Source of the DNA: Thiospirochaeta perfilievii
GTDB taxonomy: Bacteria > Spirochaetota > Spirochaetia > DSM-2461
Assembly (NCBI RefSeq): GCF_008329945.1
Contig: NZ_CP035807.1
Coordinates: forward strand, 3,038,001 to 3,102,000
DNA: 64,000 nt
Direction: 5' to 3'
Shown here: piece by piece, positions 1 through 64,000 of the stretch
Layout: the number at the start of each line of letters is the position of its first letter
Numbering within the stretch: position 1 is the first letter of the stretch
Translations under genes and position numbers: made by a program
Notes under the pieces: model-generated
Told to the model about the DNA's origin: nothing
Seen by the model: only the letters and a program-made list of their open reading frames with translations
Databases searched by the model: none

Positions 1-1379
1 GAGTCATTTAGAAATGCAGCTAAATTTCATAATGTTAAACTAAATAATTTTGATGTTTCAAGTTCTTCATTTAATAAAAGTGAGAGTATTCTAGATACAG
101 TAAAGATGCTTTATGGCTACTCAGATAAGTCTATGTTTATTATGCGAACAGCAAGTGAAGGTGTATGTAGGTTTTTAGAAGAAAAAATCAGCGATTATAG
201 TAACTTAACTAATCTCCCAAGAGCCGGATTTATAAATGCAGGAGATGGTAAACATGAACATCCCACTCAAGAGTTCTTAGATGAGTTTTCTTTTATGGAA
301 CACAAAAAATGGGATAGAGAAGAGATACATATAGCACTTGTTGGTGATCTATTTCATGGAAGAACTGCCCATTCTAAAGCAAATGGTCTTAAAATATTTA
401 AAAGAGTTAAAGTAGATTTAATTGCTCCTAAAGAGTTAGCTATGCCCCAAGAGTATATTGACGTTATGGTAGAAAATGGATTTGAAATCAGGTATTTTAA
501 TTCAATTGAAGCGTATTTAAATAATGATGAAGTATCAAATATTTGGTATTTTACTAGATTACAATTAGAGCGAATGGGTGATAAAGTTTTAGATAGAGCA
601 GATGAGTTAAGGAATTCTGTAATCTTTAATAAAGAGTTTATAGATAAATTACCACCTAATACTAAATTTTTTCACCCACTACCTAGGCACAGTATATATC
701 CTGTTATTCCATCATTTTTAGATGATACTGAACTAAACGGATGGGATTTACAATCTATTAATGGATATTACACTAGAATTATAGAGATAGGTCTATTAGG
801 AGGGGCATTTGGAAGTGATTTTAAAACACAAAATAGTATAAAGGCGAAATCTAATTCTAATACCTATATTAATGAAATAGAAGTAACAGGTAAGTCTAAA
901 ATCCAAGATTCATGGAAAGTTGGAATTAAACCTGTAGATAATGGGATTGTTATAGACCATATCGGACGGGGTCTACCTTTAAATGAAATTTGGGACTTAG
1001 TTGATAGAGTTCGTAGAGTTATGAAATTCAATCTAAGAAGTTCCCATGGTGTGTTTCATACTAAAGATACATCGGTTTATAAAGGGATTATCTCAATACC
1101 AGATGTTACAGATCTAGATGAAAAACAGGTCAAAATGTTATCAGCCATTTCTCCAGGTTGTTCTGTAAATATTATTAAAAACTCCTACGTTTTTAGAAAA
1201 TATCGTTTATCTATGCCCCTGCAATTTTTAACTTTAAAGAGATTTCATGTAAAAATCCAAATTGTATATCAAGTAAAGATAATCACGAAAATATTGTTAC
1301 CTACTTTAATAAATCATCCAATGATAAATTTATCTGTAAGTATTGTAGTAAAAGCTATAGTTATGATGAAATCTGGTAA
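1..1379 (+). CDS. pyrB: Aspartate carbamoyltransferase, PyrB-PyrI fusion (5' partial, frameshifted)
   Basis: Catalyses carbamoyl phosphate + aspartate to carbamoyl aspartate in pyrimidine synthesis. The frame is open from base 1, where it reads ESFRNAA, the end of the STRTRxSF phosphate-binding region, so the N-terminus lies upstream of the window. Later catalytic-chain motifs follow (HPTQE, FHPLPR). From about residue 290 a regulatory-chain domain begins (DHIGRG). Near 1213-1219 the frame breaks. The continuous frame ends at 1383 with unrelated sequence, while the -1 frame gives the expected PyrI zinc domain (CKNPNC then CKYC) ending in TAA at 1377-1379. One C missing from the run at 1216-1219 explains this. 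PyrB-PyrI fusions are known in other bacteria such as Thermotoga. I infer one functional fused gene carrying a sequence error or a recent mutation. Confidence 0.9.
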
Positions 1380-1634
1380 TTAAACTAGGTTGGATAAAAA
1401 CTTTATACTTTTCACCTTTAATATAGGCCCATTAAATGTTTTTATCCTTCCATAGGTTTCAATTATATCACCTGGTTTTAACTCTATCTCTTTCCTTGTT
1501 GAATAATGTATACAAACATCTCCAAAAATATATTTATTTCTATCTACCTGCATCCAGAAATATACTGTATATACACCATAACAATTAATAACTGAAAATG
1601 ACTTTGAACTTACAATCCCTTTTACCTTCTCCAT
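1380..1634 (-). CDS. Small conserved OB-fold-like protein
   Basis: Codes for 84 residues, MEKVKGIVSSKSFS at the start, with alternating hydrophobic strands and a central GD-I--YGR-K pattern that recalls OB-fold nucleic-acid-binding modules. This fold call is by eye only. It lies convergent to pyrBI and its stop directly abuts the restored pyrBI stop at 1379, which supports the restored reading of that gene. There is no neighbour on the same strand to suggest a pathway. Function unknown. Confidence 0.6.
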   Translation of the reverse strand: MEKVKGIVSSKSFSVINCYGVYTVYFWMQVDRNKYIFGDVCIHYSTRKEIELKPGDIIETYGRIKTFNGPILKVKSIKFLSNLV

Positions 1635-1672
1635 ATATGTTTTTTAGTCCTTTTTTTTATTTTGCTTCATAA

Positions 1673-1702
1673 TTGTGTATTTTTATCATTTAATAATATA
1701 AT
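1673..1702 (+). promoter_or_regulatory. Candidate sigma-70 promoter for yggS (near-leaderless)
   Basis: TTGTGT at 1673-1678 and TATAAT at 1697-1702 are separated by 18 bp. Transcription would start about 6-8 bases after the -10 box, at roughly 1709, only a few bases before the ATG at 1712. No Shine-Dalgarno sequence is visible before that ATG. Confidence 0.45.
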
Positions 1703-1711
1703 ATATGTAAT

Positions 1712-2398
1712 ATGTCGATAAAAGAAAATCTAGAATATATACATAACTCAATAGAAGAGATAGCTCTAAAAAACAATAGGGATATATCTAGTATAAAGTT
1801 ATTAGCTGTATCTAAAACTAAACCCATAGAGCTATTACAGGAAGCATATAATGAAGGTCAAAGACTCTTTGGTGAAAATAGAGTTAGTGAGGCGGAGATA
1901 AAAGTGCCTCTTCTACCTAAAGATGCTGAGTTTCATCTCATTGGGCATCTACAGAGTAATAAAGTAAAAAAAGCCTGTAAATATTTTAAATGTATTCAAT
2001 CTGTTGACTCATTAAAAATTGCAAAAAAAATAGATAAGACATGTTATGAGTTTAATAAGGTGATGGATGTCTATTTGGATATTAATATTGCAAATGATAA
2101 AAATAAAACAGGATTTATTGTTAATGATAGTTTCTTTACAATATTTGAGGAATTGAAGGAATTAAAGAATATAAATATATTGGGCTTAATGTGCATTGGA
2201 GCTCATGTTGAGGATAGGGATGAAATATCTAACAGCTTTAAGGATCTAAGAATGCTGTTAAATACTTTAAAATCCAAATATCCAGATTTTAATGGGGATA
2301 AATTATCTATGGGAATGAGTAGTGATTACTTTGAAGCTATAAAAGAGGGTTCGACTATGGTTCGTATTGGGAGTAGTATTTTTGGTTCGAGGTTATAG
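1712..2398 (+). CDS. yggS: YggS/PLPBP family pyridoxal-phosphate homeostasis protein
   Basis: A 228-residue single-domain protein of the YggS/ProSC family, which binds pyridoxal 5'-phosphate on a TIM-barrel and buffers its level without a known catalytic activity. Diagnostic segments are LLAVSKTKP near residue 30 with the PLP lysine, FGENRVSEA, FHLIGHLQSNK, GLMCIGAH, and the C-terminal LSMGMSSDYFEAI followed by STMVRIGSSIFG. Length is normal for the family. Its stop overlaps the GTG start of the next gene by one base, so the two are probably translationally coupled. The ATG has no visible ribosome binding site. Confidence 0.93.
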   Translation: MSIKENLEYIHNSIEEIALKNNRDISSIKLLAVSKTKPIELLQEAYNEGQRLFGENRVSEAEIKVPLLPKDAEFHLIGHLQSNKVKKACKYFKCIQSVDSLKIAKKIDKTCYEFNKVMDVYLDINIANDKNKTGFIVNDSFFTIFEELKELKNINILGLMCIGAHVEDRDEISNSFKDLRMLLNTLKSKYPDFNGDKLSMGMSSDYFEAIKEGSTMVRIGSSIFGSRL

Positions 2399-2730
2399 TG
2401 AAAAAACTTATAGCTTTACTTTTAATATTTTCATGTTTAAATCTATATAGTGAAGAAGCAGTTGCTGAACCATATAAAGCAGATGAGTTTAGTCCTGTTT
2501 TACATGATATTAGAAGAGCTTCAATAATATTCTGTGGAGCATTTCCCCTTGGATATATGTACTCATCTATTATAATGGATCCAGTATTTAATAGTTCAGG
2601 TGTTTACAATGATCTTGATGAGATAGAAAAGAATAATAAAGAGATAGAAACTAAACTAATTAGTAGTTTAATATTTTCAGGGTTAATAATGTTTATAGAT
2701 TTCATTATAGAAAAGGTTTTTAGAAGGTAA
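2398..2730 (+). CDS. Small exported or membrane protein, unknown
   Basis: A 110-residue protein starting at GTG, which shares a base with the yggS stop. Residues 1-18 form a signal peptide (MKKLIALLLIFSCLNLYS). There are hydrophobic stretches around residues 43-60 and 88-105, so after export it is probably membrane-anchored. It sits between yggS and the pseudouridine synthase in a tight run of genes (5 bp to the next start). I recognise no domain. The cysteine in the signal region is not followed by a convincing lipobox. Confidence 0.65.
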   Translation: MKKLIALLLIFSCLNLYSEEAVAEPYKADEFSPVLHDIRRASIIFCGAFPLGYMYSSIIMDPVFNSSGVYNDLDEIEKNNKEIETKLISSLIFSGLIMFIDFIIEKVFRR

Positions 2731-2735
2731 GATTT

Positions 2736-3689
2736 TTGATAGAAAGAGAGAGTTTAGAGATTACTGTTAGCTGCAGTAGTACAATACGGATTGATAGATA
2801 TATTTCGGAAGAAGGGATATTAACAAGAAATCAAATAAAAGAGAGGGATTTAAGAATCTTTCTTAATGATAAAGAGATTAAGCATTCAGCTAAAGCTAAA
2901 AATGGTGCTAAATATCAAATATCCTGGAATAAAGAGGTTGAAATAAACATTGAACCTGAAAAAATGGACTTAAATGTTATATATGAAGATAAAAATTGTG
3001 TAGTAATATCTAAGGAACAAGGTATTGTTGTTCACCCATCTATAGGAAATTATACTGGAACATTAGTACAAGGGTTAATGTATTATATTACAAACTTATC
3101 AGATAATTTTGATGGTGATGTTTTACGTCCTGGTATAGTTCATCGTTTAGATAAAGATACCTCAGGTGTAATAATTACAGCAAAAAATAGTGATTCACTA
3201 GCTTTTCTATCTAAGCAGTTTAAAGATAGAACAAATATAAAGGAGTATTTAGCTATAATAAAAGGTACTCCCGTAAAGAAACGAGATACAATAAAGAGTT
3301 ACTTAAAACGAGATTCTAGGGACAGAAAAAAGTTTATGTCCTCCGATGAAGAACAAAATGGAAAATATGCTGAAACTGATTATGTTATTTTAGCATCTAA
3401 TGGTGACTACTCTCTGGTAAAACTAATATTAAAAACAGGAAGAACACACCAAATTAGAGTACATTTAAAATCTATAGGTCATCCTATACTAGGGGACCCA
3501 ATATATTCTAGAACTGATTCAAAATATAGGGAAGAAACATTAATGCTTCACTCATACCACCTAGGTATAAATTTAATGGATACAGAAGATATGTCCCATT
3601 TTTACTCTCCAGTTCCCAAAAGAATGTTGGAGTTTTTATCTAAAGAAGAGATTGAGATTCCAACTATTTTAATGGAGCATATAGATTAA
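2736..3689 (+). CDS. RluA-family 23S rRNA pseudouridine synthase (RluD-like)
   Basis: A 317-residue enzyme that isomerises uridine to pseudouridine in rRNA. An S4-like RNA-binding domain occupies about residues 15-65 (RIDRYISEE, then IFLNDKEI). The catalytic domain carries HRLDKDTSGV, whose Asp is the nucleophile, plus the RTHQIRVH and HPILGDPIY motifs typical of RluA/RluD. The start is TTG at 2736. The gene runs head-on into the downstream metallo-hydrolase gene, with the two 3' ends overlapping by 26 bp (3664-3689). Position specificity cannot be told from sequence alone. Confidence 0.9.
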   Translation: MIERESLEITVSCSSTIRIDRYISEEGILTRNQIKERDLRIFLNDKEIKHSAKAKNGAKYQISWNKEVEINIEPEKMDLNVIYEDKNCVVISKEQGIVVHPSIGNYTGTLVQGLMYYITNLSDNFDGDVLRPGIVHRLDKDTSGVIITAKNSDSLAFLSKQFKDRTNIKEYLAIIKGTPVKKRDTIKSYLKRDSRDRKKFMSSDEEQNGKYAETDYVILASNGDYSLVKLILKTGRTHQIRVHLKSIGHPILGDPIYSRTDSKYREETLMLHSYHLGINLMDTEDMSHFYSPVPKRMLEFLSKEEIEIPTILMEHID

Positions 3690-4233
3690 ACATCTTTTTT
3701 TCAGATATTAATATTGATGGAGGACCATGCCCTGGGAAAACTAGGGAATGGTCATCTAGGGTTAGAAGTTTAGTTTCAATAGAATCAATTAGAATCTCCT
3801 CTTCAAATTTAGAATCTGTTTTTCCTAATAGCCCTGCTGTAATAACATCCCCTACAAAAAGATAATTTCCAATTTGATATATTAGAGAGTCTGAAGAGTG
3901 TCCAGGTACATGTAATACTTTAACCTCTAAGTCGGATAGTATTAATACTTCCCCATCCACAAGACTATTGGACTCAAAATCTCCAATATGGGAGTAGTAA
4001 GAATAAATTTCTGCATTGTAAATCTTTTTAATTGTTTTTAATGCGGCAAAATGATGTTTGTGTGCATGGGTAATTAAAATATGTTTTACATAAAAATTAT
4101 TATTCTCAATTAACTCTAACATATGAATATCCATAATAGCTGGATCAATTAGAATAGCATCTCCACCATTATCTGGACCAACAATATAAGTGTTCGCTTT
4201 TCCAAACATAGAAAAGTGTTTAAGTAGTTTCAT
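3664..4233 (-). CDS. Metallo-beta-lactamase-fold hydrolase with altered metal motif
   Basis: A 189-residue glyoxalase II-like hydrolase. The signature reads THAHKHH where the family has HxHxDH, so the Asp of the second metal site is replaced by His. The remaining ligands are in place: VPGHSSDS, FVGDVI and FPGHGP. I chose the ATG at 4231-4233 because it has a good Shine-Dalgarno (AGAGGAAA) about 6 bases upstream; an in-frame TTG at 4251 has none. The start lies inside the 3' end of the pentapeptide-repeat gene (14-bp overlap), implying coupling. The substrate is unknown and hydroxyacyl-thioester hydrolysis is only a guess. Confidence 0.85.
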   Translation of the reverse strand: MKLLKHFSMFGKANTYIVGPDNGGDAILIDPAIMDIHMLELIENNNFYVKHILITHAHKHHFAALKTIKKIYNAEIYSYYSHIGDFESNSLVDGEVLILSDLEVKVLHVPGHSSDSLIYQIGNYLFVGDVITAGLLGKTDSKFEEEILIDSIETKLLTLDDHSLVFPGHGPPSILISEKKMFNLYAPLK

Positions 4234-4726
4234 AGTAGTTTCCTCTATCAAAAAATGCCTCTTCTATATTTGATAGTTTAAATGAGGTTTTATTGTTAAT
4301 GTAGTCTGAGAAGTCTACTCTTTTTAAGTTACAGTCAGTAAACATTGAATTATCTATAAATGACCCAATAAATCTAGATAGATATAGATCTGAGTTGTTA
4401 AAAGTACTGTTTTTTATTGATGAAATATTAAAGTTGTTATTTAATATATCACTATTTGAGAAGTTAACATTTATAATTTCTGATTCAGAGAAAACAGAAT
4501 CAACAATAATGCTATTCTTAAAGGATGTATTGGTAAAAGTACTATTGTTAAAGAAACATAAGCTTATCTTACTATTAATAAGTTTGGTATTATTGAAAAT
4601 TCCATTACTAAAAAAACAGAAACTAAAAGTTTTATTAGACATATCAATATTTGAGAAGTCAATATTTGAGAAGTTTTCATTAAAAAATGTACTTTTAGAA
4701 CAGATATAATCTTTCCATTTACCCAT
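4220..4726 (-). CDS. Pentapeptide-repeat protein
   Basis: A 168-residue protein made almost wholly of pentapeptide repeats of A(D/N)LxX type, here biased to N-S/T-x-F (NIDFSN, NTSFKN, NVNFSN, NSTFNN, RVDFSD). Such repeats fold into a right-handed quadrilateral beta-helix, which in Qnr/MfpA mimics DNA. It has no signal peptide and no other domain. It is first in a two-gene unit with the metallo-hydrolase. The high Asn and Phe content creates several long shadow frames that are not genes. Function unknown. Confidence 0.85.
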   Translation of the reverse strand: MGKWKDYICSKSTFFNENFSNIDFSNIDMSNKTFSFCFFSNGIFNNTKLINSKISLCFFNNSTFTNTSFKNSIIVDSVFSESEIINVNFSNSDILNNNFNISSIKNSTFNNSDLYLSRFIGSFIDNSMFTDCNLKRVDFSDYINNKTSFKLSNIEEAFFDRGNYYETT

Positions 4727-4861
4727 AATCTAACAATAATTTGTTTAGACTTAATTATCAAGGATTGTTATATAAATCTTTTTCCTGGATTTACTATTTA
4801 TAATTGGTGAATTATACTGTTGAAATGTTTTTTCAAGATTTATATATTAAAGGTTTTTTTC

Positions 4862-5644
4862 ATGGATAAGCCAATAGTTGTTTTTGATTCAGGAGTTGGA
4901 GGTTTACCCTATCTAGTCCATCTAAGGAATAGGTTTAGTTGGGAAGATTTTGTATATATTGCTGATAATAAAAACTTTCCCTATGGAGAAAAGACGGAAG
5001 AGTCTTTAGTTCAAATTATATCAATACTTGTAACAAATATTATTAAAAGGTTTAACCCTAAGGCTATTGTTGTAGCTTGTAATACAGCAAGTGTAACATC
5101 TTTAAAGTATATAAGAGAACTTACATCAATCCCTATCATAGGCGTAGTTCCAGCAGTAAAACCTGCCTCTGATATAACAAGAAATAATAAAATTGGGGTT
5201 TTGGCAACAAAAAGAACAGTGAGGGGACAGTATTTACAAGACCTAATAAATAAGTTCTCACCAGATAAAGAAGTTGTATTAGTTGGTGCTGGAGATATTG
5301 TAAATTTTGTTGAAACAAAAATGTATAATCTAGAACAAGATGAAATAAAAGAGTATATAAGAGATCAGGTTGAGCCATTTAAAAAGAGCGGGGTAGACTC
5401 TATAGTTCTTGGTTGTACCCATTTTATACACGTTTCAGATGAGATTGAAGAAGCTTTAGGAAGTGGTGTTAAGATTATTGATTCAAGGGATGGTGTTACA
5501 AGACAGGTAGGTCGTGTTACAGATATAGGTAAAGTTCGTGAAAGAGTGGGTACTAGTTCTTTCTTTTTAACAAATAGTAGGGATGTAGATTCTTATATTG
5601 TATTTTGTAAAAAACATAATGTGGAATTTAAAGGAGAATTTTAG
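4862..5644 (+). CDS. murI: Glutamate racemase
   Basis: Interconverts L- and D-glutamate for peptidoglycan synthesis in the cytoplasm. About 260 residues from the preferred ATG at 4862. Motifs: FDSGVGGLPYL near the start, FPYGEK, VVACNTASV with the first catalytic Cys, and LGCTHF with the second. An upstream in-frame TTG at 4820 would add a non-conserved hydrophobic leader, whereas the ATG is preceded by an AAAGG. It is followed within 3 bp by rsgA, so they are probably co-transcribed. Confidence 0.95.
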   Translation: MDKPIVVFDSGVGGLPYLVHLRNRFSWEDFVYIADNKNFPYGEKTEESLVQIISILVTNIIKRFNPKAIVVACNTASVTSLKYIRELTSIPIIGVVPAVKPASDITRNNKIGVLATKRTVRGQYLQDLINKFSPDKEVVLVGAGDIVNFVETKMYNLEQDEIKEYIRDQVEPFKKSGVDSIVLGCTHFIHVSDEIEEALGSGVKIIDSRDGVTRQVGRVTDIGKVRERVGTSSFFLTNSRDVDSYIVFCKKHNVEFKGEF

Positions 5645-5646
5645 AG

Positions 5647-6567
5647 TTGATAAAAGGTGTAATTCTTTGGGGTATGAACAATATATTTAATGTATTGGTA
5701 GATGGAAAGAGGATTGAGTGTAGAATTAAAGGTAAGGTTTTAAAGGATAGAACAAAAGCTTATAATCCTTTAGCAAGTGGTGATATTGTTACCATTGAAC
5801 TTGATCCTATAAATGAAAACTTTGGTTTAATATTATCAAGGGAGGATAGGAAGAACCACTTTTCAAGATGGAATAAAAAAAGAAATGCACCACAAATTAT
5901 CGCTGCTAATGTTGATCAAGTTATATGTGTCTGTTCCCCTGAATCTCCCCCTTTTAGACCTCGTTTTATAGATAGAGCTATAATTTCTGCTGAAAATGGT
6001 GGAATAAAACCAATAGTAGTTCTCAATAAGATTGATCAAAATATTTCAAAAGAGGTAGAAAACCGTCTAGAAGGATATCGAGAATTAGGATATGAAATTT
6101 TAAGAGTTTCTGCTAAAAATGGAGAAAATATTGAAAAACTACGTAGTATTCTAAAATCTAAAACAACAGCATTTGTTGGACAATCTGGAGTTGGTAAGTC
6201 AACTTTGTTAAATAGCTTAAATCCGGAACTAATGTTGAGAGTTGGAGAAGTATCAGAAAAATTTAATAGAGGTAAACACACCACTTGTTATGCTGTAATG
6301 GTCCCTCTAGAGGATTATACAATAATAGATACCCCAGGGATTAGAGAGTTAAATTTATTTGGTGTAGATCCATCAGTATTATCCCATTTCTTTCCTGAAT
6401 TTGATATGTATTGGGGTGATTGTAAATTTAAAGGTTGTACACATACCCATGAACCTGGTTGCGCAATTAAGAAAGCTATTGAAGATGGCAATATTAACGA
6501 GGATAGATTTAAAGGATATAACTCTATAATCAGTGAACTAGAGGACTCTTTGGTAAAATTTTATTAA
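5647..6567 (+). CDS. rsgA: Ribosome small-subunit-dependent GTPase RsgA
   Basis: A circularly permuted GTPase that assists late 30S maturation. The 306-residue protein has an N-terminal OB domain (residues 1-75), then the permuted G motifs in the order G4 (VLNKID near 121), G1 (GQSGVGKST near 178), G3 (DTPG near 227), and a C-terminal zinc region with Cys-Cys-His-Cys (GDCKFKGCTHTHEPGC). The start is TTG at 5647, three bases after murI. An internal ATG at 5674 would cut the first OB strand, so the TTG is preferred. Confidence 0.95.
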   Translation: MIKGVILWGMNNIFNVLVDGKRIECRIKGKVLKDRTKAYNPLASGDIVTIELDPINENFGLILSREDRKNHFSRWNKKRNAPQIIAANVDQVICVCSPESPPFRPRFIDRAIISAENGGIKPIVVLNKIDQNISKEVENRLEGYRELGYEILRVSAKNGENIEKLRSILKSKTTAFVGQSGVGKSTLLNSLNPELMLRVGEVSEKFNRGKHTTCYAVMVPLEDYTIIDTPGIRELNLFGVDPSVLSHFFPEFDMYWGDCKFKGCTHTHEPGCAIKKAIEDGNINEDRFKGYNSIISELEDSLVKFY

Positions 6568-6607
6568 GTTCTATTGAAAGAGATTGTTCAAGAGGGTACA
6601 ATAGACT

Positions 6608-7231
6608 ATGCTTTTTCTGTCAAGTTTTAAATGCAAAATATTTATTATTATTACAATAACACTAATTCTTAGTTCATGTTTAACTATTGAGACGGATTTA
6701 AAGTTAAATAGTGATGGAAGTGGTATATTTAAAATTTTATATTCCTTGGATAAAACACTAAATGATATATCTAATTTTGGAAATGAAGATGATATTATCC
6801 CGTTAAATCTTAGTCGAGGTTATATCGAGGACATTATAGGGGAGAGTACTGATTTAGTTTTATCAAAATACACTTCTTCTGAAGATGATTTATTTTATAA
6901 AGTTAATGTGACTTTTGAATTTAAAACTATTGATGATTTAAATAAGCTGTTACCAAATGAGAATAGTTTTTCTCTTACTCAAGATGGAGATGAAAGTATC
7001 CTATCCCAAGGGATAAGTAGTGGAGACAGCGGTGATATAAATGAAGAGAGTTTAAATATTTTAAGAGACATTTATGGAGATCACTATTTTAGATTTTTAG
7101 TAAATGTTCCCAGGGATATTATTTCTGTTTCAAATGGTACAAAAACAGAAGATAGAGTTGCTGTATATCAGGAGAGTTTTGTGGATATTATAGCATCAAG
7201 TGAAAATAAGGCCTGGAGTATTAGGTGGTAG
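6608..7231 (+). CDS. Lipoprotein, unknown
   Basis: A 207-residue protein with a lipoprotein signal peptide: a hydrophobic stretch at residues 10-23 ends in the lipobox LSSC, so the mature protein would carry a diacylglyceryl cysteine. The mature part begins LTIETDLKLNSDGSG, a pattern common in small bacterial lipoproteins with an N-terminal beta-rich domain. The stop lies one base before the ATG of the next gene, which suggests a two-gene unit. Membrane face and role are unknown. Confidence 0.7.
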   Translation: MLFLSSFKCKIFIIITITLILSSCLTIETDLKLNSDGSGIFKILYSLDKTLNDISNFGNEDDIIPLNLSRGYIEDIIGESTDLVLSKYTSSEDDLFYKVNVTFEFKTIDDLNKLLPNENSFSLTQDGDESILSQGISSGDSGDINEESLNILRDIYGDHYFRFLVNVPRDIISVSNGTKTEDRVAVYQESFVDIIASSENKAWSIRW

Positions 7232-7232
7232 T

Positions 7233-7631
7233 ATGGAAAGCGCACAATCAATAGAGTGGGATAGGCGTTTAAAAAAGATGTTTGATGAAGTAGATGATTT
7301 TCTTGAAGATAAGTATGGTCATCTATATAGACTTCATCCTAATAGGCTTAAAAGAGGTGAAACATCTAATAAAGAGATGGATGGATTGTTTAATATAGGA
7401 GCATCATTCTCTCCTGGATATGGTACAGAGTTTGGTCGCGGTTATGTTATTGATCTTCATTTATCAACATTAGCAAAAGTGGAACCTAGGGTTAAAAATG
7501 AGATTGAGTTAGATGCGATAAGTATGGTGAAAAGTTTACTTTCTAAATACTTTCCTAAAAGGGAACTTGATATAAAAAAAGATGGCACAGTATATAAATT
7601 GTGTGGAGATTTGTCCTTAGGGACATTATAA
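7233..7631 (+). CDS. Conserved hypothetical protein
   Basis: About 132 residues from ATG 7233, chosen over an earlier in-frame start at 7200 because a Shine-Dalgarno AGGTGG sits at 7223-7228 and the ATG directly follows the lipoprotein stop. The sequence is soluble and charged (SIEWDRRLKKMFDEVDDFLEDKYG) with a glycine-rich middle (GYGTEFGRGYVIDLHLST). No signal peptide and no domain recognised. It precedes pyk by about 35 bp and could be in the same transcript. Confidence 0.65.
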   Translation: MESAQSIEWDRRLKKMFDEVDDFLEDKYGHLYRLHPNRLKRGETSNKEMDGLFNIGASFSPGYGTEFGRGYVIDLHLSTLAKVEPRVKNEIELDAISMVKSLLSKYFPKRELDIKKDGTVYKLCGDLSLGTL

Positions 7632-7665
7632 AAAGAAAATTTTTAAGCTGTGGAGGCTTGTTCGA

Positions 7666-9075
7666 ATGGATAAAAGAAAACAAACGAAAATTGTTGCAAC
7701 AATTTCAGATTTAAATTGTGGTGTGGATTTCCTTACTACTCTTTATAATAACGGAATGAATGTTGTTAGGTTAAACACTGCTCATCAGTCGCATGAGGGT
7801 TCTTTATTAGTAATTGAAAATGTTAGAAAAGTTTCTAGCTCAATTCCTTTATTAGTGGATACAAAAGGTCCTGAAGTTAGAACTTTTAATGTACCAAAAG
7901 AGGGTTTAACAGTAGAAGAAGGTGAAATTATTGCTATTGGTGACAACCTTGGTGATCAAAAAGGTTTTTTTACAAACTATGATGGATTTGTAAAAGATAT
8001 CAGTGTAGGTGCAGATATCCTTATTGATGATGGTGAGACAGCTATGGTTGTTGTTGATAAAAAGGATGATAAATTATTCGTAAAAATATCTAATAGTGGT
8101 GTTATTAAGAATAAAAAAAGTATCAATACTCCAGGAGTTCACTTAGATCTACCATCAATTTCTGAAAAAGATGCTGAATACATTAAATTTGCTGCTAAAC
8201 ACAATGTAGAGTTTATTGCTCACTCATTTGTTAGAAACGGTCAAGATGTTAAAGATGTTCAAGCTTTATTAGATGCTGCTGGTTCAGATGCTAAAATTAT
8301 TGCTAAGATTGAAAACCGTGAGGGTGTTGATAATTTAGAAGAAATTTTAGATGAGTGTTATGGTGTAATGATTGCAAGGGGAGACCTTGGTATTGAGATT
8401 CCTGCTCAGGAAGTACCTGCAATTCAAAAACACATGATTGATACATGTATCAGAAGAGCACAACCAGTAATTACAGCTACTCAGATGTTACACACTATGA
8501 TTGATAATCCTAGACCAACAAGAGCCGAAGTAAGTGATGTTGCTAATGCTATTTTTGATGGTACAGATGCAATCATGTTAAGTGGTGAAACTGCTTATGG
8601 AAAATATCCATTAGAAGCTGTTCAGACAATGAATAAAATTGCATTAGAAGTTGAAGCTCATACTCCAGAGTTTAGAGACAATCCTGTTGTATCTTCTGAA
8701 AAACAAGTTAGAAGCTTTTTAGCTAAAAAAGCAGTTGAAGCAGCTATTGAACTACCAATTAAATCAATTGTTGTAGATGCTAAAACTGGTTCTTCTGCAA
8801 GAATGGTTTCATCTTATAGAGGGAAATTACCAATTTATGTAAAATGTATGCATGAAAACGTTATGAAAACTTTAGCTTTATCATATGGTGTATACGCTTC
8901 TACTATTGAAGAGTTTAAACATAGAGATCAGCTAGTTTCTAAAACAATTAGTACATTAATTGATGAAAAACTAATTGAAAAAGATGATCAAATTGTTATC
9001 TTAGCAGGTACACCTGGTGATAATGATAAAGCTCCTGAATTTATTCAGATTGCAACAGCTAGTGATTGTTTATAA
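7666..9075 (+). CDS. pyk: Pyruvate kinase
   Basis: Last step of glycolysis, phosphoenolpyruvate + ADP to pyruvate + ATP. The 469-residue length is typical. Active-site segments: NTAHQSHEG near the N-terminus, DTKGPEVR, KIENREGV, the IARGDLGIEIP metal-binding block near residue 236, and ATQMLHTMIDNPRPTRAE followed by DGTDAIMLSGETAYG. A strong GGAGG lies at 7651-7655. The coding sequence is richer in preferred T/A-ending codons than its neighbours, as expected for a highly expressed gene. Confidence 0.97.
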   Translation: MDKRKQTKIVATISDLNCGVDFLTTLYNNGMNVVRLNTAHQSHEGSLLVIENVRKVSSSIPLLVDTKGPEVRTFNVPKEGLTVEEGEIIAIGDNLGDQKGFFTNYDGFVKDISVGADILIDDGETAMVVVDKKDDKLFVKISNSGVIKNKKSINTPGVHLDLPSISEKDAEYIKFAAKHNVEFIAHSFVRNGQDVKDVQALLDAAGSDAKIIAKIENREGVDNLEEILDECYGVMIARGDLGIEIPAQEVPAIQKHMIDTCIRRAQPVITATQMLHTMIDNPRPTRAEVSDVANAIFDGTDAIMLSGETAYGKYPLEAVQTMNKIALEVEAHTPEFRDNPVVSSEKQVRSFLAKKAVEAAIELPIKSIVVDAKTGSSARMVSSYRGKLPIYVKCMHENVMKTLALSYGVYASTIEEFKHRDQLVSKTISTLIDEKLIEKDDQIVILAGTPGDNDKAPEFIQIATASDCL

Positions 9076-9100
9076 TTATTAAAAAAAATTGCATTAGTAA

Positions 9101-9131
9101 ACACCTCTACTTATAATCTAAGTAGAGGTGT
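9101..9131 (+). promoter_or_regulatory. Perfect 13-bp hairpin enclosing the ribosome binding site of the next gene
   Basis: ACACCTCTACTTA (9101-9113) pairs without mismatch with TAAGTAGAGGTGT (9119-9131) around the 5-base loop TAATC. The right arm contains AGAGGTG, the only Shine-Dalgarno of the ATG at 9137. No T-run follows on the plus strand, so it is not a canonical pyk terminator. When folded, it would hide the ribosome binding site. Confidence 0.7.
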
Positions 9132-9136
9132 ATATA

Positions 9137-9484
9137 ATGGTAGTAGATCAAAACAAATATTTAAAAATTCTAGAACTAGAGCTTGAACACTTAGTTAATG
9201 ACATATCAAGTGTAATTCAGTACGAAAAAGAACTTCATGACAACCGAACTCATACAAACTTTGTATATCTAGAGAATCTCGTAGTATTAAAAGATGAAAT
9301 AATGGGAATAAATGGAATTTTAGGAGAAATTACTAATTTCAAAGTAGGTCCCAATGAAAATATTGAGGAAAAACTTCTTGAAAAAATAGAAGCGTTTGTA
9401 AAATCGAGGGGTTATCCTACTGCAGTATTACACCTAATAGAAAACAAGATGAGGAAAATAGAGGAAATAAAGGGAATATGCTAG
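9137..9484 (+). CDS. Small helical protein, unknown
   Basis: About 115 residues from ATG 9137; a GTG at 9128 is in frame but lies inside the ribosome-binding hairpin. The sequence is largely alpha-helical with heptad-like leucines (YLKILELELEHLVNDI, then LEEKLLEKIEAF), no signal peptide and no recognised domain. The perfect hairpin just upstream suggests translational control. It stands alone between pyk and the V-ATPase operon. Confidence 0.6.
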   Translation: MVVDQNKYLKILELELEHLVNDISSVIQYEKELHDNRTHTNFVYLENLVVLKDEIMGINGILGEITNFKVGPNENIEEKLLEKIEAFVKSRGYPTAVLHLIENKMRKIEEIKGIC

Positions 9485-9535
9485 AATTTAAGGTGTTTTA
9501 AAGTTGTTCTAAATAAAATATCTTATAATTTTAAC

Positions 9536-9564
9536 TTGTAATAAACTCTTCAAGGTATTAAAAT
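9536..9564 (+). promoter_or_regulatory. Candidate promoter of the V-ATPase operon
   Basis: TTGTAA at 9536-9541 and TAAAAT at 9559-9564 are spaced by 17 bp in the 156-bp gap before atpE. The match is moderate and this AT-rich gap offers other TATAAT-like strings (for example 9524-9529), so the exact start is uncertain. Confidence 0.35.
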
Positions 9565-9640
9565 ATCTAATATTATATATTTTATAAATAGGTTTAATTA
9601 TTTGTCTAAAAATTGGGAATAATAAAAATTGGGGGAATTC

Positions 9641-10252
9641 ATGGATGTTCAATTAAAAGAACTAATTGACAAAATAAAAAATGATGGTGTTAAAAGTGCT
9701 GAGGATAATGCTAAGAAAATTATCGCAGAAGCAGAGTCTAAAGCTGAGAAAATTATTAAATCTGCTGAAAAAAAAGCAGATGAGTTAAAAGAGAATTCAA
9801 TTAGAGAATCTGAAGTTACTAAGCAATCTAGTATTGATGCTGTTAAACAATCCTCAAGGGATCTTGTTATTGATCTTAAAAAAGAGATTGAAGGTATTTT
9901 TGATGAGTTAATAAAACGTTCAACAGAGGATTCTTTAAAAGGAGACTCTCTTGCAAACGCAATTGTTGCAGTTTTAGGTAATTGGAATAAAGATAGTGTT
10001 TCAGACCTTTCAGTTCTATTACCTGCATCAGAAGAAGAAGCTGTAAAGAAGAGCATTAATAGTAAATTTAAAGATTTAATTAAATCAGGATTAGAGATTA
10101 AACCACATAGCTCTCTAGATGCTGGTTTTAAAATTTCAGAGAAAGATGGTAATGTTTATTATGATTTCTCTGCAGAAGGTATAGGACAAATGATGGCGGA
10201 GTATTTAAGCCCAAGTCTTACACAGTTTGTTAAGGACGTAAAGGAGAGTTAG
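9641..10252 (+). CDS. atpE: V-type ATP synthase subunit E (peripheral stalk)
   Basis: About 203 residues. The N-terminal half is an Ala/Lys/Glu-rich coiled coil (AEDNAKKIIAEAESKAEKI), the C-terminal half a globular domain, as in subunit E of bacterial V/A-ATPases, which links the A3B3 head to the stator. I chose ATG 9641 because GGGGGAA at 9631-9637 is an ideal ribosome binding site; a TTG at 9629 overlaps it. First gene of a seven-gene operon. Confidence 0.88.
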   Translation: MDVQLKELIDKIKNDGVKSAEDNAKKIIAEAESKAEKIIKSAEKKADELKENSIRESEVTKQSSIDAVKQSSRDLVIDLKKEIEGIFDELIKRSTEDSLKGDSLANAIVAVLGNWNKDSVSDLSVLLPASEEEAVKKSINSKFKDLIKSGLEIKPHSSLDAGFKISEKDGNVYYDFSAEGIGQMMAEYLSPSLTQFVKDVKES

Positions 10253-10256
10253 CATT

Positions 10257-10814
10257 ATGGGACAGTATTATTTTACTGCAGCTTCTTTACCTATATTATC
10301 ACTAGAGTCCATACCTAGCATAACTTTAGAGTCATTCTTAAGTACATGTGAGCTACATCTTTCAAAGAGAGATTTTAAAATACTCTTTAATAGTAGTATT
10401 AAAATTCCTGAAAATGAGAACTCTTTATCAGGAGTAGCAAAAGTATGCTGGGATTGGGAAAAGTCATTAAGAAATGAGTTAGCAAAACTAAGAGCAGCAA
10501 AAATCAATAAGTCAGCAGAGGAGTATGTCCGAACTGGTGATATGGTCTTTGATACTCAAAGAATTGCCTCAGAAGCTTTTAAGATTGAGTCACCATTAGA
10601 AGCAGAAACATATCTTAATGTTGCTAGATTATCTTTTTTAGAATCTTTAAGTGTTGGTCACTATTTTGATATCACTTTTTTAGTAATCTATTATTTAAAA
10701 CTTCAAATATTGGATAGAATATCAAATTTTGATACAGATAAAGGTTTTAAGAAATATAAGGAAATATATAAAAATATACTTACAGCTTATGAAGCTGGTG
10801 GATCGGAGATATAG
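10257..10814 (+). CDS. DUF2764-type V-ATPase operon protein (possible subunit C equivalent)
   Basis: 185 residues, beginning MGQYYFTAASLPILSLES, the pattern of the DUF2764 family found between atpE and atpA in spirochaete and Bacteroidetes V-ATPase operons. The rest is helical. No recognisable subunit C gene occurs in this operon, so a role as the central-stalk cap analogous to subunit C is a reasonable inference, not something the sequence proves. It starts 4 bp after atpE and ends where atpA begins. Confidence 0.75.
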   Translation: MGQYYFTAASLPILSLESIPSITLESFLSTCELHLSKRDFKILFNSSIKIPENENSLSGVAKVCWDWEKSLRNELAKLRAAKINKSAEEYVRTGDMVFDTQRIASEAFKIESPLEAETYLNVARLSFLESLSVGHYFDITFLVIYYLKLQILDRISNFDTDKGFKKYKEIYKNILTAYEAGGSEI

Positions 10815-12581
10815 ATGAAAAGCGTAGGAAAGATCATTGGTGTTAACGGTAATATGGTTACTGTAGAAGTAACTGGAACTGTTTCCATGAATGAAGTTGG
10901 TTACATTCTTGTAGATGACAAAAAACTTAAATCCGAGGTTATAAGAATTTTGGGGAATACTTGTCAAATGCAGGTTTTTGAAATGACTAAGGGTATTCGT
11001 ATTGGAGATAGTGTAGAATTTTCTGACGAATTATTAGCAGTTGAATTAGGTCCAGGCCTTTTAAAACAAGTATATGATGGTTTACAAAATCCACTTCCTG
11101 AGCTAGCTGAAGCGGCTGGATTCTTTCTAGAAAGAGGAATTTACTTAAAAGCATTAGATAGAGAAGTTGAGTGGGATTTTACTCCAATTGCAAAAGTTGG
11201 AGATAGTGTAGAAAAGGCAGATACATTAGGTAGTGTTCCTGAGGGACCTTTTGTTCACCAGATTATGGTTCCATTTAACTATCTAAAAAAATATAGTGTG
11301 AAATCCATAAAAGAAGCGGGCAAATATAAAGTAGATGATGTTATTGCTGTTCTTGAGGATGAAAAAGGTAATACATTTGATGTAAAAATGTATTTCGAAT
11401 GGCCAGTAAAAAGAGCTATTGACTGTTATTCTGAAAGATTAAAACCAACTAAGCCTATGGTTACTAAAGTTAGGTTAGTTGATACATTTTTACCTGTAGC
11501 ATTAGGAGGTACGTACTGTATTCCTGGTCCATTTGGTGCTGGAAAGACTGTTCTACAACAGGTTACTAGTAAAAATGCTGAAGTAGATATCGTAATTGTT
11601 GCTGCTTGTGGTGAGAGAGCTGGAGAAGTTGTAGAGACTTTAAAAGAGTTCCCAGAGTTAATTGACCCTAAGACAGGTAACTCTTTAATGGAAAGAACTG
11701 TAATAATTTGTAATACATCATCTATGCCAGTTGCTTCAAGGGAAGCGTCAGTATATACAGCTGTAACTATTGCTGAATATTACAGGCAGATGGGTCTAAA
11801 TGTTTTACTTCTAGCTGATTCAACTTCCAGATGGGCTCAAGCTATGAGGGAGATGTCAGGAAGACTAGAAGAGATCCCTGGAGAAGAGGCTTTCCCTGCA
11901 TATCTCGAGTCTGTAATAGCCGGATTTTATGAGAGAGCGGGTATTGTAAGATTAAAAGATGGCCGAGAGGGTTCTGTAACAATTGGTGGAACTGTTTCTC
12001 CTGCTGGTGGTAACTTTGAAGAACCGGTAACACAAGCAACTCTTAAGGTTGTTGGAGCATTCCATGGTTTAAGTAGAGAGAGATCAGATGCTAGAAAGTA
12101 TCCAGCAATTGATCCTATGGATTCTTGGAGTAAATACCCAAGTGTATTAAATGTTGATGCTGTAAATTATGCAAGAAAAATCCTCTTTAGAGGTGGTGAA
12201 ATTGAAGCAATGATGAAAGTTGTAGGTGAAGAGGGAACTGCTTTAAGTGATTTTACAATCTACTTAAAATCAGATTTCTTAGATGCTGTATATTTACAGC
12301 AAAACTCCTTTGATCCAGTTGATGCAGCAGTAATTGTTGATAGACAAAAGCATATTTTTGCATATATTTTAGAAATTATGGGTGCTGAATTCTCATTTGA
12401 AGATAAGGATGAAGCCAGAATATTCTTCAATGCATTAAGACAGGCATTTATTGATTACAATGGTGTTGAGTGGAAAACAGATGAGTTCTATAAGCGAGAA
12501 AAAGCGATGTTAGAAACTTTAAATGAAAAGAAAGTTGGGTTGGATAGTACCGCAGCTGAACTACTTAAGGTAGGGGTGTAG
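10815..12581 (+). CDS. atpA: V-type ATP synthase subunit A (catalytic)
   Basis: 588 residues, the ATP-binding catalytic subunit of the A3B3 head. The P-loop GPFGAGKT lies near residue 237; other family blocks are the non-homologous region with VGDSVEKADTLG and PEGPFVHQIM, GERAGEVVE, the LLADSTSRWAQAMREMSGRL block and GTVSPAGGNFEEPVTQ. Length is normal for A subunits and clearly longer than F1 beta, which identifies the V/A type. It directly follows the DUF2764 gene. Confidence 0.97.
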   Translation: MKSVGKIIGVNGNMVTVEVTGTVSMNEVGYILVDDKKLKSEVIRILGNTCQMQVFEMTKGIRIGDSVEFSDELLAVELGPGLLKQVYDGLQNPLPELAEAAGFFLERGIYLKALDREVEWDFTPIAKVGDSVEKADTLGSVPEGPFVHQIMVPFNYLKKYSVKSIKEAGKYKVDDVIAVLEDEKGNTFDVKMYFEWPVKRAIDCYSERLKPTKPMVTKVRLVDTFLPVALGGTYCIPGPFGAGKTVLQQVTSKNAEVDIVIVAACGERAGEVVETLKEFPELIDPKTGNSLMERTVIICNTSSMPVASREASVYTAVTIAEYYRQMGLNVLLLADSTSRWAQAMREMSGRLEEIPGEEAFPAYLESVIAGFYERAGIVRLKDGREGSVTIGGTVSPAGGNFEEPVTQATLKVVGAFHGLSRERSDARKYPAIDPMDSWSKYPSVLNVDAVNYARKILFRGGEIEAMMKVVGEEGTALSDFTIYLKSDFLDAVYLQQNSFDPVDAAVIVDRQKHIFAYILEIMGAEFSFEDKDEARIFFNALRQAFIDYNGVEWKTDEFYKREKAMLETLNEKKVGLDSTAAELLKVGV

Positions 12582-12587
12582 GCTAGT

Positions 12588-13886
12588 ATGAGAAAAGTAT
12601 ATAGTAAAATTGAGTCAATTTCAGGAAACGTTATTTCTGTAAAAGCGACGGATGTTCAATACGGAGAGTTAGCAAGAGTGTCTACAACATATGGGGATAC
12701 ACTAGCTGAAGTTATTAAATTAGATGGTGATCTTGTTTCTATGCAGGTTTTTGCTGGTGGAAGGGGTATATCCACTGGAGATGAAGTAAGATTTTTAGGA
12801 AACCCAATGAGGGTGTCTTTCTCTGAAAACCTACAGGGAAGAATATTTGATGGGTCCGGTAAACCTAGGGATAATGGCCCTGAATTAACAGAAAATCTCA
12901 TAACTATTGGTGGGCCTTCTGTAAATCCGGCAAAAAGAATTATTCCAAGGAACATGATAAGAACTGGTATCCCTATGATCGACTTATTTAATACACTAGT
13001 TGAATCTCAGAAATTACCAATATTCTCAGTTTCTGGAGAACCATATAACCAACTTCTTTCAAGAATTGCAATGCAGGCTGAAGTTGATCTAATTATTCTT
13101 GGTGGAATGGGTCTTAAATATGATGACTACCTATTTTTTAAGGAAGAGTTAGAGAATGGTGGTGCAATGAGTAGAACAATAATGTTTGTTCATACTGCAT
13201 CAGATCCTGTTGTAGAGTCATTAATGGTTCCAGATATCTCCTTAGCTGTTGCTGAGAAGTTTGCACTTCAAGGTAAGAAAGTTTTAGTGTTATTAACTGA
13301 TATGACAAACTTTGCAGATGCTATGAAAGAGATAGCTATTACTCAAGAGCAGGTTCCATCTAACAGGGGTTATCCTGGTGATTTATACTCCCAGTTAGCA
13401 TCAAGATATGAAAAAGCTGTAGACTTTGAAGGTTCTGGGTCTATAACTATTTTAGGTGTAACAACAATGCCTGGTGATGATGTTACTCATCCAGTACCTG
13501 ATAATACAGGATATATTACAGAGGGACAGTACTATCTAAAGAATGGAAGAATTGAGCCATTTGGTTCGCTATCCCGTTTAAAACAACAGGTTAATGATAA
13601 AACTAGGGATGACCATAGAGCCATTATGGATGGTATGATTAAGTTGTACGCAGCTTACAAATCATCTGTAGAGAAAAAATCAATGGGATTTAATATGTCT
13701 CAGTGGGACGAGAAACTACTTAAGTATGGTAAACAATTTGAAAAGGGTATGATGGACTTATCAGTTAACATACCTTTAGAAAAGGCACTAGATTTAGGTT
13801 GGGAAATATTAGCATCATGCTTTGAAAAGGATGAAACTGGTCTTAAAACTGATTTAATTAATCAGTATTGGCCTGAAGGGAAGTAG
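12588..13886 (+). CDS. atpB: V-type ATP synthase subunit B
   Basis: 432 residues, the non-catalytic nucleotide-binding-fold partner of subunit A. There is no functional P-loop: the equivalent segment reads SVSGEPYNQ. Family blocks: [60 protein letters not shown] and the [16 protein letters not shown] block. It starts 6 bp after atpA. Confidence 0.97.
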
Positions 13887-13889
13887 GGT

Positions 13890-14489
13890 ATGGCAAAGAT
13901 AAAGCTTACTAAAAATGAGCAAAAAAAACAGAAAGATGCTCTTAAAATGTATCAGCGATATCTACCTACTCTTATTCTAAAAAAACAACAACTCCAAATG
14001 GAAATTCGTCAAGTGGAGTTGAAGGTTGAAGATGTAGAGAGTAAAATCTCTATGATTAATGAGGAGTTTAAATCCTGGATAGGAGTTTTTGGTGAAGACG
14101 TAGGTCTTGATGGAAATTTACTAACAGTTAAACGAATTGTTACAGAGAATGGTAATATTGCAGGTGTGAATATCCCCATTTTTGTAGGAGCAGAGTTTGA
14201 AGATGTTTCTTATGACTTATTTTTGATGCCACTTTGGGTTGATAAAGCAGTTGAGAAGTTAAAGCAAGTTATGCTGTTAGATTTGGAGATTAAGGTTCTT
14301 AGAGAACAGGCTAAACTTTTAGGAGAGGAACTTAGAGTGACAACTCAAAGGGTTAATCTGTTTGAAAAGGTTAAAATACCTGAAACTAAGAGTAATATTA
14401 AGAAAATTGCTGTGTATCTAGGAGACCAACAGACAGCTTCTGTTGTTCGAGGAAAGATAGCAAAGAAAAAATTGGTAAAGGTGTCATGA
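13890..14489 (+). CDS. atpD: V-type ATP synthase subunit D (rotor shaft)
   Basis: 199 residues, the central rotor axle that turns inside A3B3. It opens with MAKIKLTKNEQKKQKDALKM and has two long helical segments (about residues 10-60 and 120-175), consistent with the coiled-coil hairpin of subunit D. It starts 3 bp after atpB and stops one base before the atpI start. No separate subunit F gene follows, as in other spirochaete-type operons. Confidence 0.92.
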   Translation: MAKIKLTKNEQKKQKDALKMYQRYLPTLILKKQQLQMEIRQVELKVEDVESKISMINEEFKSWIGVFGEDVGLDGNLLTVKRIVTENGNIAGVNIPIFVGAEFEDVSYDLFLMPLWVDKAVEKLKQVMLLDLEIKVLREQAKLLGEELRVTTQRVNLFEKVKIPETKSNIKKIAVYLGDQQTASVVRGKIAKKKLVKVS

Positions 14490-14490
14490 T

Positions 14491-16281
14491 ATGATAGCTC
14501 AGATGAAGAAAGTATCTATAGTATTATTAGATAAAGATAAACAGAATTCATTAAAGAGTTTAAAGAAACTTGGTATTTTGCACCTTAGTGAAAACTTTGG
14601 CTTAAATGAAAATGTTAAAGCTATAGAAGAAAAAATAAAACATGTTGAAACATCTCTTCGTTTTACTGAAGAACACGCTTTAAGTCATAATTTAAAATTT
14701 GATGAAGAAGAAGTTATAAGTAAAGTTGATTTAGTTGTTAATCAAGGAGTTGAACTTACAGCTCTTGAAGAAGAAGTTGCAAAAATTAATAGAGATATTG
14801 AACTTTTAGAACCATGGGGTGATTTTAATCCTTCAGATCTTAAGCTGCTTGAAGATAAGGGCATAAAAGTTTCTCTTGTAGAACTTAGTAAGGAACAATA
14901 TGCTAATATTCCAGCTGAGTTAAATTACTTTAATTTAGGTCACACTAAATTAGGTAATCTTATAGCTGTTATTGGTGACTTAAGTGAGAATTACGTAGTA
15001 TTCGAACCACCGGAATTAGGAATGGAAGGCTCATTAAAGCATTTAGACTCTCTTAAAGTAAAAATTAAAGGTCTTATGCAATCTATTTCTGATCTATCTA
15101 AATACCACCATAATATTTTAACCTATAAAAAATTGTTAGAAGATAGGCTAGAGTTTGAAAAAGTTAAGGCTGGTATGGGATATGATGAAGATTTCTCTGT
15201 TTTAGAGGGATGGATTCCAACTGAAAAGGTTGAAGATTTCAAGTTGGTAGCTTCAAAAAAAGGGTGGGGAATTGGTTTGTCGGATCCTATAGAAGGTGAT
15301 GAAACTCCTACTCTGTTAAAAAGTGGTAAAATTGTATCAATGATACACCCAGTTATGGATTTCTTAGGAAATTTACCTGGCTATTGGGAAAAGGATGTAA
15401 GTCCATTCTTCCTAGTATTTTTTGGTTTATTTTTTGGAATGATCATTGGAGATGCTGGATATGGTATGATATTTTTATTGATTACTGCAGCTGTGCAGTT
15501 TAAAATTAAAAAATTTAACACTCCATTAGCTCTATTTTACTATTTATCCTCATGTACAGTTATCTGGGGAGCACTTACTGGAACATGGTTCGCTAGTGAA
15601 TCTATAAAAGGTCTAGCAATAATGCAAACTTTTCAATTACCACAGATCTCCACTGGAGCTCAAGTGATGAAACTCTGCTTTGATATTGCTTTAATACATC
15701 TATTCCTTGCAAGAATATTCTCTTTTTTCTGTGAAATTAAGAAAGGAATTGCTGCTATAGCTGACCTAGGTTGGGCTTTAATGTTATTAGGTCTATACTT
15801 TTTAGTTTTAAATATGGTATTAGATGCAACTATGTATCCTATGCCTAGTTGGGCTTTTACATCGATAATTGTTGGGTTTGTAGTTGTTATAATTTTTGGT
15901 GAGCAAACAAATGATAGAAACTTTTTCAAAAGTCTTTTATTTGGTATTGCAGGTTTACCCCTAAAAATCTTAGATTCAATTGGAGTTTTCTCTGATATTA
16001 TCTCTTATGTAAGATTATATGCGGTAGGTCTAGCAGGAATAGCAGTTGCCCAAAGTTTTAACTTTATGGCTGCCCCAATGATTGAAAGTGGAAATGGAAT
16101 GATTATTCCAGGATTACTTATTTTATTAGTTGGTCATGCTTTTAATATAGCAATGGCTGCTCTATCAGTACTTGTTCATGGAATCAGATTAAACGTTTTG
16201 GAGTTTTCAAATCATTCTGGTTTAAATTGGACAGGTATTAAATATAGCCCTTTTAGGGAAAAAAATTATATACATAATTAA
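14491..16281 (+). CDS. atpI: V-type ATP synthase subunit I (membrane stator)
   Basis: 596 residues. The N-terminal 290 residues are soluble and helical, the C-terminal half has about seven membrane helices starting at FFLVFFGLFFGMIIGDAGYG, a block highly conserved in subunit I. SYVRLYAVGLAGIAVA contains the functional arginine that forms the ion half-channel with the K ring. GHAFNIAMAALSVLVHGIRL closes the domain. It lies one base after atpD. Confidence 0.95.
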   Translation: MIAQMKKVSIVLLDKDKQNSLKSLKKLGILHLSENFGLNENVKAIEEKIKHVETSLRFTEEHALSHNLKFDEEEVISKVDLVVNQGVELTALEEEVAKINRDIELLEPWGDFNPSDLKLLEDKGIKVSLVELSKEQYANIPAELNYFNLGHTKLGNLIAVIGDLSENYVVFEPPELGMEGSLKHLDSLKVKIKGLMQSISDLSKYHHNILTYKKLLEDRLEFEKVKAGMGYDEDFSVLEGWIPTEKVEDFKLVASKKGWGIGLSDPIEGDETPTLLKSGKIVSMIHPVMDFLGNLPGYWEKDVSPFFLVFFGLFFGMIIGDAGYGMIFLLITAAVQFKIKKFNTPLALFYYLSSCTVIWGALTGTWFASESIKGLAIMQTFQLPQISTGAQVMKLCFDIALIHLFLARIFSFFCEIKKGIAAIADLGWALMLLGLYFLVLNMVLDATMYPMPSWAFTSIIVGFVVVIIFGEQTNDRNFFKSLLFGIAGLPLKILDSIGVFSDIISYVRLYAVGLAGIAVAQSFNFMAAPMIESGNGMIIPGLLILLVGHAFNIAMAALSVLVHGIRLNVLEFSNHSGLNWTGIKYSPFREKNYIHN

Positions 16282-16294
16282 GGAGATTATTTTT

Positions 16295-16723
16295 ATGGAA
16301 TTTGATTTAGGATTATTAGGATTCGCCGCTTCGTTAAGTTTAGCTGGTATTGGTTCAGCGTTAGGAATGGGTTTTGCAGGTCAAGCTGCAATTGGTGCTT
16401 GGAAAAAATGTTTTGCAACAGGTAAACCTGCACCATTTACACTTGTAACATTTGTTGGAGCTCCATTAACACAGTTATTCTACGGATGGATACTTATGGG
16501 AAGTCTTTTATCTTCAACTGAGTCTCCTGCAAAGGTTTTTGCAGCTGGTCTTTTTGGTGGTTTAGCTATGGGTGCTTCTGCAATGATGCAGGGTAAAGCA
16601 GGTGCAAGTGCAGCTGATGCCTTAGCAGAAACAGGGAAAGGATTTACAAATTACCTTATGGTTGTTGGTCTTATTGAGACTGTAGCCCTTTTTGTAATGG
16701 TATTTTTAATGTTAGTTGTTTAA
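16295..16723 (+). CDS. atpK: V-type ATP synthase subunit K (rotor ring proteolipid)
   Basis: 142 residues with four membrane helices, a duplicated hairpin like NtpK of Enterococcus hirae. Residues that bind Na+ in NtpK all have counterparts: Thr-Gln in GAPLTQLFYGW (helix 2), Gln in MMQGKAGA (helix 3) and the ion-binding Glu in LIETVALF (helix 4). The other hairpin lacks the acidic residue, as in V-type rings. This supports, but does not prove, a Na+-coupled enzyme. Last gene of the operon, followed by a strong terminator. Confidence 0.95.
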   Translation: MEFDLGLLGFAASLSLAGIGSALGMGFAGQAAIGAWKKCFATGKPAPFTLVTFVGAPLTQLFYGWILMGSLLSSTESPAKVFAAGLFGGLAMGASAMMQGKAGASAADALAETGKGFTNYLMVVGLIETVALFVMVFLMLVV

Positions 16724-16742
16724 TCCTTAGTAAAAGATATAG

Positions 16743-16769
16743 AAGGGTAGAGAAATCTACCCTTTTTTT
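16743..16769 (+). terminator. Rho-independent terminator of the V-ATPase operon
   Basis: AAGGGTAGA (16743-16751) and TCTACCCTT (16756-16764) form a 9-bp stem around GAAA, followed by a run of T to 16769. It lies 20 bp past the atpK stop. Confidence 0.9.
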
Positions 16770-16854
16770 ATTAATAGTTATTAATATTTGATTTGACTAT
16801 AAGGGAAATCTAGGTAATAATTAATTAAAATAATTTAAAAATTGGAGTAAAAAA

Positions 16855-17424
16855 ATGAAAAAAATAGGTATTAATGTCTATATTACAGAAGGATGTAGGC
16901 TTACCAAGGAGTCTTCTCTTAAACTTATCAAGAAAACCGAAGAAATCTTTAGGAGTAATGGATTTTATTTATCATTTCCTATTATATCCATTACATATGT
17001 GGAAAAGATCTTAGATGATGGAACATCTATATTTGATTTTAATATGGATAATAGAATAACAAAATCATATCTATTGAATTCAAACCCACACTTTTTTTCT
17101 GTTGAGAAACACAAAGAGATTTCAGTTTTTCCACATAACGATACAATAAATCTTGTATTAGTTAAGAGCTTACATGATACTGGTGTTGACTCATGGCCTA
17201 ATGCTGCGACCTTTGAAAAGACCAATACCATATTTATATCAGAAACATGTTATGAGACTACATTAGCCCATATAATGATGAAGCACTTTGGTATATCAGA
17301 TCAATATCATAATCCTAAAAATCTATCCTACGGTTGTGATCTATTAAGACTCGATACAAAGATGAGTGAAGAAGAGAAACTAATTCTTAGTGAAGAGCTA
17401 AGCGAGTCAGTTACAAATATATAA
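16855..17424 (+). CDS. Conserved hypothetical protein, possible degenerate zincin
   Basis: 189 residues, no signal peptide. Near residue 135 it reads TLAHIMMKHFGISDQYH, which has the outline of a metzincin zinc helix (AHExGHxxGLxH) but with the catalytic Glu replaced by Met-region residues and the spacing retained only in part. That resemblance is by eye and could be chance. GGAG lies at 16843-16846 upstream of ATG 16855. It stands alone between the V-ATPase operon and the convergent greA unit and shares a terminator with it. Confidence 0.65.
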   Translation: MKKIGINVYITEGCRLTKESSLKLIKKTEEIFRSNGFYLSFPIISITYVEKILDDGTSIFDFNMDNRITKSYLLNSNPHFFSVEKHKEISVFPHNDTINLVLVKSLHDTGVDSWPNAATFEKTNTIFISETCYETTLAHIMMKHFGISDQYHNPKNLSYGCDLLRLDTKMSEEEKLILSEELSESVTNI

Positions 17425-17436
17425 AATAGAGTATAA

Positions 17437-17463
17437 AAAAAACCACACTAAGTGTGGTTTTTT
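17437..17463. terminator. Bidirectional terminator
   Basis: AAAAAACCACAC (17437-17448) pairs with GTGTGGTTTTTT (17452-17463) around TAA. The A- and T-tracts on both sides let it end both the upstream plus-strand gene and the greA fusion gene on the minus strand. Confidence 0.9.
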
Positions 17464-17468
17464 ATATT

Positions 17469-20162
17469 TTAAAAATTATATTTATCTATTGAATCAATTC
17501 TGTAGTTAAACATTCGTTCGTTAATTTCGAAACTAAGAACATCTCCTACTACATGACCTAAGAGTTCAGCTCCTAAAGGAGACATATATGATATAATTCT
17601 ATTAGAAGGATCTGATTCCCATGTACCAAGTATTATATAGTTCTCATTCTCATTTGAATCAATGTTATGTAACATAATAGAAGTACCAAAAGATACTTTT
17701 GAAGAATCAACACTATCAGGATCAACAATTTTTGCTTTACCAATCTCTTCTTTTAATCTACCAATTGTTATATTAAGATTTTCTTGTCTCTCTTTTCCTG
17801 CTTTATACTCAGCATTCTCTTTAAGGTCTCCCATCTCAATTGCAATACCAATCTCCTTAGAGTTTTTAGGTATTTCAACATCTAAAATATGTTTAAGTTC
17901 TTTCTGCTTTTTAGCATAACTCTCTTCTAAGCAGTATAGACCCCTTGCAGAAGAGAACGTTTGTTCCACATCTTCTTCTCCATAAAACTTCATCTTAGGG
18001 AATTTTAAAGCAATCTTATCTTTTAATCCTAATCTAATTGAAGGATCTAACTCCTTAACATCATTAATAATACTAAATAGTCTAGCTACTTCATCTTGAT
18101 CAAATTCGTCTATGAAAGTATTAATTCTACCCTCTTTAAATAGGAAGCTTAATATCTGTCTATTGTACTTTCTATTATTAGCAGCGTCTTTTTTATTTTC
18201 AATATCCCTATAAGTCACTCTTAATAACTGAATAAGATTAACTAAAAGTTCACTATAACTTATATCTAGTTTTTCATACCAGTTCTCTTCATCAGCATTT
18301 CTAGCAAGCCAAATTAGAGACTCTCTGAACTCACGATGGTGGGTTATAATATCTTTAAAAAGAGAGATAACTCTATCTTTATGTCCAGTATGAATAAGTA
18401 CTTCTACAGTGTGTTTATTTAAGTAGTATGGAAATAGGTTTACAAAAATATCTACCCAATCTTCACAGTTAGTTCTTATAAGTGAGAGAAAATCCTTCTT
18501 ATAATCAGCTAATTTTATATTAGAGAATAGTTCTTCTAATTTTTCAATGTCATCAAAAAGTTCATTAAAACTATAGTTAATGCCTGGGTTTAAAAATGGA
18601 TAAACCTTCATTATATTATTAACAAAAATATAACTTGTTACTACATACTCATTCACATTTGCTGTATTTAAGAAAGATGTGAAGTATGAGAACATCTCTC
18701 CAAAAAATTCAGAATCTGGATCAGAGTTTTCTAAAAACTCATTAATAACTTCAAGTCTATTAAAGAACTTTGAGTCAGCTCTAAATTTATTGTATGCTTT
18801 TTCCTCATATGATATAGGCTTATCTCTAACAATAAATTTATCAAGGTTATCAGGTAGGTTACCAAAGCTTGAATCAGTTTTTAATGTTTTTCTAGCCTCT
18901 GCACCCCAAGTAGTCCACTCACCTGGAGTTAACACAGAAGGTACAAGTTCAGCTTTAATTTTTTTCATATCAGCTGATTCAAAACTATTAATAATTGTAG
19001 TTAAAGCCCATTTTACATCACCTTTAACTTTTGCCTTTAATTTATCCTTAGCAATAACACCTTTTAATACCCAAATGTGCTTTTTATTTAAACTTGTTAA
19101 AGAGTTCACAGCCATTTTTAGAGACATTGAATGGCCTCTTTTTTTAACAAAATCAATAATGATATTATCACCATCGATATTTTTAATTACCCCAATATCC
19201 CATGTTCTATGGTATACAAAGTTTCCAGCATCAAAGGAGATATGTTTTTCAAAATCTGATATTGCATCGTGAACATGTCTCCAGCCTTGGCTTAAATTAG
19301 ATAATCTTATATATTCGTCAAGATGACTATTATCAGAATATTTATTTTTAAAACAGTTAGTTATCTCTTTTCTTGCCCAACCATATTTAGGATCTAATAT
19401 AAGAATCTTCTTTAAAATTATTATACATGTATCCCAATCTTCTTCTTCATTAAATTTAGGATAGAGTTCTTCTAAAAGAATAATTGATTTTTCAGCACCA
19501 ATTATTTTTGTGTTTTTATTTGCTACATGAATAAAGAAATCAATATCAGTATGGCAATACTCGACTAATTTACTCCAAATTTCACCAATATTACCAACCA
19601 TTTTTTTGTTAATATATCTGTAAATAGCTTTTTTATAATAGCTAACGGCATGGTCAATATCTCCAGCTTCTTCCTTAGCAATAGCTAGTTTTTTAATAAT
19701 ATCAGCTTCTTCATAATCAATTTTGATTAATCTTTCCCATACAGCGTATAAATTTTCTTTATCATTCTCTTGAGTATAGTATTCTGCTAAAGTTTTTAAT
19801 GCTTGTTTATTCTCACCAAACTCTAATATTTTGTCGCATAAGTATTTAACAATATTCCACTTAGAATTTTTCACGAAGATATTAATTAAGATGATAAAAC
19901 TAGTATCATCAACAAGTTGAGTTTCTAATGAAATCATTCCTGATAAATAAAGTGCAATTAAACTATTTTTAGAACCTTCTAAGTGTTCATTTGTTAGCTC
20001 CATTGCTTCATCCGCTTCATTGTTTTCCGTAATTTCTTCTAATAAATCATTTAGGATATTAAAATTACTAATGCTCCAAGATGCAATACCGCTTCCAGTC
20101 CATTTTTCTTCCTTAAGCATATCGCTTAATTTATTAATAGTTTCACTCATCTTTAAAAACAC
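17469..20162 (-). CDS. greA: Transcription elongation factor GreA with long TPR-like N-terminal extension
   Basis: 897 residues. The last 155 or so are a complete GreA: an N-terminal coiled coil with GDLKENAEYKAGKERQ, whose acidic tip (Asp and Glu) promotes RNA cleavage by backtracked RNA polymerase, and a C-terminal FKBP-like domain with SPLGAELLG. GreA alone is normally about 160 residues. The first 740 residues are helical with TPR-like units in the first third (ADIIKKLAIAKEEAGDIDHA). Similar large GreA proteins are annotated in Borrelia, so this is a spirochaete architecture. The downstream gene on the same strand starts from its own promoter; the TPR gene upstream (20169-21146) is 6 bp away and co-oriented. 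Confidence 0.93.
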   Translation of the reverse strand: MFLKMSETINKLSDMLKEEKWTGSGIASWSISNFNILNDLLEEITENNEADEAMELTNEHLEGSKNSLIALYLSGMISLETQLVDDTSFIILINIFVKNSKWNIVKYLCDKILEFGENKQALKTLAEYYTQENDKENLYAVWERLIKIDYEEADIIKKLAIAKEEAGDIDHAVSYYKKAIYRYINKKMVGNIGEIWSKLVEYCHTDIDFFIHVANKNTKIIGAEKSIILLEELYPKFNEEEDWDTCIIILKKILILDPKYGWARKEITNCFKNKYSDNSHLDEYIRLSNLSQGWRHVHDAISDFEKHISFDAGNFVYHRTWDIGVIKNIDGDNIIIDFVKKRGHSMSLKMAVNSLTSLNKKHIWVLKGVIAKDKLKAKVKGDVKWALTTIINSFESADMKKIKAELVPSVLTPGEWTTWGAEARKTLKTDSSFGNLPDNLDKFIVRDKPISYEEKAYNKFRADSKFFNRLEVINEFLENSDPDSEFFGEMFSYFTSFLNTANVNEYVVTSYIFVNNIMKVYPFLNPGINYSFNELFDDIEKLEELFSNIKLADYKKDFLSLIRTNCEDWVDIFVNLFPYYLNKHTVEVLIHTGHKDRVISLFKDIITHHREFRESLIWLARNADEENWYEKLDISYSELLVNLIQLLRVTYRDIENKKDAANNRKYNRQILSFLFKEGRINTFIDEFDQDEVARLFSIINDVKELDPSIRLGLKDKIALKFPKMKFYGEEDVEQTFSSARGLYCLEESYAKKQKELKHILDVEIPKNSKEIGIAIEMGDLKENAEYKAGKERQENLNITIGRLKEEIGKAKIVDPDSVDSSKVSFGTSIMLHNIDSNENENYIILGTWESDPSNRIISYMSPLGAELLGHVVGDVLSFEINERMFNYRIDSIDKYNF

Positions 20163-20168
20163 CTCTAT

Positions 20169-21146
20169 CTAATTTAAGTATAAGTCGTAAATTTTTTTAT
20201 CTAATAGTTTAATATTCAATAAAATTTCTTCAATCTCTGTTTTAGTAGCATTTGTCGAAACAAAAAAATCTAAAAGTCTAAAATAGTGATTAATTAATCT
20301 AGGAATTACGATTCCTCTATTAATCTCTCCAATAGTTAGTTGATTGTTAAGCGAGTATATACTCTGCTTTAGTAGTCCAACTTCAATTGGTTTTAGTTCT
20401 TTTTTCACTGAAAAAAGTCCTAAGATTGTACCATATACAGGTATCCACTCTTTTAATTCATTTAAAGGATACTCTTTATACTCTAAGTTTTCGATAATCT
20501 TTTTAATAATCATCGATTCTAAAGAGTCTAAATCAATATCCTGGGGAGCAATAAAAAAAGCCTCCCTAAAAAACAATTTTGAATGTTTTTCTTCATCAAT
20601 TAATGAGTAAACATCTGCCAACTGGGCTAAAATAGAAGAGCTGTTTTTTGTAATAGTAACCGCCTCTTCTAGTAATTTTTGAGCTAAATCATAATCACCC
20701 AGTATCTTTTGACAAAAACCCTGCTTTAATAGTAGATCAGGATTCTTTTCATTATTAGTTAGCTCACTATATCTTTTGAAAGATATATAAGCGGTATTGT
20801 AAATCCAGTGTTCAATATCTTTAACACCATGATCGATTAATATTGAGTTTTGATGTATATAACTCTTAGTAAAACTCTTTGCTTCCCTAAGTAAATACTC
20901 ACCTTTTTCAAAAAAATCATCAATTTTATCAAGTTTTACTTGACGTTCCTTCCAATACCCTGCTATTTTCATACCAGATTTAGCTTCGATACTCTCGAAA
21001 TTAATCACCAAAGCATCATGAAATGCATCCCATGATTCTTCTATTTTACCTTGGTATAAAAAATCTTTGGCAAAGTTTAAATGTTTTTCAAAGCTCTTTT
21101 GATTAAATTCGCTTAACCTTTTGTTCTTTTTTACACCACTTCGCAT
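20169..21146 (-). CDS. TPR-repeat protein, unknown
   Basis: 325 residues, no signal peptide, with TPR-like helical pairs around residues 20-60 (NFAKDFLYQGKIEESWDAF) and 145-215 (LLLKQGFCQKILGDYDLAQKL, then ILAQLADVYSLIDEEKHS). It is the first gene of a two-gene unit with the GreA fusion (6 bp apart), which suggests a partner role for that large protein. Otherwise unassigned. Confidence 0.75.
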   Translation of the reverse strand: MRSGVKKNKRLSEFNQKSFEKHLNFAKDFLYQGKIEESWDAFHDALVINFESIEAKSGMKIAGYWKERQVKLDKIDDFFEKGEYLLREAKSFTKSYIHQNSILIDHGVKDIEHWIYNTAYISFKRYSELTNNEKNPDLLLKQGFCQKILGDYDLAQKLLEEAVTITKNSSSILAQLADVYSLIDEEKHSKLFFREAFFIAPQDIDLDSLESMIIKKIIENLEYKEYPLNELKEWIPVYGTILGLFSVKKELKPIEVGLLKQSIYSLNNQLTIGEINRGIVIPRLINHYFRLLDFFVSTNATKTEIEEILLNIKLLDKKIYDLYLN

Positions 21147-21244
21147 TCCTCTAAGAATACATCAGTTAAGGGTGGAGAGTCAACAAACCTACATAAAATA
21201 ATCTGTATTTGATTATAATATTAAATAGGTGGTATTATTAAAAT

Positions 21245-21919
21245 ATGAAAGATGAAGATATAGAAAATAAAAAAATCATAAGTGCACCTTCCGTTTTAAG
21301 TGCAAATTTTTCAAAAATGGGAGAAGCCATTAATACAATTAACGAAGCTGGTGCAGATTGGGTTCATTTAGATGTTATGGATGGATCATTTGTACCTGTT
21401 ATAACTTTTGGTCATAAACTTGTTGAGGATATAAGACCGTTAACTGACAAGGTCTTTGATGTTCACTTAATGGTCAATAATCCAGGTAATCAAATTGAAA
21501 ATTTTATTAACGCTGGTGCAAACTATTTAACAATCCACTATGAGGCTGATTTACACTTAAATAGTACTCTAAAAAGAATTAGAGATTTAGGTTGCAAATG
21601 TGGAGTGTCCATTATTCCATCTACACCTGTATCTGTTTTAGAGCATATTCTCCCTTTTGTAGATCTGGTTTTGGTTATGTCTGTTAATCCCGGTTTTGGA
21701 GGACAAACTTTAATAGAAGATACATTAATTAAAGTTACACAACTTGCCGACATTAAAAAAGAGAGAGGTTTTGATTATTTAATTTCCATTGATGGTGGAG
21801 TTAATAGAAACACTGCTTCTAAGGTCATTTCATCAGGAATAGATGTATTTGTTGCAGGATCTGCTTTTTTTGGGGCACAAAATCCTAAAGAAGAATTAAA
21901 AATAATTAAAGGGTATTAA
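21245..21919 (+). CDS. rpe: Ribulose-phosphate 3-epimerase
   Basis: Interconverts ribulose 5-phosphate and xylulose 5-phosphate in the pentose phosphate pathway. 224 residues, a TIM barrel with SAPSVLSANF, WVHLDVMDGSFVP with metal-binding His and Asp, HLMVNNP, VLVMSVNPGFGGQ and ISIDGGVNRNTA carrying the second catalytic Asp. ATG 21245 follows AGGTGG. First gene of a probable rpe-dtd operon with tight spacing. Confidence 0.96.
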   Translation: MKDEDIENKKIISAPSVLSANFSKMGEAINTINEAGADWVHLDVMDGSFVPVITFGHKLVEDIRPLTDKVFDVHLMVNNPGNQIENFINAGANYLTIHYEADLHLNSTLKRIRDLGCKCGVSIIPSTPVSVLEHILPFVDLVLVMSVNPGFGGQTLIEDTLIKVTQLADIKKERGFDYLISIDGGVNRNTASKVISSGIDVFVAGSAFFGAQNPKEELKIIKGY

Positions 21920-21929
21920 ACGGGGTATT

Positions 21930-22823
21930 ATGTCTTCCAATAAAATTTTGATAGTTTTTTATATAATAATAATGTCAAATTTTTGCTTTGCAGAAGTTTT
22001 AGTTGATAATGATATGGTAAAAGGGATAGATTACTATTCAAAAAAGAGTTACTTAGACTCTGTATACCATTTTAATTTAGTTATAGCAAAGAATAATAAA
22101 CTATTAAATGAGGCTTACTATTGGAAGGCAAAAGCACTGTATGAGTTAAACCTCTATGATCAGTCTAAAAGTACCCTAGAACTTTTTTTTAGAAAAGCTA
22201 CAATTCAAACTTCATATTATGAAGACTCTAGGTTTTTATATTGTAAAATTTTCTACAAATTAAAAAAGTATGATGATGCTTTACTACTGTTTAATCAGTT
22301 TACTAGAAATAAATCATTTAATTTTTATGCTAATGCAGCTATATTTTGGATTGGAGAGACATATTTACAACTCTCTAACTTAAAATTAGCTAAAAAGTCC
22401 TTTGAACAGTACCTAAAAATATATCCTGATAATAAGATTGCTCTAAATAGGATTACTAATATAGATAATATTTTATCTATTATGGAAAAGAAGAATTCAT
22501 CAGATAAAATCACAACTCTAGATAAGGCTTCATGGTTATCTGAATATGTCTCTATTGAGCAGAAAGAGGCAACTAATTCAGATAAAAAGTACATATCAAA
22601 TTTTTTAGATAGCTTTGAAAATAAGGATGAGTTTTTCGATTGGTTATCAAAATACTACTTAGTAGATAAAAAAAATGAAAAAAGTAGTGATAAAGAGAAT
22701 ATAATTAAAGTAGAAGATAAGTCTGATAAGCCTATGGAGAGTAGTGAATTAGATTATATAGAAAAGGCTCTATTAGATGAACTAGAAATGAAAGTTTTAG
22801 AAGAGTTAGGAGTTTCAAATTGA
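21930..22823 (+). CDS. Exported TPR-repeat protein
   Basis: 297 residues. The first 22 form a signal peptide ending NFCFA. TPR-like units follow at about residues 35-165 (NEAYYWKAKALYELNLYDQS, FKLKKYDDALLLF, EQYLKIYPDN). The C-terminal third is low-complexity Lys/Glu/Asp/Ser. It overlaps the next start by 4 bases (TTGA). Likely periplasmic, perhaps a scaffold; no specific function can be given. Confidence 0.75.
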   Translation: MSSNKILIVFYIIIMSNFCFAEVLVDNDMVKGIDYYSKKSYLDSVYHFNLVIAKNNKLLNEAYYWKAKALYELNLYDQSKSTLELFFRKATIQTSYYEDSRFLYCKIFYKLKKYDDALLLFNQFTRNKSFNFYANAAIFWIGETYLQLSNLKLAKKSFEQYLKIYPDNKIALNRITNIDNILSIMEKKNSSDKITTLDKASWLSEYVSIEQKEATNSDKKYISNFLDSFENKDEFFDWLSKYYLVDKKNEKSSDKENIIKVEDKSDKPMESSELDYIEKALLDELEMKVLEELGVSN

Positions 22824-24169
22824 AAAGTAAAATATTTTTACTATACTTACTTATAACTATATCACTATTTTCTGAGTCAAATATTCTAGAAAATTCCAGT
22901 TTTGGAATTAAAGAGAGTAGGGATGGGTACATTGATTTATATTTAAAAGGTAAAAGTAGTGAGATTACTACAGTTTTAGACTCTGTAAACTACCTTAACT
23001 CCAGGATTTATATAAAAGACAGCGATAAACGATTTTATTTAAGGGATAAATCAAAGTTCGCCATTACCGTAAGTGAAAATCAGTTTGAAATAAAATGGAG
23101 ATCTGACTCTGCTGATGTTATTGAGATATATAAAATTAACAATCTTGGGTTTGACTACTCTATAGAGTTAATAAATAGAACAGATGTAAATAGAAATTTT
23201 GGAATTTATTTAATGTACGATACTTATTTTGGGGAAGATAGTCATGAGCATTTTATTGTTAATGATGATAAAATTGTTAAATATGAGAAAACATATAATA
23301 ACTTAGAGGTTCCTTTCTCTATTAAGTCTAAAAATGAAAGAGAACAGTTTATTGAGTTTAGATTAACAGATAAAGGATTCACTAAACCAGATAGTGTAAT
23401 TCTTGGAAATTGGGATCGTTTAGCCTTTAGTAAAAAGTGGCCATATATTCCTAAGGCCGGAGGATTATTCTCCTATGGTTATTACTCGATAAATGACTCT
23501 GGGATAGGTTTGGTATTTAATGGACAGTATATAGAGCCTAATGAATCAGTTGTCTTTAAATTTGGGATAAATCTTGTATCAAATAAAATAGTTAATAAAG
23601 AAAAAACTACAATTGTTAAAGAAAAGAAATGGATAACCCTAGAGAGAGAGAACGATCTACAGGCAGATGATAAAGTCGTAGAAGATAATGTAGTAGAAGA
23701 TAATATAGTAGAAGATAATATAGTAGAAGATAATATAGTAGAAGATAATATAGTAGAAGATAATATAGTAGAAGATAATATAGTAGAAGATAATATAGTA
23801 GAAGATAATATAGTAGAAGATAATATAGTAGAAGATAATATAGTAGAAGATAATATAGTAGAAGATAATATAGTAGAAGATAATATAGTAGAAGATAATA
23901 TAGTAGAAGATAATATAGTAGAAGATAATATAGTAGAAGATAATATAGTAGAAGACAATATAGTAGAAGACAATATAGTAGAAGATAATATAGTAGAAGA
24001 TAATATAGTAGAAGACAATATAGTAGAAAATAAAAAAATAAAAACTGATAAGGAAGAACTTCTTTTAATGCTGGAATATATTCAGAAGAAAAAAAGAGGT
24101 GAGGATGTATCAGGATATAATTTTAATGAAGATGACATCTTAGAGAAGCTGAAAGAGAGAAATGAGTAA
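22820..24169 (+). CDS. Exported protein with 23 tandem EDN(I/V)V pentapeptides
   Basis: 449 residues from a TTG that overlaps the previous stop. Signal peptide at residues 1-18 (MKSKIFLLYLLITISLFS). Residues 25-265 form a beta-rich domain with SFGIKESRDGYIDLYLKG near its start, unknown to me. Residues 288-402 are 23 copies of EDNIV or EDNVV encoded by a 15-bp tandem repeat, then a short helical tail. The acidic repeat could be an extended, hydrophilic spacer. Copy number changes would keep the frame. The opposite strand is also open through the repeat, an artefact of its composition. Confidence 0.8.
   Translation: MKSKIFLLYLLITISLFSESNILENSSFGIKESRDGYIDLYLKGKSSEITTVLDSVNYLNSRIYIKDSDKRFYLRDKSKFAITVSENQFEIKWRSDSADVIEIYKINNLGFDYSIELINRTDVNRNFGIYLMYDTYFGEDSHEHFIVNDDKIVKYEKTYNNLEVPFSIKSKNEREQFIEFRLTDKGFTKPDSVILGNWDRLAFSKKWPYIPKAGGLFSYGYYSINDSGIGLVFNGQYIEPNESVVFKFGINLVSNKIVNKEKTTIVKEKKWITLERENDLQADDKVVEDNVVEDNIVEDNIVEDNIVEDNIVEDNIVEDNIVEDNIVEDNIVEDNIVEDNIVEDNIVEDNIVEDNIVEDNIVEDNIVEDNIVEDNIVEDNIVEDNIVEDNIVEDNIVEDNIVENKKIKTDKEELLLMLEYIQKKKRGEDVSGYNFNEDDILEKLKERNE
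23681..24025 (+). repeat. 15-bp tandem repeat, 23 units, in frame
   Basis: The unit GAAGATAATATAGTA repeats 23 times with no indels. Unit 1 has GTAGTA in place of ATAGTA, and the units starting at 23951, 23966 and 24011 have GAC for GAT. The rest are identical, indicating recent expansion or homogenisation. 15 bp keeps the reading frame. Confidence 0.97.
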
Positions 24170-25274
24170 GAAGCCAAAAGAGATAAAGTTAGGACAGTTA
24201 TATTTAAATAGAGGAGAGTATTCAAGGGTTATACGTCTATTAGAACCTAAAGTACCTCTTTTCTTGGAAAATAAGGATTTCTACCCAATTTTAGGTAAAG
24301 CCTTTTTTTATACTGGAGATTATGCTGGATCGAAATTGTATTTTGATAGAGGACAGAAAATCCATTGGGATATTGAGAGTTCCCTCTATTTAGCTGTTTT
24401 AGGGCTAAAAAGAAGGGATTTTAATAGTGCTATTAGAATTTGGTTAGATATTCTAGATGAAGACCCAAGTAATAAAATTGCACAAAAAGGTTTAACAACT
24501 CTTAAAAAATACTCTACTATGGATGATCTAGAGAGCTTTATACACTCAAAAAAGCTAGATAAATTAGTTCCAAGAAAATTATTGCTACCAACTAGAGGTA
24601 CAATTGTTTCATTAATAATAGTCAGTGTATTAGTTTTATTCTCAGTTCTGTTTGTAAAACTAGATTTAGCAGAACACTTTATAAATCTTAATATTTCAAA
24701 AAATAATTTAAATGAAGATCGTGTAGGAGTTATGGATTTTAGTCTAGAGAGCTTAGATAAGAACTATTTAGACTTTGAAAAACAATCCATTTATACTTTT
24801 AGTAGTGCACAAATAGAAGAGTACTTTAAAACAGCATCACTACTGTTTAAGCAAGAGAAGGATAATTTAGTTCTTAGTTACTTGAATCTTATAAAGTATT
24901 CAAATGCAAATGAAACAATAAAGAAAAAGGCTGAACTTTTAAGTGGTTATTTAGTTGAACCTGAATGGACTAGTTATTCTGATGAAATAGAGTATTTTGA
25001 TGTAGCAAACAATATATATCAGTATGAAGGTTGTATTGTAAAGTGGAAAGGCAGATTATCAAATCTAGAAATTAAAGATAAAAAAATACACTTTTCATTT
25101 CTTGTAGGTTATGAGAACGGTAAAGTTCTAGATGGTGTAATTCCTGTAGAGTTAAATGAAAATGTTAAGATTCAAGAGAATCAACCTATTGAAGTATTAG
25201 GAAAAGTTGTTCTTAGAAACAACACTTTTTACCTTGAAGCAAAAACTGTAATGCAGTACATAGTTAAAAATTAA
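24162..25274 (+). CDS. TPR-containing single-pass membrane protein
   Basis: 370 residues. TPR-like helices fill residues 10-120 (LGQLYLNRGEYSRVIRLLEP, LGKAFFYTGDYAGS). A single membrane helix lies at about 147-168 (TIVSLIIVSVLVLFSVLF). The remainder appears to be outside the cytoplasm, ending with a beta-rich module with CIVKWKGRLSNLEI. The start overlaps the end of the repeat gene by 8 bp, and dtd begins on the base after its stop. Orientation predicted: N-terminus in the cytoplasm. Function unknown. Confidence 0.75.
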   Translation: MSKKPKEIKLGQLYLNRGEYSRVIRLLEPKVPLFLENKDFYPILGKAFFYTGDYAGSKLYFDRGQKIHWDIESSLYLAVLGLKRRDFNSAIRIWLDILDEDPSNKIAQKGLTTLKKYSTMDDLESFIHSKKLDKLVPRKLLLPTRGTIVSLIIVSVLVLFSVLFVKLDLAEHFINLNISKNNLNEDRVGVMDFSLESLDKNYLDFEKQSIYTFSSAQIEEYFKTASLLFKQEKDNLVLSYLNLIKYSNANETIKKKAELLSGYLVEPEWTSYSDEIEYFDVANNIYQYEGCIVKWKGRLSNLEIKDKKIHFSFLVGYENGKVLDGVIPVELNENVKIQENQPIEVLGKVVLRNNTFYLEAKTVMQYIVKN

Positions 25275-25721
25275 ATGAGAGCAGTTATACAGAGAGTCAG
25301 AGACGCTAGTGTTAGGGTCGATAGTGAAATACAGGGTCAAATTGATGTTGGTTTATTAGTCTATGTTGGTTTTGATGTGGATGATGATGATAAAGATTTA
25401 GATTGGATGATTAAAAAGATTCCAAACTTAAGGGTTTTTAATGACATTGATGATGTTATGAATCTCTCTTCAATGGATTTAGGTCATGATATTCTTGTTA
25501 TTTCACAATTCACTCTTCTTGCTAACTGTAAAAAGGGAAGAAGACCATCCTATGAGCGAGCAGCTAAACCTAATGAGGCAAGGTTAATGTATGAAAATTT
25601 TATTTCTAAGCTTAGCCAAACTGGTTTAAATATTCAAAGTGGAGTTTTTCAAGCTGATATGAAAGTTCAGTATCTCAATGATGGCCCGGTAACAATAATT
25701 TTAGATAGTAAAGAAAAATAA
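25275..25721 (+). CDS. dtd: D-aminoacyl-tRNA deacylase
   Basis: Removes D-amino acids (and glycine) mischarged to tRNA. 148 residues, normal for DTD. Starts MRAVIQRVRDASVRVD and has the two signature cross-subunit motifs in modified form, SQFTLLANCKKGRRPSYERA and NDGPVTI. The start follows the previous stop without a gap, so it is translationally coupled. Downstream is the recA promoter region. Confidence 0.95.
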   Translation: MRAVIQRVRDASVRVDSEIQGQIDVGLLVYVGFDVDDDDKDLDWMIKKIPNLRVFNDIDDVMNLSSMDLGHDILVISQFTLLANCKKGRRPSYERAAKPNEARLMYENFISKLSQTGLNIQSGVFQADMKVQYLNDGPVTIILDSKEK

Positions 25722-25755
25722 ATTCTACTTAACATTTTTTTAGTAGTATGATACT

Positions 25756-25785
25756 TTGAATTAATACTAATTTTAAGTGTATTAT
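25756..25785 (+). promoter_or_regulatory. Candidate recA promoter
   Basis: TTGAAT at 25756-25761 and TATTAT at 25780-25785 are 18 bp apart, 17 bp before the recA ATG. I saw no clear LexA-type dyad over it. Confidence 0.45.
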
Positions 25786-25801
25786 ATTATTAGAGGTGTA
25801 T

Positions 25802-26872
25802 ATGGCTATTGATGATAAAAAAGAAGATAAACTAAAAGCTTTAGAGGCTGCAAAGTTACAGATAGATAAACAGTATGGTAAGGGCTCTTTAATGCGTATG
25901 GGAGAGGCTGAAAAACTTAAAGTTGAAGTTATTCCTTCTGGTTCTATACTACTTGACGAGGCTATCGGTGTTGGTGGATACCCAAAGGGCCGGATTATTG
26001 AGATTTATGGGCCTGAATCATCTGGTAAGACTACACTGGCTCTTCATGCAATTGCGGAGTGCCAAAAGATGGGTGGAATTGCTGCATTTGTTGATGCAGA
26101 GCACGCTATGGATCCTGCTTATGCAAGAAATTTAGGTGTTAATGTAGATGACCTTTGGATATCTCAACCTGATACAGGTGAGCAAGCTTTGGAAATTACT
26201 GAGTCTTTAGTAAGATCAGGAGCTGTGGATATAATCGTAGTTGACTCTGTCGCTGCTTTAACTCCCCAAGCTGAAATTGATGGGGATATGGGTGACTCCC
26301 ACATGGGACTACAAGCTAGACTTATGAGTCAAGCCTTACGTAAATTAACAGGAGTTATATCTAAGTCTGGATGTAGCCTAATTTTTATCAACCAGATAAG
26401 AATGAAGATTGGGGTTATGTTTGGGAATCCAGAGACTACAACTGGTGGTAATGCATTAAAGTTTTACTCCTCTTTAAGAATGGAAGTTCGGAAAATAGAG
26501 ACTATGTCCAAAGGGCAAGAAGATGCTACAGGAAATAGAGTTAGGGTTAAGATTGTTAAAAATAAAGTAGCTCCTCCTTTTAGAAAGGTCGAATTAGAAA
26601 TAATTTTTGGTAAGGGTATATCAGCTACAGCTAGTCTATTAGATGGGGCTCTTAAATTTGATTTTATACAAAAAAGTGGTGCTTGGTACTCATATAAAGA
26701 TGCTAAAATTGGTCAAGGTAGAGAAAATGTTAAGATTTATCTTGATGAAAACCCAGAGATCTTTAATGAACTTGATATTTTAGTTCGAAAGAAAATATTT
26801 GGTGAAGTTACACCTATTGAAACTGATAAAAAAACAACAAAAGCTGCCGCTAAGCAGCCTGCTAACAAATAA
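25802..26872 (+). CDS. recA: RecA recombinase
   Basis: Forms ATP-dependent filaments on single-stranded DNA for strand exchange and SOS signalling. About 356 residues from ATG 25802; the in-frame GTG at 25796 is part of the ribosome binding site AGAGGTG. Walker [32 protein letters not shown] (Walker B), [36 protein letters not shown] (shortened here to its known L2 context) are all present. The C-terminus is short and basic. A bidirectional terminator follows. Confidence 0.98.
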
Positions 26873-26896
26873 AAATAGCCCCTTTGTGGGCTATTT
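26873..26896. terminator. Bidirectional terminator between recA and uup
   Basis: AAATAGCCC (26873-26881) pairs with GGGCTATTT (26888-26896) around CTTTGT. It starts directly after the recA stop and overlaps the stop of the convergent ABC-F gene. Confidence 0.8.
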
Positions 26897-28769
26897 AAAC
26901 TTTTTCTCCTAACTCTTCCCATCTAGTATACTTATCTGTTAACTCCTTTTTTAGGTTTGAGTATATTTTACTGTTTTCTGATATAACATCGGGATTAGTT
27001 TCTTTGGTAAAACTCGATTCTAAATCTGAAATTTTATTTTCAATTATCTCTATCTGATTTTCAAGCTGGTCAAACTCTTTTTGTTCTTTAAAGGTTAAGC
27101 CTTTTTTATCCTGCCTATTTATCTCTTTAACACCTTTATTTTTATTCTTTTTTATCTCTTTTTTTTGCTCTGCCTTATATTCGGAATAGTCTGAATAGTT
27201 ACCTGAAAAACCCTTGATATTACCATCACCATCAAAAATAAAAAGAAAATCAACAACCTTATCTAAAAAGTATCTATCATGGGATACAATAATTAAACAA
27301 CCTGAATAATCTGTTAAAAAGTCCTCTAATAGTGTTAATGTTTGTATATCAAAATCGTTTGTTGGCTCATCTAGAATTAAAAAGTTTGGATTAGTAAGTA
27401 ATATACTTATAAGATATAGCCGCTTTTTCTCACCTCCTGATATCTCAGAAATAAGAACATGGAACAGTGATTTTGGGAATAGGAAAAGTTCTAAAAATTG
27501 AGTTGGTGTTAAACTTCTACCATCATCTAGGGTTATTACACTAGCAATACTTTTTAAGAAGTTCATTACTGTTAAATCATTAGGTAGTTCCCGCCCCATT
27601 TGATCAAAGTATCCTATATGTGTATTTATACCCTTATCCACTGTACCACTATCAGTAGGTAAAGTTTGTGTTAATAAGTTTAAAAAAGTACTTTTACCAG
27701 AGCCGTTATCTCCTACGATACCAATCTTCTCTCCACGTTTAAATGTATAAAAAAATGGCTTTATTATTTTTTTGTTATCAAATGATTTAGAGATATTCTT
27801 TAATTCAAGAATTTTCTTTCCAAGTCTTCTATCGGTTATAGAAAAATCTGAAGAGGAGACTTCTAAGCTTTTGACTTGATCCATCATATCATAGGCTCTG
27901 TTTATTCTTCCTCTATCCTTACTAGTTCGAGCTTTAGGACCTCTCGCTAACCACTCAGTCTCTCTACGAAGTATATTGGATAATCTATTTTGTGATTTTT
28001 CTTCAGACTCCCTTCGCTCCTGTTTTTTCTGAATATAATATGAATAATTACCATTGTAAGAATAGATACTTTTATCATCTATTTCAATTATTCTATTGGT
28101 TATATTATCAAGGAAATATCTATCATGGGTAACTAATATTAGAGCCTTTTTACTTTTTACTAAGTAGTTTTGTAACCATGTTATTGTATCTATATCTAAA
28201 TGGTTTGTAGGTTCATCTAGTAGTAGTAAATTATAGTCCTGTATTAGAGCGTGGGCTAGGGCTGTTTTTTTTAGCATACCCCCTGAGAGCTCACTCATCC
28301 TTAGGTTTTCATTATCTATTCCTAACTCACCTAGAATACTTTTTATTTTTGATTCAATCTCCCAGGCATCTAACTCTTCCATTTTTAAAGAGAGGGTGGC
28401 AAATCGATCTTCTTCATCATTACCCTTACTCATTGAGTCTAAGCAGTTATGATACTCTTTTATACACTCCATGATCGATCCTTCCGAATCTAAAATGTGT
28501 TCAAGTATTGTATGGTTTTTATTAAAAACTATTTTTTGTCGTAGATAGCTAATTTTAAGGTCATTATTTTTAGCAATATTTCCAGTATAATCCCTCTTTA
28601 AACCAGTCAATACTCTTAAAAGTGTAGATTTTCCACATCCATTAACTCCAACTAGTGCTAGTTTATCACCAGAATCTACGCCAAATGATACATTGTTTAT
28701 TAATTCTTTATCACTTTCTATAAGGGATAATTTATCTATAGATATTAAATTCATAACTGACTTTAACAT
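26895..28769 (-). CDS. uup: ABC-F family ATPase, Uup-like
   Basis: 624 residues with two ABC domains and no membrane segments. First: GVNGCGKST, LSGGMLKKTALAHAL, LLLDEPTNHLD. Second: GDNGSGKST, ISGGEKKRLYL, LILDEPTNDFD. The linker is charged (QKKQERRESEEKSQNRL). The C-terminal 80 residues are a coiled coil (FDQLENQIEIIENKISDLES) as in Uup, which binds DNA and ribosomes in E. coli. ABC-F proteins act on ribosomes. The start is uncertain: 28769 or the ATG at 28754; neither has a clear ribosome binding site. Confidence 0.9.
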   Translation of the reverse strand: MLKSVMNLISIDKLSLIESDKELINNVSFGVDSGDKLALVGVNGCGKSTLLRVLTGLKRDYTGNIAKNNDLKISYLRQKIVFNKNHTILEHILDSEGSIMECIKEYHNCLDSMSKGNDEEDRFATLSLKMEELDAWEIESKIKSILGELGIDNENLRMSELSGGMLKKTALAHALIQDYNLLLLDEPTNHLDIDTITWLQNYLVKSKKALILVTHDRYFLDNITNRIIEIDDKSIYSYNGNYSYYIQKKQERRESEEKSQNRLSNILRRETEWLARGPKARTSKDRGRINRAYDMMDQVKSLEVSSSDFSITDRRLGKKILELKNISKSFDNKKIIKPFFYTFKRGEKIGIVGDNGSGKSTFLNLLTQTLPTDSGTVDKGINTHIGYFDQMGRELPNDLTVMNFLKSIASVITLDDGRSLTPTQFLELFLFPKSLFHVLISEISGGEKKRLYLISILLTNPNFLILDEPTNDFDIQTLTLLEDFLTDYSGCLIIVSHDRYFLDKVVDFLFIFDGDGNIKGFSGNYSDYSEYKAEQKKEIKKNKNKGVKEINRQDKKGLTFKEQKEFDQLENQIEIIENKISDLESSFTKETNPDVISENSKIYSNLKKELTDKYTRWEELGEKV

Positions 28770-28878
28770 AACAACATAAATAACAATAGATAGGTGAATT
28801 AAATTCGCTTTTTTTTTGCTATTTTTTATAGATAAATATAGTGAAAGTGTACTAGAATACAGTTGATCGGAGGGGTTT

Positions 28879-29673
28879 ATGAATCAAGATAAAGTAAAGG
28901 AAATATTATTAGAATTAGATAGTAGTGTTGAAGATTTTAGTGTTGTTTTTACTGGGAAAGAGAGTACTAAAGTTGATGGATTATATAATCGAGAGACTTG
29001 TGAAATACTAATCCATAATAGAAATTTTAAAGATGATAACGCTCTAATATATACTGCAATACATGAATTTGCACACCATATACAGTTTACAAAAATTGAC
29101 CCAGATAGAAGTAGTAGAGCTCATACAGTCTCTTTTTGGAATACATTTCATAGTTTATTAGATGTTGCAGAAGAGAAGAAATACTATATTAATATTTTCA
29201 ATTCTGATGATAAATTTTTAAATCTTACTAAGGAGATTAAAGAGAATTATTTAACACAGAATGGACAACTTATGAAGGACTTTGGTAAACTTTTAGTTGA
29301 AGCGTACGATCTATGTCAAAGAAATCATGCAGAGTTTGAAGATTATGTTGATAGAGCTCTATGTATGAATCGTTCTGCTGCAAAAAATATTATGAAAGTT
29401 TATGCAATGGATGTTGAACCTTCCCTTGGTTTTGATAACATGAAAATTGTTGCAGGTGTGAAGGATAATAATCAGAGAAAAAAAGCAGAAGAGTCATTTA
29501 AACAGGGTTTAAGTCCTAATGAAGTTAGAGCTGAAATTAATGAAAGTAAGCCTGAACCAAAGATCACAATTAAGAAGTTAGAGTCTGAAAAGGTTAGGTT
29601 AGAAAAATCTATTCATGCCCTTCAAGTAAAATTAGCAGATTTAGAGATGAAAATAGATGAATATGAAGGATAA
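28879..29673 (+). CDS. HExxH zinc-peptidase-like protein with coiled-coil tail
   Basis: 264 residues. AIHEFAHHIQFT near residue 58 is a zinc-peptidase HExxH helix, followed by SRAHTVSFWNTFHSLL, a layout like SprT/WSS1-type proteases. The middle is helical (LCQRNHAEFEDYVDRALCMN), the last 30 residues are a coiled coil (LEKSIHALQVKLADLEMKI). No signal peptide, so intracellular. It overlaps udk by 17 bp. GGAGG precedes ATG 28879. A role in protein cleavage is inferred from the motif only. Confidence 0.75.
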   Translation: MNQDKVKEILLELDSSVEDFSVVFTGKESTKVDGLYNRETCEILIHNRNFKDDNALIYTAIHEFAHHIQFTKIDPDRSSRAHTVSFWNTFHSLLDVAEEKKYYINIFNSDDKFLNLTKEIKENYLTQNGQLMKDFGKLLVEAYDLCQRNHAEFEDYVDRALCMNRSAAKNIMKVYAMDVEPSLGFDNMKIVAGVKDNNQRKKAEESFKQGLSPNEVRAEINESKPEPKITIKKLESEKVRLEKSIHALQVKLADLEMKIDEYEG

Positions 29674-30274
29674 GGTAACTATAGTTGGAATAACAGGTGG
29701 TTCTGGTTCTGGTAAGACTACTATTGTAAAAAAGATTGAAGAGATAGTATCAGAATTTGTATTTATTCCCCAAGATAATTATTATAAAACTGCTACTTAT
29801 GTGAATAATAATAACATTACATCATTTAATTTTGACCATCCGGATGCTTTTGATAGTGATCTTTTACTAGAACAGTTACAATATTTGAAGGATGGAAAGA
29901 GTATAGAGATGCCAGAGTATGATTTTGTTAATCACTCTAGGGTGGAGAAGAGAAAATCTGTTAATAGTCAAACGGTTGTAATTATTGAAGGTATTATGCT
30001 TTTTTGGGATAAACGTATTAGAGATCTATTAGACCTTAAAATTTTTGTTGATACTCCAGATGATATTAGGTTTATTAGACGTCTAACTAGAGATGTTAAG
30101 GAGAGGGGTAGAACTTTAGACTCTGTAGTCACCCAGTATCTTGATATAGTTAGACCTGGGTACTATGAGTTTATTGAACCAACTAAATCCTATGCTGATA
30201 TAATAATTCCTGAGGGAGGGTTTAATCAAAATGCTCTTCAGGTATTAGTCTCCTATCTTAAGGATTTATCTTAA
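29657..30274 (+). CDS. udk: Uridine kinase
   Basis: Phosphorylates uridine/cytidine in pyrimidine salvage. 205 residues, close to the E. coli enzyme. P-loop GITGGSGSGKTTI at the N-terminus, QDNYYK, FDHPDAFD, MPEYDFVNHSR and RRLTRDVKERGRT are family marks. The ATG at 29657 (or 29663) lies inside the end of the HExxH gene. Its stop abuts the stop of the convergent glgA gene with no spacer. Confidence 0.94.
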   Translation: MNMKDKVTIVGITGGSGSGKTTIVKKIEEIVSEFVFIPQDNYYKTATYVNNNNITSFNFDHPDAFDSDLLLEQLQYLKDGKSIEMPEYDFVNHSRVEKRKSVNSQTVVIIEGIMLFWDKRIRDLLDLKIFVDTPDDIRFIRRLTRDVKERGRTLDSVVTQYLDIVRPGYYEFIEPTKSYADIIIPEGGFNQNALQVLVSYLKDLS

Positions 30275-31762
30275 CTACCAACTACGTGGGTATCTATTTG
30301 TTTTTCTATCTAGTGCCCACTGATAGATCTCTCCATACTTATTAGCTGAGATCTCCCAGGAGAAGTCTTCCTCCATGGCTCTTTGTTGCATATCAAGTAT
30401 ATCTGCCTTTTTATTATACCAGACCCAGGTAGCCCACGCTACTGTGTCGTATATTGCTCTTGGTGTTAGATCATCAAATATAAAACCTGTACCAGTACCA
30501 GTTCTATTTTCATAACATTTAACACTATCTGCTAGACCACCTGTATTTCTAACAATTGGTAGAGTTCCATATTTTAATGAGTATATTTGATTAAGACCGC
30601 AGGGTTCATACTTACTTGGCATTAGGAAAAAATCGGCACCAGCTTCTAGGAGATGGCTTAGTTCATTATTAAATGTATTTATAAAGACTAGATTATCTAA
30701 CTTTTCATCTAATATCCTTAATTCATCCTCACACCAGGACTCTCCAGTTCCTAAAATAACTATCTGAATATTTAGTTCGTGACATATATTAAATAGACTT
30801 CCATAGCCTGGTCCACATAGGGCTCCTATCCCTTTTTGATCTACTAATCTAGTTATAATTGTAAATAGTGGAATTGAGCTACTTACTTCTAGGCCTACCA
30901 TTTTTTGGATATTTTTTTTAATAATACTCTTATTTTCTAGATCATTTTTTGAGTAGTTCAAGGGTGAAATATGTCTATCTAGTTCTGGATTCCATAACTC
31001 ATAATCACAACCATTTAAGATTCCAAAAAGATCTGATTCTCTTCTCTTTAGTAGATCATGCAGGTTGTGTCCATACTCAGGGGTTAGTATCTCCTTAGAG
31101 TAAGTAGGACTTACAGTTGTTAAAACATCAGCCTTGGCAACTCCTGTTCTTAGGAAATTAAATATCCCATCATTGTGGCTATTTCTTGAGATATCCAAAT
31201 TAGTAAAGTTAATATCTCCAAAGGAGAACCAACCTTGATAACCTAGGTTGTGGATGGTTAATACAGAGGCTGTTGAGTAAAAATCAGGATCAATGTCACT
31301 ATTGTATAATAGTGCCGGAATAAGAGCAGATTGCCAATCGTGGGAGTGCATGATATTAGGGATCCAGTTAATAAATTTACAAAAGGTAAATGCAGCTTTG
31401 CATAAAACAGAAAATCTTCTAGAGTTATCTGGATACTCCTCTGTTGGGGAAGGTCCGTATAATCCATCTCGGCCATATAGCTCTTCATGGTCAATAAAGT
31501 AGATTGGTACATCTGTATTAGGTAGTGATGATTTATAAACTTTTACCCACTCCTCACCATAATCCATATTAATACACATTGGTTCTTCGATTGCATCTAA
31601 CTTATTAATATCAATGGAATAATACCTTGGAAGTATAATTTTAACATCGTATCCATTAGAGTATAGTGCAGCAGAGAGAGATGATACAACATCTGCTAGA
31701 CCTCCACTTTTTGCAAAAGGGTATGCTTCGCTAGCTATCATTAGTATTTTGAGTCTTTCCAT
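30275..31762 (-). CDS. glgA: Glycogen synthase (GT5)
   Basis: Transfers glucose from ADP-glucose to glycogen. 495 residues, GT-B fold. Near the N-terminus AKSGGLADVVSSL is the ADP-glucose-binding KxGGL motif; then MHSHDWQSALIP, TIHNLGYQGWF, LNGCDYELWNP, and in the C-terminal domain MPSKYEPCGLNQIYSLKYG and VRNTGGLADSV. Start ATG 31762 follows AAGGAA. Last gene of a three-gene minus-strand run. Confidence 0.95.
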   Translation of the reverse strand: MERLKILMIASEAYPFAKSGGLADVVSSLSAALYSNGYDVKIILPRYYSIDINKLDAIEEPMCINMDYGEEWVKVYKSSLPNTDVPIYFIDHEELYGRDGLYGPSPTEEYPDNSRRFSVLCKAAFTFCKFINWIPNIMHSHDWQSALIPALLYNSDIDPDFYSTASVLTIHNLGYQGWFSFGDINFTNLDISRNSHNDGIFNFLRTGVAKADVLTTVSPTYSKEILTPEYGHNLHDLLKRRESDLFGILNGCDYELWNPELDRHISPLNYSKNDLENKSIIKKNIQKMVGLEVSSSIPLFTIITRLVDQKGIGALCGPGYGSLFNICHELNIQIVILGTGESWCEDELRILDEKLDNLVFINTFNNELSHLLEAGADFFLMPSKYEPCGLNQIYSLKYGTLPIVRNTGGLADSVKCYENRTGTGTGFIFDDLTPRAIYDTVAWATWVWYNKKADILDMQQRAMEEDFSWEISANKYGEIYQWALDRKTNRYPRSW

Positions 31763-31823
31763 TATTCATTCCTTAATAAATATAATTTTAAGGATCAGAA
31801 TGATATATGTCAAACAAATTAAA

Positions 31824-32675
31824 TTAGTTGTAATAATAATTTATTTTGTAATCTACTGGATCTATAAATCCAAGCTTTTTATATAAGTGAAGAGCAACAC
31901 TATTGCTGCTTTTAACAAAAAGAGCAGATGTTAACCCTTTCTTTTCCTCTTCATTGATCATATATTTTAATAAGTTTGTAGAGTATCCCAGGTTTCTTCT
32001 ACTTTTCCATGTAAAGACACCACCTATTAGAGTGTATTTTTTACTCTTATAAGTAGTTCCACACTTACTTATGGCAATGTTATTCTCATAAATATAGTAC
32101 ACATCATCAGTTTGTAATTTTTTTTTAAAATTTAGCATTGTGGCTTTTTTATTTAGCTCTTTAGGATTAAGTAGTACTTCCTCTTTTTGGTACTCAATCT
32201 CAAGGGGTAATAATCTATTTAAATCCCTAGGTGAAGCTTTTAATATATTGTGGGTATTATCTATTATAAGTTTAATATTATTGTCTCTGTGTAGCAGAAT
32301 GTAGTTATTAATGCCCCTTATTCTCTTAAAGATTATTGAGTCTAAATAATCAACATCATCTTTTAATCCAATAATCCCGTGGGTATTGAATTTAATAGAG
32401 GCTAAAATTCTAATCAACTCATTTTTAGATGATATTTTTTCTTGGCTTGTCATCCTAATTATAGGATATAAAAGACCCTTAGCTGTTATGACAATCAGAC
32501 TGGTAATGACCCCATTATCCCTATAAATAATAGTTAAAACACTACCTCTTAATGGTTGTTTATAATTTCCTTCAGATAGGTATTCTGACAAAGCTTGAAT
32601 GTTCTTCCATTCATATACTTGTAGGAATTTAATAATATCTATAAGATCATTTTTGTCTGAAATTGTCCAAGGCAC
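31824..32675 (-). CDS. GNAT-family N-acetyltransferase
   Basis: 283 residues starting at a GTG four bases after the stop of the GH3 gene, so coupled to it. The C-terminal 100 residues are a GNAT domain: VYYIYENNIAISKCG, then TLIGGVFTWKSRRNLGYSTN (motif A, acetyl-CoA pyrophosphate loop in a variant form) and NSVALHLYKKLGF. The first 180 residues are unlike any domain I know. Pairing with a secreted hexosaminidase-like enzyme hints at amino-sugar metabolism, an inference only. Confidence 0.8.
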   Translation of the reverse strand: MPWTISDKNDLIDIIKFLQVYEWKNIQALSEYLSEGNYKQPLRGSVLTIIYRDNGVITSLIVITAKGLLYPIIRMTSQEKISSKNELIRILASIKFNTHGIIGLKDDVDYLDSIIFKRIRGINNYILLHRDNNIKLIIDNTHNILKASPRDLNRLLPLEIEYQKEEVLLNPKELNKKATMLNFKKKLQTDDVYYIYENNIAISKCGTTYKSKKYTLIGGVFTWKSRRNLGYSTNLLKYMINEEEKKGLTSALFVKSSNSVALHLYKKLGFIDPVDYKINYYYN

Positions 32676-32678
32676 TAA

Positions 32679-34337
32679 TTATTCCATCTCTTTAAAATTT
32701 AAGGGAAATGTTCCATTAGCAGGTGTAAATCCCTTTAAAGCGGAAAATGCACCACGCATTGACTCTTCTCCCTGGCCATAGGCTGCAATAAAAGTATCTA
32801 CCCATGGTAGCTCATCAAGATATACAGGAGTTAAAAATGAGAGAACAATTAATTTCCCCTTATACTCTTTTAAGGTTTCTAATACCCTTAGATTTGTTTT
32901 ACTAGTAAGGCAGAAGATAACAGTATCAAAGTAGTTTGCAGTATCTTTTACATTTTTAAATGTCTCAGGATCAATGATCCAAGTTCTTTTCGCTTCAGGA
33001 TAGAACTCTTTTCCTATTGTCATAAATCTATTGTAGTTACTAATAAGCAGTACTGAATCGCTGTTATCTGCATTTATATATGGAAAGTTTTTATCCTTAA
33101 CAACAGTTATACTCCTAGCTGCTTGGCTCTGTATAAATTCATCAGTTCCATCAAAGGGAATATTTTTTATATCTGATACTTGTGGGTTTAGTGTTACGCT
33201 ACCTTCTCCCTTTAAATACTCTAGTTTTAATCTTAAAACCTTAGTTGCCGCATCTATTACTCTATTTTTTAGTTCTTGGTCACTTTTCATATCCTTTAGT
33301 AGACCATCCCAAATTTGTTGGTGAAATCTTGCTGTCTTTGAAACTAATAAAATATCGTTTCCTGCTAAAAGTGCTAACTTACACTCGTCGGCAAATGTTA
33401 ATCCATCAACCCTTGCTCCATGCATAAAAAGGTCATCTGTAATTGCAACACCTTTAAAACCCATCTCTTCTTTTAGTAGATCTGTAACAAACTCCTTTGA
33501 TAGGGAGGCTGCTTCAATGGTTTTTGTTATGTTTGGGAATCCTAGGTGACCCATCATAACAGCAGGGACACTCTCTTTAAATAAAAGTTGATAAGGGATT
33601 AAATCATTTTTATATAGGTCATCTAAGGTGCTTTTTATAATAGGAAGAGTTCCGTGGGAGTCTTTATCAGTATTTCCGTGTCCAGGAAAGTGTTTTGCTG
33701 TTGTAATAACCCTTGTTTTATCTAAACCTTTAAAAAATGCGACAGATAGGTTTGCTGCAAGTACTGGGTCACTTGAAAATGATCTAGGCCCAATTACATC
33801 AGCATTTTTATTTTGATATATGTCTACAGTTGGAGCGAAATTCATATTAATACCAATTGTTTTTAGTTCATTCCCAATTAATACTCCAGTATTATAGCTG
33901 TCAATTAAATTCCCTGTTGCACCAAGACTTAAGTTCCCTGGGGTAGTTGATAGGTTACCCCTTATATGTTGAACCCATCCACCCTCTTGGTCTGTGGCAA
34001 TAAGTAGGGGGATTTTGAATCTCTTATTTTTAGCTTCCTCTTGTAAACGTGATATTGTTCTAACCATGTTATAAAGACTAGTTGCATTCCAACCAAATAT
34101 TTTTATTGAGCCAAGAGATTTTGTTTTAACCCAATATAAGTTTTCTGCAGAGACCCTATCTCCTTCATAACTAAACATTAGGACTTGGCCTAAAAGTTCT
34201 TCATCACTCATCTGTGAGATAATTAAGTCACTTAACTCTTTATTTGGTAGTTCAGAGTAAAAATCTACCTCTTGTGAGTATATATTTTGTGCAAAAATAC
34301 TAATTAATATTGTTATAATTATATGCTTTTTTAACAT
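32679..34337 (-). CDS. Exported GH3 family beta-N-acetylhexosaminidase-like enzyme
   Basis: 552 residues. An N-terminal signal peptide (MLKKHIIITILISIFAQNIYS) directs it across the inner membrane. The GH3 domain includes ATDQEGGWVQ, KHFPGHGNTDKDSHGTLP with the Asp-His dyad special to NagZ-type enzymes, MMGHLGFP, and AITDDLFMHGA with the likely nucleophile Asp. A C-terminal GH3_C-like domain follows. E. coli NagZ is short and cytoplasmic, whereas two-domain exported forms exist in Bacillus. Probable role: release of N-acetylglucosamine from wall fragments. Confidence 0.88.
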   Translation of the reverse strand: MLKKHIIITILISIFAQNIYSQEVDFYSELPNKELSDLIISQMSDEELLGQVLMFSYEGDRVSAENLYWVKTKSLGSIKIFGWNATSLYNMVRTISRLQEEAKNKRFKIPLLIATDQEGGWVQHIRGNLSTTPGNLSLGATGNLIDSYNTGVLIGNELKTIGINMNFAPTVDIYQNKNADVIGPRSFSSDPVLAANLSVAFFKGLDKTRVITTAKHFPGHGNTDKDSHGTLPIIKSTLDDLYKNDLIPYQLLFKESVPAVMMGHLGFPNITKTIEAASLSKEFVTDLLKEEMGFKGVAITDDLFMHGARVDGLTFADECKLALLAGNDILLVSKTARFHQQIWDGLLKDMKSDQELKNRVIDAATKVLRLKLEYLKGEGSVTLNPQVSDIKNIPFDGTDEFIQSQAARSITVVKDKNFPYINADNSDSVLLISNYNRFMTIGKEFYPEAKRTWIIDPETFKNVKDTANYFDTVIFCLTSKTNLRVLETLKEYKGKLIVLSFLTPVYLDELPWVDTFIAAYGQGEESMRGAFSALKGFTPANGTFPLNFKEME

Positions 34338-34411
34338 TTACCAACCTTATACGTTTAAAATCAGTTAAATATAACATATTTTCAAAAAATATTAATAGTT
34401 TGTTTTTTTAT

Positions 34412-34438
34412 TAATCTATTTTTTTTTAAGGCCGATGA
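34412..34438 (+). promoter_or_regulatory. Candidate sigma-28 (FliA) promoter for the flgN operon
   Basis: TAAT (34412-34415), 15 bp, then GCCGATGA (34431-34438) closely matches the flagellar consensus TAAA-N15-GCCGATAA. The predicted start near 34445 leaves a short leader with the AAGGAG ribosome binding site before ATG 34458. Confidence 0.5.
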
Positions 34439-34457
34439 TGAAAAAAGGAGAATATGT

Positions 34458-34952
34458 ATGAATTCAGACAATTTTATAGATTTAAAAGAGAACATGGAAA
34501 ACCAAGTTACTGTTTTTGAGAGGGTCATTCATGTAAATGATTTTTTTAAACAATCTATCCTTGATAGAGACTGGGGTGCTATAAATAAAAATATTGATCT
34601 ATTAAATGAGTTAGCCTTTGAAGTAAACAGATTAGATGTGGAGAGAGTGGATATCTTAATATCCATAACAAAAGTTATTAATTCTAAAGAGAGTGAAAAC
34701 TTATTAACTCTTATCCATAAATCTCCTAAAGAAATGCATGAATCACTTTTTGAAACTTTTTACAAATTAAAAAACGCTATTATACAGGTTAAAGGTGTAT
34801 TTAAAGGTCTAGATAACTATGTACAACATAGAAAAGAAGTTTCAAAAGAAGTTATAGATATTCTAGTTAAAGACGCAAAGGGGAATGTTTACTCTAAACC
34901 TGGTAGAAGGGATTTAGATGGACAGGGCTTTTTAGTTAATAAGCAGCTATAG
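34458..34952 (+). CDS. flgN: FlgN-like flagellar chaperone
   Basis: 164 residues, helical, no signal peptide. The N-terminal two thirds fit a FlgN-type helical chaperone for the hook-junction proteins (VFERVIHVNDFFKQSILDRDWGAI). The last 25 residues are Gly/Lys-rich and disordered, where FlgN/FlgK binding sites usually lie. The call rests mainly on position, 8 bp before flgK, since FlgN is poorly conserved in sequence. Confidence 0.75.
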   Translation: MNSDNFIDLKENMENQVTVFERVIHVNDFFKQSILDRDWGAINKNIDLLNELAFEVNRLDVERVDILISITKVINSKESENLLTLIHKSPKEMHESLFETFYKLKNAIIQVKGVFKGLDNYVQHRKEVSKEVIDILVKDAKGNVYSKPGRRDLDGQGFLVNKQL

Positions 34953-34960
34953 GAGGCGTT

Positions 34961-36838
34961 ATGGGATCTACATTTGCAGGAATAGAATTAGGAAAAAGAA
35001 GTTTAAATGCCAATACAACAGCTTTAACAACCATAGGGCACAACCTAAGTAACGCTGGAACAGAGGGTTATAGCAGACAGCGTGTTAAATTAGGAACTGT
35101 TAACCCCTTAACTGATCCAGGACTAATGAGACCAGAAAGAGCTGGTCAAATAGGTCAGGGGGTTGAGATTACTTCAATTGAAAGGATAAAAGATAACCTT
35201 TTAGAAAACCGACTAATTTCTAGTGCTGATGAGGTAGGTTTTTGGAAGGCAAAAGACACATATTTATATATGACAGAGAAGGTCTATAATGAAGTAGGTG
35301 ACTCTTCTATTAGGTCCCAATTAGATGGTTTTTGGGAGTCTTGGCAGGAACTATCAATTAATCCTGAACTTTTAGCATCAAAACAAGTTGTTGTTAAAAG
35401 GGGTGAAACTCTTTTAGACTCGATAAATACTAGATTTTCTGGACTTCAAGAGATTCAAACAATGATAAATGATGATGTTAAAGTTACAGTTGGACAGGTC
35501 AATGGCCTATTAAATAATATTAAAGATTTAAATGAGCAGATAGTTAAGATTGAAGCTATGGGGGATAATCCAAACGACCTTTTAGATAAGAGAGATCTAC
35601 TTGTTAAAGAGTTATCTCAAAATATTGAAATCACTGTTGATAATAGGGATCCAAATGAGTTTAGCGTACATACAAAGGGGATGCATCTTATTCAGGGGGG
35701 TATTGTTTCTGGTTTAAGAGCAGAGCCTAATCAATTGAATCAAGGTTTTGATGATATTGTATGGGACTACAATGGAGAGAAGGTTTATCCTAAAAGTGGA
35801 AAATTAGCTGGTCTAATAGAACTTAGGGATGTTGACCTAAGGGATGAGATAAATCAACTAGATACTATGACTATCAACTTTGTTGATATGGTTAATGAGG
35901 TTCATAGAGAGTCACTTAACCCTCTTGGAGAGACAGGAGTTGATTTTTTTACTGAGAACTACTTTATAAATAATATTTCAGGTAATTATGACAGAAATGG
36001 TGATGGTGAGTATGATTCATCTTTTATCTTTAGATTAAGAGGTGGGAATAAACTTGAACCTAAGGAACAGTCTGGTTTAAATGGAGTTATTACACTGCCT
36101 AGCGCCAATGGTACAGTAGATGTTACATATAATCCAAATGATACAGTTGATGATATTATTACTAGAATAAATAATTCTGGAGCTGATATTTCAGCATCAT
36201 TAAACAGGAATGGCCAACTTACATTTAAGGCTACACCTAGTAGTAATCAGGAAAATCCTGATTTTGTTATTAGAAGTTTAGAGGACTCTGGTGAGTTTTT
36301 AGTAGGTTATGCTGGCCTTCTACAACAGTCTGGTCCTGATGGAGCCTATAACTGGGAACAAGCCGATTCTGTTTTACAACTTGCAGCAGGTGACTCAGAC
36401 TTCTCTGTTGCTCCATTAAATAACCCATCTGGGTGGGTAACCATTAACTCTAGAATTAAAGCTGATCCAAGTGTTATAGCTTCTGGATTTGGTAATAATA
36501 GAGATGATGTAAATGCTGGAGATGGTAGGGCTGCTTCTGCAATTGCAGCCTTAAGAAATAATGATGTAATGATAGGGAAATATAAGAGTTTTGATGATTA
36601 TTTTGCATCTACCACAGCTGAGATTGCCCTAAAGGGTGAACAAGCTGGAATTTCAGTTGAGTCCCATGAACTTATTATGAATGACTTAATATCCCTTCAG
36701 CAATCAGTTAGTGGCGTAAATATGGATGAAGAGATGTCCGAGATGATTAAGTTTCAACATGGGTATAACGCTGCGGCAAAATTTATTGCTCAAATGGATG
36801 AGATGATGGATACAATAATTAATAGAATGGGAGTATAA
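34961..36838 (+). CDS. flgK: Flagellar hook-associated protein 1 FlgK
   Basis: 625 residues. N-terminus TTIGHNLSNAGTEGYSRQRV is the rod/hook family motif and the C-terminus VNMDEEMSEMIKFQHGYNAAAKFIAQMDEMMDTI (shortened) is the matching coiled-coil end. FlgK joins hook and filament; in spirochaetes the flagella are periplasmic. AGGAGG precedes ATG 34961. Four bases separate it from flgL. Confidence 0.96.
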   Translation: MGSTFAGIELGKRSLNANTTALTTIGHNLSNAGTEGYSRQRVKLGTVNPLTDPGLMRPERAGQIGQGVEITSIERIKDNLLENRLISSADEVGFWKAKDTYLYMTEKVYNEVGDSSIRSQLDGFWESWQELSINPELLASKQVVVKRGETLLDSINTRFSGLQEIQTMINDDVKVTVGQVNGLLNNIKDLNEQIVKIEAMGDNPNDLLDKRDLLVKELSQNIEITVDNRDPNEFSVHTKGMHLIQGGIVSGLRAEPNQLNQGFDDIVWDYNGEKVYPKSGKLAGLIELRDVDLRDEINQLDTMTINFVDMVNEVHRESLNPLGETGVDFFTENYFINNISGNYDRNGDGEYDSSFIFRLRGGNKLEPKEQSGLNGVITLPSANGTVDVTYNPNDTVDDIITRINNSGADISASLNRNGQLTFKATPSSNQENPDFVIRSLEDSGEFLVGYAGLLQQSGPDGAYNWEQADSVLQLAAGDSDFSVAPLNNPSGWVTINSRIKADPSVIASGFGNNRDDVNAGDGRAASAIAALRNNDVMIGKYKSFDDYFASTTAEIALKGEQAGISVESHELIMNDLISLQQSVSGVNMDEEMSEMIKFQHGYNAAAKFIAQMDEMMDTIINRMGV

Positions 36839-36841
36839 TAG

Positions 36842-38083
36842 ATGAGAAGAATAAGTACTAACATGCCTAACCAAGATTTTAGATATAGCTTAAGTGTAAG
36901 AAATGATAAATTAAATAGTGTTAAAAATGGCATATCAGGTCAAAGTAAGATAACAGATTTAAGAAATGACCCTATAGCTGCCGCCCACTCTACAAGGTTA
37001 ACTTCAAATATTAGGCACATAGATAGGTATGAAAGAAATATCGCTCATACCCAGGAGAAATACGCAATTGCAGAGGGGTATATGTCTAGTGGTATCGACG
37101 TTATGCAGAGATTAAAAGAGTTAAATGTTCAGGCTTCCCAAGGTACATATAATAAGGAAGATTTAAAAATTATGGCCTCTGAAGTTGACCAACTTCTAGG
37201 AGAATTAATAACCATTGCAAATGGAAGGGATTCCGATGGTAGTACTATCTTTTCTGGGGAGAGAAGTGATGTAGAACCCTTTGAAGTTTTAATGGGCCAT
37301 GTAGAGGGTAAGTCCGGTGTATCCATTACAGAAGTAAATTATACAGGAACACTGTCAAATAATATTGTAGAGATTTCTGAAAACTCATATGTTAAGGAAA
37401 ATTTTCCAGGGAATGAGGTTTTTTGGGCTGAAAATCAAACAGTATACTCATCTGTAGACTCATCAACTTATATTGCAACAGAGGACTCTAATCTATCAAT
37501 AAACGGTGTTGATATTGGTATAACTAGTGGAGATAATGTACACACTATTATAGATAAAATTAACAAGTCAGATGTAGCTGTTAGAGCCTCATTAGACCCT
37601 GTATATAACTCTTTAGTTTTAAATACAACATCTCCTCATCAATTAATGATCGAAGATAGTGGGAACTCTATGGAGAGTCTAGGTATCTTAGCTCCAAATA
37701 ATTTAGCACCACCTAATAATTATAATAACTCTGCCAGGGTATCTGGTGGGTCACTTTTTGATGCAGTTATTAGCCTAAGGGATAATATGTTAAAAGGTGA
37801 TGTAGACTCTATTGGGTCAAAAAACCTAGGTCAAATGGAGTTAGCATTTAATAACCTTACAGCTAAGCAGGCTGAACTAGGTTCATTAGATGAGAGACTA
37901 AATTTACGAAGTGATTCCCTTGCTTATACAAAGGAGAGTAATAGTAACTTTAACTCTCTACTAACTGATATTGATATGTCTGAGGCCATTATTGAGATGA
38001 ATATGTTAGAGTACGCACAAAAGGCTAGCTACCAGTTAGCAGGGAAGATGTTTAAAACTTCTTTAATGGATTATATTAGATAG
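36842..38083 (+). CDS. flgL: Flagellar hook-associated protein 3 FlgL
   Basis: 413 residues. The N-terminus (MRRISTNMPNQDFRYSLSVR) and C-terminus (SDIDMSEAIIEMNMLEYAQKA-like block near 37970-38035) form the D0/D1 coiled coil shared with flagellin. FlgL is the second hook-filament junction protein. ATG 36842 follows flgK by three bases. Confidence 0.94.
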   Translation: MRRISTNMPNQDFRYSLSVRNDKLNSVKNGISGQSKITDLRNDPIAAAHSTRLTSNIRHIDRYERNIAHTQEKYAIAEGYMSSGIDVMQRLKELNVQASQGTYNKEDLKIMASEVDQLLGELITIANGRDSDGSTIFSGERSDVEPFEVLMGHVEGKSGVSITEVNYTGTLSNNIVEISENSYVKENFPGNEVFWAENQTVYSSVDSSTYIATEDSNLSINGVDIGITSGDNVHTIIDKINKSDVAVRASLDPVYNSLVLNTTSPHQLMIEDSGNSMESLGILAPNNLAPPNNYNNSARVSGGSLFDAVISLRDNMLKGDVDSIGSKNLGQMELAFNNLTAKQAELGSLDERLNLRSDSLAYTKESNSNFNSLLTDIDMSEAIIEMNMLEYAQKASYQLAGKMFKTSLMDYIR

Positions 38084-38091
38084 AGGATAAA

Positions 38092-38547
38092 ATGATAATT
38101 GATAGTAAAGCTTATGGTAAAATTTCCGTAGATGATAAACAAATATTTTATTTTGAAGATGGCCTATTGGGTTTTGAAAGTATTAAAAAATTTGCTTTAA
38201 TAGACGCCTCACAGCCTCCATTTATGTGGCTGCAATCTGTTGATGTAACTCACCTAGCGTTTATAGTTCTAGATCCAAAAATCTTTAGAGATGACTATGA
38301 TCCTGGATTAGAAAAAGAGGATTTAGAAAAAATAAATATTTTTGAGGAAAATAGCGATGTTAAACTTGTTTTATCTATAATCACAATTCCTGAAAATCAA
38401 AATGATATGACAGCTAATCTACAGGGGCCAGTTGTTCTTAATAAAGAGTCTTTATTAGGTAAACAGTTTATTTCAAATAATGATAAGTGGGGAACTAGAC
38501 ACCATGTTATGGATGAATTAGCTGGAAAGAGAGCTGCTACATGCTGA
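38092..38547 (+). CDS. fliW: FliW flagellar assembly factor
   Basis: 151 residues. Conserved blocks: [18 protein letters not shown], the [10 protein letters not shown] segment and LQGPVVLN. In Bacillus, FliW binds both flagellin and CsrA; when flagellin is exported, FliW frees itself and blocks CsrA. Its end overlaps the csrA start by 7 bp, which fits that partnership. Confidence 0.95.
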
Positions 38548-38765
38548 TCCTTGCTAGAAAAAAAGATGAGTCCATAATTATAAATGATAATATCTCTATT
38601 TCAGTAATAGAGATTAAAGGTGAGAGTGTTAAAATTGGAATTGAAGCCCCAAATAGTGTTAAGATTTACAGGAAAGAGGTCTATGATGCTATTCAAAACG
38701 AAAACAAAGCGGCTCTTAATTCCAATGTAACAAAACTTCCAACTAATCTCTTTAATAAAGATTAG
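38541..38765 (+). CDS. csrA: Carbon storage regulator CsrA
   Basis: 74 residues, an RNA-binding homodimer that blocks translation of mRNAs with GGA in the ribosome binding site. Starts [18 protein letters not shown] and has VKIGIEAP and the [10 protein letters not shown] helix; the C-terminal tail is about 10 residues longer than in E. coli. It overlaps fliW upstream and the convergent EamA gene by 4 bp downstream. Confidence 0.96.
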
Positions 38766-39631
38766 GTTGCCGAGTAACTTTTAACCCTTTTATAGACTAT
38801 ATATCCTGATACTATTATTAGAAAACCACCTAACATGGATAATATATCAGGTATCTCCTTCCACAGTACTAGGCCGATTATTATAGCAAAAATGATCCCT
38901 GTATAAGTATAGATTGATACCTCTGATGCAGGTGCGTATTTGTAAGCATGGGTTAATCCAAATTGACCAAATGATGCAAATACTCCTGTTAAAAGTAGAA
39001 TCATAATTTCAAAATTTGTAGGTAGTATAAAATTCGAGATCATTAGTGGGATAGATAGGACTAGGGAGAGTAGGGAGAAGTAAAAAATAATTATACTTGG
39101 ATTTTCTCTGTTTTTTAGAAATCTGACTAAAGTATATGCTCCTCCTGCGGTGATTGAAGATAGAAAGCCTGACAGTGCAGGGAGTTTAGAAAAGTTAAAC
39201 TCTGGTTTAATTACCAAAATTGATCCTACTAGGGCTATTATTGTTGAAAATACCTGGGTTTTTGTTAGTTTTTCTTTTAGAAACAAAAGGGCAAAAAGTG
39301 AAACCCAAATTGGTGATATCCTATTTAATATCTGTGAATCTGCAAGTTTTAAATTAGTTATTGCATAAAAGTTCAAAACTACTCCAAGAAAACCTAGGGA
39401 TGCTCTAGAGAAAAGAAATATTTGATTCTCTTTTTTACCAATAAAATCTTCTAATTTTTTAGGTCTAGTCTTAAGTATTATAAATAAGGCTACAAAAAGA
39501 CTGACTAGGTTTCTAAAAAACACTTTTTCGAATACTGGGATTGTTTGTATATATTTAATTGTGACACTCATTAAGGCGAAGCTTAGAGTTGATAATAATA
39601 TATAAATTAAAGCCTTTGATTTATCATTCAT
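38762..39631 (-). CDS. EamA/DMT-family transporter
   Basis: 289 residues with ten predicted membrane helices in two EamA repeats (first [19 protein letters not shown], second [18 protein letters not shown]). Family members export metabolites such as amino acids or take up nucleotides/sugars; the substrate cannot be deduced. It runs against csrA with a 4-bp overlap of stops and diverges from the YgjV-like gene. Confidence 0.9.
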
Positions 39632-39684
39632 TTAAGTATAATAATTATTATATAGTTTAAATTAAAGATAAAATGGAGAAAAAA

Positions 39685-40293
39685 ATGAATTATGTAGAGT
39701 TAATAGGTTACCTTGCATCAATATTAGTTGCTATATCACTTACTATGAGTAAGATATTAAGGCTTAGAATTATAAATCTTATTGGGGCAGCTACATTTTC
39801 GGTTTACGGCTTTTTATTAGGAGCTTATCCTATATTTTTTGTAAACTCTTTTATAGTATGCATTAATATTTACTACCTGATTAAAATGTTTAGAAATAGG
39901 GATGTCTTTGATATATTAAATGCAAAGAGTAATAGAGAGTATTTAAATAGATTTTACGAACATTACCAAAAGGATATAAAACACTATTTTCCTAACTTTG
40001 TTGAAGAGGATTTAGATAAGTATAAGTCGATTTTCATTCTTAGAAATATGAGGCCGGTGAACTTAGTTGTATTTAATGAGCAATCCGATGGAATAGTAGA
40101 GATCTTACTAGACTACACTATTCTAGAGTATAGGGACTTTTTAAATGGTGAATATCTATTTTCCCTATTTAAAAAAAATGAAACAAATGAGAATCAGTTA
40201 GTTACTAAATCTAATTCTAAGGAGCATATAAAGTATCTTAAGAAATTAGGATTTGTAAAAAATGACGGTGGTTTATACGTGAAAAAGATTTAA
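39685..40293 (+). CDS. YgjV-like membrane protein with soluble C-terminal domain
   Basis: About 202 residues from ATG 39685, which has TGGAG 8 bases upstream; the ATG at 39673 is embedded in that site. The first 75 residues hold three membrane helices with ELIGYLASILVAISLTMSK and GAATFSVYGFLLGAYP, the pattern of the YgjV family. The last 125 residues are a soluble alpha/beta region with KYLKKLGFVKNDGGLYVKKI, reminiscent of a GNAT-like fold but without its acetyl-CoA motif. Function unknown. Confidence 0.75.
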   Translation: MNYVELIGYLASILVAISLTMSKILRLRIINLIGAATFSVYGFLLGAYPIFFVNSFIVCINIYYLIKMFRNRDVFDILNAKSNREYLNRFYEHYQKDIKHYFPNFVEEDLDKYKSIFILRNMRPVNLVVFNEQSDGIVEILLDYTILEYRDFLNGEYLFSLFKKNETNENQLVTKSNSKEHIKYLKKLGFVKNDGGLYVKKI

Positions 40294-40339
40294 CTTGACC
40301 ATATTCAACTAAGACTCTAATATATTTTGGAGTTTTTTT

Positions 40340-41494
40340 ATGAATATAAATAATGTTTATTTCCCTACTTGGGAGAAAGATTTAGATTGGGGGGGTAATT
40401 CTGGTGAGTCTACGTTAGCAAGAATTCCCTCTTACATAACCCATGTAACCCTCTCTTTTCTAAGACCTGACTTAGAGGGTTTCGATTTAAATAAAGATAT
40501 GAATAGGCTGTTTTATGATGGAAATATACCTCTTTATAAACTTAAGGATGAGATATTTTATTGTAAAAAAAATGGTGGAAATAGTAGGGTTGTTTTAGCA
40601 TCTGTAGGTGGTGAGATAGCCGGAAACTTTGATAAAGTAAATTATTGTAATTTAGTAGATTCTATTATTGGCTTAGGCTTAGATGGAATAGATATAGATT
40701 ATGAACCTAATGGTGTTATGACTCAAACAGAGGATGAGGTAAATAGATATTGTACAATTATATCTTCCCTTCGATATGAGTTTGATAAAAGAAGTAAAAT
40801 AACCGGAAAAAAATACCTTATATCCTGTGCACCAACTGGAGTTGGTCTATTTTCTAAAGATAAATTTGAAAAAAATAGTAATAAGTATTTAGATGTAATA
40901 TCCAGATTAAAAGGTATAGTACCTATAGATGAGCAAGGGGAAGAGCTTAAAATAGGAGTATTAGGGGATGATAATATCCTAAAGCAGCCCAATTATTTTG
41001 TAGGGAGTTTAGCTAGTGTCTTTAACTTTGATTCTGCAGGTAAAATGTTAGATGTATTTTTAATGGTTAATAAGGGTAACTCTTTAAATGATTATCAATT
41101 TATAGGGCAGATGGTAGATATTGTTTTTTATCAAGCATATAATATTGGAAGTGGGAATATCCTATCAAGAATTATGTGCTATGAAGAGCATAGAGAGTTA
41201 TCTGACTATTTTAATAGTGTGAAAGATGGTTCCGGGTTTATTATTGGTCATGGATCACATGTTGGGAAAGAAGCTTGGCCTCATTTTAGTTTTACTAAAA
41301 AAAGAATGGGGTATATATATACATACATAAATAAGTTTGGGCGTAATGGAGATGGTGCTAGTTTTTGGAGTTATTTCTCCTCGGTAGAAGATAGCTCTGA
41401 TTATCTTCCAAATTATGGTATGGGATATAAAAAAAACTATGAACTTTTTAAACATGTAAGTAGTCTATTAGACATAGAAGGTGTTACAGATTGA
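40340..41494 (+). CDS. GH18-like glycosidase without signal peptide
   Basis: 384 residues. RVVLASVGGEI and GLGLDGIDIDYEP at about residues 88 and 112-124 are the two GH18 motifs (SxGG and DGxDxDxE with catalytic Glu). GDGASFWSYFSS fits the late-barrel tryptophan block. GH18 covers chitinases and endo-N-acetylglucosaminidases. Unusually, there is no signal peptide, so it appears cytoplasmic. Its stop overlaps the TTG start of the radical SAM gene, implying coupled translation. Confidence 0.85.
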   Translation: MNINNVYFPTWEKDLDWGGNSGESTLARIPSYITHVTLSFLRPDLEGFDLNKDMNRLFYDGNIPLYKLKDEIFYCKKNGGNSRVVLASVGGEIAGNFDKVNYCNLVDSIIGLGLDGIDIDYEPNGVMTQTEDEVNRYCTIISSLRYEFDKRSKITGKKYLISCAPTGVGLFSKDKFEKNSNKYLDVISRLKGIVPIDEQGEELKIGVLGDDNILKQPNYFVGSLASVFNFDSAGKMLDVFLMVNKGNSLNDYQFIGQMVDIVFYQAYNIGSGNILSRIMCYEEHRELSDYFNSVKDGSGFIIGHGSHVGKEAWPHFSFTKKRMGYIYTYINKFGRNGDGASFWSYFSSVEDSSDYLPNYGMGYKKNYELFKHVSSLLDIEGVTD

Positions 41495-42786
41495 AAATAA
41501 AAAATATACGACAGAATAAAAAGTTTTTTATATTATTAAGAATTAAAATTAACCTATTTTTTCACTATTTACCCCATGTTTTTAAAAAGAGACTCTCTTT
41601 TAAACACTTTGTTTTAGTGATAAAGAGAATAAATGTCCTTTTAAAAAGTATAAAGGGTAATAAGTTTTACAAAATTGGTAAAAAACTAAGTATTGATAAT
41701 AATATTCCTTTTTATGGTAGCGAACTTTTTTATAAGTATATGGATAGGTTTTTAAATTTTGAGTCAAAACTATCCTGTTCTTCGGTTCTTCTATCCATTA
41801 CAAAGGATTGCTCCTTTAATTGTAAACACTGCTATCAGAAACATGATAATGGAGAAGATCTTGATATTAGCTTATTAGAAGAGACTATTCCTGAACTTAT
41901 TAACCATGGTGTTACTACATTTAGAATAGAGGGAGGAGATCCCTTTATTAAATTTGATAGATTGTATTCTCTGTGTAAAAAAATAGGACACAATGGTGAG
42001 GTTATTATAAATAGTAGTGGAGACGGTGTAACACTTGATAGATTAAAAAAGATAAAGTCTTGTTGCAATTTAAAAAGTGTAACTTTTTCTATTAACTCTC
42101 CAATTGTTGATGATGTTAACTTTTTTATGGGTCAGGATTATGCTTGGAATACTATAAAACACGGACTTAAATTGGCTAATCTAGCCTCAGTTCCATCATC
42201 ATTAAACTGTTGTTTACATAGTGGTCACTATGAGAATGGTAATTTTGAATATCTAATGGAGATTGCAAAGGAATTAGCGGTTTCTCATGTAATGCTTATT
42301 CACCCAAAAGCTGCAGGAGCATGGTTGCAAGGACAGTTCCCTGAGTTTAATAAGGATGAGATAAACAGTGTTAAAATCCTAGTAAAAAAGTTTAATAAAA
42401 ATCGTAAATATTATAAATATCCCGCAATTACTGCCCAGGTTATCGAAGAGGATGAGGAGCACTTTGGGTGTGCTGGAGGCGGATCTGAAAGATTTTATAT
42501 TAATGCAAAAGGGGATGTTCAGCCCTGTGAATTTTTAAATATCAGTTTTGGGAATATTAATAATGAAAAATTTACTGATATCTTTGAAAGAATGAGAAAA
42601 GAGTTTAAAACTCCAGGAACATCTTGGCTGTGTGAGATTTACTCTGAAAAGGTTTTTAGTTTTTTCCAAAAAGATTATAACTTACCTTTAGATCTAGAGA
42701 CATCAAAATTATTATATGAAAAATGGAGTAGGGGAGATGCAACACCTCTCTATTATAAAATTGAAAATGAATTAGTTATAAAATAA
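41491..42786 (+). CDS. Radical SAM protein with SPASM-like C-terminus
   Basis: 431 residues from a TTG overlapping the previous stop; GAAGGTG lies upstream. TKDCSFNCKHCYQKHD near residue 110 is the CxxxCxxC cluster site, and RIEGGDP the SAM-binding GGxP-like block. The C-terminal region (CAGGGSERFYINAKGDVQPC, FGNI, WLCEIYS) has the Gly-rich and Cys spacing of SPASM/twitch auxiliary cluster domains, typical of peptide and protein modifying enzymes. The 100-residue basic N-terminal extension is unusual. Its target is unknown; the coupled GH18-like protein is the first suspect. Confidence 0.85.
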   Translation: MKIKNIRQNKKFFILLRIKINLFFHYLPHVFKKRLSFKHFVLVIKRINVLLKSIKGNKFYKIGKKLSIDNNIPFYGSELFYKYMDRFLNFESKLSCSSVLLSITKDCSFNCKHCYQKHDNGEDLDISLLEETIPELINHGVTTFRIEGGDPFIKFDRLYSLCKKIGHNGEVIINSSGDGVTLDRLKKIKSCCNLKSVTFSINSPIVDDVNFFMGQDYAWNTIKHGLKLANLASVPSSLNCCLHSGHYENGNFEYLMEIAKELAVSHVMLIHPKAAGAWLQGQFPEFNKDEINSVKILVKKFNKNRKYYKYPAITAQVIEEDEEHFGCAGGGSERFYINAKGDVQPCEFLNISFGNINNEKFTDIFERMRKEFKTPGTSWLCEIYSEKVFSFFQKDYNLPLDLETSKLLYEKWSRGDATPLYYKIENELVIK

Positions 42787-42802
42787 TGGAATCGAAAATA
42801 TT

Positions 42803-43566
42803 ATGAGTATTAAATTTAATAGATTAATTAGATTAACAGGGGAAGAGTCATTTTCAAAAATTCAGAATACAAAGGTTATAATTTTTGGAATTGGAGGGGT
42901 TGGAAGTTGGTGTGCTGAATCCTTAATAAGAAGTGGTATAACAAAGTTAACAATAGTTGATTCAGATATTGTCTGTATTACTAATATAAATAGACAACTT
43001 CAAGCAACTATGAATAGCTTAGGTGATGTTAAGGTAGAATCCTTACGGGATAGGCTTCTCTCTATAAATCCTGATGCGGAGATTACTATAGTAGAAAAAT
43101 TCTACAATAGTGATACAAGGGAAGAGTTTAATCTTAATAGTTATGACTATGTTATAGATGCTATAGACTCATTAAGTTCAAAGGTAGAACTAATAGACCA
43201 TGCTCTAAAATCTAATACAACTCTTTTTTCATCCTTTGGTGCAGCATCAAAAATTGATCCAACAAGGGTTCAAGTTAAAGATATTTGGAAAACATACGGC
43301 TGTCCATTAGGTCGTTTAGTTCGTTCTAGGCTAAAAAAAGAGGAATTAAAAAAAAGTTTTTATGTGTTTTTAGTGATGAAGTACTTCCTACACATGATGT
43401 AAATAGTATAACAAAACTAGATTGTGACTGTCCTAAAGTTGATAGTTGCGGGGAAATGAACCTGGAGTTTAGTTCAAAAAAGCAGATAAATGGATCGATA
43501 ACCCATATTACAGGGCTGTTTGGATTTAATTTAGCCGGTTTAGTTATTAAAGATATTATGAAATAA
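42803..43566 (+). CDS. ThiF/TcdA-type E1-like adenylating protein (frameshifted)
   Basis: Restored length 254 residues. FGIGGVGSWCAESLIRSGI is the nucleotide-binding glycine motif, DSDIVCITNINRQ the DxDxxxxSNxNRQ arginine block, and DAIDSLSSKVELI the tRNA cyclic t6A dehydratase (TcdA/CsdL) helix. The continuous frame ends early at 43402. In the -1 frame after the A8 run at 43348-43355, the coding continues CVFSDE..., has a Cys-Cys segment (DCDCPKVDSC) and ends at 43566. One A missing restores it. A8G is also a -1 slippage sequence. TcdA cyclises t6A to ct6A in tRNA. Confidence 0.85.
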
Positions 43567-43570
43567 AGAA

Positions 43571-43588
43571 GGTCCACTTTCGTGGACC
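43571..43588. terminator. Hairpin between tcdA-like gene and glnN
   Basis: GGTCCAC (43571-43577) and GTGGACC (43582-43588) around TTTC. T-rich sequence follows on both strands, so it can end both convergent units; the T-runs are short. Confidence 0.65.
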
Positions 43589-43628
43589 TAATAGTTTTTA
43601 GTTTTTAAAGTTCATATTTAATCTAAGA

Positions 43629-45740
43629 TTACAGTTTAAATAATAGGTCTTCGTAAGAAGGGAATGGCCATAACTCTTTATCAGTTATAGTCTCAAGCTT
43701 ATCTCCAAATGCTCTAACATCAGCCATAGCTTTAATTACTTCAGTTGAGTAGAATTTTGCTTGTTCTAATAGGTTATCTTCAAGGGTTAGAGCTTTAGCT
43801 TTTACTTCATTTAAAACTTTAACAGTTTTTAAAATTCCTGATAAACCATCACTTAACTCTCCTATTAAACTCTCTTGACCTGTTGTGTCTGCTTTTGGTA
43901 AAACTGCTTTAATATCAATTACAGAGTTTGTAAGATTTGAAACATACTCTGTAACAGCAGGAACAATATGTTTAATAGCCATTTCTGATGTAAGATTAGC
44001 CTCAATATTAAGCTGCTGTGAGTAAGCTTCTGAGTAGATAGCAACACGTGCTTCTAACTCAGCTTTTGTAAATACTTTGTGCTTAGTAAATAGTTCAACT
44101 GAGTAATCTTTTGCCAATTCAGGTAGCGAATCAACTGTAGTTTTTAAGTTTGCTAAACCTCTTTTTTCAGCTTCTGGTATCCATTCAGCACCATATCCAT
44201 TTCCATCAAAAATTATTCTGTTATGGTTATTGTAACAATCTTTAACTATTGCTGTAACTTCAGCATTAACATCACTAGCCTTTTCTAATCTAGTAGTATA
44301 TTTTGTTAATATTTCTGCAACACTTGTATTTAATACAACATTAGGACCAGCAATTGATTGATTAGAACCAACCATTCTAAACTCAAACTTGTTAATAGTA
44401 AATGCAAATGGTGATGTTCTATTTCTATCTGTAGCATCCTTAGGAAGAGCAGGAAGAGCATTAACACCCATTTCAAACTTCTCTCCAGCTTTATTTTCGA
44501 TAACTTCACCCTTAGCTATTTTCTCTAAAATAGTTGTAAGTTCCTTACCTAGATAAATAGATATAACAGCAGGAGGAGCTTCGTGTCCACCTAATCTATG
44601 GTCGTTTCCAGCTGAAGCAGCACTCATTCTTAAAAGTGGAGCATAAGTATCTACAGCTTCAATTATTGCAGCTAAGAAAAGTAGGAACTGTGTATTCTCT
44701 TGAGGGTTAGTTCCTGGAGATAAAAGATTAACACCTGTATCTGTAGCTAATGACCAGTTATTGTGTTTACCTGAACCATTTACACCTGCAAATGGTTTTT
44801 CATGCATTAAAGCAACCATACCATGTCTAGATGCTATTCTCTTCATAGCTTCCATTGTTAATTGGTTTCTGTCTGTTGCAACATTTGCACTGTCATATAT
44901 TGGGGCTAACTCAAACTGGTTAGGGGCAACTTCGTTATGTTGTGTTTTTGCACTAATTCCAAGTCTCCATAACTCATGGTTTAGATCCCTCATAAAGTCA
45001 GCAACTCTATCTTTAATTACACCAAAGTAGTGATCGCTCATCTCTTGACCTTTAGAAGGAAGACCTCCAAATACAGTTCGTCCAGCTAATAATAGGTCAG
45101 GCCTTTTTTCAAAATACTCTTTATCTACTAAAAAGTACTCTTGCTCTGGACCTACTGACGCTGTAACTTTTTTAACATCTGTACCTAGAAGCTTTAATAT
45201 TTTTACAGAAGCCTTACTAACAGCTTCCATAGATTTTAGAAGAGGTACTTTTTTATCTAATGCTTCACCTGTATATGAAAAGAATGCTGTTGGAATACAT
45301 AGAGTTAAACCAGTTTTATCCTCTTTTAAGAATGCTGGTGATGAAACATCCCAAGCTGTATAACCCCTTGCTTCATATGTATCTCTTAAACCTCCATTAG
45401 GAAATGAAGATGCATCTGGCTCACCTTTTATTAACTCTTTCCCGGAGAATTCCATCATAATAGAGCCATCTTCATCTGGATCTATAAATGAATCATGCTT
45501 TTCTGCAGTATATCCTGTTAAAGGTTGGAACCAGTGAGTAAAGTGAGTAGCACCTTTAGAAATAGCCCAATCTTTCATTGCTGTTGCAACAACATCAGCA
45601 GTCTCTTTGCTTAGTTCTATCTCACCATTTTGAACCTTAACCATCTCTTTATAGATTGTCTTTGGTAATTTCTCTTTCATTACGATTTCACTAAAACAGT
45701 TAGAACCGTAAATCTCTTCTACGTTTAAAAAGTTACTCAT
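43629..45740 (-). CDS. glnN: Glutamine synthetase type III
   Basis: Glutamate + ammonia + ATP to glutamine, the entry point of assimilated nitrogen. 703 residues, the length of GSIII, much longer than GSI. Family blocks: GSNCFSEIVMKEKLPK, FTHWFQPLTG, KHDSF, GPEQEYFLVDK, KTQHNEVAPNQFELAP, GVNGSGKHNNWS, NRTSPFAFTINKFEFR. Start ATG 45740 has GGGAGA upstream. A sigma-54 promoter at 45799-45814 and an enhancer array at 45935-46018 precede it, so it is likely nitrogen regulated with amtB-glnK. Confidence 0.97.
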   Translation of the reverse strand: MSNFLNVEEIYGSNCFSEIVMKEKLPKTIYKEMVKVQNGEIELSKETADVVATAMKDWAISKGATHFTHWFQPLTGYTAEKHDSFIDPDEDGSIMMEFSGKELIKGEPDASSFPNGGLRDTYEARGYTAWDVSSPAFLKEDKTGLTLCIPTAFFSYTGEALDKKVPLLKSMEAVSKASVKILKLLGTDVKKVTASVGPEQEYFLVDKEYFEKRPDLLLAGRTVFGGLPSKGQEMSDHYFGVIKDRVADFMRDLNHELWRLGISAKTQHNEVAPNQFELAPIYDSANVATDRNQLTMEAMKRIASRHGMVALMHEKPFAGVNGSGKHNNWSLATDTGVNLLSPGTNPQENTQFLLFLAAIIEAVDTYAPLLRMSAASAGNDHRLGGHEAPPAVISIYLGKELTTILEKIAKGEVIENKAGEKFEMGVNALPALPKDATDRNRTSPFAFTINKFEFRMVGSNQSIAGPNVVLNTSVAEILTKYTTRLEKASDVNAEVTAIVKDCYNNHNRIIFDGNGYGAEWIPEAEKRGLANLKTTVDSLPELAKDYSVELFTKHKVFTKAELEARVAIYSEAYSQQLNIEANLTSEMAIKHIVPAVTEYVSNLTNSVIDIKAVLPKADTTGQESLIGELSDGLSGILKTVKVLNEVKAKALTLEDNLLEQAKFYSTEVIKAMADVRAFGDKLETITDKELWPFPSYEDLLFKL

Positions 45741-45798
45741 ATATTTCTCCCAAAAAATTTTTTTGATTTAATATTCTATTATTTTGTTACTTTTAATA

Positions 45799-45814
45799 TG
45801 CATAGTCCATGCCA
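45799..45814 (-). promoter_or_regulatory. Sigma-54 promoter of glnN
   Basis: On the minus strand TGGCATGG-ACTA-TGCA, with the invariant GG and GC exactly 10 bases apart. Expected start near 45789, giving a leader of about 48 bases to the glnN ATG at 45740. Confidence 0.85.
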
Positions 45815-45934
45815 ATTATTAAAAAAAACAAGTTTAAAATAATAAAAAACTTTAACTTGTTGTGTAGTAAGGATTTAATTGTGGTTGATAATTTCGAATC
45901 AATAAATACCGATATGCGAAATAAATTATTGTCA

Positions 45935-46018
45935 TACATTTATGTAAGAAAATAATTAAAAATAATTAAAATCCTACATTTATGTTATTTTGTAGTATAA
46001 ATCCAGTACTTTTATGTA
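45935..46018. promoter_or_regulatory. Enhancer-like array upstream of glnN (three TACA-N4-TGTA dyads)
   Basis: TACATTTATGTA at 45935-45946, TACATTTATGTT at 45975-45986 and TACTTTTATGTA at 46007-46018, all with central TTTA. They lie 120-220 bp upstream of the glnN sigma-54 promoter. The same dyad lies upstream of amtB. Together with the promoter and the palindrome at 46028-46055 this accounts for the 332-bp gene-free stretch 45741-46072. Confidence 0.75.
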
Positions 46019-46027
46019 AAACAGTCT

Positions 46028-46055
46028 AAATATCATACATAATTGTATGATATTT
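46028..46055. repeat. 12-bp perfect palindrome between the NifA-like gene and glnN
   Basis: AAATATCATACA (46028-46039) and TGTATGATATTT (46044-46055) around TAAT. Its centre is the same TACA-N4-TGTA dyad as the enhancer sites (TACATAATTGTA), so it may be a fourth, strongest site. It is also 18 bp after the activator stop and could act as a terminator, though only a weak T-run follows. Confidence 0.7.
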
Positions 46056-46072
46056 ACTGTTGTTTGAAGGTT

Positions 46073-47691
46073 TTAGCCAAAATAGTGGGTATTTTGTAGA
46101 TTATACTTTATAACCCGTGTCCCTATTTGTCTCTCGGTAATTCCAAGGTTCCGTGCCGCTGCAGCTCTATTACCTTTGGTGTTTTTTAAAGTCTCTATTA
46201 ACATCTCTTTTTCTAAAGCTTCGACAGCTTCTTTTAGTGTTGATGTATTTCTTGTTCCACTAGAGTCTGCGGATTGAAGACTTGGGGGTAGGTGATAGCC
46301 ATGAATTACACTATCAGAACTTAATAAAACAGCTCTTTCTATACTGTTTTCTAACTCTCTTACATTCCCTGGCCAATGATATGAGGTGAATAATTCTATT
46401 GCCCCTGATGATATACGTTTAACATTTTTATTGTTTTTTTTATTATACTTCTCTATAAAATGATCACAGAGGGCTATTATATCAGTTTTCCTCTCCCTAA
46501 TAGGGGGAATTATTATAGGGAATACATTTAATCTATAAAATAGGTCTTCTCTAAATACTCCTTTAGTTATTTCCTCTTCAAGGTTTCTATTTGTAGCAGT
46601 GATTATTCTTACATCAACTTTTATTAAGTTTGAACCACCAACCCTCTCTATCTCCCTCTCTTGAAGAACACGTAGAAGTTTTACCTGGATCATAGGTGAA
46701 AGCTCCCCAATCTCATCAAGGAATATGGTTCCTCCATCTGCTAACTCAAAGCGTCCCTTTCTGCTATTAAGTGCTCCTGTAAAGGCGCCTTTTTCATGGC
46801 CAAAAAGTTCACTTTCAATTAAGTTCTCAGGTAGGGCTGCACAGTTTACTTTTATAAAAGGTTTTGAAGCTCTTAATGAGTTGTAGTGAATTGCATGGGC
46901 TACAAGCTCTTTTCCTGTTCCACTTTCACCTCTAATTAAAACTGTCGCTTCACTTTTTGATACTTGATTTATAAGTGTAAATACATCCTGCATAGCTTGG
47001 GATGATCCAATCATATTATCTGGTTTATAAGATGCTTGAAGTTGTTTCTGAAGCCTTTTATTCTCGTCTAACAGCCTTTGATTCTTCTCGATAATACTTT
47101 GACGCATATAAACATGTTTTGCAATCATAGAGCAGATAATTGATAGGAGTTTTAAATCTTCATCAATATCTTCTATGTTTACATAGACTTTATCCATACT
47201 AAATGCACCTATTGTTTCACTACCGTGAAGTACTGGTACACAGATGAAAGATACTCTACTATTGCCCCTAGCTCGCTTTTGTCTAGTTTTATCAAGAAAC
47301 TCTGGAGATGCCTTAATATCTTTTACAACAATTGGATTTCCTGATTGAATAACCATTCCAGTAACACCTTCACCTGGTTTATATGTAGTCTTTTTTGTTG
47401 GTTCTCTGTTAAGTGCACCGACGTTTCAATGGATATTTCATTCGTTTCACGGTTTAGTAGGGCTAGGGTTCCATGTTTCATTCCTAATCTATCAGATAAT
47501 CTTTCAAGTATAGGGCTAATTATTTCATGTAAATCTCGACTTTCATCTAGAGTTTGGCTAATTTCAAATAGTAGGGTCAGTTCTTCTATTTTTTGTCTAT
47601 AATGCTGAGATTGAGTTGGCATACTAGTTATTATGTGATTTTGTGGGAATAATTTCAATATTAATGAATTAATAGGTTGAGCTTTGTGCAT
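46073..47691 (-). CDS. NifA-like sigma-54-dependent transcriptional activator (frameshifted)
   Basis: Restored length 539 residues. Domains: GAF at about 30-190 ([16 protein letters not shown], then [12 protein letters not shown]), AAA+ at about 215-455 with [13 protein letters not shown] (Walker A), GAFTGA (sigma-54 contact loop), [12 protein letters not shown] (Walker B), and a C-terminal Fis-type helix-turn-helix ([20 protein letters not shown]) of the NifA type. The continuous frames stop at 47323 and restart at 47356; a lost T in the run at 47391-47396 explains it, and the -1 frame restores [12 protein letters not shown]. Start ATG 47691 has AAGGAT upstream. It follows glnK and likely activates amtB and glnN. 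Confidence 0.9.
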
Positions 47692-47703
47692 TTCACTATC
47701 CTT

Positions 47704-47735
47704 AAAAAAGCTAACCTCTCCTTAATTGGAGAGGT
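47704..47735 (-). terminator. Terminator/attenuator between glnK and the NifA-like gene
   Basis: On the minus strand ACCTCTCC and GGAGAGGT (47714-47721, 47728-47735) form an 8-bp stem, followed by TTTTTT (47709-47704). It ends just before the ribosome binding site of the activator gene, so it should reduce read-through from amtB-glnK. Confidence 0.75.
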
Positions 47736-47759
47736 AGCGTAGTCTCTTTTTTTTACTAT

Positions 47760-48101
47760 TTAACCAATAGCATCTTCACCAGTTTCACCACTTCGGATTC
47801 TGACTGTTTTTTCAATTGGCAATACAAATATTTTCCCATCTCCAATTTGACCAGTTCTAGCACCCCTGATAATTGCATCTATAGTTTTTTCTACAAAACT
47901 ATCATTTACAGCTATCTCTATCCTCATTTTATCAAGTAGGTTAACCTCTGTCTCAACCCCTCTGTATGACTCGGTAAATCCCTTTTGTTGTCCACAACCC
48001 TTTGAATTGGTAATGGATATTTTATGTATGTCATCTTTAAACAACTCTTGTTTTACTTCGTTTAACATGTGTGGCTGAATATATGCAATAATTAATTTCA
48101 T
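47760..48101 (-). CDS. glnK: PII nitrogen regulatory protein GlnK
   Basis: 113 residues. Senses 2-oxoglutarate and ATP/ADP and blocks AmtB when nitrogen is ample. [20 protein letters not shown] at the start, the T-loop [11 protein letters not shown] with Tyr at the uridylylation position, the B-loop [13 protein letters not shown] and C-loop [12 protein letters not shown]. The second half of the T-loop ([10 protein letters not shown]) differs from enterobacterial GlnK, as in many anaerobes. It follows amtB by 13 bp. Confidence 0.96.
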
Positions 48102-48114
48102 TTCTTACTCCTCT

Positions 48115-49428
48115 TTAGACATTATGGAAAATTTGGAATCCTGGATATGATTCTGAACCGTGTTCTGTCATATCAAGCCCTTTAAGCTCTTCTTCTTTTG
48201 AAGCTCTTAACCCTATGGTATATTTGATTCCAAGGAATAGTATACCTGCTGTGGCACATACCCAACCAAAAGCTGTTAATACTCCAACTGCTTGAGCTCC
48301 TAGTAACTTTAATCCTCCACCATAAAAGAATCCTAAAACACCGTCTTCTGGTCTATTTGCAAATAATCCAACAGCTAATGTTCCAAAAGCACCACATACT
48401 CCATGAACTGATATTGCACCTACAGGGTCATCAATGCGTAAAACTCTATCAAAAAAGTTTACAGAAAATACAACAATAATACCTGCTAATAATCCTATAA
48501 TTATTGCACCTGCTGGTGTAACTAAATATGTTCCAGCTGTTATTCCAACTAAACCTGCTAATGCTCCATTTAGAGACATTGAAACATCTGGTTTACCCAT
48601 GGATATCCACATAGTGAACATTGCTGCTATTGCACCTGCAGAAGCTGCTAATGTAGTTGTTACTGCAACGTGGGCAATAGATAAATCTGTTCCAGATAGT
48701 GTTGATCCTGCATTAAACCCAAACCAACCAAACCATAATATAAATACACCTAATGCTGCTAATGGAAGATTGTGACCAGGAATAGCTTTTACTTCAATCT
48801 TACCATCTTTTTTAATATACTTACCAAGTCTAGGTCCTAGGATAATTGCTCCCATTAAAGCAGCCCAACCACCTACAGAGTGAACTATTGTAGAACCAGC
48901 AAAGTCCTGGAATCCCATTTCATATAGAAATCCACCACCCCATGTAAAGCTACCAAAAACTGGGTAAATTATACCTGAAATAACTACAGAGTATACTAAA
49001 TAAGCGTTGAACTTAGTTCTCTCTGCCATAGCACCTGATACAATTGTTGCTGCAGTTGCTGCAAATACTACTTGGAAAATCCAGTCTCTCATTACAGATG
49101 AGTCGTCAGTAGTTAAAAATGTATTAGAACTAAAGCCTCCATATGACTTCCCATACATTATTGCCCAACCTACAGCCCAGAAAATAAGTGCTCCACCTGC
49201 AAAATCCATAAGGTTTTTCATAATGATGTTTCCAGCATTTTTAGGTCTTGTTAGACCTATCTCTACCATTGCAAATCCTGCTTGCATAAAAAATACTAAT
49301 GCGGCTGCTAATGTTAGCCAAATCATATCCATAGAAGATATTAGAAGTTCAATTGAACTAGCATCCTCCGCAAATGCTGAAGTTCCTATACCCAGCAACA
49401 AAAAAATTGGTAAAATAATTTTTTTCAT
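48115..49428 (-). CDS. amtB: Ammonium transporter AmtB
   Basis: About 437 residues. A cleavable signal peptide (MKKIILPIFLLLGIGTSAFA), then eleven membrane helices. Pore motifs: MQAGFAMVEIGLTRPKNAG, VHSVGGWAALMGA and DDPVGAISVHGVCGAFGT, which carry the twin His of the conduction path. I chose the ATG at 49428 because GGAGGAAAATT directly precedes it; an in-frame start at 49446 would overlap the expected transcription start of the sigma-54 promoter. Confidence 0.96.
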   Translation of the reverse strand: MKKIILPIFLLLGIGTSAFAEDASSIELLISSMDMIWLTLAAALVFFMQAGFAMVEIGLTRPKNAGNIIMKNLMDFAGGALIFWAVGWAIMYGKSYGGFSSNTFLTTDDSSVMRDWIFQVVFAATAATIVSGAMAERTKFNAYLVYSVVISGIIYPVFGSFTWGGGFLYEMGFQDFAGSTIVHSVGGWAALMGAIILGPRLGKYIKKDGKIEVKAIPGHNLPLAALGVFILWFGWFGFNAGSTLSGTDLSIAHVAVTTTLAASAGAIAAMFTMWISMGKPDVSMSLNGALAGLVGITAGTYLVTPAGAIIIGLLAGIIVVFSVNFFDRVLRIDDPVGAISVHGVCGAFGTLAVGLFANRPEDGVLGFFYGGGLKLLGAQAVGVLTAFGWVCATAGILFLGIKYTIGLRASKEEELKGLDMTEHGSESYPGFQIFHNV

Positions 49429-49455
49429 AATTTTCCTCCGTAACATCTATAACAA

Positions 49456-49471
49456 AGCAACTGCCGTGCCA
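49456..49471 (-). promoter_or_regulatory. Sigma-54 promoter of amtB-glnK
   Basis: On the minus strand TGGCACGG-CAGT-TGCT, nearly identical to the consensus TGGCACG-N4-TTGCW, GG and GC 10 bases apart. Start predicted near 49445, leaving a leader of about 17 bases that is almost all ribosome binding site. Confidence 0.93.
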
Positions 49472-49606
49472 ATTATTGTTAAATGGAGTTTTTTTATAGT
49501 TTATACTGTATCTAATCTGTTTCTGTATAAGGAATTATAAAAAATAATTAGTCTTGGATAATTTTTCTTTGGATAAAAAATTAAGTATTAGCCTTGAACC
49601 ATGTGT

Positions 49607-49648
49607 TACGTTTATGTATGCCAGATATGTTGTTCTTACAAAAATGTA
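49607..49648. promoter_or_regulatory. Enhancer-like pair upstream of amtB (TACR-N4-TGTA)
   Basis: TACGTTTATGTA at 49607-49618 and TACAAAAATGTA at 49637-49648, 30 bp apart and 140-190 bp upstream of the amtB sigma-54 promoter. They match the array upstream of glnN. Confidence 0.75.
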
Positions 49649-49661
49649 GCAATATTTACTT

Positions 49662-51464
49662 TTATTTATCTTTTAAGGTTCTATCTATTGTACTTATTGA
49701 TTGATTTAAATATTTAATATGCAGTCTTCCTGTATTAACAATCTCTTTATAAAGATTTTCAGACAATTTTAAACCCTCTAGGGCTGTTCCTTGTTGGGAT
49801 TCTGTAATTTCATTTATAAACGGTTCAATTATAAAGGAGAGAGTTTGACTATGACTGTAACTAGTTATCGTTTGATCTATAATAGTAAGTTCTTTAAGTA
49901 GTTGATTAACTTGTAGACTCTTTTTAAAGTTTTCTTCTATAACTAAACAGATATTATACGCCTTATCTGCTAATGTTATTACTTTTTCTAAGCTATGTTT
50001 AAACTGTATTGCTGAATCTAAAATCTGGGGAAGAAAGAAGTTCTTATCAATTTTATTTAGTTTATTAAGTAAGAAAGATTTTTCTTCGATTACTAAGGGG
50101 TAGTTTAGAAGTTCTTCTATATCTTTATACTCTATACCATCTATTTTACACCCATTAGGAGATAGACTAAAACTGTTATTACTATTCTGAAGTTTAATTT
50201 TTTCTGTAAACCAATCAATATAAATTCCCATTCTTTTATCTGAAAGAATTAAATCCCCGTTGTTTGATAGTACTTTTGTTGGATAACCCCTATATATATA
50301 GTTAAATGACTGGGTCTCTATTGAGTTTATTCTATTAGAGTTTAGTAACATGTTATTTTCAAAATAGCTGTTTTTATAGTGGGTAATATTTCCTGGATAC
50401 CCAAGGTCTTGGCCTATAAAAAAGATTTTAGATAGACCTAACTTATTGGCAAAATCCCATATATTTGTACTTACAGAACCCCCTGATGCAATTTTGGGGA
50501 ATGGGGAGCGTACTTTTTCAAAGTACTTTCCTAGTGGAAAGGTTGATTGAGTAAAATAGACACGCTCTTTAAACTCTCTTAATGCTGAGGGTTGTATTGA
50601 TGAATCTGCTATTAGGATAGTTTTGTCTGTTTTTGCCCCCTCTAGGTGTTTTGCATTCCAAAATTGAGAATCAATACTCATTACAAAGTCTGGCTCTATC
50701 CCTTCAGCTAAAAGAGATTTTAAAGCTGTATCAACAGCTAGTAATAAAAACCTATCCTTTAATACTTTAAGGTAAGGTATTATTAGCTCCATACTAGGTC
50801 CCGCTGAGATTATTATTCCTGGAATATTACTGAATTTACCAAAAATGCTATCAATATTTGATTTGTATCCCATTAGAGGTAAGTTTCTACTCTGATTTTT
50901 AACCCACAGTTTCCCGAACTTTAATAGGGTATTTCTATTTATTCTTAATCTTTTAAGATATAGTCTTATTATACTCTCTACAGGCTCAAAAAGATCCTCA
51001 AAGCCCCTTGTTCTGTTTTTTAATGGAACATACTTAATGGTCTTTATGTATCTTGGTATTAGGTAATCCTTAATAGACTCTGGTGTTTGTCCTACTAAGA
51101 CTTTCACCCTGTTATTGTTAAATAGTATTGAGAAATCCCTAACTTTTAGTGCTTCCATAAAAAGATTCATATTAGGCTCATAGATTATAATTATAGCATC
51201 TTTATGTATCTCTGATATCTCCTGAGCTAGATAGCCTAAACCAAAGCCGCCTAGTATAATCAAATTTGATTTTTGAACTTCCTTAGCAAGTTTTTTTGCC
51301 TCATTTTGGGGACTATATTTTGAATGGATATATAGACCATTATATCTACAGGTTAGATCTTTAGATTTAGTTTCTACTATCTCCATTAATGGATTATCTA
51401 GATACTTGTAGTCCCTTAAATTAGGGTATCTATCTATGAGTAATTTAATATTATTTTCTATCAT
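49662..51464 (-). CDS. DUF115/Maf-like protein (motility accessory glycosyltransferase family)
   Basis: 600 residues. Residues 60-130 contain ILGGFGLGYLAQEI and IIYEPN; residues 205-370 the DUF115 core: IIISAGPSMELIIPYL, DTALKSLLAEGIEPDFVMSID, ASGGSVSTNIWDFANKLG and FIGQDLGYPG. Family members in Campylobacter and Aeromonas are Maf flagellin glycosyltransferases; other relatives are 6-hydroxymethylpterin diphosphokinases. The ATG shares bases with the stop of the restored penicillin-binding-protein gene (ATGA). Confidence 0.85.
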   Translation of the reverse strand: MIENNIKLLIDRYPNLRDYKYLDNPLMEIVETKSKDLTCRYNGLYIHSKYSPQNEAKKLAKEVQKSNLIILGGFGLGYLAQEISEIHKDAIIIIYEPNMNLFMEALKVRDFSILFNNNRVKVLVGQTPESIKDYLIPRYIKTIKYVPLKNRTRGFEDLFEPVESIIRLYLKRLRINRNTLLKFGKLWVKNQSRNLPLMGYKSNIDSIFGKFSNIPGIIISAGPSMELIIPYLKVLKDRFLLLAVDTALKSLLAEGIEPDFVMSIDSQFWNAKHLEGAKTDKTILIADSSIQPSALREFKERVYFTQSTFPLGKYFEKVRSPFPKIASGGSVSTNIWDFANKLGLSKIFFIGQDLGYPGNITHYKNSYFENNMLLNSNRINSIETQSFNYIYRGYPTKVLSNNGDLILSDKRMGIYIDWFTEKIKLQNSNNSFSLSPNGCKIDGIEYKDIEELLNYPLVIEEKSFLLNKLNKIDKNFFLPQILDSAIQFKHSLEKVITLADKAYNICLVIEENFKKSLQVNQLLKELTIIDQTITSYSHSQTLSFIIEPFINEITESQQGTALEGLKLSENLYKEIVNTGRLHIKYLNQSISTIDRTLKDK

Positions 51465-53313
51465 TTAAATTCAAGTGTTACAACTGTCTCCGGTGTTATC
51501 TCTGTTCCAGGTTGTGGACTCTGTTTTATCACATTACCACTACCTTCTATAGTAAATTTAATCTCTTTTTATCCAATGCAGATAATACCACCCGTTTGGA
51601 AAGACCAATAAAGTTAGGGATTGTTTTCCCAATTCTTATCTCCTGGCTTGATAAATTTATATTAGATTCTACCTTATAAATAGGGGATGAGTCTGTAGGT
51701 ATATTTAAATAGTTTGTAAAATCATCCACAAGGTTTTTAATTACAGGTACAGCAAGCTTACTTCCGTATATGGATCTACCCTTTGGATTCTCTATAACAA
51801 CATACATAATAACCTCAGGTTTCTCTGTTGGAAATATTGCCAAGGCAGATGCGATAAATCTATCATCATAATAGGTTCCTGTATCCAGGTTTGTAATTTG
51901 AGATGTCCCTGTTTTTGTAGAGATATTTAAACCATCAATTTTAGTTAATCGCCCTGTTCCCCGCTCTGTTGTAGCCTTCATCATCTCTAGAACTGATTTA
52001 GCAACCTCTGGTGTAATTACCTCTCTAACAGGTTCTCTTTCATAAACTTTTTTAATAACCCCTTCCTGGGTTGATATTTTTTTTACTATATGTGGTTTTA
52101 AAAGAACACCACTATTTGTTAGTGCTGTAGCTGCTGTAACAACCTGAATTGCAGAAACACTTATCTCCTGTCCCATGGATATTGTAGGTTTACTTCTAAC
52201 AGACCAGGTTGATGGATCTCTTAAAATACCATTACTCTCCCCATTAAAAGTTATACCTGTTTGGTTTCCAAAACCAAATTTTTTTAACATTGAATATAAC
52301 TCTAACTGGGATACTGTTTCAGATGCTTGGGCTGTTCCATCATTACAGGAGTGAACTAAAATATCTTCAGGGGTTACCCATCCGTGGTTACCTAGGCAAT
52401 TGATAGTTACACTGTCTTCTTCGTTTACATAGAGTCCGTCACAAAAGAACTCACTCTGAGTTGTTATTCCATCTAATTCTAAAAATGATGCTATAGAGAA
52501 TACTTTGTATACTGAACCTGGTTCATAGGACTGTTGTGCAATTCTATTTGTCCTCTCACTTTGGGTATATAGGTTAAAATTATTAGGATCATATGTTGGG
52601 TATGAAACATAACTTAATATTTCACCGTTTTTTGCATCCATAGCTATAACAGATACTGAGTCGGCAAAGTTAGTTTCATAGGCCTCTTTTGCAGCAATTG
52701 CAGTAAAATATTGGAGGTTTAGATCTATTGTTAAGTGAACGTTATGTCCGTACTCCTGTTTATTTGTTGAAACTATCTGTTTTGGTGATAGGGGGCCATT
52801 TAGGGTGTATTCTATTCCATCTAAACCAATATTGTCATATCCTACATAGCCTGTTATATGGGATGTTAGTTCTCCTTCTGGGTAGGACCTACCAAACTCT
52901 CTCTCAATTCTAATACCTTTTAGCTTTTGAGCATCCAGCAGTTCTTCTATTTTTCCCGCTGCATCCTCAGATATCTGCCTTTTTATATAAAAATAGCTAC
53001 TCTGTCTCTCCTTTGTTAGGTGATCGTATATTATTTTTTCATCAATATTCAGTATAGGAGCTAATAGTAATGCACTCTCTTTTTCATCTTTAAGCTCTGT
53101 AACCCAACCAGCTAGGGAGGGTACCTCCTTTTGAAATGCGAGTATACGTCCATTTCTATCAACAATATTTCCTCTTGCTATTCTAGGAATCTCAGGAGGA
53201 CTTGGGCTTTTCCCTAAAACCATAACACTAATGAAATTTATCAAAACTATAATAGATGTGCTTAAAGCTATTATTTTTATTATATCTATTCTTTTTAAAG
53301 ATGGTTTCTTCAA
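51461..53313 (-). CDS. FtsI-type penicillin-binding protein with PASTA domain (frameshifted)
   Basis: Restored length 617 residues; class B transpeptidase of cell division or elongation. One membrane helix at residues 12-34; dimerisation domain with RGNIVDRNGRILA; transpeptidase motifs SxxK (EPGSVYK), SxN (SCND) and KTGTS. Near the end is one PASTA module: GKTIPNFIGLSKRVVLSALD. The continuous frame stops at 51547; losing one A in the run at 51566-51570 explains it, and the -1 frame completes the module with GSGNVIKQSPQPGTEI and ends in TGA at 51461, overlapping the next start. ATG 53313 is divergent from the M23-like gene. Confidence 0.9.
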
Positions 53314-53387
53314 ATAATTCTCCTAATTGTAGATATTATATTAATATTTCTATCCCGTCTTGTCGATACTATTTTCTAGAGGAATAT

Positions 53388-54428
53388 ATGGTAATATCTT
53401 TAGAATCTCAAAATGTAAAAATGAAGCGTTATGTTTCATACTCAAATAAAAGATTGATTAATTTAAAATTTAAAAACATAAAAATTGGTGCACCAGAATT
53501 TAGAGTACCTGAAATTCATATAGGTATAAACATGTATCCATATTTTATTGGACTAATAATGTTTTTACTTATTTTTCCAGTCTCTTCAAGGTTTTTTATT
53601 CCCAAGCCTAGTACTTATATTGATATTGACTCCGTTATATTACCTGAAAACAGTGCTGATGTTGAATCGAAAAAACTAATTGATAAGTATGGGATTGTAA
53701 GTAATGATGACTATTTTTTTGATGTAACTACTTTTAAAGGTGAGACTCTCTCTGCTTTATCGGTGAAATATGGTGTCTCAATTGACACTATTCTTCAATA
53801 TAATAATATTACTGATATAAAAAAGTTTTCAGAATATAAAAAAATAGTAATACCTAAATACAGTGGTTTTAATCATAAGGTTCAATCGATTGATAGTCTT
53901 AATCGTTTAAGTGTTAAGTATAGTGTGCCTGTTGAGGATATTTTTAGGGTAAATAGTCTAACATCTGAGAGTTTATCAGGGTTAGAGTGGATTTTTATTC
54001 CTAGTGTTGATCCAACTAGTTGGGGTTTTAAGAGCAATATAAGTAGATTTTTTATATATCCACTAAAAGGCAGTATTTCTAAAAGATATGGGTATTTTAC
54101 AAACACTATTACAGGAATTACTTCTCTTTATGAGGGAATAGATTTTACTAGTAATTATACAGATATGGTATATGCTAGTAAGGGCGGTTATATTTCAAGA
54201 ATTGGATATAGTAGTAGTTATGGACACTATATATATATAGATCATACAGGTGGGTTTAGAACCCTATATGCACATTTAGATAAAATCAATGTAGAACTCC
54301 ACTCCGAGGTAGCCCAAGGGGAACCTATAGGCGTATTAGGAAATAGTGGTTTTACCAATTCTAAAAAGCTGTTTTTCTCTATTTTTTATAGGGATAAAAG
54401 TGTAGACCCAGAAATATATTTAAGGTGA
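53388..54428 (+). CDS. LysM-M23-like membrane protein, probably catalytically inactive
   Basis: About 346 residues from ATG 53388, chosen for AGAGGA six bases upstream; an earlier in-frame start lies within the divergent penicillin-binding-protein gene. One membrane helix at residues 44-66, two LysM-like modules (FKGETLSALSVKYGVSIDTI; SIDSLNRLSVKYSVPVEDI) and an M23 domain. The zinc site is broken: HxGxD reads YEGID and HLHFE reads KLFFS, while YAHL is kept. Like EnvC/NlpD it is likely an activator or scaffold for wall enzymes. Confidence 0.85.
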   Translation: MVISLESQNVKMKRYVSYSNKRLINLKFKNIKIGAPEFRVPEIHIGINMYPYFIGLIMFLLIFPVSSRFFIPKPSTYIDIDSVILPENSADVESKKLIDKYGIVSNDDYFFDVTTFKGETLSALSVKYGVSIDTILQYNNITDIKKFSEYKKIVIPKYSGFNHKVQSIDSLNRLSVKYSVPVEDIFRVNSLTSESLSGLEWIFIPSVDPTSWGFKSNISRFFIYPLKGSISKRYGYFTNTITGITSLYEGIDFTSNYTDMVYASKGGYISRIGYSSSYGHYIYIDHTGGFRTLYAHLDKINVELHSEVAQGEPIGVLGNSGFTNSKKLFFSIFYRDKSVDPEIYLR

Positions 54429-54436
54429 GGATAAAA

Positions 54437-54571
54437 ATGAAAAAAATTGTTTATGTAATTATAGCTGCAATGGCTTTAGTATTTTTAGTTAACCTATCTG
54501 CTTTTAATAAAAATAGTACTATAAAGATGGAGTCAAGTAGTGGTGTTTTTGAAATAAACCCTCTTTATTAA
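54437..54571 (+). CDS. 44-residue single-pass membrane peptide
   Basis: ATG 54437, preceded by AGGTGAGG, encodes MKKIVYVIIAAMALVFLVNL then a short hydrophilic tail ending INPLY, stop 54569-54571. It starts 8 bp after the M23-like gene and is probably co-transcribed. No homologue is known to me; a small partner of the wall protein is an inference. Confidence 0.6.
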   Translation: MKKIVYVIIAAMALVFLVNLSAFNKNSTIKMESSSGVFEINPLY

Positions 54572-54675
54572 TCTCTTTTACTCTAATTTTTTTCATATTT
54601 TTTTTATATCTCAAATCCTTTGTTTTAATGGTAAGACACATTTTTGTAAGCCTCTAATCTTGTATTAATTTTCTC

Positions 54676-54739
54676 TTTGTCAATAAAGACAAATTATCAC
54701 TAAAAAAACTAATATGACACAACTTAATAAATTGTCATA
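54676..54739. promoter_or_regulatory. Two operator-like dyads upstream of the oxidoreductase operon
   Basis: TTTGTC-N6-GACAAA (54676-54693, perfect) and TATGACA-N13-TGTCATA (54713-54739). The second overlaps the -35 box of the promoter at 54732-54760. Their half-sites share GACA/TGTC. The regulator is unknown. Confidence 0.5.
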
Positions 54740-54760
54740 ATAAAAAAAATAGTGTATAGT
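54732..54760 (+). promoter_or_regulatory. Strong sigma-70-type promoter of the oxidoreductase operon
   Basis: TTGTCA (54732-54737), 17 bp, TATAGT (54755-54760): five of six matches in each box. Start predicted near 54767, 26 bp before the ferredoxin ATG. Confidence 0.7.
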
Positions 54761-54792
54761 TTTATCATAGTAATTGAAAATAGGAGCAATAA

Positions 54793-55005
54793 ATGCGAGG
54801 AAAACCCGTAATATTTTCTGAGAAGTGTAAAGGTTGCGAACTTTGTATATATGCATGTCCTAAGGATATCTTAGTTATGTCTGAGGATACAAATAAGAAG
54901 GGTGTAAACTACTCTATATGTATAGATGAAGCAAAATGTATCGCTTGTAAGATGTGTGCAATAACATGCCCAGATAATGTTATTGAAATTGTAAAATTCA
55001 AATAG
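54793..55005 (+). CDS. Oxidoreductase delta subunit, 2x[4Fe-4S] ferredoxin
   Basis: 70 residues with two four-Cys motifs, CKGCELCIYACP and CIACKMCAITCP, each binding a [4Fe-4S] cluster. It carries electrons between the 2-oxoacid oxidoreductase and external ferredoxin. First of four contiguous subunit genes. AGGAGC lies before the ATG. Confidence 0.93.
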   Translation: MRGKPVIFSEKCKGCELCIYACPKDILVMSEDTNKKGVNYSICIDEAKCIACKMCAITCPDNVIEIVKFK

Positions 55006-55016
55006 GAAGAGTTATA

Positions 55017-56057
55017 ATGTCAAAAAAAATATTAATGAAGGGGAATGAGGCTGCAGCAGAAGCTGCGATAATAGCTGGATGTAGATACTACTTTGGTTAT
55101 CCAATAACACCTCAAAATGAGATTCCCGAATATATGTCAAAAAGATTACCAGAGGTTGGTGGTACATTTATACAGGCTGAGAGTGAAACAGCTGCTATAA
55201 ATATGGTTTTTGGTGCATCAGCATCAGGAGCAAGAAGTATGACAAGTTCATCGTCCCCTGGTATAAGTTTAAAGCAAGAGGGAATATCCTATCTTGCTGC
55301 TGCCCAGTTACCCTGTGTTGTCATTGATATAACAAGAGGTGGTCCTGGTCTAGGTAATATTGCAGGAAGTCAAGGTGACTACTTTCAGGCTACAAGGGGT
55401 GGTGGTCATGGAGACTATAGGGTTATTGTTTTAGCACCTGCAAACTGTCAAGAGTTAGCAGACTTAACGCTAAAAGCCTTTGATTTAGCAGATGAGTACA
55501 GAATGGTTGTTATGATTTTAGCCGATGGTTTTCTTGGACAGATGTCCGAGCCTGTAGTTCTACCTGAGCCTACAAATAAGGTTTTTAATAAGGACTGGGC
55601 AGTTGGAATTGGTAAAAAAAATAAGGTAGCTTCATTAATTTTATCCCCTGAAGATGGTTTAACTAAACATAACTATGTCTTAAAAGAAATTTATGACAGA
55701 GTTGAAGAGGATGTAAGACTATACGAAGAGTATAAGTTAGATGATGCAGAGTATATGTTATGCGCCTATGGTTCATCGGCAAGAATATGTAAACAGGCTG
55801 TAGAAGAGTTAAGATCTAAGGGTGTAAAGGTTGGTTATTTTAGACCAATTTCCCTATGGCCATTTCCATATAAAGAGCTTAAGGCTTTAAGTGTAGGTAA
55901 AAAGAAAATATTAACTGTTGAGATGAGTCTTGGCCAAATGATAGAGGATGTTAAGTTGGCAGTAGAGGGATCAATACCTGTAGATTTTTATGGTATCCCT
56001 GGAGGAATGATTCCTACCCCAGAAGCGATTGAAGAGAGGGTTTTAAGTTATGAGTAG
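55017..56057 (+). CDS. vorB: 2-oxoacid:ferredoxin oxidoreductase alpha subunit (VorB-like)
   Basis: 346 residues, pyrimidine-binding and domain-II chain of a four-subunit enzyme oxidising a 2-oxoacid with CoA and ferredoxin. MKGNEAAAEAAIIAGCRYYF, GYPITPQNEIPEYMS, GTFIQAESETAAINMV, and ITRGGPGLGNIAGSQGDYFQ are typical of branched-chain (Vor) and 2-oxoglutarate (Kor) forms. Sequence does not firmly separate the two; the VorB label follows the overall pattern. Overlaps the beta gene by 8 bp. Confidence 0.9.
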   Translation: MSKKILMKGNEAAAEAAIIAGCRYYFGYPITPQNEIPEYMSKRLPEVGGTFIQAESETAAINMVFGASASGARSMTSSSSPGISLKQEGISYLAAAQLPCVVIDITRGGPGLGNIAGSQGDYFQATRGGGHGDYRVIVLAPANCQELADLTLKAFDLADEYRMVVMILADGFLGQMSEPVVLPEPTNKVFNKDWAVGIGKKNKVASLILSPEDGLTKHNYVLKEIYDRVEEDVRLYEEYKLDDAEYMLCAYGSSARICKQAVEELRSKGVKVGYFRPISLWPFPYKELKALSVGKKKILTVEMSLGQMIEDVKLAVEGSIPVDFYGIPGGMIPTPEAIEERVLSYE

Positions 56058-56799
56058 TGAAGAGATAATATACCAAAAAGCTACAAGTATGAGCCAGGGG
56101 GAGACTCACTACTGTCCTGGATGTACTCATGGTACGGTTCATAAGTTAATAGCTGAGTGTTTAGACGAGATTAATATGGTAGATGATGCCATTGTAATAG
56201 CTCCTGTTGGTTGTGCTGTTTTAATATATGATTATTTTCAAATTGATGGTGTAGAGGCTGCCCATGGTAGAGCACCTGCTGTAGCAACTGGGGTAAAAAG
56301 AGTTCACCCGGATAAAATGGTTATCTCCTACCAAGGAGATGGTGATTTATTGGCTATTGGAATGGCTGAAACTATCCATGCCGCTAATAGAGGGGAGAAT
56401 ATTACTGTAATTTTTGTTAATAATGCAATTTATGGAATGACTGGTGGACAAATGGCTCCTACAACTATGGTTGGTCAAAAAACTACAACTACTCCTAGCG
56501 GTAGGCAACCAGATGATGTAGGACTTCCTATAAGAGCCTGTGAACTTCTAAATACACTAGAAAGACCTGTATATATTGAGAGGGTTAGTTGTCATAACTC
56601 TCCAAATATTTTAAAGGCAAAAAAGGCGATTAAAAAAGCATTGTTGAATCAGAAAGAGGGGAAGGGATACTCTTTTGTAGAAGTCTTAGCTACTTGTCCT
56701 ACAAATTGGGGACTATCTCCTAAAAAATCATATGATTGGTTAGAAGAGACAATGATTCCTTATTATCCCCTAGGCAATTTTAGGGATAAGGAGGTTTAA
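56050..56799 (+). CDS. 2-oxoacid:ferredoxin oxidoreductase beta subunit (TPP-binding)
   Basis: 249 residues; binds thiamine diphosphate. ETHYCPGCTHGTVHKL has the Cys pair of the proximal cluster, GDGDLLAIGMAETIHAANR the GDG-N TPP motif, and FVNNAIYGMTGGQMAPTT the conserved loop. Its start is inside the alpha gene, so translation is coupled. Confidence 0.94.
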   Translation: MSSEEIIYQKATSMSQGETHYCPGCTHGTVHKLIAECLDEINMVDDAIVIAPVGCAVLIYDYFQIDGVEAAHGRAPAVATGVKRVHPDKMVISYQGDGDLLAIGMAETIHAANRGENITVIFVNNAIYGMTGGQMAPTTMVGQKTTTTPSGRQPDDVGLPIRACELLNTLERPVYIERVSCHNSPNILKAKKAIKKALLNQKEGKGYSFVEVLATCPTNWGLSPKKSYDWLEETMIPYYPLGNFRDKEV

Positions 56800-56801
56800 T
56801 T

Positions 56802-57344
56802 GTGTTAAAAGAAAAAATTATATTTGCAGGTTTTGGTGGCCAGGGAGTAATCTCTGCAGGGAAGTTGCTGTGTATAGCGTCAATGCGTGAGGGGAAAGAG
56901 GTTTCCCATATCCCTTCCTATGGAGCGGAGATGAGAGGGGGAACAGCAAACTGCGCCGTAGTAGTTTCTGATGAGTCTATCCCATCTGCTATTGTTCATA
57001 AACCTACAATTTGCATTGTTTTAAATGAGCCATCCCTAGATAAATTTGAACCTTTTATTGAGGAGGGTGGAGTTCTAATCTACAACTCATCTATAATAAA
57101 TCGAAAGCCGATTAGAGAAGATATTAAGGTTTATGCTGTTCCATGTAATGAATTATCAGAGAAAAATGGTTCAATTAGAGCTGCAAATATGGCTGCTCTT
57201 GGTGCTCTTTTAAAGATAAAGCCAGAGCTAGCATCATTAGATAGTATGAAAGATGCCCTAGTAGAGGGTATATCTGAGCGAAATCATAAGCATAATCCAA
57301 CAAATATTAAGGTTATGGAAGAAGCTTACAATTTTGTAGGTTAA
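56802..57344 (+). CDS. 2-oxoacid:ferredoxin oxidoreductase gamma subunit
   Basis: 180 residues, starting at GTG with AAGGAGG upstream. FAGFGGQGVISAGKLL and SYGAEMRGGTANCAVVVSDE are the gamma family marks. With the other three subunits it forms the heterotetramer. Last gene of the operon; a hairpin follows. Confidence 0.94.
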   Translation: MLKEKIIFAGFGGQGVISAGKLLCIASMREGKEVSHIPSYGAEMRGGTANCAVVVSDESIPSAIVHKPTICIVLNEPSLDKFEPFIEEGGVLIYNSSIINRKPIREDIKVYAVPCNELSEKNGSIRAANMAALGALLKIKPELASLDSMKDALVEGISERNHKHNPTNIKVMEEAYNFVG

Positions 57345-57346
57345 AT

Positions 57347-57378
57347 AAAATGGTAGGGATTAATCCATATCCCTACCA
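57347..57378 (-). terminator. Terminator of the asparaginase gene, with the stop codon in the hairpin
   Basis: TGGTAGGGAT (57351-57360) pairs with ATCCCTACCA (57369-57378). The stop codon of the minus-strand gene (57360-57362) lies at the stem-loop edge, and on that strand TTTTATTT follows. It can also end the oxidoreductase operon. Confidence 0.7.
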
Positions 57379-58331
57379 ATTCTTTGATAAAAGAGTTGTT
57401 CAAAATTGCTGTTTTTTTGCCCTAAACTATATATCATTTTTTGTGATGCAGCGTGTACCGAAAGGTCTAATGCTGATAGAGCACCTGCCTCTTTCGCTGC
57501 AAATCCTGTTTCATACTGCTCGATTATTGTAGAACCCTTAACACAGGATGTAACTATTACAACTTTTACTCCAGATGATGTTAGTTTTTTAATAGATCCT
57601 AGAAGTTGTTTTTGTATATTCCCTGTACCGTAACCAATTAAAATAATACCTTTAATATCAACTCTATCCTCACACCACTCTAAGGGGTTTAAGCTACTTC
57701 CAGATAGTTGATTTATTACAACAACCCTATCTTCGAAGTTGGTAAAAAATTTAGGACTACCTTCATATCGTTTAATTCTATTTTCATTTAATCTTATATT
57801 TACACCTAAGTTTCCTATAAATGGTGCCCTGGGGCTATTGAAAGCGTTAAAACCCTCTACGTTCTCTTTCAGAGATCGATTACCTCTAAGTATCCTATCT
57901 CCAAAGCAGATTACGACCTCTCCAATATCGTCTGTGGCAGCTTTAACAGAGTAAAATAGGTTATTAGTACCATCGGGACCCGGGGCAAACATTGGTAGCT
58001 GGGCTCCAGTTAATACTATTGGTTTTCCCAAGTCTTGTATCATATAGTTTAGTGCACAGGCTGTATCTGGCATTGTGTCTGTTCCATGGGTTATTACAAA
58101 ACCATCAAACTCTCTATAGGAACTCTCTATCTCCTTAACTATTTTTACTCTAATATCCTGGGTCATATTTGTACTATCAATTCTTTCGATTAATTTATAC
58201 TTAATTTCAGCAATCTCTTTTAACCTAGGAACTATCTTAACTATATCTGCTACTCCTGGCTTAAGGGTTCCATTGTCACCCTTCTCTTGACTGATTGTCC
58301 CACCAGTGTCGATAATTAATATTTTTTTCAT
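57360..58331 (-). CDS. L-asparaginase
   Basis: 323 residues, hydrolyses asparagine to aspartate and ammonia. No signal peptide, so the cytoplasmic type I form. Catalytic threonines lie in IDTGGTISQEKG (first) and VITHGTDTMPDTA (second, with the Asp), and the catalytic Lys in VKAATDDIG. Length is normal. Released ammonia would feed the glnN system, which is an inference from context. Confidence 0.92.
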   Translation of the reverse strand: MKKILIIDTGGTISQEKGDNGTLKPGVADIVKIVPRLKEIAEIKYKLIERIDSTNMTQDIRVKIVKEIESSYREFDGFVITHGTDTMPDTACALNYMIQDLGKPIVLTGAQLPMFAPGPDGTNNLFYSVKAATDDIGEVVICFGDRILRGNRSLKENVEGFNAFNSPRAPFIGNLGVNIRLNENRIKRYEGSPKFFTNFEDRVVVINQLSGSSLNPLEWCEDRVDIKGIILIGYGTGNIQKQLLGSIKKLTSSGVKVVIVTSCVKGSTIIEQYETGFAAKEAGALSALDLSVHAASQKMIYSLGQKNSNFEQLFYQRIGRDMD

Positions 58332-58382
58332 GTCATAAAATTATCATATAAAGTAAAATAAAAAAATAAGTTGGAGGATTGT

Positions 58383-59030
58383 ATGAAAAGAATTTTTTAC
58401 TTTATAATATTAAATATTTATATAAGCTCTCTTTTTTCAAGTGATTATAAAGTTCTAGATATAGCATTACAAAAAATTGATTATGATGAAAATAAATTTA
58501 GATACCAGACAAAAATGAGTATTTTAGGGGATAAACCCTCATATACTATCTATAGTTTTAATCCTGTTAAAACTCCTAAAGTTGAGTTATTGGAGATTGA
58601 TGGAAGAAAGCCAGATAAGAGTGATATAAATAAATTCTTAAAAAATATGAATAGGGATGACTCTAGGGGTATAAATACTCTTTTAGGAAAGAAGTATACT
58701 TTTATTGAAGAGAAAAACGGTTTATCAAAATACACCTACATAACAGAAGAGAGCTTAATACCAAAAAAAGAGTCGAAAATGTTAGGTGAAGTTTTAGTAG
58801 ATTTAAATAGTGAATCAATAAAAAAGATTACACTATACACTAAAAAAGAGATTGATATAACTGTGGGTGTAAAGTTACAAGAGTTTTTAATGGTATTTGT
58901 TTTTGAAGATTATGATGATGAATTTACTATTGTTAAGGAGTTAAACATGAGTATGAAGGGTAAAGCCTTTTTTAAGGAGTTCTCCCAATCTACTAAAAGT
59001 AGCTTATATGCTTATGAAATAATTAATTAG
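58383..59030 (+). CDS. Exported protein, possibly LolA-like
   Basis: About 215 residues from ATG 58383, which follows GGAGG; an in-frame TTG at 58371 lies at that site. Signal peptide (MKRIFYFIILNIYISSLFS). The body is beta-rich with LLGKKYTFIEEKNG and MLGEVLVDLNSESIKKITLY, recalling the concave sheet of LolA/outer-membrane lipoprotein-sorting proteins. The call is tentative. Its stop abuts the helicase start. Confidence 0.6.
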   Translation: MKRIFYFIILNIYISSLFSSDYKVLDIALQKIDYDENKFRYQTKMSILGDKPSYTIYSFNPVKTPKVELLEIDGRKPDKSDINKFLKNMNRDDSRGINTLLGKKYTFIEEKNGLSKYTYITEESLIPKKESKMLGEVLVDLNSESIKKITLYTKKEIDITVGVKLQEFLMVFVFEDYDDEFTIVKELNMSMKGKAFFKEFSQSTKSSLYAYEIIN

Positions 59031-61316
59031 ATGATAAAGGATAGAATATCAGTTAGAGACTTAGCCGAATTTAATAACAAAGATGGTAGTTTAGGCGGTA
59101 ATATTTTAAATAGTTCAAGAGCCCAAATAGGGACTCTAGAGCACAAAAGGGTTCAAGACTCTAGGGGAGAAGGTTATTTAAAGGAGTACTCCCTTAAAAC
59201 TTCTGTAGAAAAATTTGGAATAATGTTGGAAATATACGGCCGGGCCGATGGTATATATAGTTTAGATGATCCTATAGTTATTGAGGAGATAAAAACAACA
59301 AAAGTTGATAAAATTTCAGCCCCCCATCTCTCCCAGGTGAAGTTATATGCCTACCTATACCTTATTGAGAGTAGTCTAAAAGGTGTTCACTATCCAGGAA
59401 TATCAATAAAGCTTCTATATATAAATATAATAAATAGAGAAGAGAGAATTATAAAAGAGTATTTAACAAGGGAAGAGCTAACTATATTTTTTGAAACACA
59501 AATAGACCCATACTTTCTCTACCTAAAGGGATTAAAGAGTTGGAAGGATTTAAGGGATACCTCTTTAAAAGAGTTGGTATTTCCATTTAATAACTTTAGA
59601 GAGGGGCAACGGGATTTGTCAGTAAATATCTTTAGAGCTATAAGGGATTCAAAGACTCTTTTTTCCATAGCTCCAACGGGAACAGGTAAGTCTATGGCAT
59701 CGATCTTTCCCGCATTAAAAGCTATGGGAGAGGGGGTTGTTGAGAAAATTTTCTATTTAACTGCAAAAACAGTGGGGCGTATAACAGCTAGGGATACTAT
59801 TAATATTCTCAGGGAAGGTGGGGCAAATATTAGAAGCATTGTAATTACTGCTAAGGAGAAGATCTGTATAAATAAGGAGTTTAACTGCTCCCCTGATAGT
59901 TGCCCCTATGCCCTTGATTATTATAAAAAGTTGTTTCTAGTAATAAATGAGATATTAGGTATTAGAGACTTTTATGAGGAGAACCTTAAGGATTTAGGGG
60001 AACAATACTCCCTATGCCCCTTTGAGTTATCCCTTGATCTCTCGAATTATTGTGATATTGTAATTTGTGACTATAACTATGTTTTTGATTTAAGAGTCTA
60101 CCTTAAACGATATTTTGAAACAAAAAATAAGGGTTTTACACTTCTTGTAGATGAAGCCCATAATCTTCCTGATCGTTTAAGAAGCTCCTATTCTTGTAAA
60201 CTAGATAGGGAGTTAATACCTCCTGTATTAGATATTTTATCTCCTATCTGTAAAAAAACTATGAACTCCTTAGAGGCGATAAATAGTATTATGTTAGACG
60301 CTATTAAAAGTAATAGTGGTGAATACACACTCTTTGAAGAGGTGCCTACTGATCTGATAAAAGCATTAAAAAAGTCCTGTTTAAATATAGAGGGTAATAT
60401 TTTAGATTTAGATTTTAAGGGAAAAAACCTTGTTATTGACTGGTATTTTAATACTCTTTTTTTTATTAAACTAAGTGAGTTATATACAGAGGGACACTGT
60501 TTTGTACAGGTTAACCGTGGAGGTTTAGGGGTTACTTTAGAAATTTTATGTAATGATCCTTCTATACTGTTTTCTAAAATGTTACAAAAATGTAATAGCC
60601 ATATATTTTTTTCCGCAACACTTACACCGATAAACTACTTTGTATCCCTACTTATTAGGGATATTGATTATGAAATAGTGGAGATCCCATCTCCATTTCC
60701 TATTGATAATTTAAAACTAATAATCAGACCTGATATAAAAACAACATATAAAGAGAGAAGCAGATATTATAGTGAAGTTGCTAATATTATTACAAAAGTC
60801 AGAAAGAGTGTTAGTGGGAATTATATGGTTTTTTTCCCCTCATATAAGTATATGGATGAAGTTGCTAAACTAATAGAGTGTGATGTATTAATCCAAAAAC
60901 CTAGAATGAGTGAGATCCAAAGAGCTGAGTATTTAAATGAGTTTGAAAATAAAAAGAGTATCTTATCCTTTGCTATTACAGGTGGCGTATTCTCAGAAGG
61001 AATCGATTTAGTTGGTGATAAACTTATAGGTGTTATAGTTGTTGGTGTTGGACTTCCTCAAATATCCATAAAAAATAACATACTAAAAGATAGATATAAC
61101 TATCAATTTGCCTATACTTATCCTGGGTTTAATAAAGTTCAACAAGCTATAGGTAGACTTATTAGGCATGAGGATGATAGAGGGGTTGCTATATTAATAG
61201 ATGAAAGATTTAATACGTCACAATATAGGAGCCTATACCCAAATGAGTGGAGTAATTCAGTTGTATTAACAAATGATGATGATACTATTATGACCATTAA
61301 AAAGTTTTGGGAATAA
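59031..61316 (+). CDS. PD-(D/E)XK nuclease fused to XPD/DinG-type Fe-S helicase
   Basis: 761 residues. Residues 1-175: RecB/Cas4-like nuclease with GRADGI, IEEIKTT and LSQVKLYAY (the D, ExK and QxxxY motifs). Residues 180-760: superfamily 2 helicase with GTGKSMAS (Walker A), LLVDEAHN (DEAH box), Cys residues in ICINKEFNC, DSCPY and SLCPFE for a [4Fe-4S] cluster, and late motifs GVFSEGIDL and QAIGRLIRHEDDRG. Predicted 5'-3' helicase with nuclease, in DNA repair. Starts on the base after the previous stop. Confidence 0.88.
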   Translation: MIKDRISVRDLAEFNNKDGSLGGNILNSSRAQIGTLEHKRVQDSRGEGYLKEYSLKTSVEKFGIMLEIYGRADGIYSLDDPIVIEEIKTTKVDKISAPHLSQVKLYAYLYLIESSLKGVHYPGISIKLLYINIINREERIIKEYLTREELTIFFETQIDPYFLYLKGLKSWKDLRDTSLKELVFPFNNFREGQRDLSVNIFRAIRDSKTLFSIAPTGTGKSMASIFPALKAMGEGVVEKIFYLTAKTVGRITARDTINILREGGANIRSIVITAKEKICINKEFNCSPDSCPYALDYYKKLFLVINEILGIRDFYEENLKDLGEQYSLCPFELSLDLSNYCDIVICDYNYVFDLRVYLKRYFETKNKGFTLLVDEAHNLPDRLRSSYSCKLDRELIPPVLDILSPICKKTMNSLEAINSIMLDAIKSNSGEYTLFEEVPTDLIKALKKSCLNIEGNILDLDFKGKNLVIDWYFNTLFFIKLSELYTEGHCFVQVNRGGLGVTLEILCNDPSILFSKMLQKCNSHIFFSATLTPINYFVSLLIRDIDYEIVEIPSPFPIDNLKLIIRPDIKTTYKERSRYYSEVANIITKVRKSVSGNYMVFFPSYKYMDEVAKLIECDVLIQKPRMSEIQRAEYLNEFENKKSILSFAITGGVFSEGIDLVGDKLIGVIVVGVGLPQISIKNNILKDRYNYQFAYTYPGFNKVQQAIGRLIRHEDDRGVAILIDERFNTSQYRSLYPNEWSNSVVLTNDDDTIMTIKKFWE

Positions 61317-61379
61317 TTTTAACTATAGAAGGTTATAAATTTCTTTTAAATTTGGGTTTTATAGAATAAAATAACTACC

Positions 61380-61820
61380 ATGGGTTTAGAATCTGAAACA
61401 ACTATGTTACACGCTATATCACTTCTAGGTAAGGCAAAGGCGATGAAAAGAACCTCTAAACCTTTGGCTCTTATTGAGTTAATTAAGGGTGTCTCCCTAA
61501 TGAATAAGTCAATAAAAATGGAACCCAATAATATTGAGAACAGGAAATATAGACTCCGACATCTTTTAGGTGTTACTATGCACTCTCCAAAGAGCTTTAT
61601 TAAGGAAGTTGAAGATGATTTGAGTTTTTTCCAAGAACAGATAGGCTCTTTAACTTTAGAGGATAGGGCTTATTATCTCTCAGCATTAGGGGAGTATGAG
61701 TTTTTTAGGGGTAATAAAGAGAGGGGTATAGAGGTTTTAACAGATGTTATTAATAACTACCCAGACTCTACTATATATGAGTATTCGAAACTCTACCTTG
61801 AATCTATTATAGATAAATAA
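61380..61820 (+). CDS. Small TPR-like protein
   Basis: 146 residues, helical. AIMEPNN-like (MNKSIKMEPNNIENRKYRLR) and LSALGEYEFFRGNKERGIEVL segments suggest one or two TPR units. No signal peptide. No ribosome binding site is evident before ATG 61380. It lies 63 bp after the helicase gene and could share its transcript. Function unknown. Confidence 0.6.
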   Translation: MGLESETTMLHAISLLGKAKAMKRTSKPLALIELIKGVSLMNKSIKMEPNNIENRKYRLRHLLGVTMHSPKSFIKEVEDDLSFFQEQIGSLTLEDRAYYLSALGEYEFFRGNKERGIEVLTDVINNYPDSTIYEYSKLYLESIIDK

Positions 61821-61928
61821 CAGTTTATTTTTACATTTGTTGTGAATTTAAACACATTAAGTTTAAGTAAATAACATTCAATAGGATTGAATCATATTCC
61901 ACATTATGCAATAATAAAATAAAAGATA

Positions 61929-61959
61929 ATTTTATACCCATTGGGTAAAATTGTATAAT
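61929..61959 (+). promoter_or_regulatory. Candidate gap promoter with overlapping dyad
   Basis: TATAAT at 61954-61959 is 30 bp before the gap ATG; TTTATA at 61931-61936 is a weak -35 with a 17-bp spacer. A dyad AATTTTA-TA-CCC / GGGTAAAATT (61929-61952) covers the spacer and could be a repressor site. I see nothing else in the 168-bp gap. Confidence 0.45.
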
Positions 61960-61988
61960 AATTCAATTAATTTTAAGGAGTTTATTAA

Positions 61989-63011
61989 ATGGGAAAAATC
62001 AGAGTTGGTTTTAACGGAATGGGAAGAATTGGTAAAAACGTAATGCGTGTTATCACTTCTACTCTAAGCGATCAAATCGAAATTGTTGCAGGTAATGATT
62101 TAGTTTCAGCTGCAGACATTGCAAACAGTCTTCCAAAAGATTCTATTCACGGAAGATTTCCAGTAGATGTTAAACTAATTAGTGATAATGTAATCAAAAT
62201 TGGTGATAACGAAGTTACTGTATATGCTGAGAAAGATGCTAATAACATCCCTTGGGCAAAACACAATGTTGATATCGTATTTGAGTGTACTGGTTTCTAC
62301 TTAAGCCAAGAAAAATCTCAAGCACACATTAACGCTGGTGCAAAAAAAGTTATTATCTCTGCTCCTTGTAAAGATGATACAAAAACAGTTGTTATTGGTG
62401 TAAACCATGAGACTTTAACAGGTTCAGAAACTATTGTTTCTAATGCTAGTTGTACAACTAACTGTTTAGCTCCAATGACACACGCTATTGATATGACTTA
62501 CAAAGTAATCAGTGGTCTTATCTGTACTACACATGCTGCTACAGCTACACAAAACGTTGCTGATACATTCGGTGGTGGTAAAAACAGAGCTACATTAAAT
62601 AACATTATTCCTGCAAGTACTGGTGCTGCTATTGCTGTAGGAAAAGTTTTACCACACTTAAATGGTAAATTAAACGGTACAGCATTAAGAGTTCCAACTG
62701 ATACTGGTTCTGTTGTTGAGGCTGTTTACGTAATCGAAGGTACTAAATCTGCTGACGAAGTAAAAGCTGCGATTGCTGCAAACGTTGAAAAAATCAATGC
62801 ATCTACTCCTTTAGGTTTAGTTGCTACATATGGTGATTTCTACGAGTGTTCACGAGACTGTGTTGGTGAACCATATACATCTATGATTACTGACAACATT
62901 CAAGTTGTTGCTGCTGGTGAAAATACATTAGTTAAAGTTACTTCTTTCTACGATAACGAAATGGGTTACTCTAACAAAATGGCTGAATTAGCTTTAATCA
63001 TGACTAAATAA
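61989..63011 (+). CDS. gap: Glyceraldehyde-3-phosphate dehydrogenase
   Basis: 340 residues. Oxidises glyceraldehyde 3-phosphate to 1,3-bisphosphoglycerate with NAD. NAD-binding GFNGMGRIGKNVMR, active-site SNASCTTNCLAP with the catalytic Cys, THAATATQNVAD, and YDNEMGYSNKM. Strong codon bias toward preferred triplets indicates high expression. AAGGAG lies at 61974-61979. Followed by a strong terminator. Confidence 0.97.
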   Translation: MGKIRVGFNGMGRIGKNVMRVITSTLSDQIEIVAGNDLVSAADIANSLPKDSIHGRFPVDVKLISDNVIKIGDNEVTVYAEKDANNIPWAKHNVDIVFECTGFYLSQEKSQAHINAGAKKVIISAPCKDDTKTVVIGVNHETLTGSETIVSNASCTTNCLAPMTHAIDMTYKVISGLICTTHAATATQNVADTFGGGKNRATLNNIIPASTGAAIAVGKVLPHLNGKLNGTALRVPTDTGSVVEAVYVIEGTKSADEVKAAIAANVEKINASTPLGLVATYGDFYECSRDCVGEPYTSMITDNIQVVAAGENTLVKVTSFYDNEMGYSNKMAELALIMTK

Positions 63012-63030
63012 TTTAATTATTAAGTTAATA

Positions 63031-63060
63031 AAGCCTCTGTTTAAAACAGAGGCTTTTTTT
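63031..63060 (+). terminator. Rho-independent terminator of gap
   Basis: AAGCCTCTGT (63031-63040) pairs with ACAGAGGCTT (63046-63055), followed by TTTTT and more T on the next line. Confidence 0.9.
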
Positions 63061-63146
63061 TGTCCTAATTATTAATCCCATCATATAGACTATAAGTCAA
63101 AAAAGATCTATTCTTTATTGGTAGTTATTACTAATAAGGAGTAACA

Positions 63147-64000
63147 ATGAGAATAAGTCAAGCAAAGGTTGCTATTAAACAGTTATATAAAACAAAGAGT
63201 GTTACTGCTCTAATTAGTGAACGGGGTGTAGGTAAAACTTCAGCATATAAACAGTGTGCTAAAGAGCTTGGTATTGGTTATATTGACCTTTATGCTGCAG
63301 CTCTTGAAGGGCCAGACTTTATGGGGTTACCTAGTAAAAATCAGAGCATAGGTATAACAGAGTATTTAGCTCCAAGATTTTTACCTACAGTAGAAGCGAT
63401 AAAAAATGGTTTATATCCAGATTCTGGAATATTGGTTTTAGAAGAGATAAATAGGGTCCCTTCAGATACAGTCTCTGTTTTATATCCACTACTTCTAGAT
63501 AGAAAGATAAATGGTCACACCCTTGGAGAAAACTGGAGAATTGGTGTTACAATGAATCCGGATAACATGAACTACTTAGTAAATACCCTTGATGATGCTA
63601 TGTTAGATAGATTTATTACCATATCTATTGAACCAAACATTGATGACTATATTGAATACTCTCTTAGTAGACCCCACAATAAATCTGTTTTAGAGTATTT
63701 AAAAGATTATCCTGAAATGTTAATGATAATAAATAAAAACTCTTCAGAGCTTAGTAAGTCTCCTACTCCAAGGGGGTGGAGTTTAGTTCAGGAAGTTCTA
63801 AACAGTTGTGATTTTGATGATACTATTAAAGAAGAGGTTATAGCTGGGATTATAGGTGTTAATACGTCTGTTGCCTTTTGGGCTTACTTAAATAGTTACA
63901 AGGATTATATACCAAAACCAGGAGAGATTCTTAATAATTATTCTAATATTAGAGGTCGTGTATTAGAATTATTAAGTAATAATAGTGTAGAGGATAGTAT
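63147..64000 (+). CDS. MoxR-like AAA+ ATPase (3' partial)
   Basis: Open from ATG 63147 to the end of the window, at least 284 residues. SERGVGKTS near residue 24 is Walker A, GILVLEEINRVPSD near 96 Walker B, VTMNPDN sensor 1, and DAMLDRF the arginine-finger region. This is the dynein-related/MoxR group, which usually works with a VWA-domain protein encoded just downstream (outside this window). AAGGAG lies before the ATG. Confidence 0.85.
   Translation, partial: MRISQAKVAIKQLYKTKSVTALISERGVGKTSAYKQCAKELGIGYIDLYAAALEGPDFMGLPSKNQSIGITEYLAPRFLPTVEAIKNGLYPDSGILVLEEINRVPSDTVSVLYPLLLDRKINGHTLGENWRIGVTMNPDNMNYLVNTLDDAMLDRFITISIEPNIDDYIEYSLSRPHNKSVLEYLKDYPEMLMIINKNSSELSKSPTPRGWSLVQEVLNSCDFDDTIKEEVIAGIIGVNTSVAFWAYLNSYKDYIPKPGEILNNYSNIRGRVLELLSNNSVEDS

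Follow-up and report, generated by a model that had tools for sequence, protein, structure and literature searches.

A young in-frame minisatellite that probably encodes an acidic spacer in a putatively exported protein of Thiospirochaeta perfilievii

The host gene and its neighbourhood

The window analysed here is a stretch of 64,000 nucleotides of the Thiospirochaeta perfilievii genome (contig NZ_CP035807.1, positions 3,038,001 to 3,102,000 of the forward strand), and positions given below refer to it unless another contig is named. On its plus strand, from 22820 to 24169, lies an ORF of 449 amino acids with a TTG start; it shares 4 nt with the ORF upstream and 8 nt with the one downstream. 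Both neighbours belong to the same operon and their order is kept in four relatives: upstream a TPR ORF (21930-22823, plus strand; Pfam TPR_6, 34.6 bits) and downstream a TPR-like ORF (24162-25274, plus strand) whose Pfam TPR matches stay below the cut-off. The longer series rpe-like/TPR/host gene/TPR-like/recA-like is retained in all four relatives compared (G001, G002, G005 and G050), with a dtd-like ORF between the TPR-like and recA-like ORFs in three of them, the exception being G005. The neighbours that we take to be rpe, dtd and recA, like the L20 gene mentioned further below, were labelled by recognition. Elsewhere in the window, on the minus strand from 17469 to 20162, a protein of 897 amino acids has a C-terminal GreA/GreB domain, preceded by a long N-terminal stretch in which TPR matches are weak.

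The N-terminus of the host protein (22820-22879, plus strand) resembles a signal peptide, as judged from its sequence and from the N-termini of the orthologues, which by eye and by hydropathy have Lys and a hydrophobic segment in common. No lipobox cysteine was seen, and the protein is probably exported. The host protein stays below the cut-off of every Pfam and NCBIfam family, the sole Pfam match being zf-CRD at 14.5 bits below the cut-off, and a sequence search of the PDB gave no chain below E 0.025 and two weak matches, both at the tail end. Orthologues were detected in 60 of 118 relatives by a single-protein search and in 63 of 118 by a profile search; a single-protein search of the named genomes found no relative. 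The orthologues share a layout of signal-peptide-like N-terminus, beta domain, linker and short helical tail, and the host gene is a member of a spirochaete family without a name, situated in a conserved operon. A possible link to the flagellar collar was probed through co-occurrence with FliF: the host gene occurs in 58 of the 94 genomes with FliF and in 5 of the 24 without (Fisher p 0.00045, uncorrected for relatedness). The association is loose and confounded by kinship, with exceptions in either direction: G110, a 99% complete genome, has the gene and gave no match to FliF, and in 36 genomes FliF is present without the gene.

An AlphaFold2 model of the window protein, built from 73 sequences, is confident over residues 20-255 (for the most part above pLDDT 80), leaves the array without structure at values below 50 and ends in two helices in the tail; a model of the orthologue from the congener G002 (MAG SZUA-382) shows the same arrangement of domain, unstructured array and tail helices. 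According to AlphaFold2, Foldseek and VIA-align, residues 19-256 (22874-23587, plus strand) would form a beta domain of the galactose-mutarotase-like supersandwich kind. The modelled domain superimposes on 3q1n with Z 16.9 and an rmsd of 3.0 over 204 aligned residues, and Foldseek lists a lactose phosphorylase first (E 7.4e-08). The same fold is found in 3q1n, 3nre and GalM 4bze (Z 16.4-16.9), from which the host protein differs by an identity of 7-13% among the matches listed and by its extra linker and tail. The Pfam aldose 1-epimerase model is not among the 24 families listed at E 0.1 for the 73 members, and the shared mutarotase-like fold predicted here would not by itself indicate a function. 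The C-terminal tail, with modelled helices at residues 399-425 and 437-448 (24014-24163, plus strand), is kept in both congeners.

The VEDNI array

Between the domain and the tail, the Tandem Repeats Finder (TRF) reports a 15-bp array from 23678 to 24033 on the plus strand (ORF residues ~287-404), with 23.7 copies, 98% matches, no indels and a score of 677; 60 first-order Markov sequences of 64 kb reached 80 at most. The unit GTAGAAGATAATATA is read as VEDNI in the frame of the ORF. A preliminary description had counted 23 units with four base differences between 23681 and 24025, which is exact according to both TRF and the unit table. One departure, A to G at 23690 in the first unit, changes Ile to Val, and the remaining three (T to C at 23956, 23971 and 24016) turn GAT into the synonymous GAC near the 3′ end. 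The same description was right that changes in unit number keep the frame, the unit being 15 bp long. These are head-to-tail, near-identical units with a period that is a multiple of three, inside a gene, as is proper to a coding minisatellite. The other two forward frames contain a stop in each unit and all three reverse frames are open; we judge an antisense ORF of 178 amino acids (23482-24018, minus strand) to be a by-product of the absence of minus-strand stops from the unit.

A whole-genome search with a 27-base pattern covering nearly two units, and allowing up to 3 mismatches, gave 23 matches, all of them inside the array, so the VEDNI unit is absent elsewhere in the genome. A mobile or copied unit was considered and rejected, as the unit occupies a single genomic site and units differ between loci and, at a given locus, between species. 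A literature search for tandem repeats of Thiospirochaeta found no publication on this array.

The identity of the units exceeds what the amino acids demand. Of 115 codons, no more than 3 differ from the majority of their column. Each of the five codons in the unit could be replaced by a synonym, and 20,000 simulated draws of codons at the frequencies of 25 ORFs in the window gave 40 departures on average and never fewer than 23. With about 40 departures expected, the array was expanded or homogenised recently, as amino-acid selection alone does not yield such codon uniformity. The preliminary description had spoken of recent slippage, of which the recent duplication is supported; as to the route, slippage is indistinguishable here from unequal recombination, and either may have been used. 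Slippage is named among the origins of low-complexity regions in a survey of prokaryote proteins (PMC6821194).

The linkers of all three Thiospirochaeta species are net negative and are classed as disordered by the charge-hydropathy boundary, a weak measure because it classes the tail, modelled as helical, in the same way. The low pLDDT of the array is likewise weak evidence of disorder since it may merely reflect a lack of aligned sequence. That the EDNIV stretch acts as an acidic spacer, as had been proposed, is supported by its composition and by both structural models, that of the window protein and that from G002.

Arrays in congeners and elsewhere in the genome

Among 61 orthologous ORFs from 60 genomes scanned with TRF (those of G025, G046 and G112 being partial, and those of G013, G049 and G087, found by profile only, lying outside the scan), two contain an array, namely the window ORF and that of G002; the scan was repeated ORF by ORF. 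The G002 array consists of 21.0 copies of an 18-bp unit with the word SS[VI]KE[DN], so that the species differ in the unit itself, beyond the unit number. The second congener, G001 (MAG ZodW_Metabat.93), has a Pro/Glu-rich linker and no array. The linker measures 130 residues in the window protein, 133 in G002 and 48 in G001; the short, array-free linker of the last indicates that neither the array nor its length is essential in the genus. Identity of the host protein to the two congeners is 46% and 49%, and that of the RecA-like neighbour 92% and 89%. A second scan covered 80 loci from named genomes, part of 88 that encode a relative and overlapping with the 61 ORFs; a long array was found only at L075, which is G002's own contig, and the others had at most 3.3 copies. 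An array as a feature of the whole class was rejected on these counts (2 of 61 ORFs; 1 of 80 loci). The arrays of the two congeners may represent independent births or a single ancestral array whose units were completely turned over.

The genome has several coding arrays of this sort, the VEDNI array among them. We sampled 864 kb, or 23% of the genome with the window counted in, and met three coding loci whose arrays have at least 8 copies, all acidic: the VEDNI host gene, flcA and a gene with EELDEV repeats. The acidic region of flcA (L168 19092-19455; G000:C1 2,639,092-2,639,455) consists of 20.2 copies of an 18-bp unit, DEIDNL, and the product scores 47.8 bits with NCBIfam FlcA_NTERM (cut-off 28) and, as a truncated sequence, 216 bits with FlcA_CTERM (cut-off 300). 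In Borrelia, FlcA is a periplasmic collar protein (PMC8609358). Its T. perfilievii counterpart resembles the VEDNI host in having an acidic array with other units in relatives, although the two proteins are unrelated. The flcA gene of G002 has 9.1 copies of an 84-bp unit, those of G005 and G020 have arrays of other units and that of G009 has none, and the visible part of the G001 gene, cut by a contig end, holds a weak 9-bp repeat only.

The EELDEV repeats (18 bp, 9.4 copies; L212 16355-16826, G000:C1 2,366,355-2,366,826) follow a membrane/sensor-like N-terminal part in an open frame of 857 amino acids. In G002 and G005 the repeat word of this gene is of the same kind, which shows that units are not replaced everywhere. 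A fourth array, VEDTE/VEDTV (15 bp, 23.8 copies; L176 1474-1830, G000:C1 3,015,416-3,015,772), lies outside the window in an ORF of 272 amino acids with a coiled-coil-like start, which adjoins an L20-like ORF; it was met in a search with the VEDNI unit and is therefore not an unbiased find. The array of the L20-linked ORF in G002, made of a different 15-bp unit, runs to 16.2 copies or more, being stopped by a contig end; in G001 this ORF has 5.8 identical VEDEI units up to a contig end, and the orthologues of G003, G005, G009 and G020, outside the genus, have no array. In Oceanispirochaeta crateria K2 (G005, 400 kb sampled) we found 35.4 copies of a 15-bp EPLDE unit (L234 29-559; C1 3,100,029-3,100,559). 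Not all such linkers are acidic, since G002 has a PTTTT array (15 bp, 12.4 copies; L265 10999-11184, G002:C10) in an open frame of 822 amino acids.

Repeats of other kinds were also noted. Three (3.1) copies of a 194-bp unit, 100% identical, stand beside a 5S rRNA gene (L206 1168-1763; G000:C1 1,271,168-1,271,763); they are not tandem 5S rRNA genes, as Rfam places the 5S gene beside the triplicate, overlapping its edge only. Pairs of tRNA genes are repeated in near-identical tandem copies at L170 482-1054 (250 bp, 2.3 copies) and L172 5134-5490 (186 bp, 1.9 copies), both on G000:C1. In G002, L258 18984-19972 (G002:C3) is CRISPR-like, with repeats ~60 bp apart that have a 28-base part in common and spacers that are unlike.

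Origin and possible role of the array

The array lies between two conserved parts of the protein, is recent, keeps the frame and is built from a different unit in a congener. In our reading it is probably a young coding minisatellite which encodes a flexible acidic spacer and is rebuilt by in-frame duplication. The array links the mutarotase-fold domain to the conserved helical tail, and short duplications, by slippage or by unequal recombination, would survive because the linker is disordered, selection seeing mainly whether it stays in frame and unstructured, how long it is and how negatively charged. We infer this disorder, the spacer role and the selection on length and charge; that length, charge and frame seem to outweigh the exact sequence is suggested by the sister species having built its linker from another word. 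An altered unit number would alter the reach between beta domain and tail. The weakest steps, both speculative, are that the domain would bind a glycan or a protein in the periplasm and that the tail might dock to a partner, for which either of the adjacent TPR proteins would be a candidate.

An assembly error, the real unit number being much smaller or larger, had been named in the preliminary description as a collapse or expansion that would speak against the array. Three array or acidic-repeat loci of the draft congener genomes do stop at contig ends, which tells us that repeats of this kind break assemblies. However, T. perfilievii P has a closed PacBio genome (a chromosome of 3,667,739 bases and a 32,844-bp plasmid, in total 3,700,583) sequenced to 177x from subreads averaging 10,188 bp (PMC7380536), and because such subreads compare with an array of 356 bp, while the interior GAC variants anchor its 3′ part, an error of this sort is most improbable and the array length credible. 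It is also quite unlikely, if somewhat less so, that the repeat folds, into a pentapeptide-type beta-solenoid or an assembling acidic sheet with a binding function of its own. The strict five-residue period and paired hydrophobics of the sequence would suit such a fold, and the Arp repeats of T. pallidum were modelled as possibly within a charged beta sheet (PMC9531955), but the host protein has no match to the Pfam pentapeptide-repeat model, the structural model shows no secondary structure in the array, and the six-residue word of G002 would not keep a fold of this type.

A more serious rival, although one we still hold to be rather unlikely, is neutrality: the array would be a passenger, a duplication product that the linker tolerates and whose length and charge bring no advantage. 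Its youth, the lack of an array at this site in G001 and the absence of arrays from 59 of the 61 scanned orthologous ORFs would all agree with a passenger. Against this, G002 has an array at the same place with a linker of nearly the same length (133 versus 130 residues), and two more array genes of the genome, flcA and the L20-linked ORF, are also arrayed in G002 with other units. A broader proposal, which we regard as tentative and somewhat doubtful, is that several disordered, mostly acidic linkers of the genus, that of flcA included, are repeatedly erased and remade from new units. If true, orthologous linkers would keep their frame, charge and rough length while fresh arrays replace their sequence, in a recurrent process of linker renewal of which the VEDNI array would be one instance and not an isolated oddity.

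The best-known near-perfect coding repeats of spirochaetes are those of arp and tp0470 in T. pallidum. According to PMC9531955, arp (tp0433) has a 60-bp and tp0470 a 24-bp coding repeat, the latter C-terminal to TPR domains in a protein with a predicted signal peptide, strain variation is documented for both, and the roles of the repeats are called as yet undetermined. Like the VEDNI array they are near-perfect, in-frame repeats of highly charged words in spirochaete proteins; they differ in belonging to other proteins, in their periods of 60 and 24 bp versus 15 bp and in that the VEDNI host domain is mutarotase-like, and whereas variation among strains is on record for them, the VEDNI array is known from one genome of its species. 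The VEDNI array is a further case of a known kind of repeat gene, and the exchange of units at one orthologous linker is worth following. With it, a cultivated, free-living spirochaete joins T. pallidum, the species from which such repeat genes are best known, and it points to a conserved, nameless spirochaete protein of predicted mutarotase-like fold, flanked by two TPR proteins. With two species, unrelated words and a near-equal linker length at one site of one protein, nature has here repeated the test of which properties of a disordered linker are visible to selection.

Follow-up and report, generated by a model that had tools for sequence, protein, structure and literature searches.

Which protein reads the palindromic motifs upstream of the ammonium transporter and glutamine synthetase genes of Thiospirochaeta perfilievii, and how far beyond this locus does their use extend? 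The window analyzed here, a stretch of 64,000 nucleotides, carries on the minus strand the ammonium transporter gene amtB (48115-49428; PF00909, TIGR00836), glnK encoding a PII protein (47760-48101; PF00543; one operon with amtB), a frameshifted gene for a NifA-like activator with GAF, AAA+ sigma-54 and Fis-type HTH regions (46073-47691; NifA1 in the following), and glnN, encoding a type III glutamine synthetase (43629-45740; PF12437, PF18318, PF00120). Comparison with same-genus copies placed the amtB start at 49428, not 49446.

Both exact GG-N10-GC sigma-54 promoters that a sequence-only reading of the window had proposed were confirmed on the minus strand, namely that of amtB-glnK(-nifA-like) at 49457-49472 (TTGGCACGGCAGTTGC) and that of glnN at 45800-45815 (TTGGCATGGACTATGC). 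The dyads described there (two upstream of amtB, three and a palindrome upstream of glnN) are also all present. The claim of a shared motif TACA-N4-TGTA is thereby confirmed and proves stronger than first put: all six sites could be located, three of them exact and three with one mismatch each, which had gone unflagged. The putative amtB enhancer dyad 1 (49607-49618, TACGTTTATGTA) reads TACG-N4-TGTA, one base from the motif, and dyad 2 (49637-49648, TACAAAAATGTA) is exact; the two lie 30 bp apart, the modal pair spacing across the class. The four putative glnN sites comprise (i) an exact dyad at 45935-45946 (TACATTTATGTA); (ii) a dyad with one mismatch at 45975-45986 (TACATTTATGTT); (iii) another with one mismatch at 46007-46018 (TACTTTTATGTA); and (iv) a long palindrome as distal site at 46028-46055, consisting of a 4-bp core flanked by two 12-bp arms, with an exact copy of the motif (TACATAATTGTA) at its centre (46036-46047). 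An exact copy occurs at the equivalent relative place in two same-genus loci. Distances from dyad to promoter were 120-232 bp, where 120-260 bp had been given before. In the window, TACR-N4-TGTA had 13 matches compared with 3.07 expected (both-strand counts). Using dinucleotide-Markov resampling, the local chance probability of the amtB dyad set was P = 0.00125, and the glnN set was reached in none of 20,000 resamplings (less than 1 in 20,000).

The activator is recognizable as a sigma-54 enhancer-binding protein (bEBP) by PF00158, PF02954 (the Fis-type HTH) and the GAFTGA in its sequence. As assembled, its gene is split into two ORFs (47323-47691 and 46073-47356), with the break at an A-run near 47391-47396; the same-genus copies are intact and encode 539-540 aa. 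A ThiF/TcdA-like gene (43103-43563, plus strand) is likewise found in two frames relative to its same-genus copy. As both genes are split, residual assembly indels are suggested, and the frameshift in NifA1 is probably one of these; a real pseudogene or phase variation is possible. An intact same-genus copy passed the cut-off of the NifA model TIGR01817 (544.6 versus 528.85), whereas the window's own ORFs fell below it because of the frameshift. The match of the same-genus copy ended at model position 452 of 534, before the HTH. By its GAF and AAA+ regions the activator is a NifA. The recognition-helix region reads TERQIGTR here and TERIMGLR in most, unlike the TPRQIGYA of an annotated NifA. 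The genome also encodes RpoN and further sigma-54 activators, two of REC type and one PspF-like.

To see which motif prevails across the class, a motif-blind sample was compiled from 300 bp upstream of 40 promoters in nifA-amtB-glnK-glnN loci, and all 4- and 5-letter dyads were enumerated. This gene cluster recurs across related genomes: a close NifA1 ortholog was detected in most of the 61 genomes searched, and 13 of the 17 genomes without one also lacked amtB. Of 27 loci compared across the class, 25 have the sigma-54 promoter upstream of amtB; those upstream of glnN are conserved as well. TACA-N4-TGTA was by far the top dyad (49 occurrences versus 0.37 expected). A position weight matrix from the 40 promoters gave the consensus CCTACA-WWWW-TGTAGG, referred to as the box, with its centre at a median of 146 bp upstream of the -24 element. 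Pairs of boxes exactly 30 bp apart were found in 28 cases, and with the set reduced to roughly one genome for each genus, a pair spaced by 29-32 bp was present at 17 of 23 promoters. A few amtB promoters (two loci) had no clear box. The classic NifA site TGT-N10-ACA occurred at chance level in the 40 class promoters (3 versus 2.7 expected), full VnfA sites and NtrC sites were absent from class promoters, and NtrC-type GCAC-N7-GTGC, NtcA-type and TnrA/GlnR-type sites showed no clear enrichment there.

Within the organism's own genome (3.7 Mb), the dyad alone was not enriched, with 91 and 88 matches per strand compared with 123 and 104 for the reversed pattern. The sequence-only reading had named such genome-wide commonness as grounds for abandoning the motif; this is true of the dyad alone but false for the dyad in combination with a sigma-54 promoter. 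A strict sigma-54 pattern matched 16 times in the genome (reversed control: 0 and 1), and in the genome scan for dyads upstream of such sites, which had been suggested as a check, exact boxes were confined to nitrogen promoters. They were located at most 400 bp upstream of 4 of the 16 sites, belonging to glnN, amtB, a second amtB (amtB2) and a nifE-like gene. The nifH promoter had two one-mismatch boxes, and no exact box was detected at the other 11 of the 16 promoters (Hsp20, Clp, PspA and others). A search of this genome for two exact dyads at a distance of 12-40 bp gave none, since in a pair usually one of the two is degenerate. Target genes outside the window were named from reading translations, except those tested by BLAST or Pfam. 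We also noted that the other strict sigma-54 promoters precede genes for Hsp20-like small heat-shock proteins, a Clp protein, PspA/IM30 homologs and a small RpoD-like sigma factor, which suggests a sigma-54 stress regulon.

Across 148 genomes, we searched for a compound pattern, i.e. the box followed by TGGCAYR-N5-TGC at a distance of 72-102 or 103-133 bp. In total, 97 matches were obtained (39 and 58, respectively), compared with 0 and 1 for the reversed controls. A match was present in 53 of 89 activator-bearing genomes but in only 5 of 59 activator-free ones (Fisher, 7.6e-11). The pattern is strict and its spacing limited; an exact match was missing in 36 of the 89. Where the downstream gene could be identified, it was in most cases a nitrogen gene. 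Among 60 loci fetched and analyzed by BLAST, the downstream gene was glnN in 21, amtB in 10, and glnK, nifH and nifE in one each. Other downstream genes encoded type I glutamine synthetase, glutamate synthase, a NifV-like (HMGL-like) enzyme and solute-binding proteins; representatives of all these groups but the NifV-like one were assigned by Pfam, the remainder by reading. Genes not obviously linked to nitrogen followed 6 of 30 matches in one annotated set and about 9 of 30 in the other. In two genomes of one genus, the box and a sigma-54 promoter precede a gene for a porin-like outer-membrane protein, a possible extra regulon member. In three genomes, a sigma-54 promoter precedes the gene for a small membrane protein of a similar kind, by eye resembling phosphatidate cytidylyltransferase/dolichol kinase; two of these promoters come with a box of the type TACAC..GTGTA.

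When loci in other Spirochaetota classes were picked by the activator HTH only, a box preceding a sigma-54 site was found at 12 of 14, in most cases together with a second box at a distance of 29-31 bp. These loci and the co-occurrence of box and activator across genomes point to the NifA-like activator as the likely binder, as had been proposed. That the dyads behave as enhancer sites is likewise supported.

The DNA site itself resembles those of known regulators of alternative nitrogenases. AnfA of Rhodobacter capsulatus recognizes TAC-N6-GTA, as EMSA and experiments with mutated promoters showed (Demtroder et al. 2020, PMC7294313). VnfA1 of Azotobacter vinelandii (Woodley 1996; PMC9542535) recognizes GT(T/A)C-N6-GTAC, according to ChIP-seq usually with two sites per promoter (PMC9542535). 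In the AnfA system, also found in other alphaproteobacteria (PMC7294313), the core TAC-N6-GTA is identical to that of the box, a sigma-54 promoter is likewise preceded by two sites, and the activator likewise has GAF, AAA+ and Fis-type HTH regions. The system differs in its target, the Fe-only nitrogenase operon there as opposed to genes for ammonium uptake, glutamine synthetase and glutamate synthase and nif genes here, while the box described here is longer (CCTACA-WWWW-TGTAGG) with pairs spaced by 30 bp. Similarly, TAC-N6-GTA lies within the VnfA1 site GTAC-N6-GTAC, which usually occurs twice per promoter, but the outer bases there are GTAC...GTAC rather than CTAC...GTAG, full VnfA sites are absent here, and the VnfA1 targets are vanadium nitrogenase genes. 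Furthermore, AnfA and VnfA carry an N-terminal cysteine pair which NifA1 lacks: no CxxC-to-Cx5C pair was found in any of 41 NifA1 sequences, of which a few lack part of the N-terminus. With NifA (TIGR01817), NifA1 shares the aligned GAF and AAA+ regions, but the HTH lies beyond the end of the match, and the class promoters show no enrichment of TGT-N10-ACA. The sequence-only reading had already noted a spacing different from the classic NifA site, and the difference goes further, since the left half-site is TACA and not TGT and the core equals the AnfA consensus. Because this core equals the AnfA site and is contained in that of VnfA, we regard the box as a putative AnfA/VnfA-type enhancer serving ammonium assimilation, the type being assigned from the DNA site. 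A plasmid search for AnfA/VnfA or NifA1-type HTHs either gave no match or listed matches of which none was annotated as AnfA/VnfA.

Two further systems may use the same box. In Leptospira, i.e. in the same phylum, EbpA is a GAF-type sigma-54 activator of amtB, acting with RpoN, that binds the amtB upstream region (Hu et al. 2017, summarised in PMC12655853); in contrast to NifA1, it is said to have two GAF domains and to be FhlA-like. Its site may be the same box. DVU1949 of Desulfovibrio vulgaris is a one-component sigma-54 activator with a predicted regulon in nitrogen metabolism and transport (Kazakov et al. 2015, PMC4641369), which is also what is proposed for NifA1, and its motif, too, may be the box. 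No earlier report of the box in spirochaetes was found in the literature searched, the coverage of which was partial.

Taken at the level of sequence, the dyads are very probably paired enhancer sites for the NifA-like sigma-54 activator NifA1, with AnfA/VnfA-type specificity. Their spacing within pairs of 30 bp, or about three turns of the helix, and their position about 80-230 bp upstream of nitrogen sigma-54 promoters support this assignment, as do their restriction to nitrogen promoters among the strict sigma-54 sites of this genome and their co-occurrence with NifA1 across the class. Dimers of the NifA1 Fis-type HTH would bind each box, and two or more helically phased boxes would nucleate an AAA+ hexamer. 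Under nitrogen shortage, DNA looping would bring this hexamer to the amtB and glnN promoters, where it would remodel the sigma-54 polymerase; GlnK/PII is a plausible partner in signalling. Since the activator gene follows amtB-glnK on the same strand in this genus, its transcription probably also starts from the amtB promoter, and positive feedback is likely.

The arrangement is not the complete, self-contained nitrogen circuit that had been envisaged. The same box is also found elsewhere in the genome, at amtB2 and nifE and in degenerate form at nifH; NifA1 is split by a frameshift as assembled, and a second activator is associated with the box. This NifA-type paralog (NifA2) is encoded beside the nif genes, and the box occurs upstream of nearby sigma-54 promoters; probably NifA2 reads it there. 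An N-terminal cysteine pair (CxxC or Cx4C) in 8 of 10 NifA2 sequences is a candidate redox or metal sensor. The boxes could be read mainly by NifA2 or by mixed NifA1-NifA2 hexamers, leaving NifA1 a lesser role. Besides the boxes near NifA2, this idea draws on the relatedness of the NifA2 and NifA1 HTHs, on the functional mixed complexes formed by paralogous VnfA proteins in A. vinelandii (PMC9542535), and on the broken NifA1 ORF in this assembly. We nevertheless consider it improbable, as many genomes of the class with boxes at amtB or glnN have a single such activator, of NifA1 type and beside those genes, and NifA1 is intact in same-genus genomes with the same boxes.

Even less probable, to a degree that leaves it little room, is a reading in which an unrelated nitrogen regulator, of TetR, GntR or CRP type or else an NtrC homolog of REC type, uses the boxes as operators. 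A dimeric repressor would also fit palindromes of such length, and the two REC-type activators in the genome would provide a candidate. However, at 80-230 bp upstream of sigma-54 promoters the boxes are too distant for simple repression, they are paired in helical phase, they co-occur with the NifA1 HTH across genomes and in loci picked by this HTH alone, and sites of NtrC, NtcA and TnrA/GlnR type were not clearly enriched. Finally, that the boxes are chance AT-rich palindromes, with 46028-46055 as transcription terminator of the activator gene, would agree with the unremarkable genome-wide frequency of the dyad alone and with a palindrome directly after the activator stop codon (gap of 18 bp), but no long T-run adjoins it, and chance as a general account is refuted by the resampling probabilities and by the conservation, pairing and promoter association of the box across genomes, so that hardly any likelihood is left to it. 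The palindrome could have a second role.

The NifA1 reading bears on nitrogen control more widely. We see an even chance that nitrogen assimilation in much of Spirochaetota is under the general control of a NifA-lineage activator with AnfA/VnfA-type specificity, in the role that NtrC has in proteobacteria, and that related activators act likewise in several other phyla; as the nif paralog would read the same box, TAC-N6-GTA may also be older or more widespread in this lineage than TGT-N10-ACA. General nitrogen control would thereby be tied by the box to the alternative-nitrogenase branch of regulators, and the sharing of one address by two paralogs at nif and gln/amt promoters becomes testable. 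Annotation pipelines can label such proteins 'nif-specific activator NifA', although many adjoin ammonium-assimilation genes and their DNA address is not that of NifA. For spirochaetes and other poorly studied phyla, the box offers a route to nitrogen regulons from genome sequence. The compound scan was weak in other phyla, with 7 matches in 32 genomes versus 1 for the control, not all of them at nitrogen genes. The HTH subclass HLPP[ST]LQ...LG[IL][TS]ERIMGLR is also present in Hydrogenedentota, Desulfobacterota, Planctomycetota, Myxococcota, Bacteroidota, Chlorobium and others, and in other phyla CTAC-N6-GTAG was the top dyad near sigma-54 promoters.
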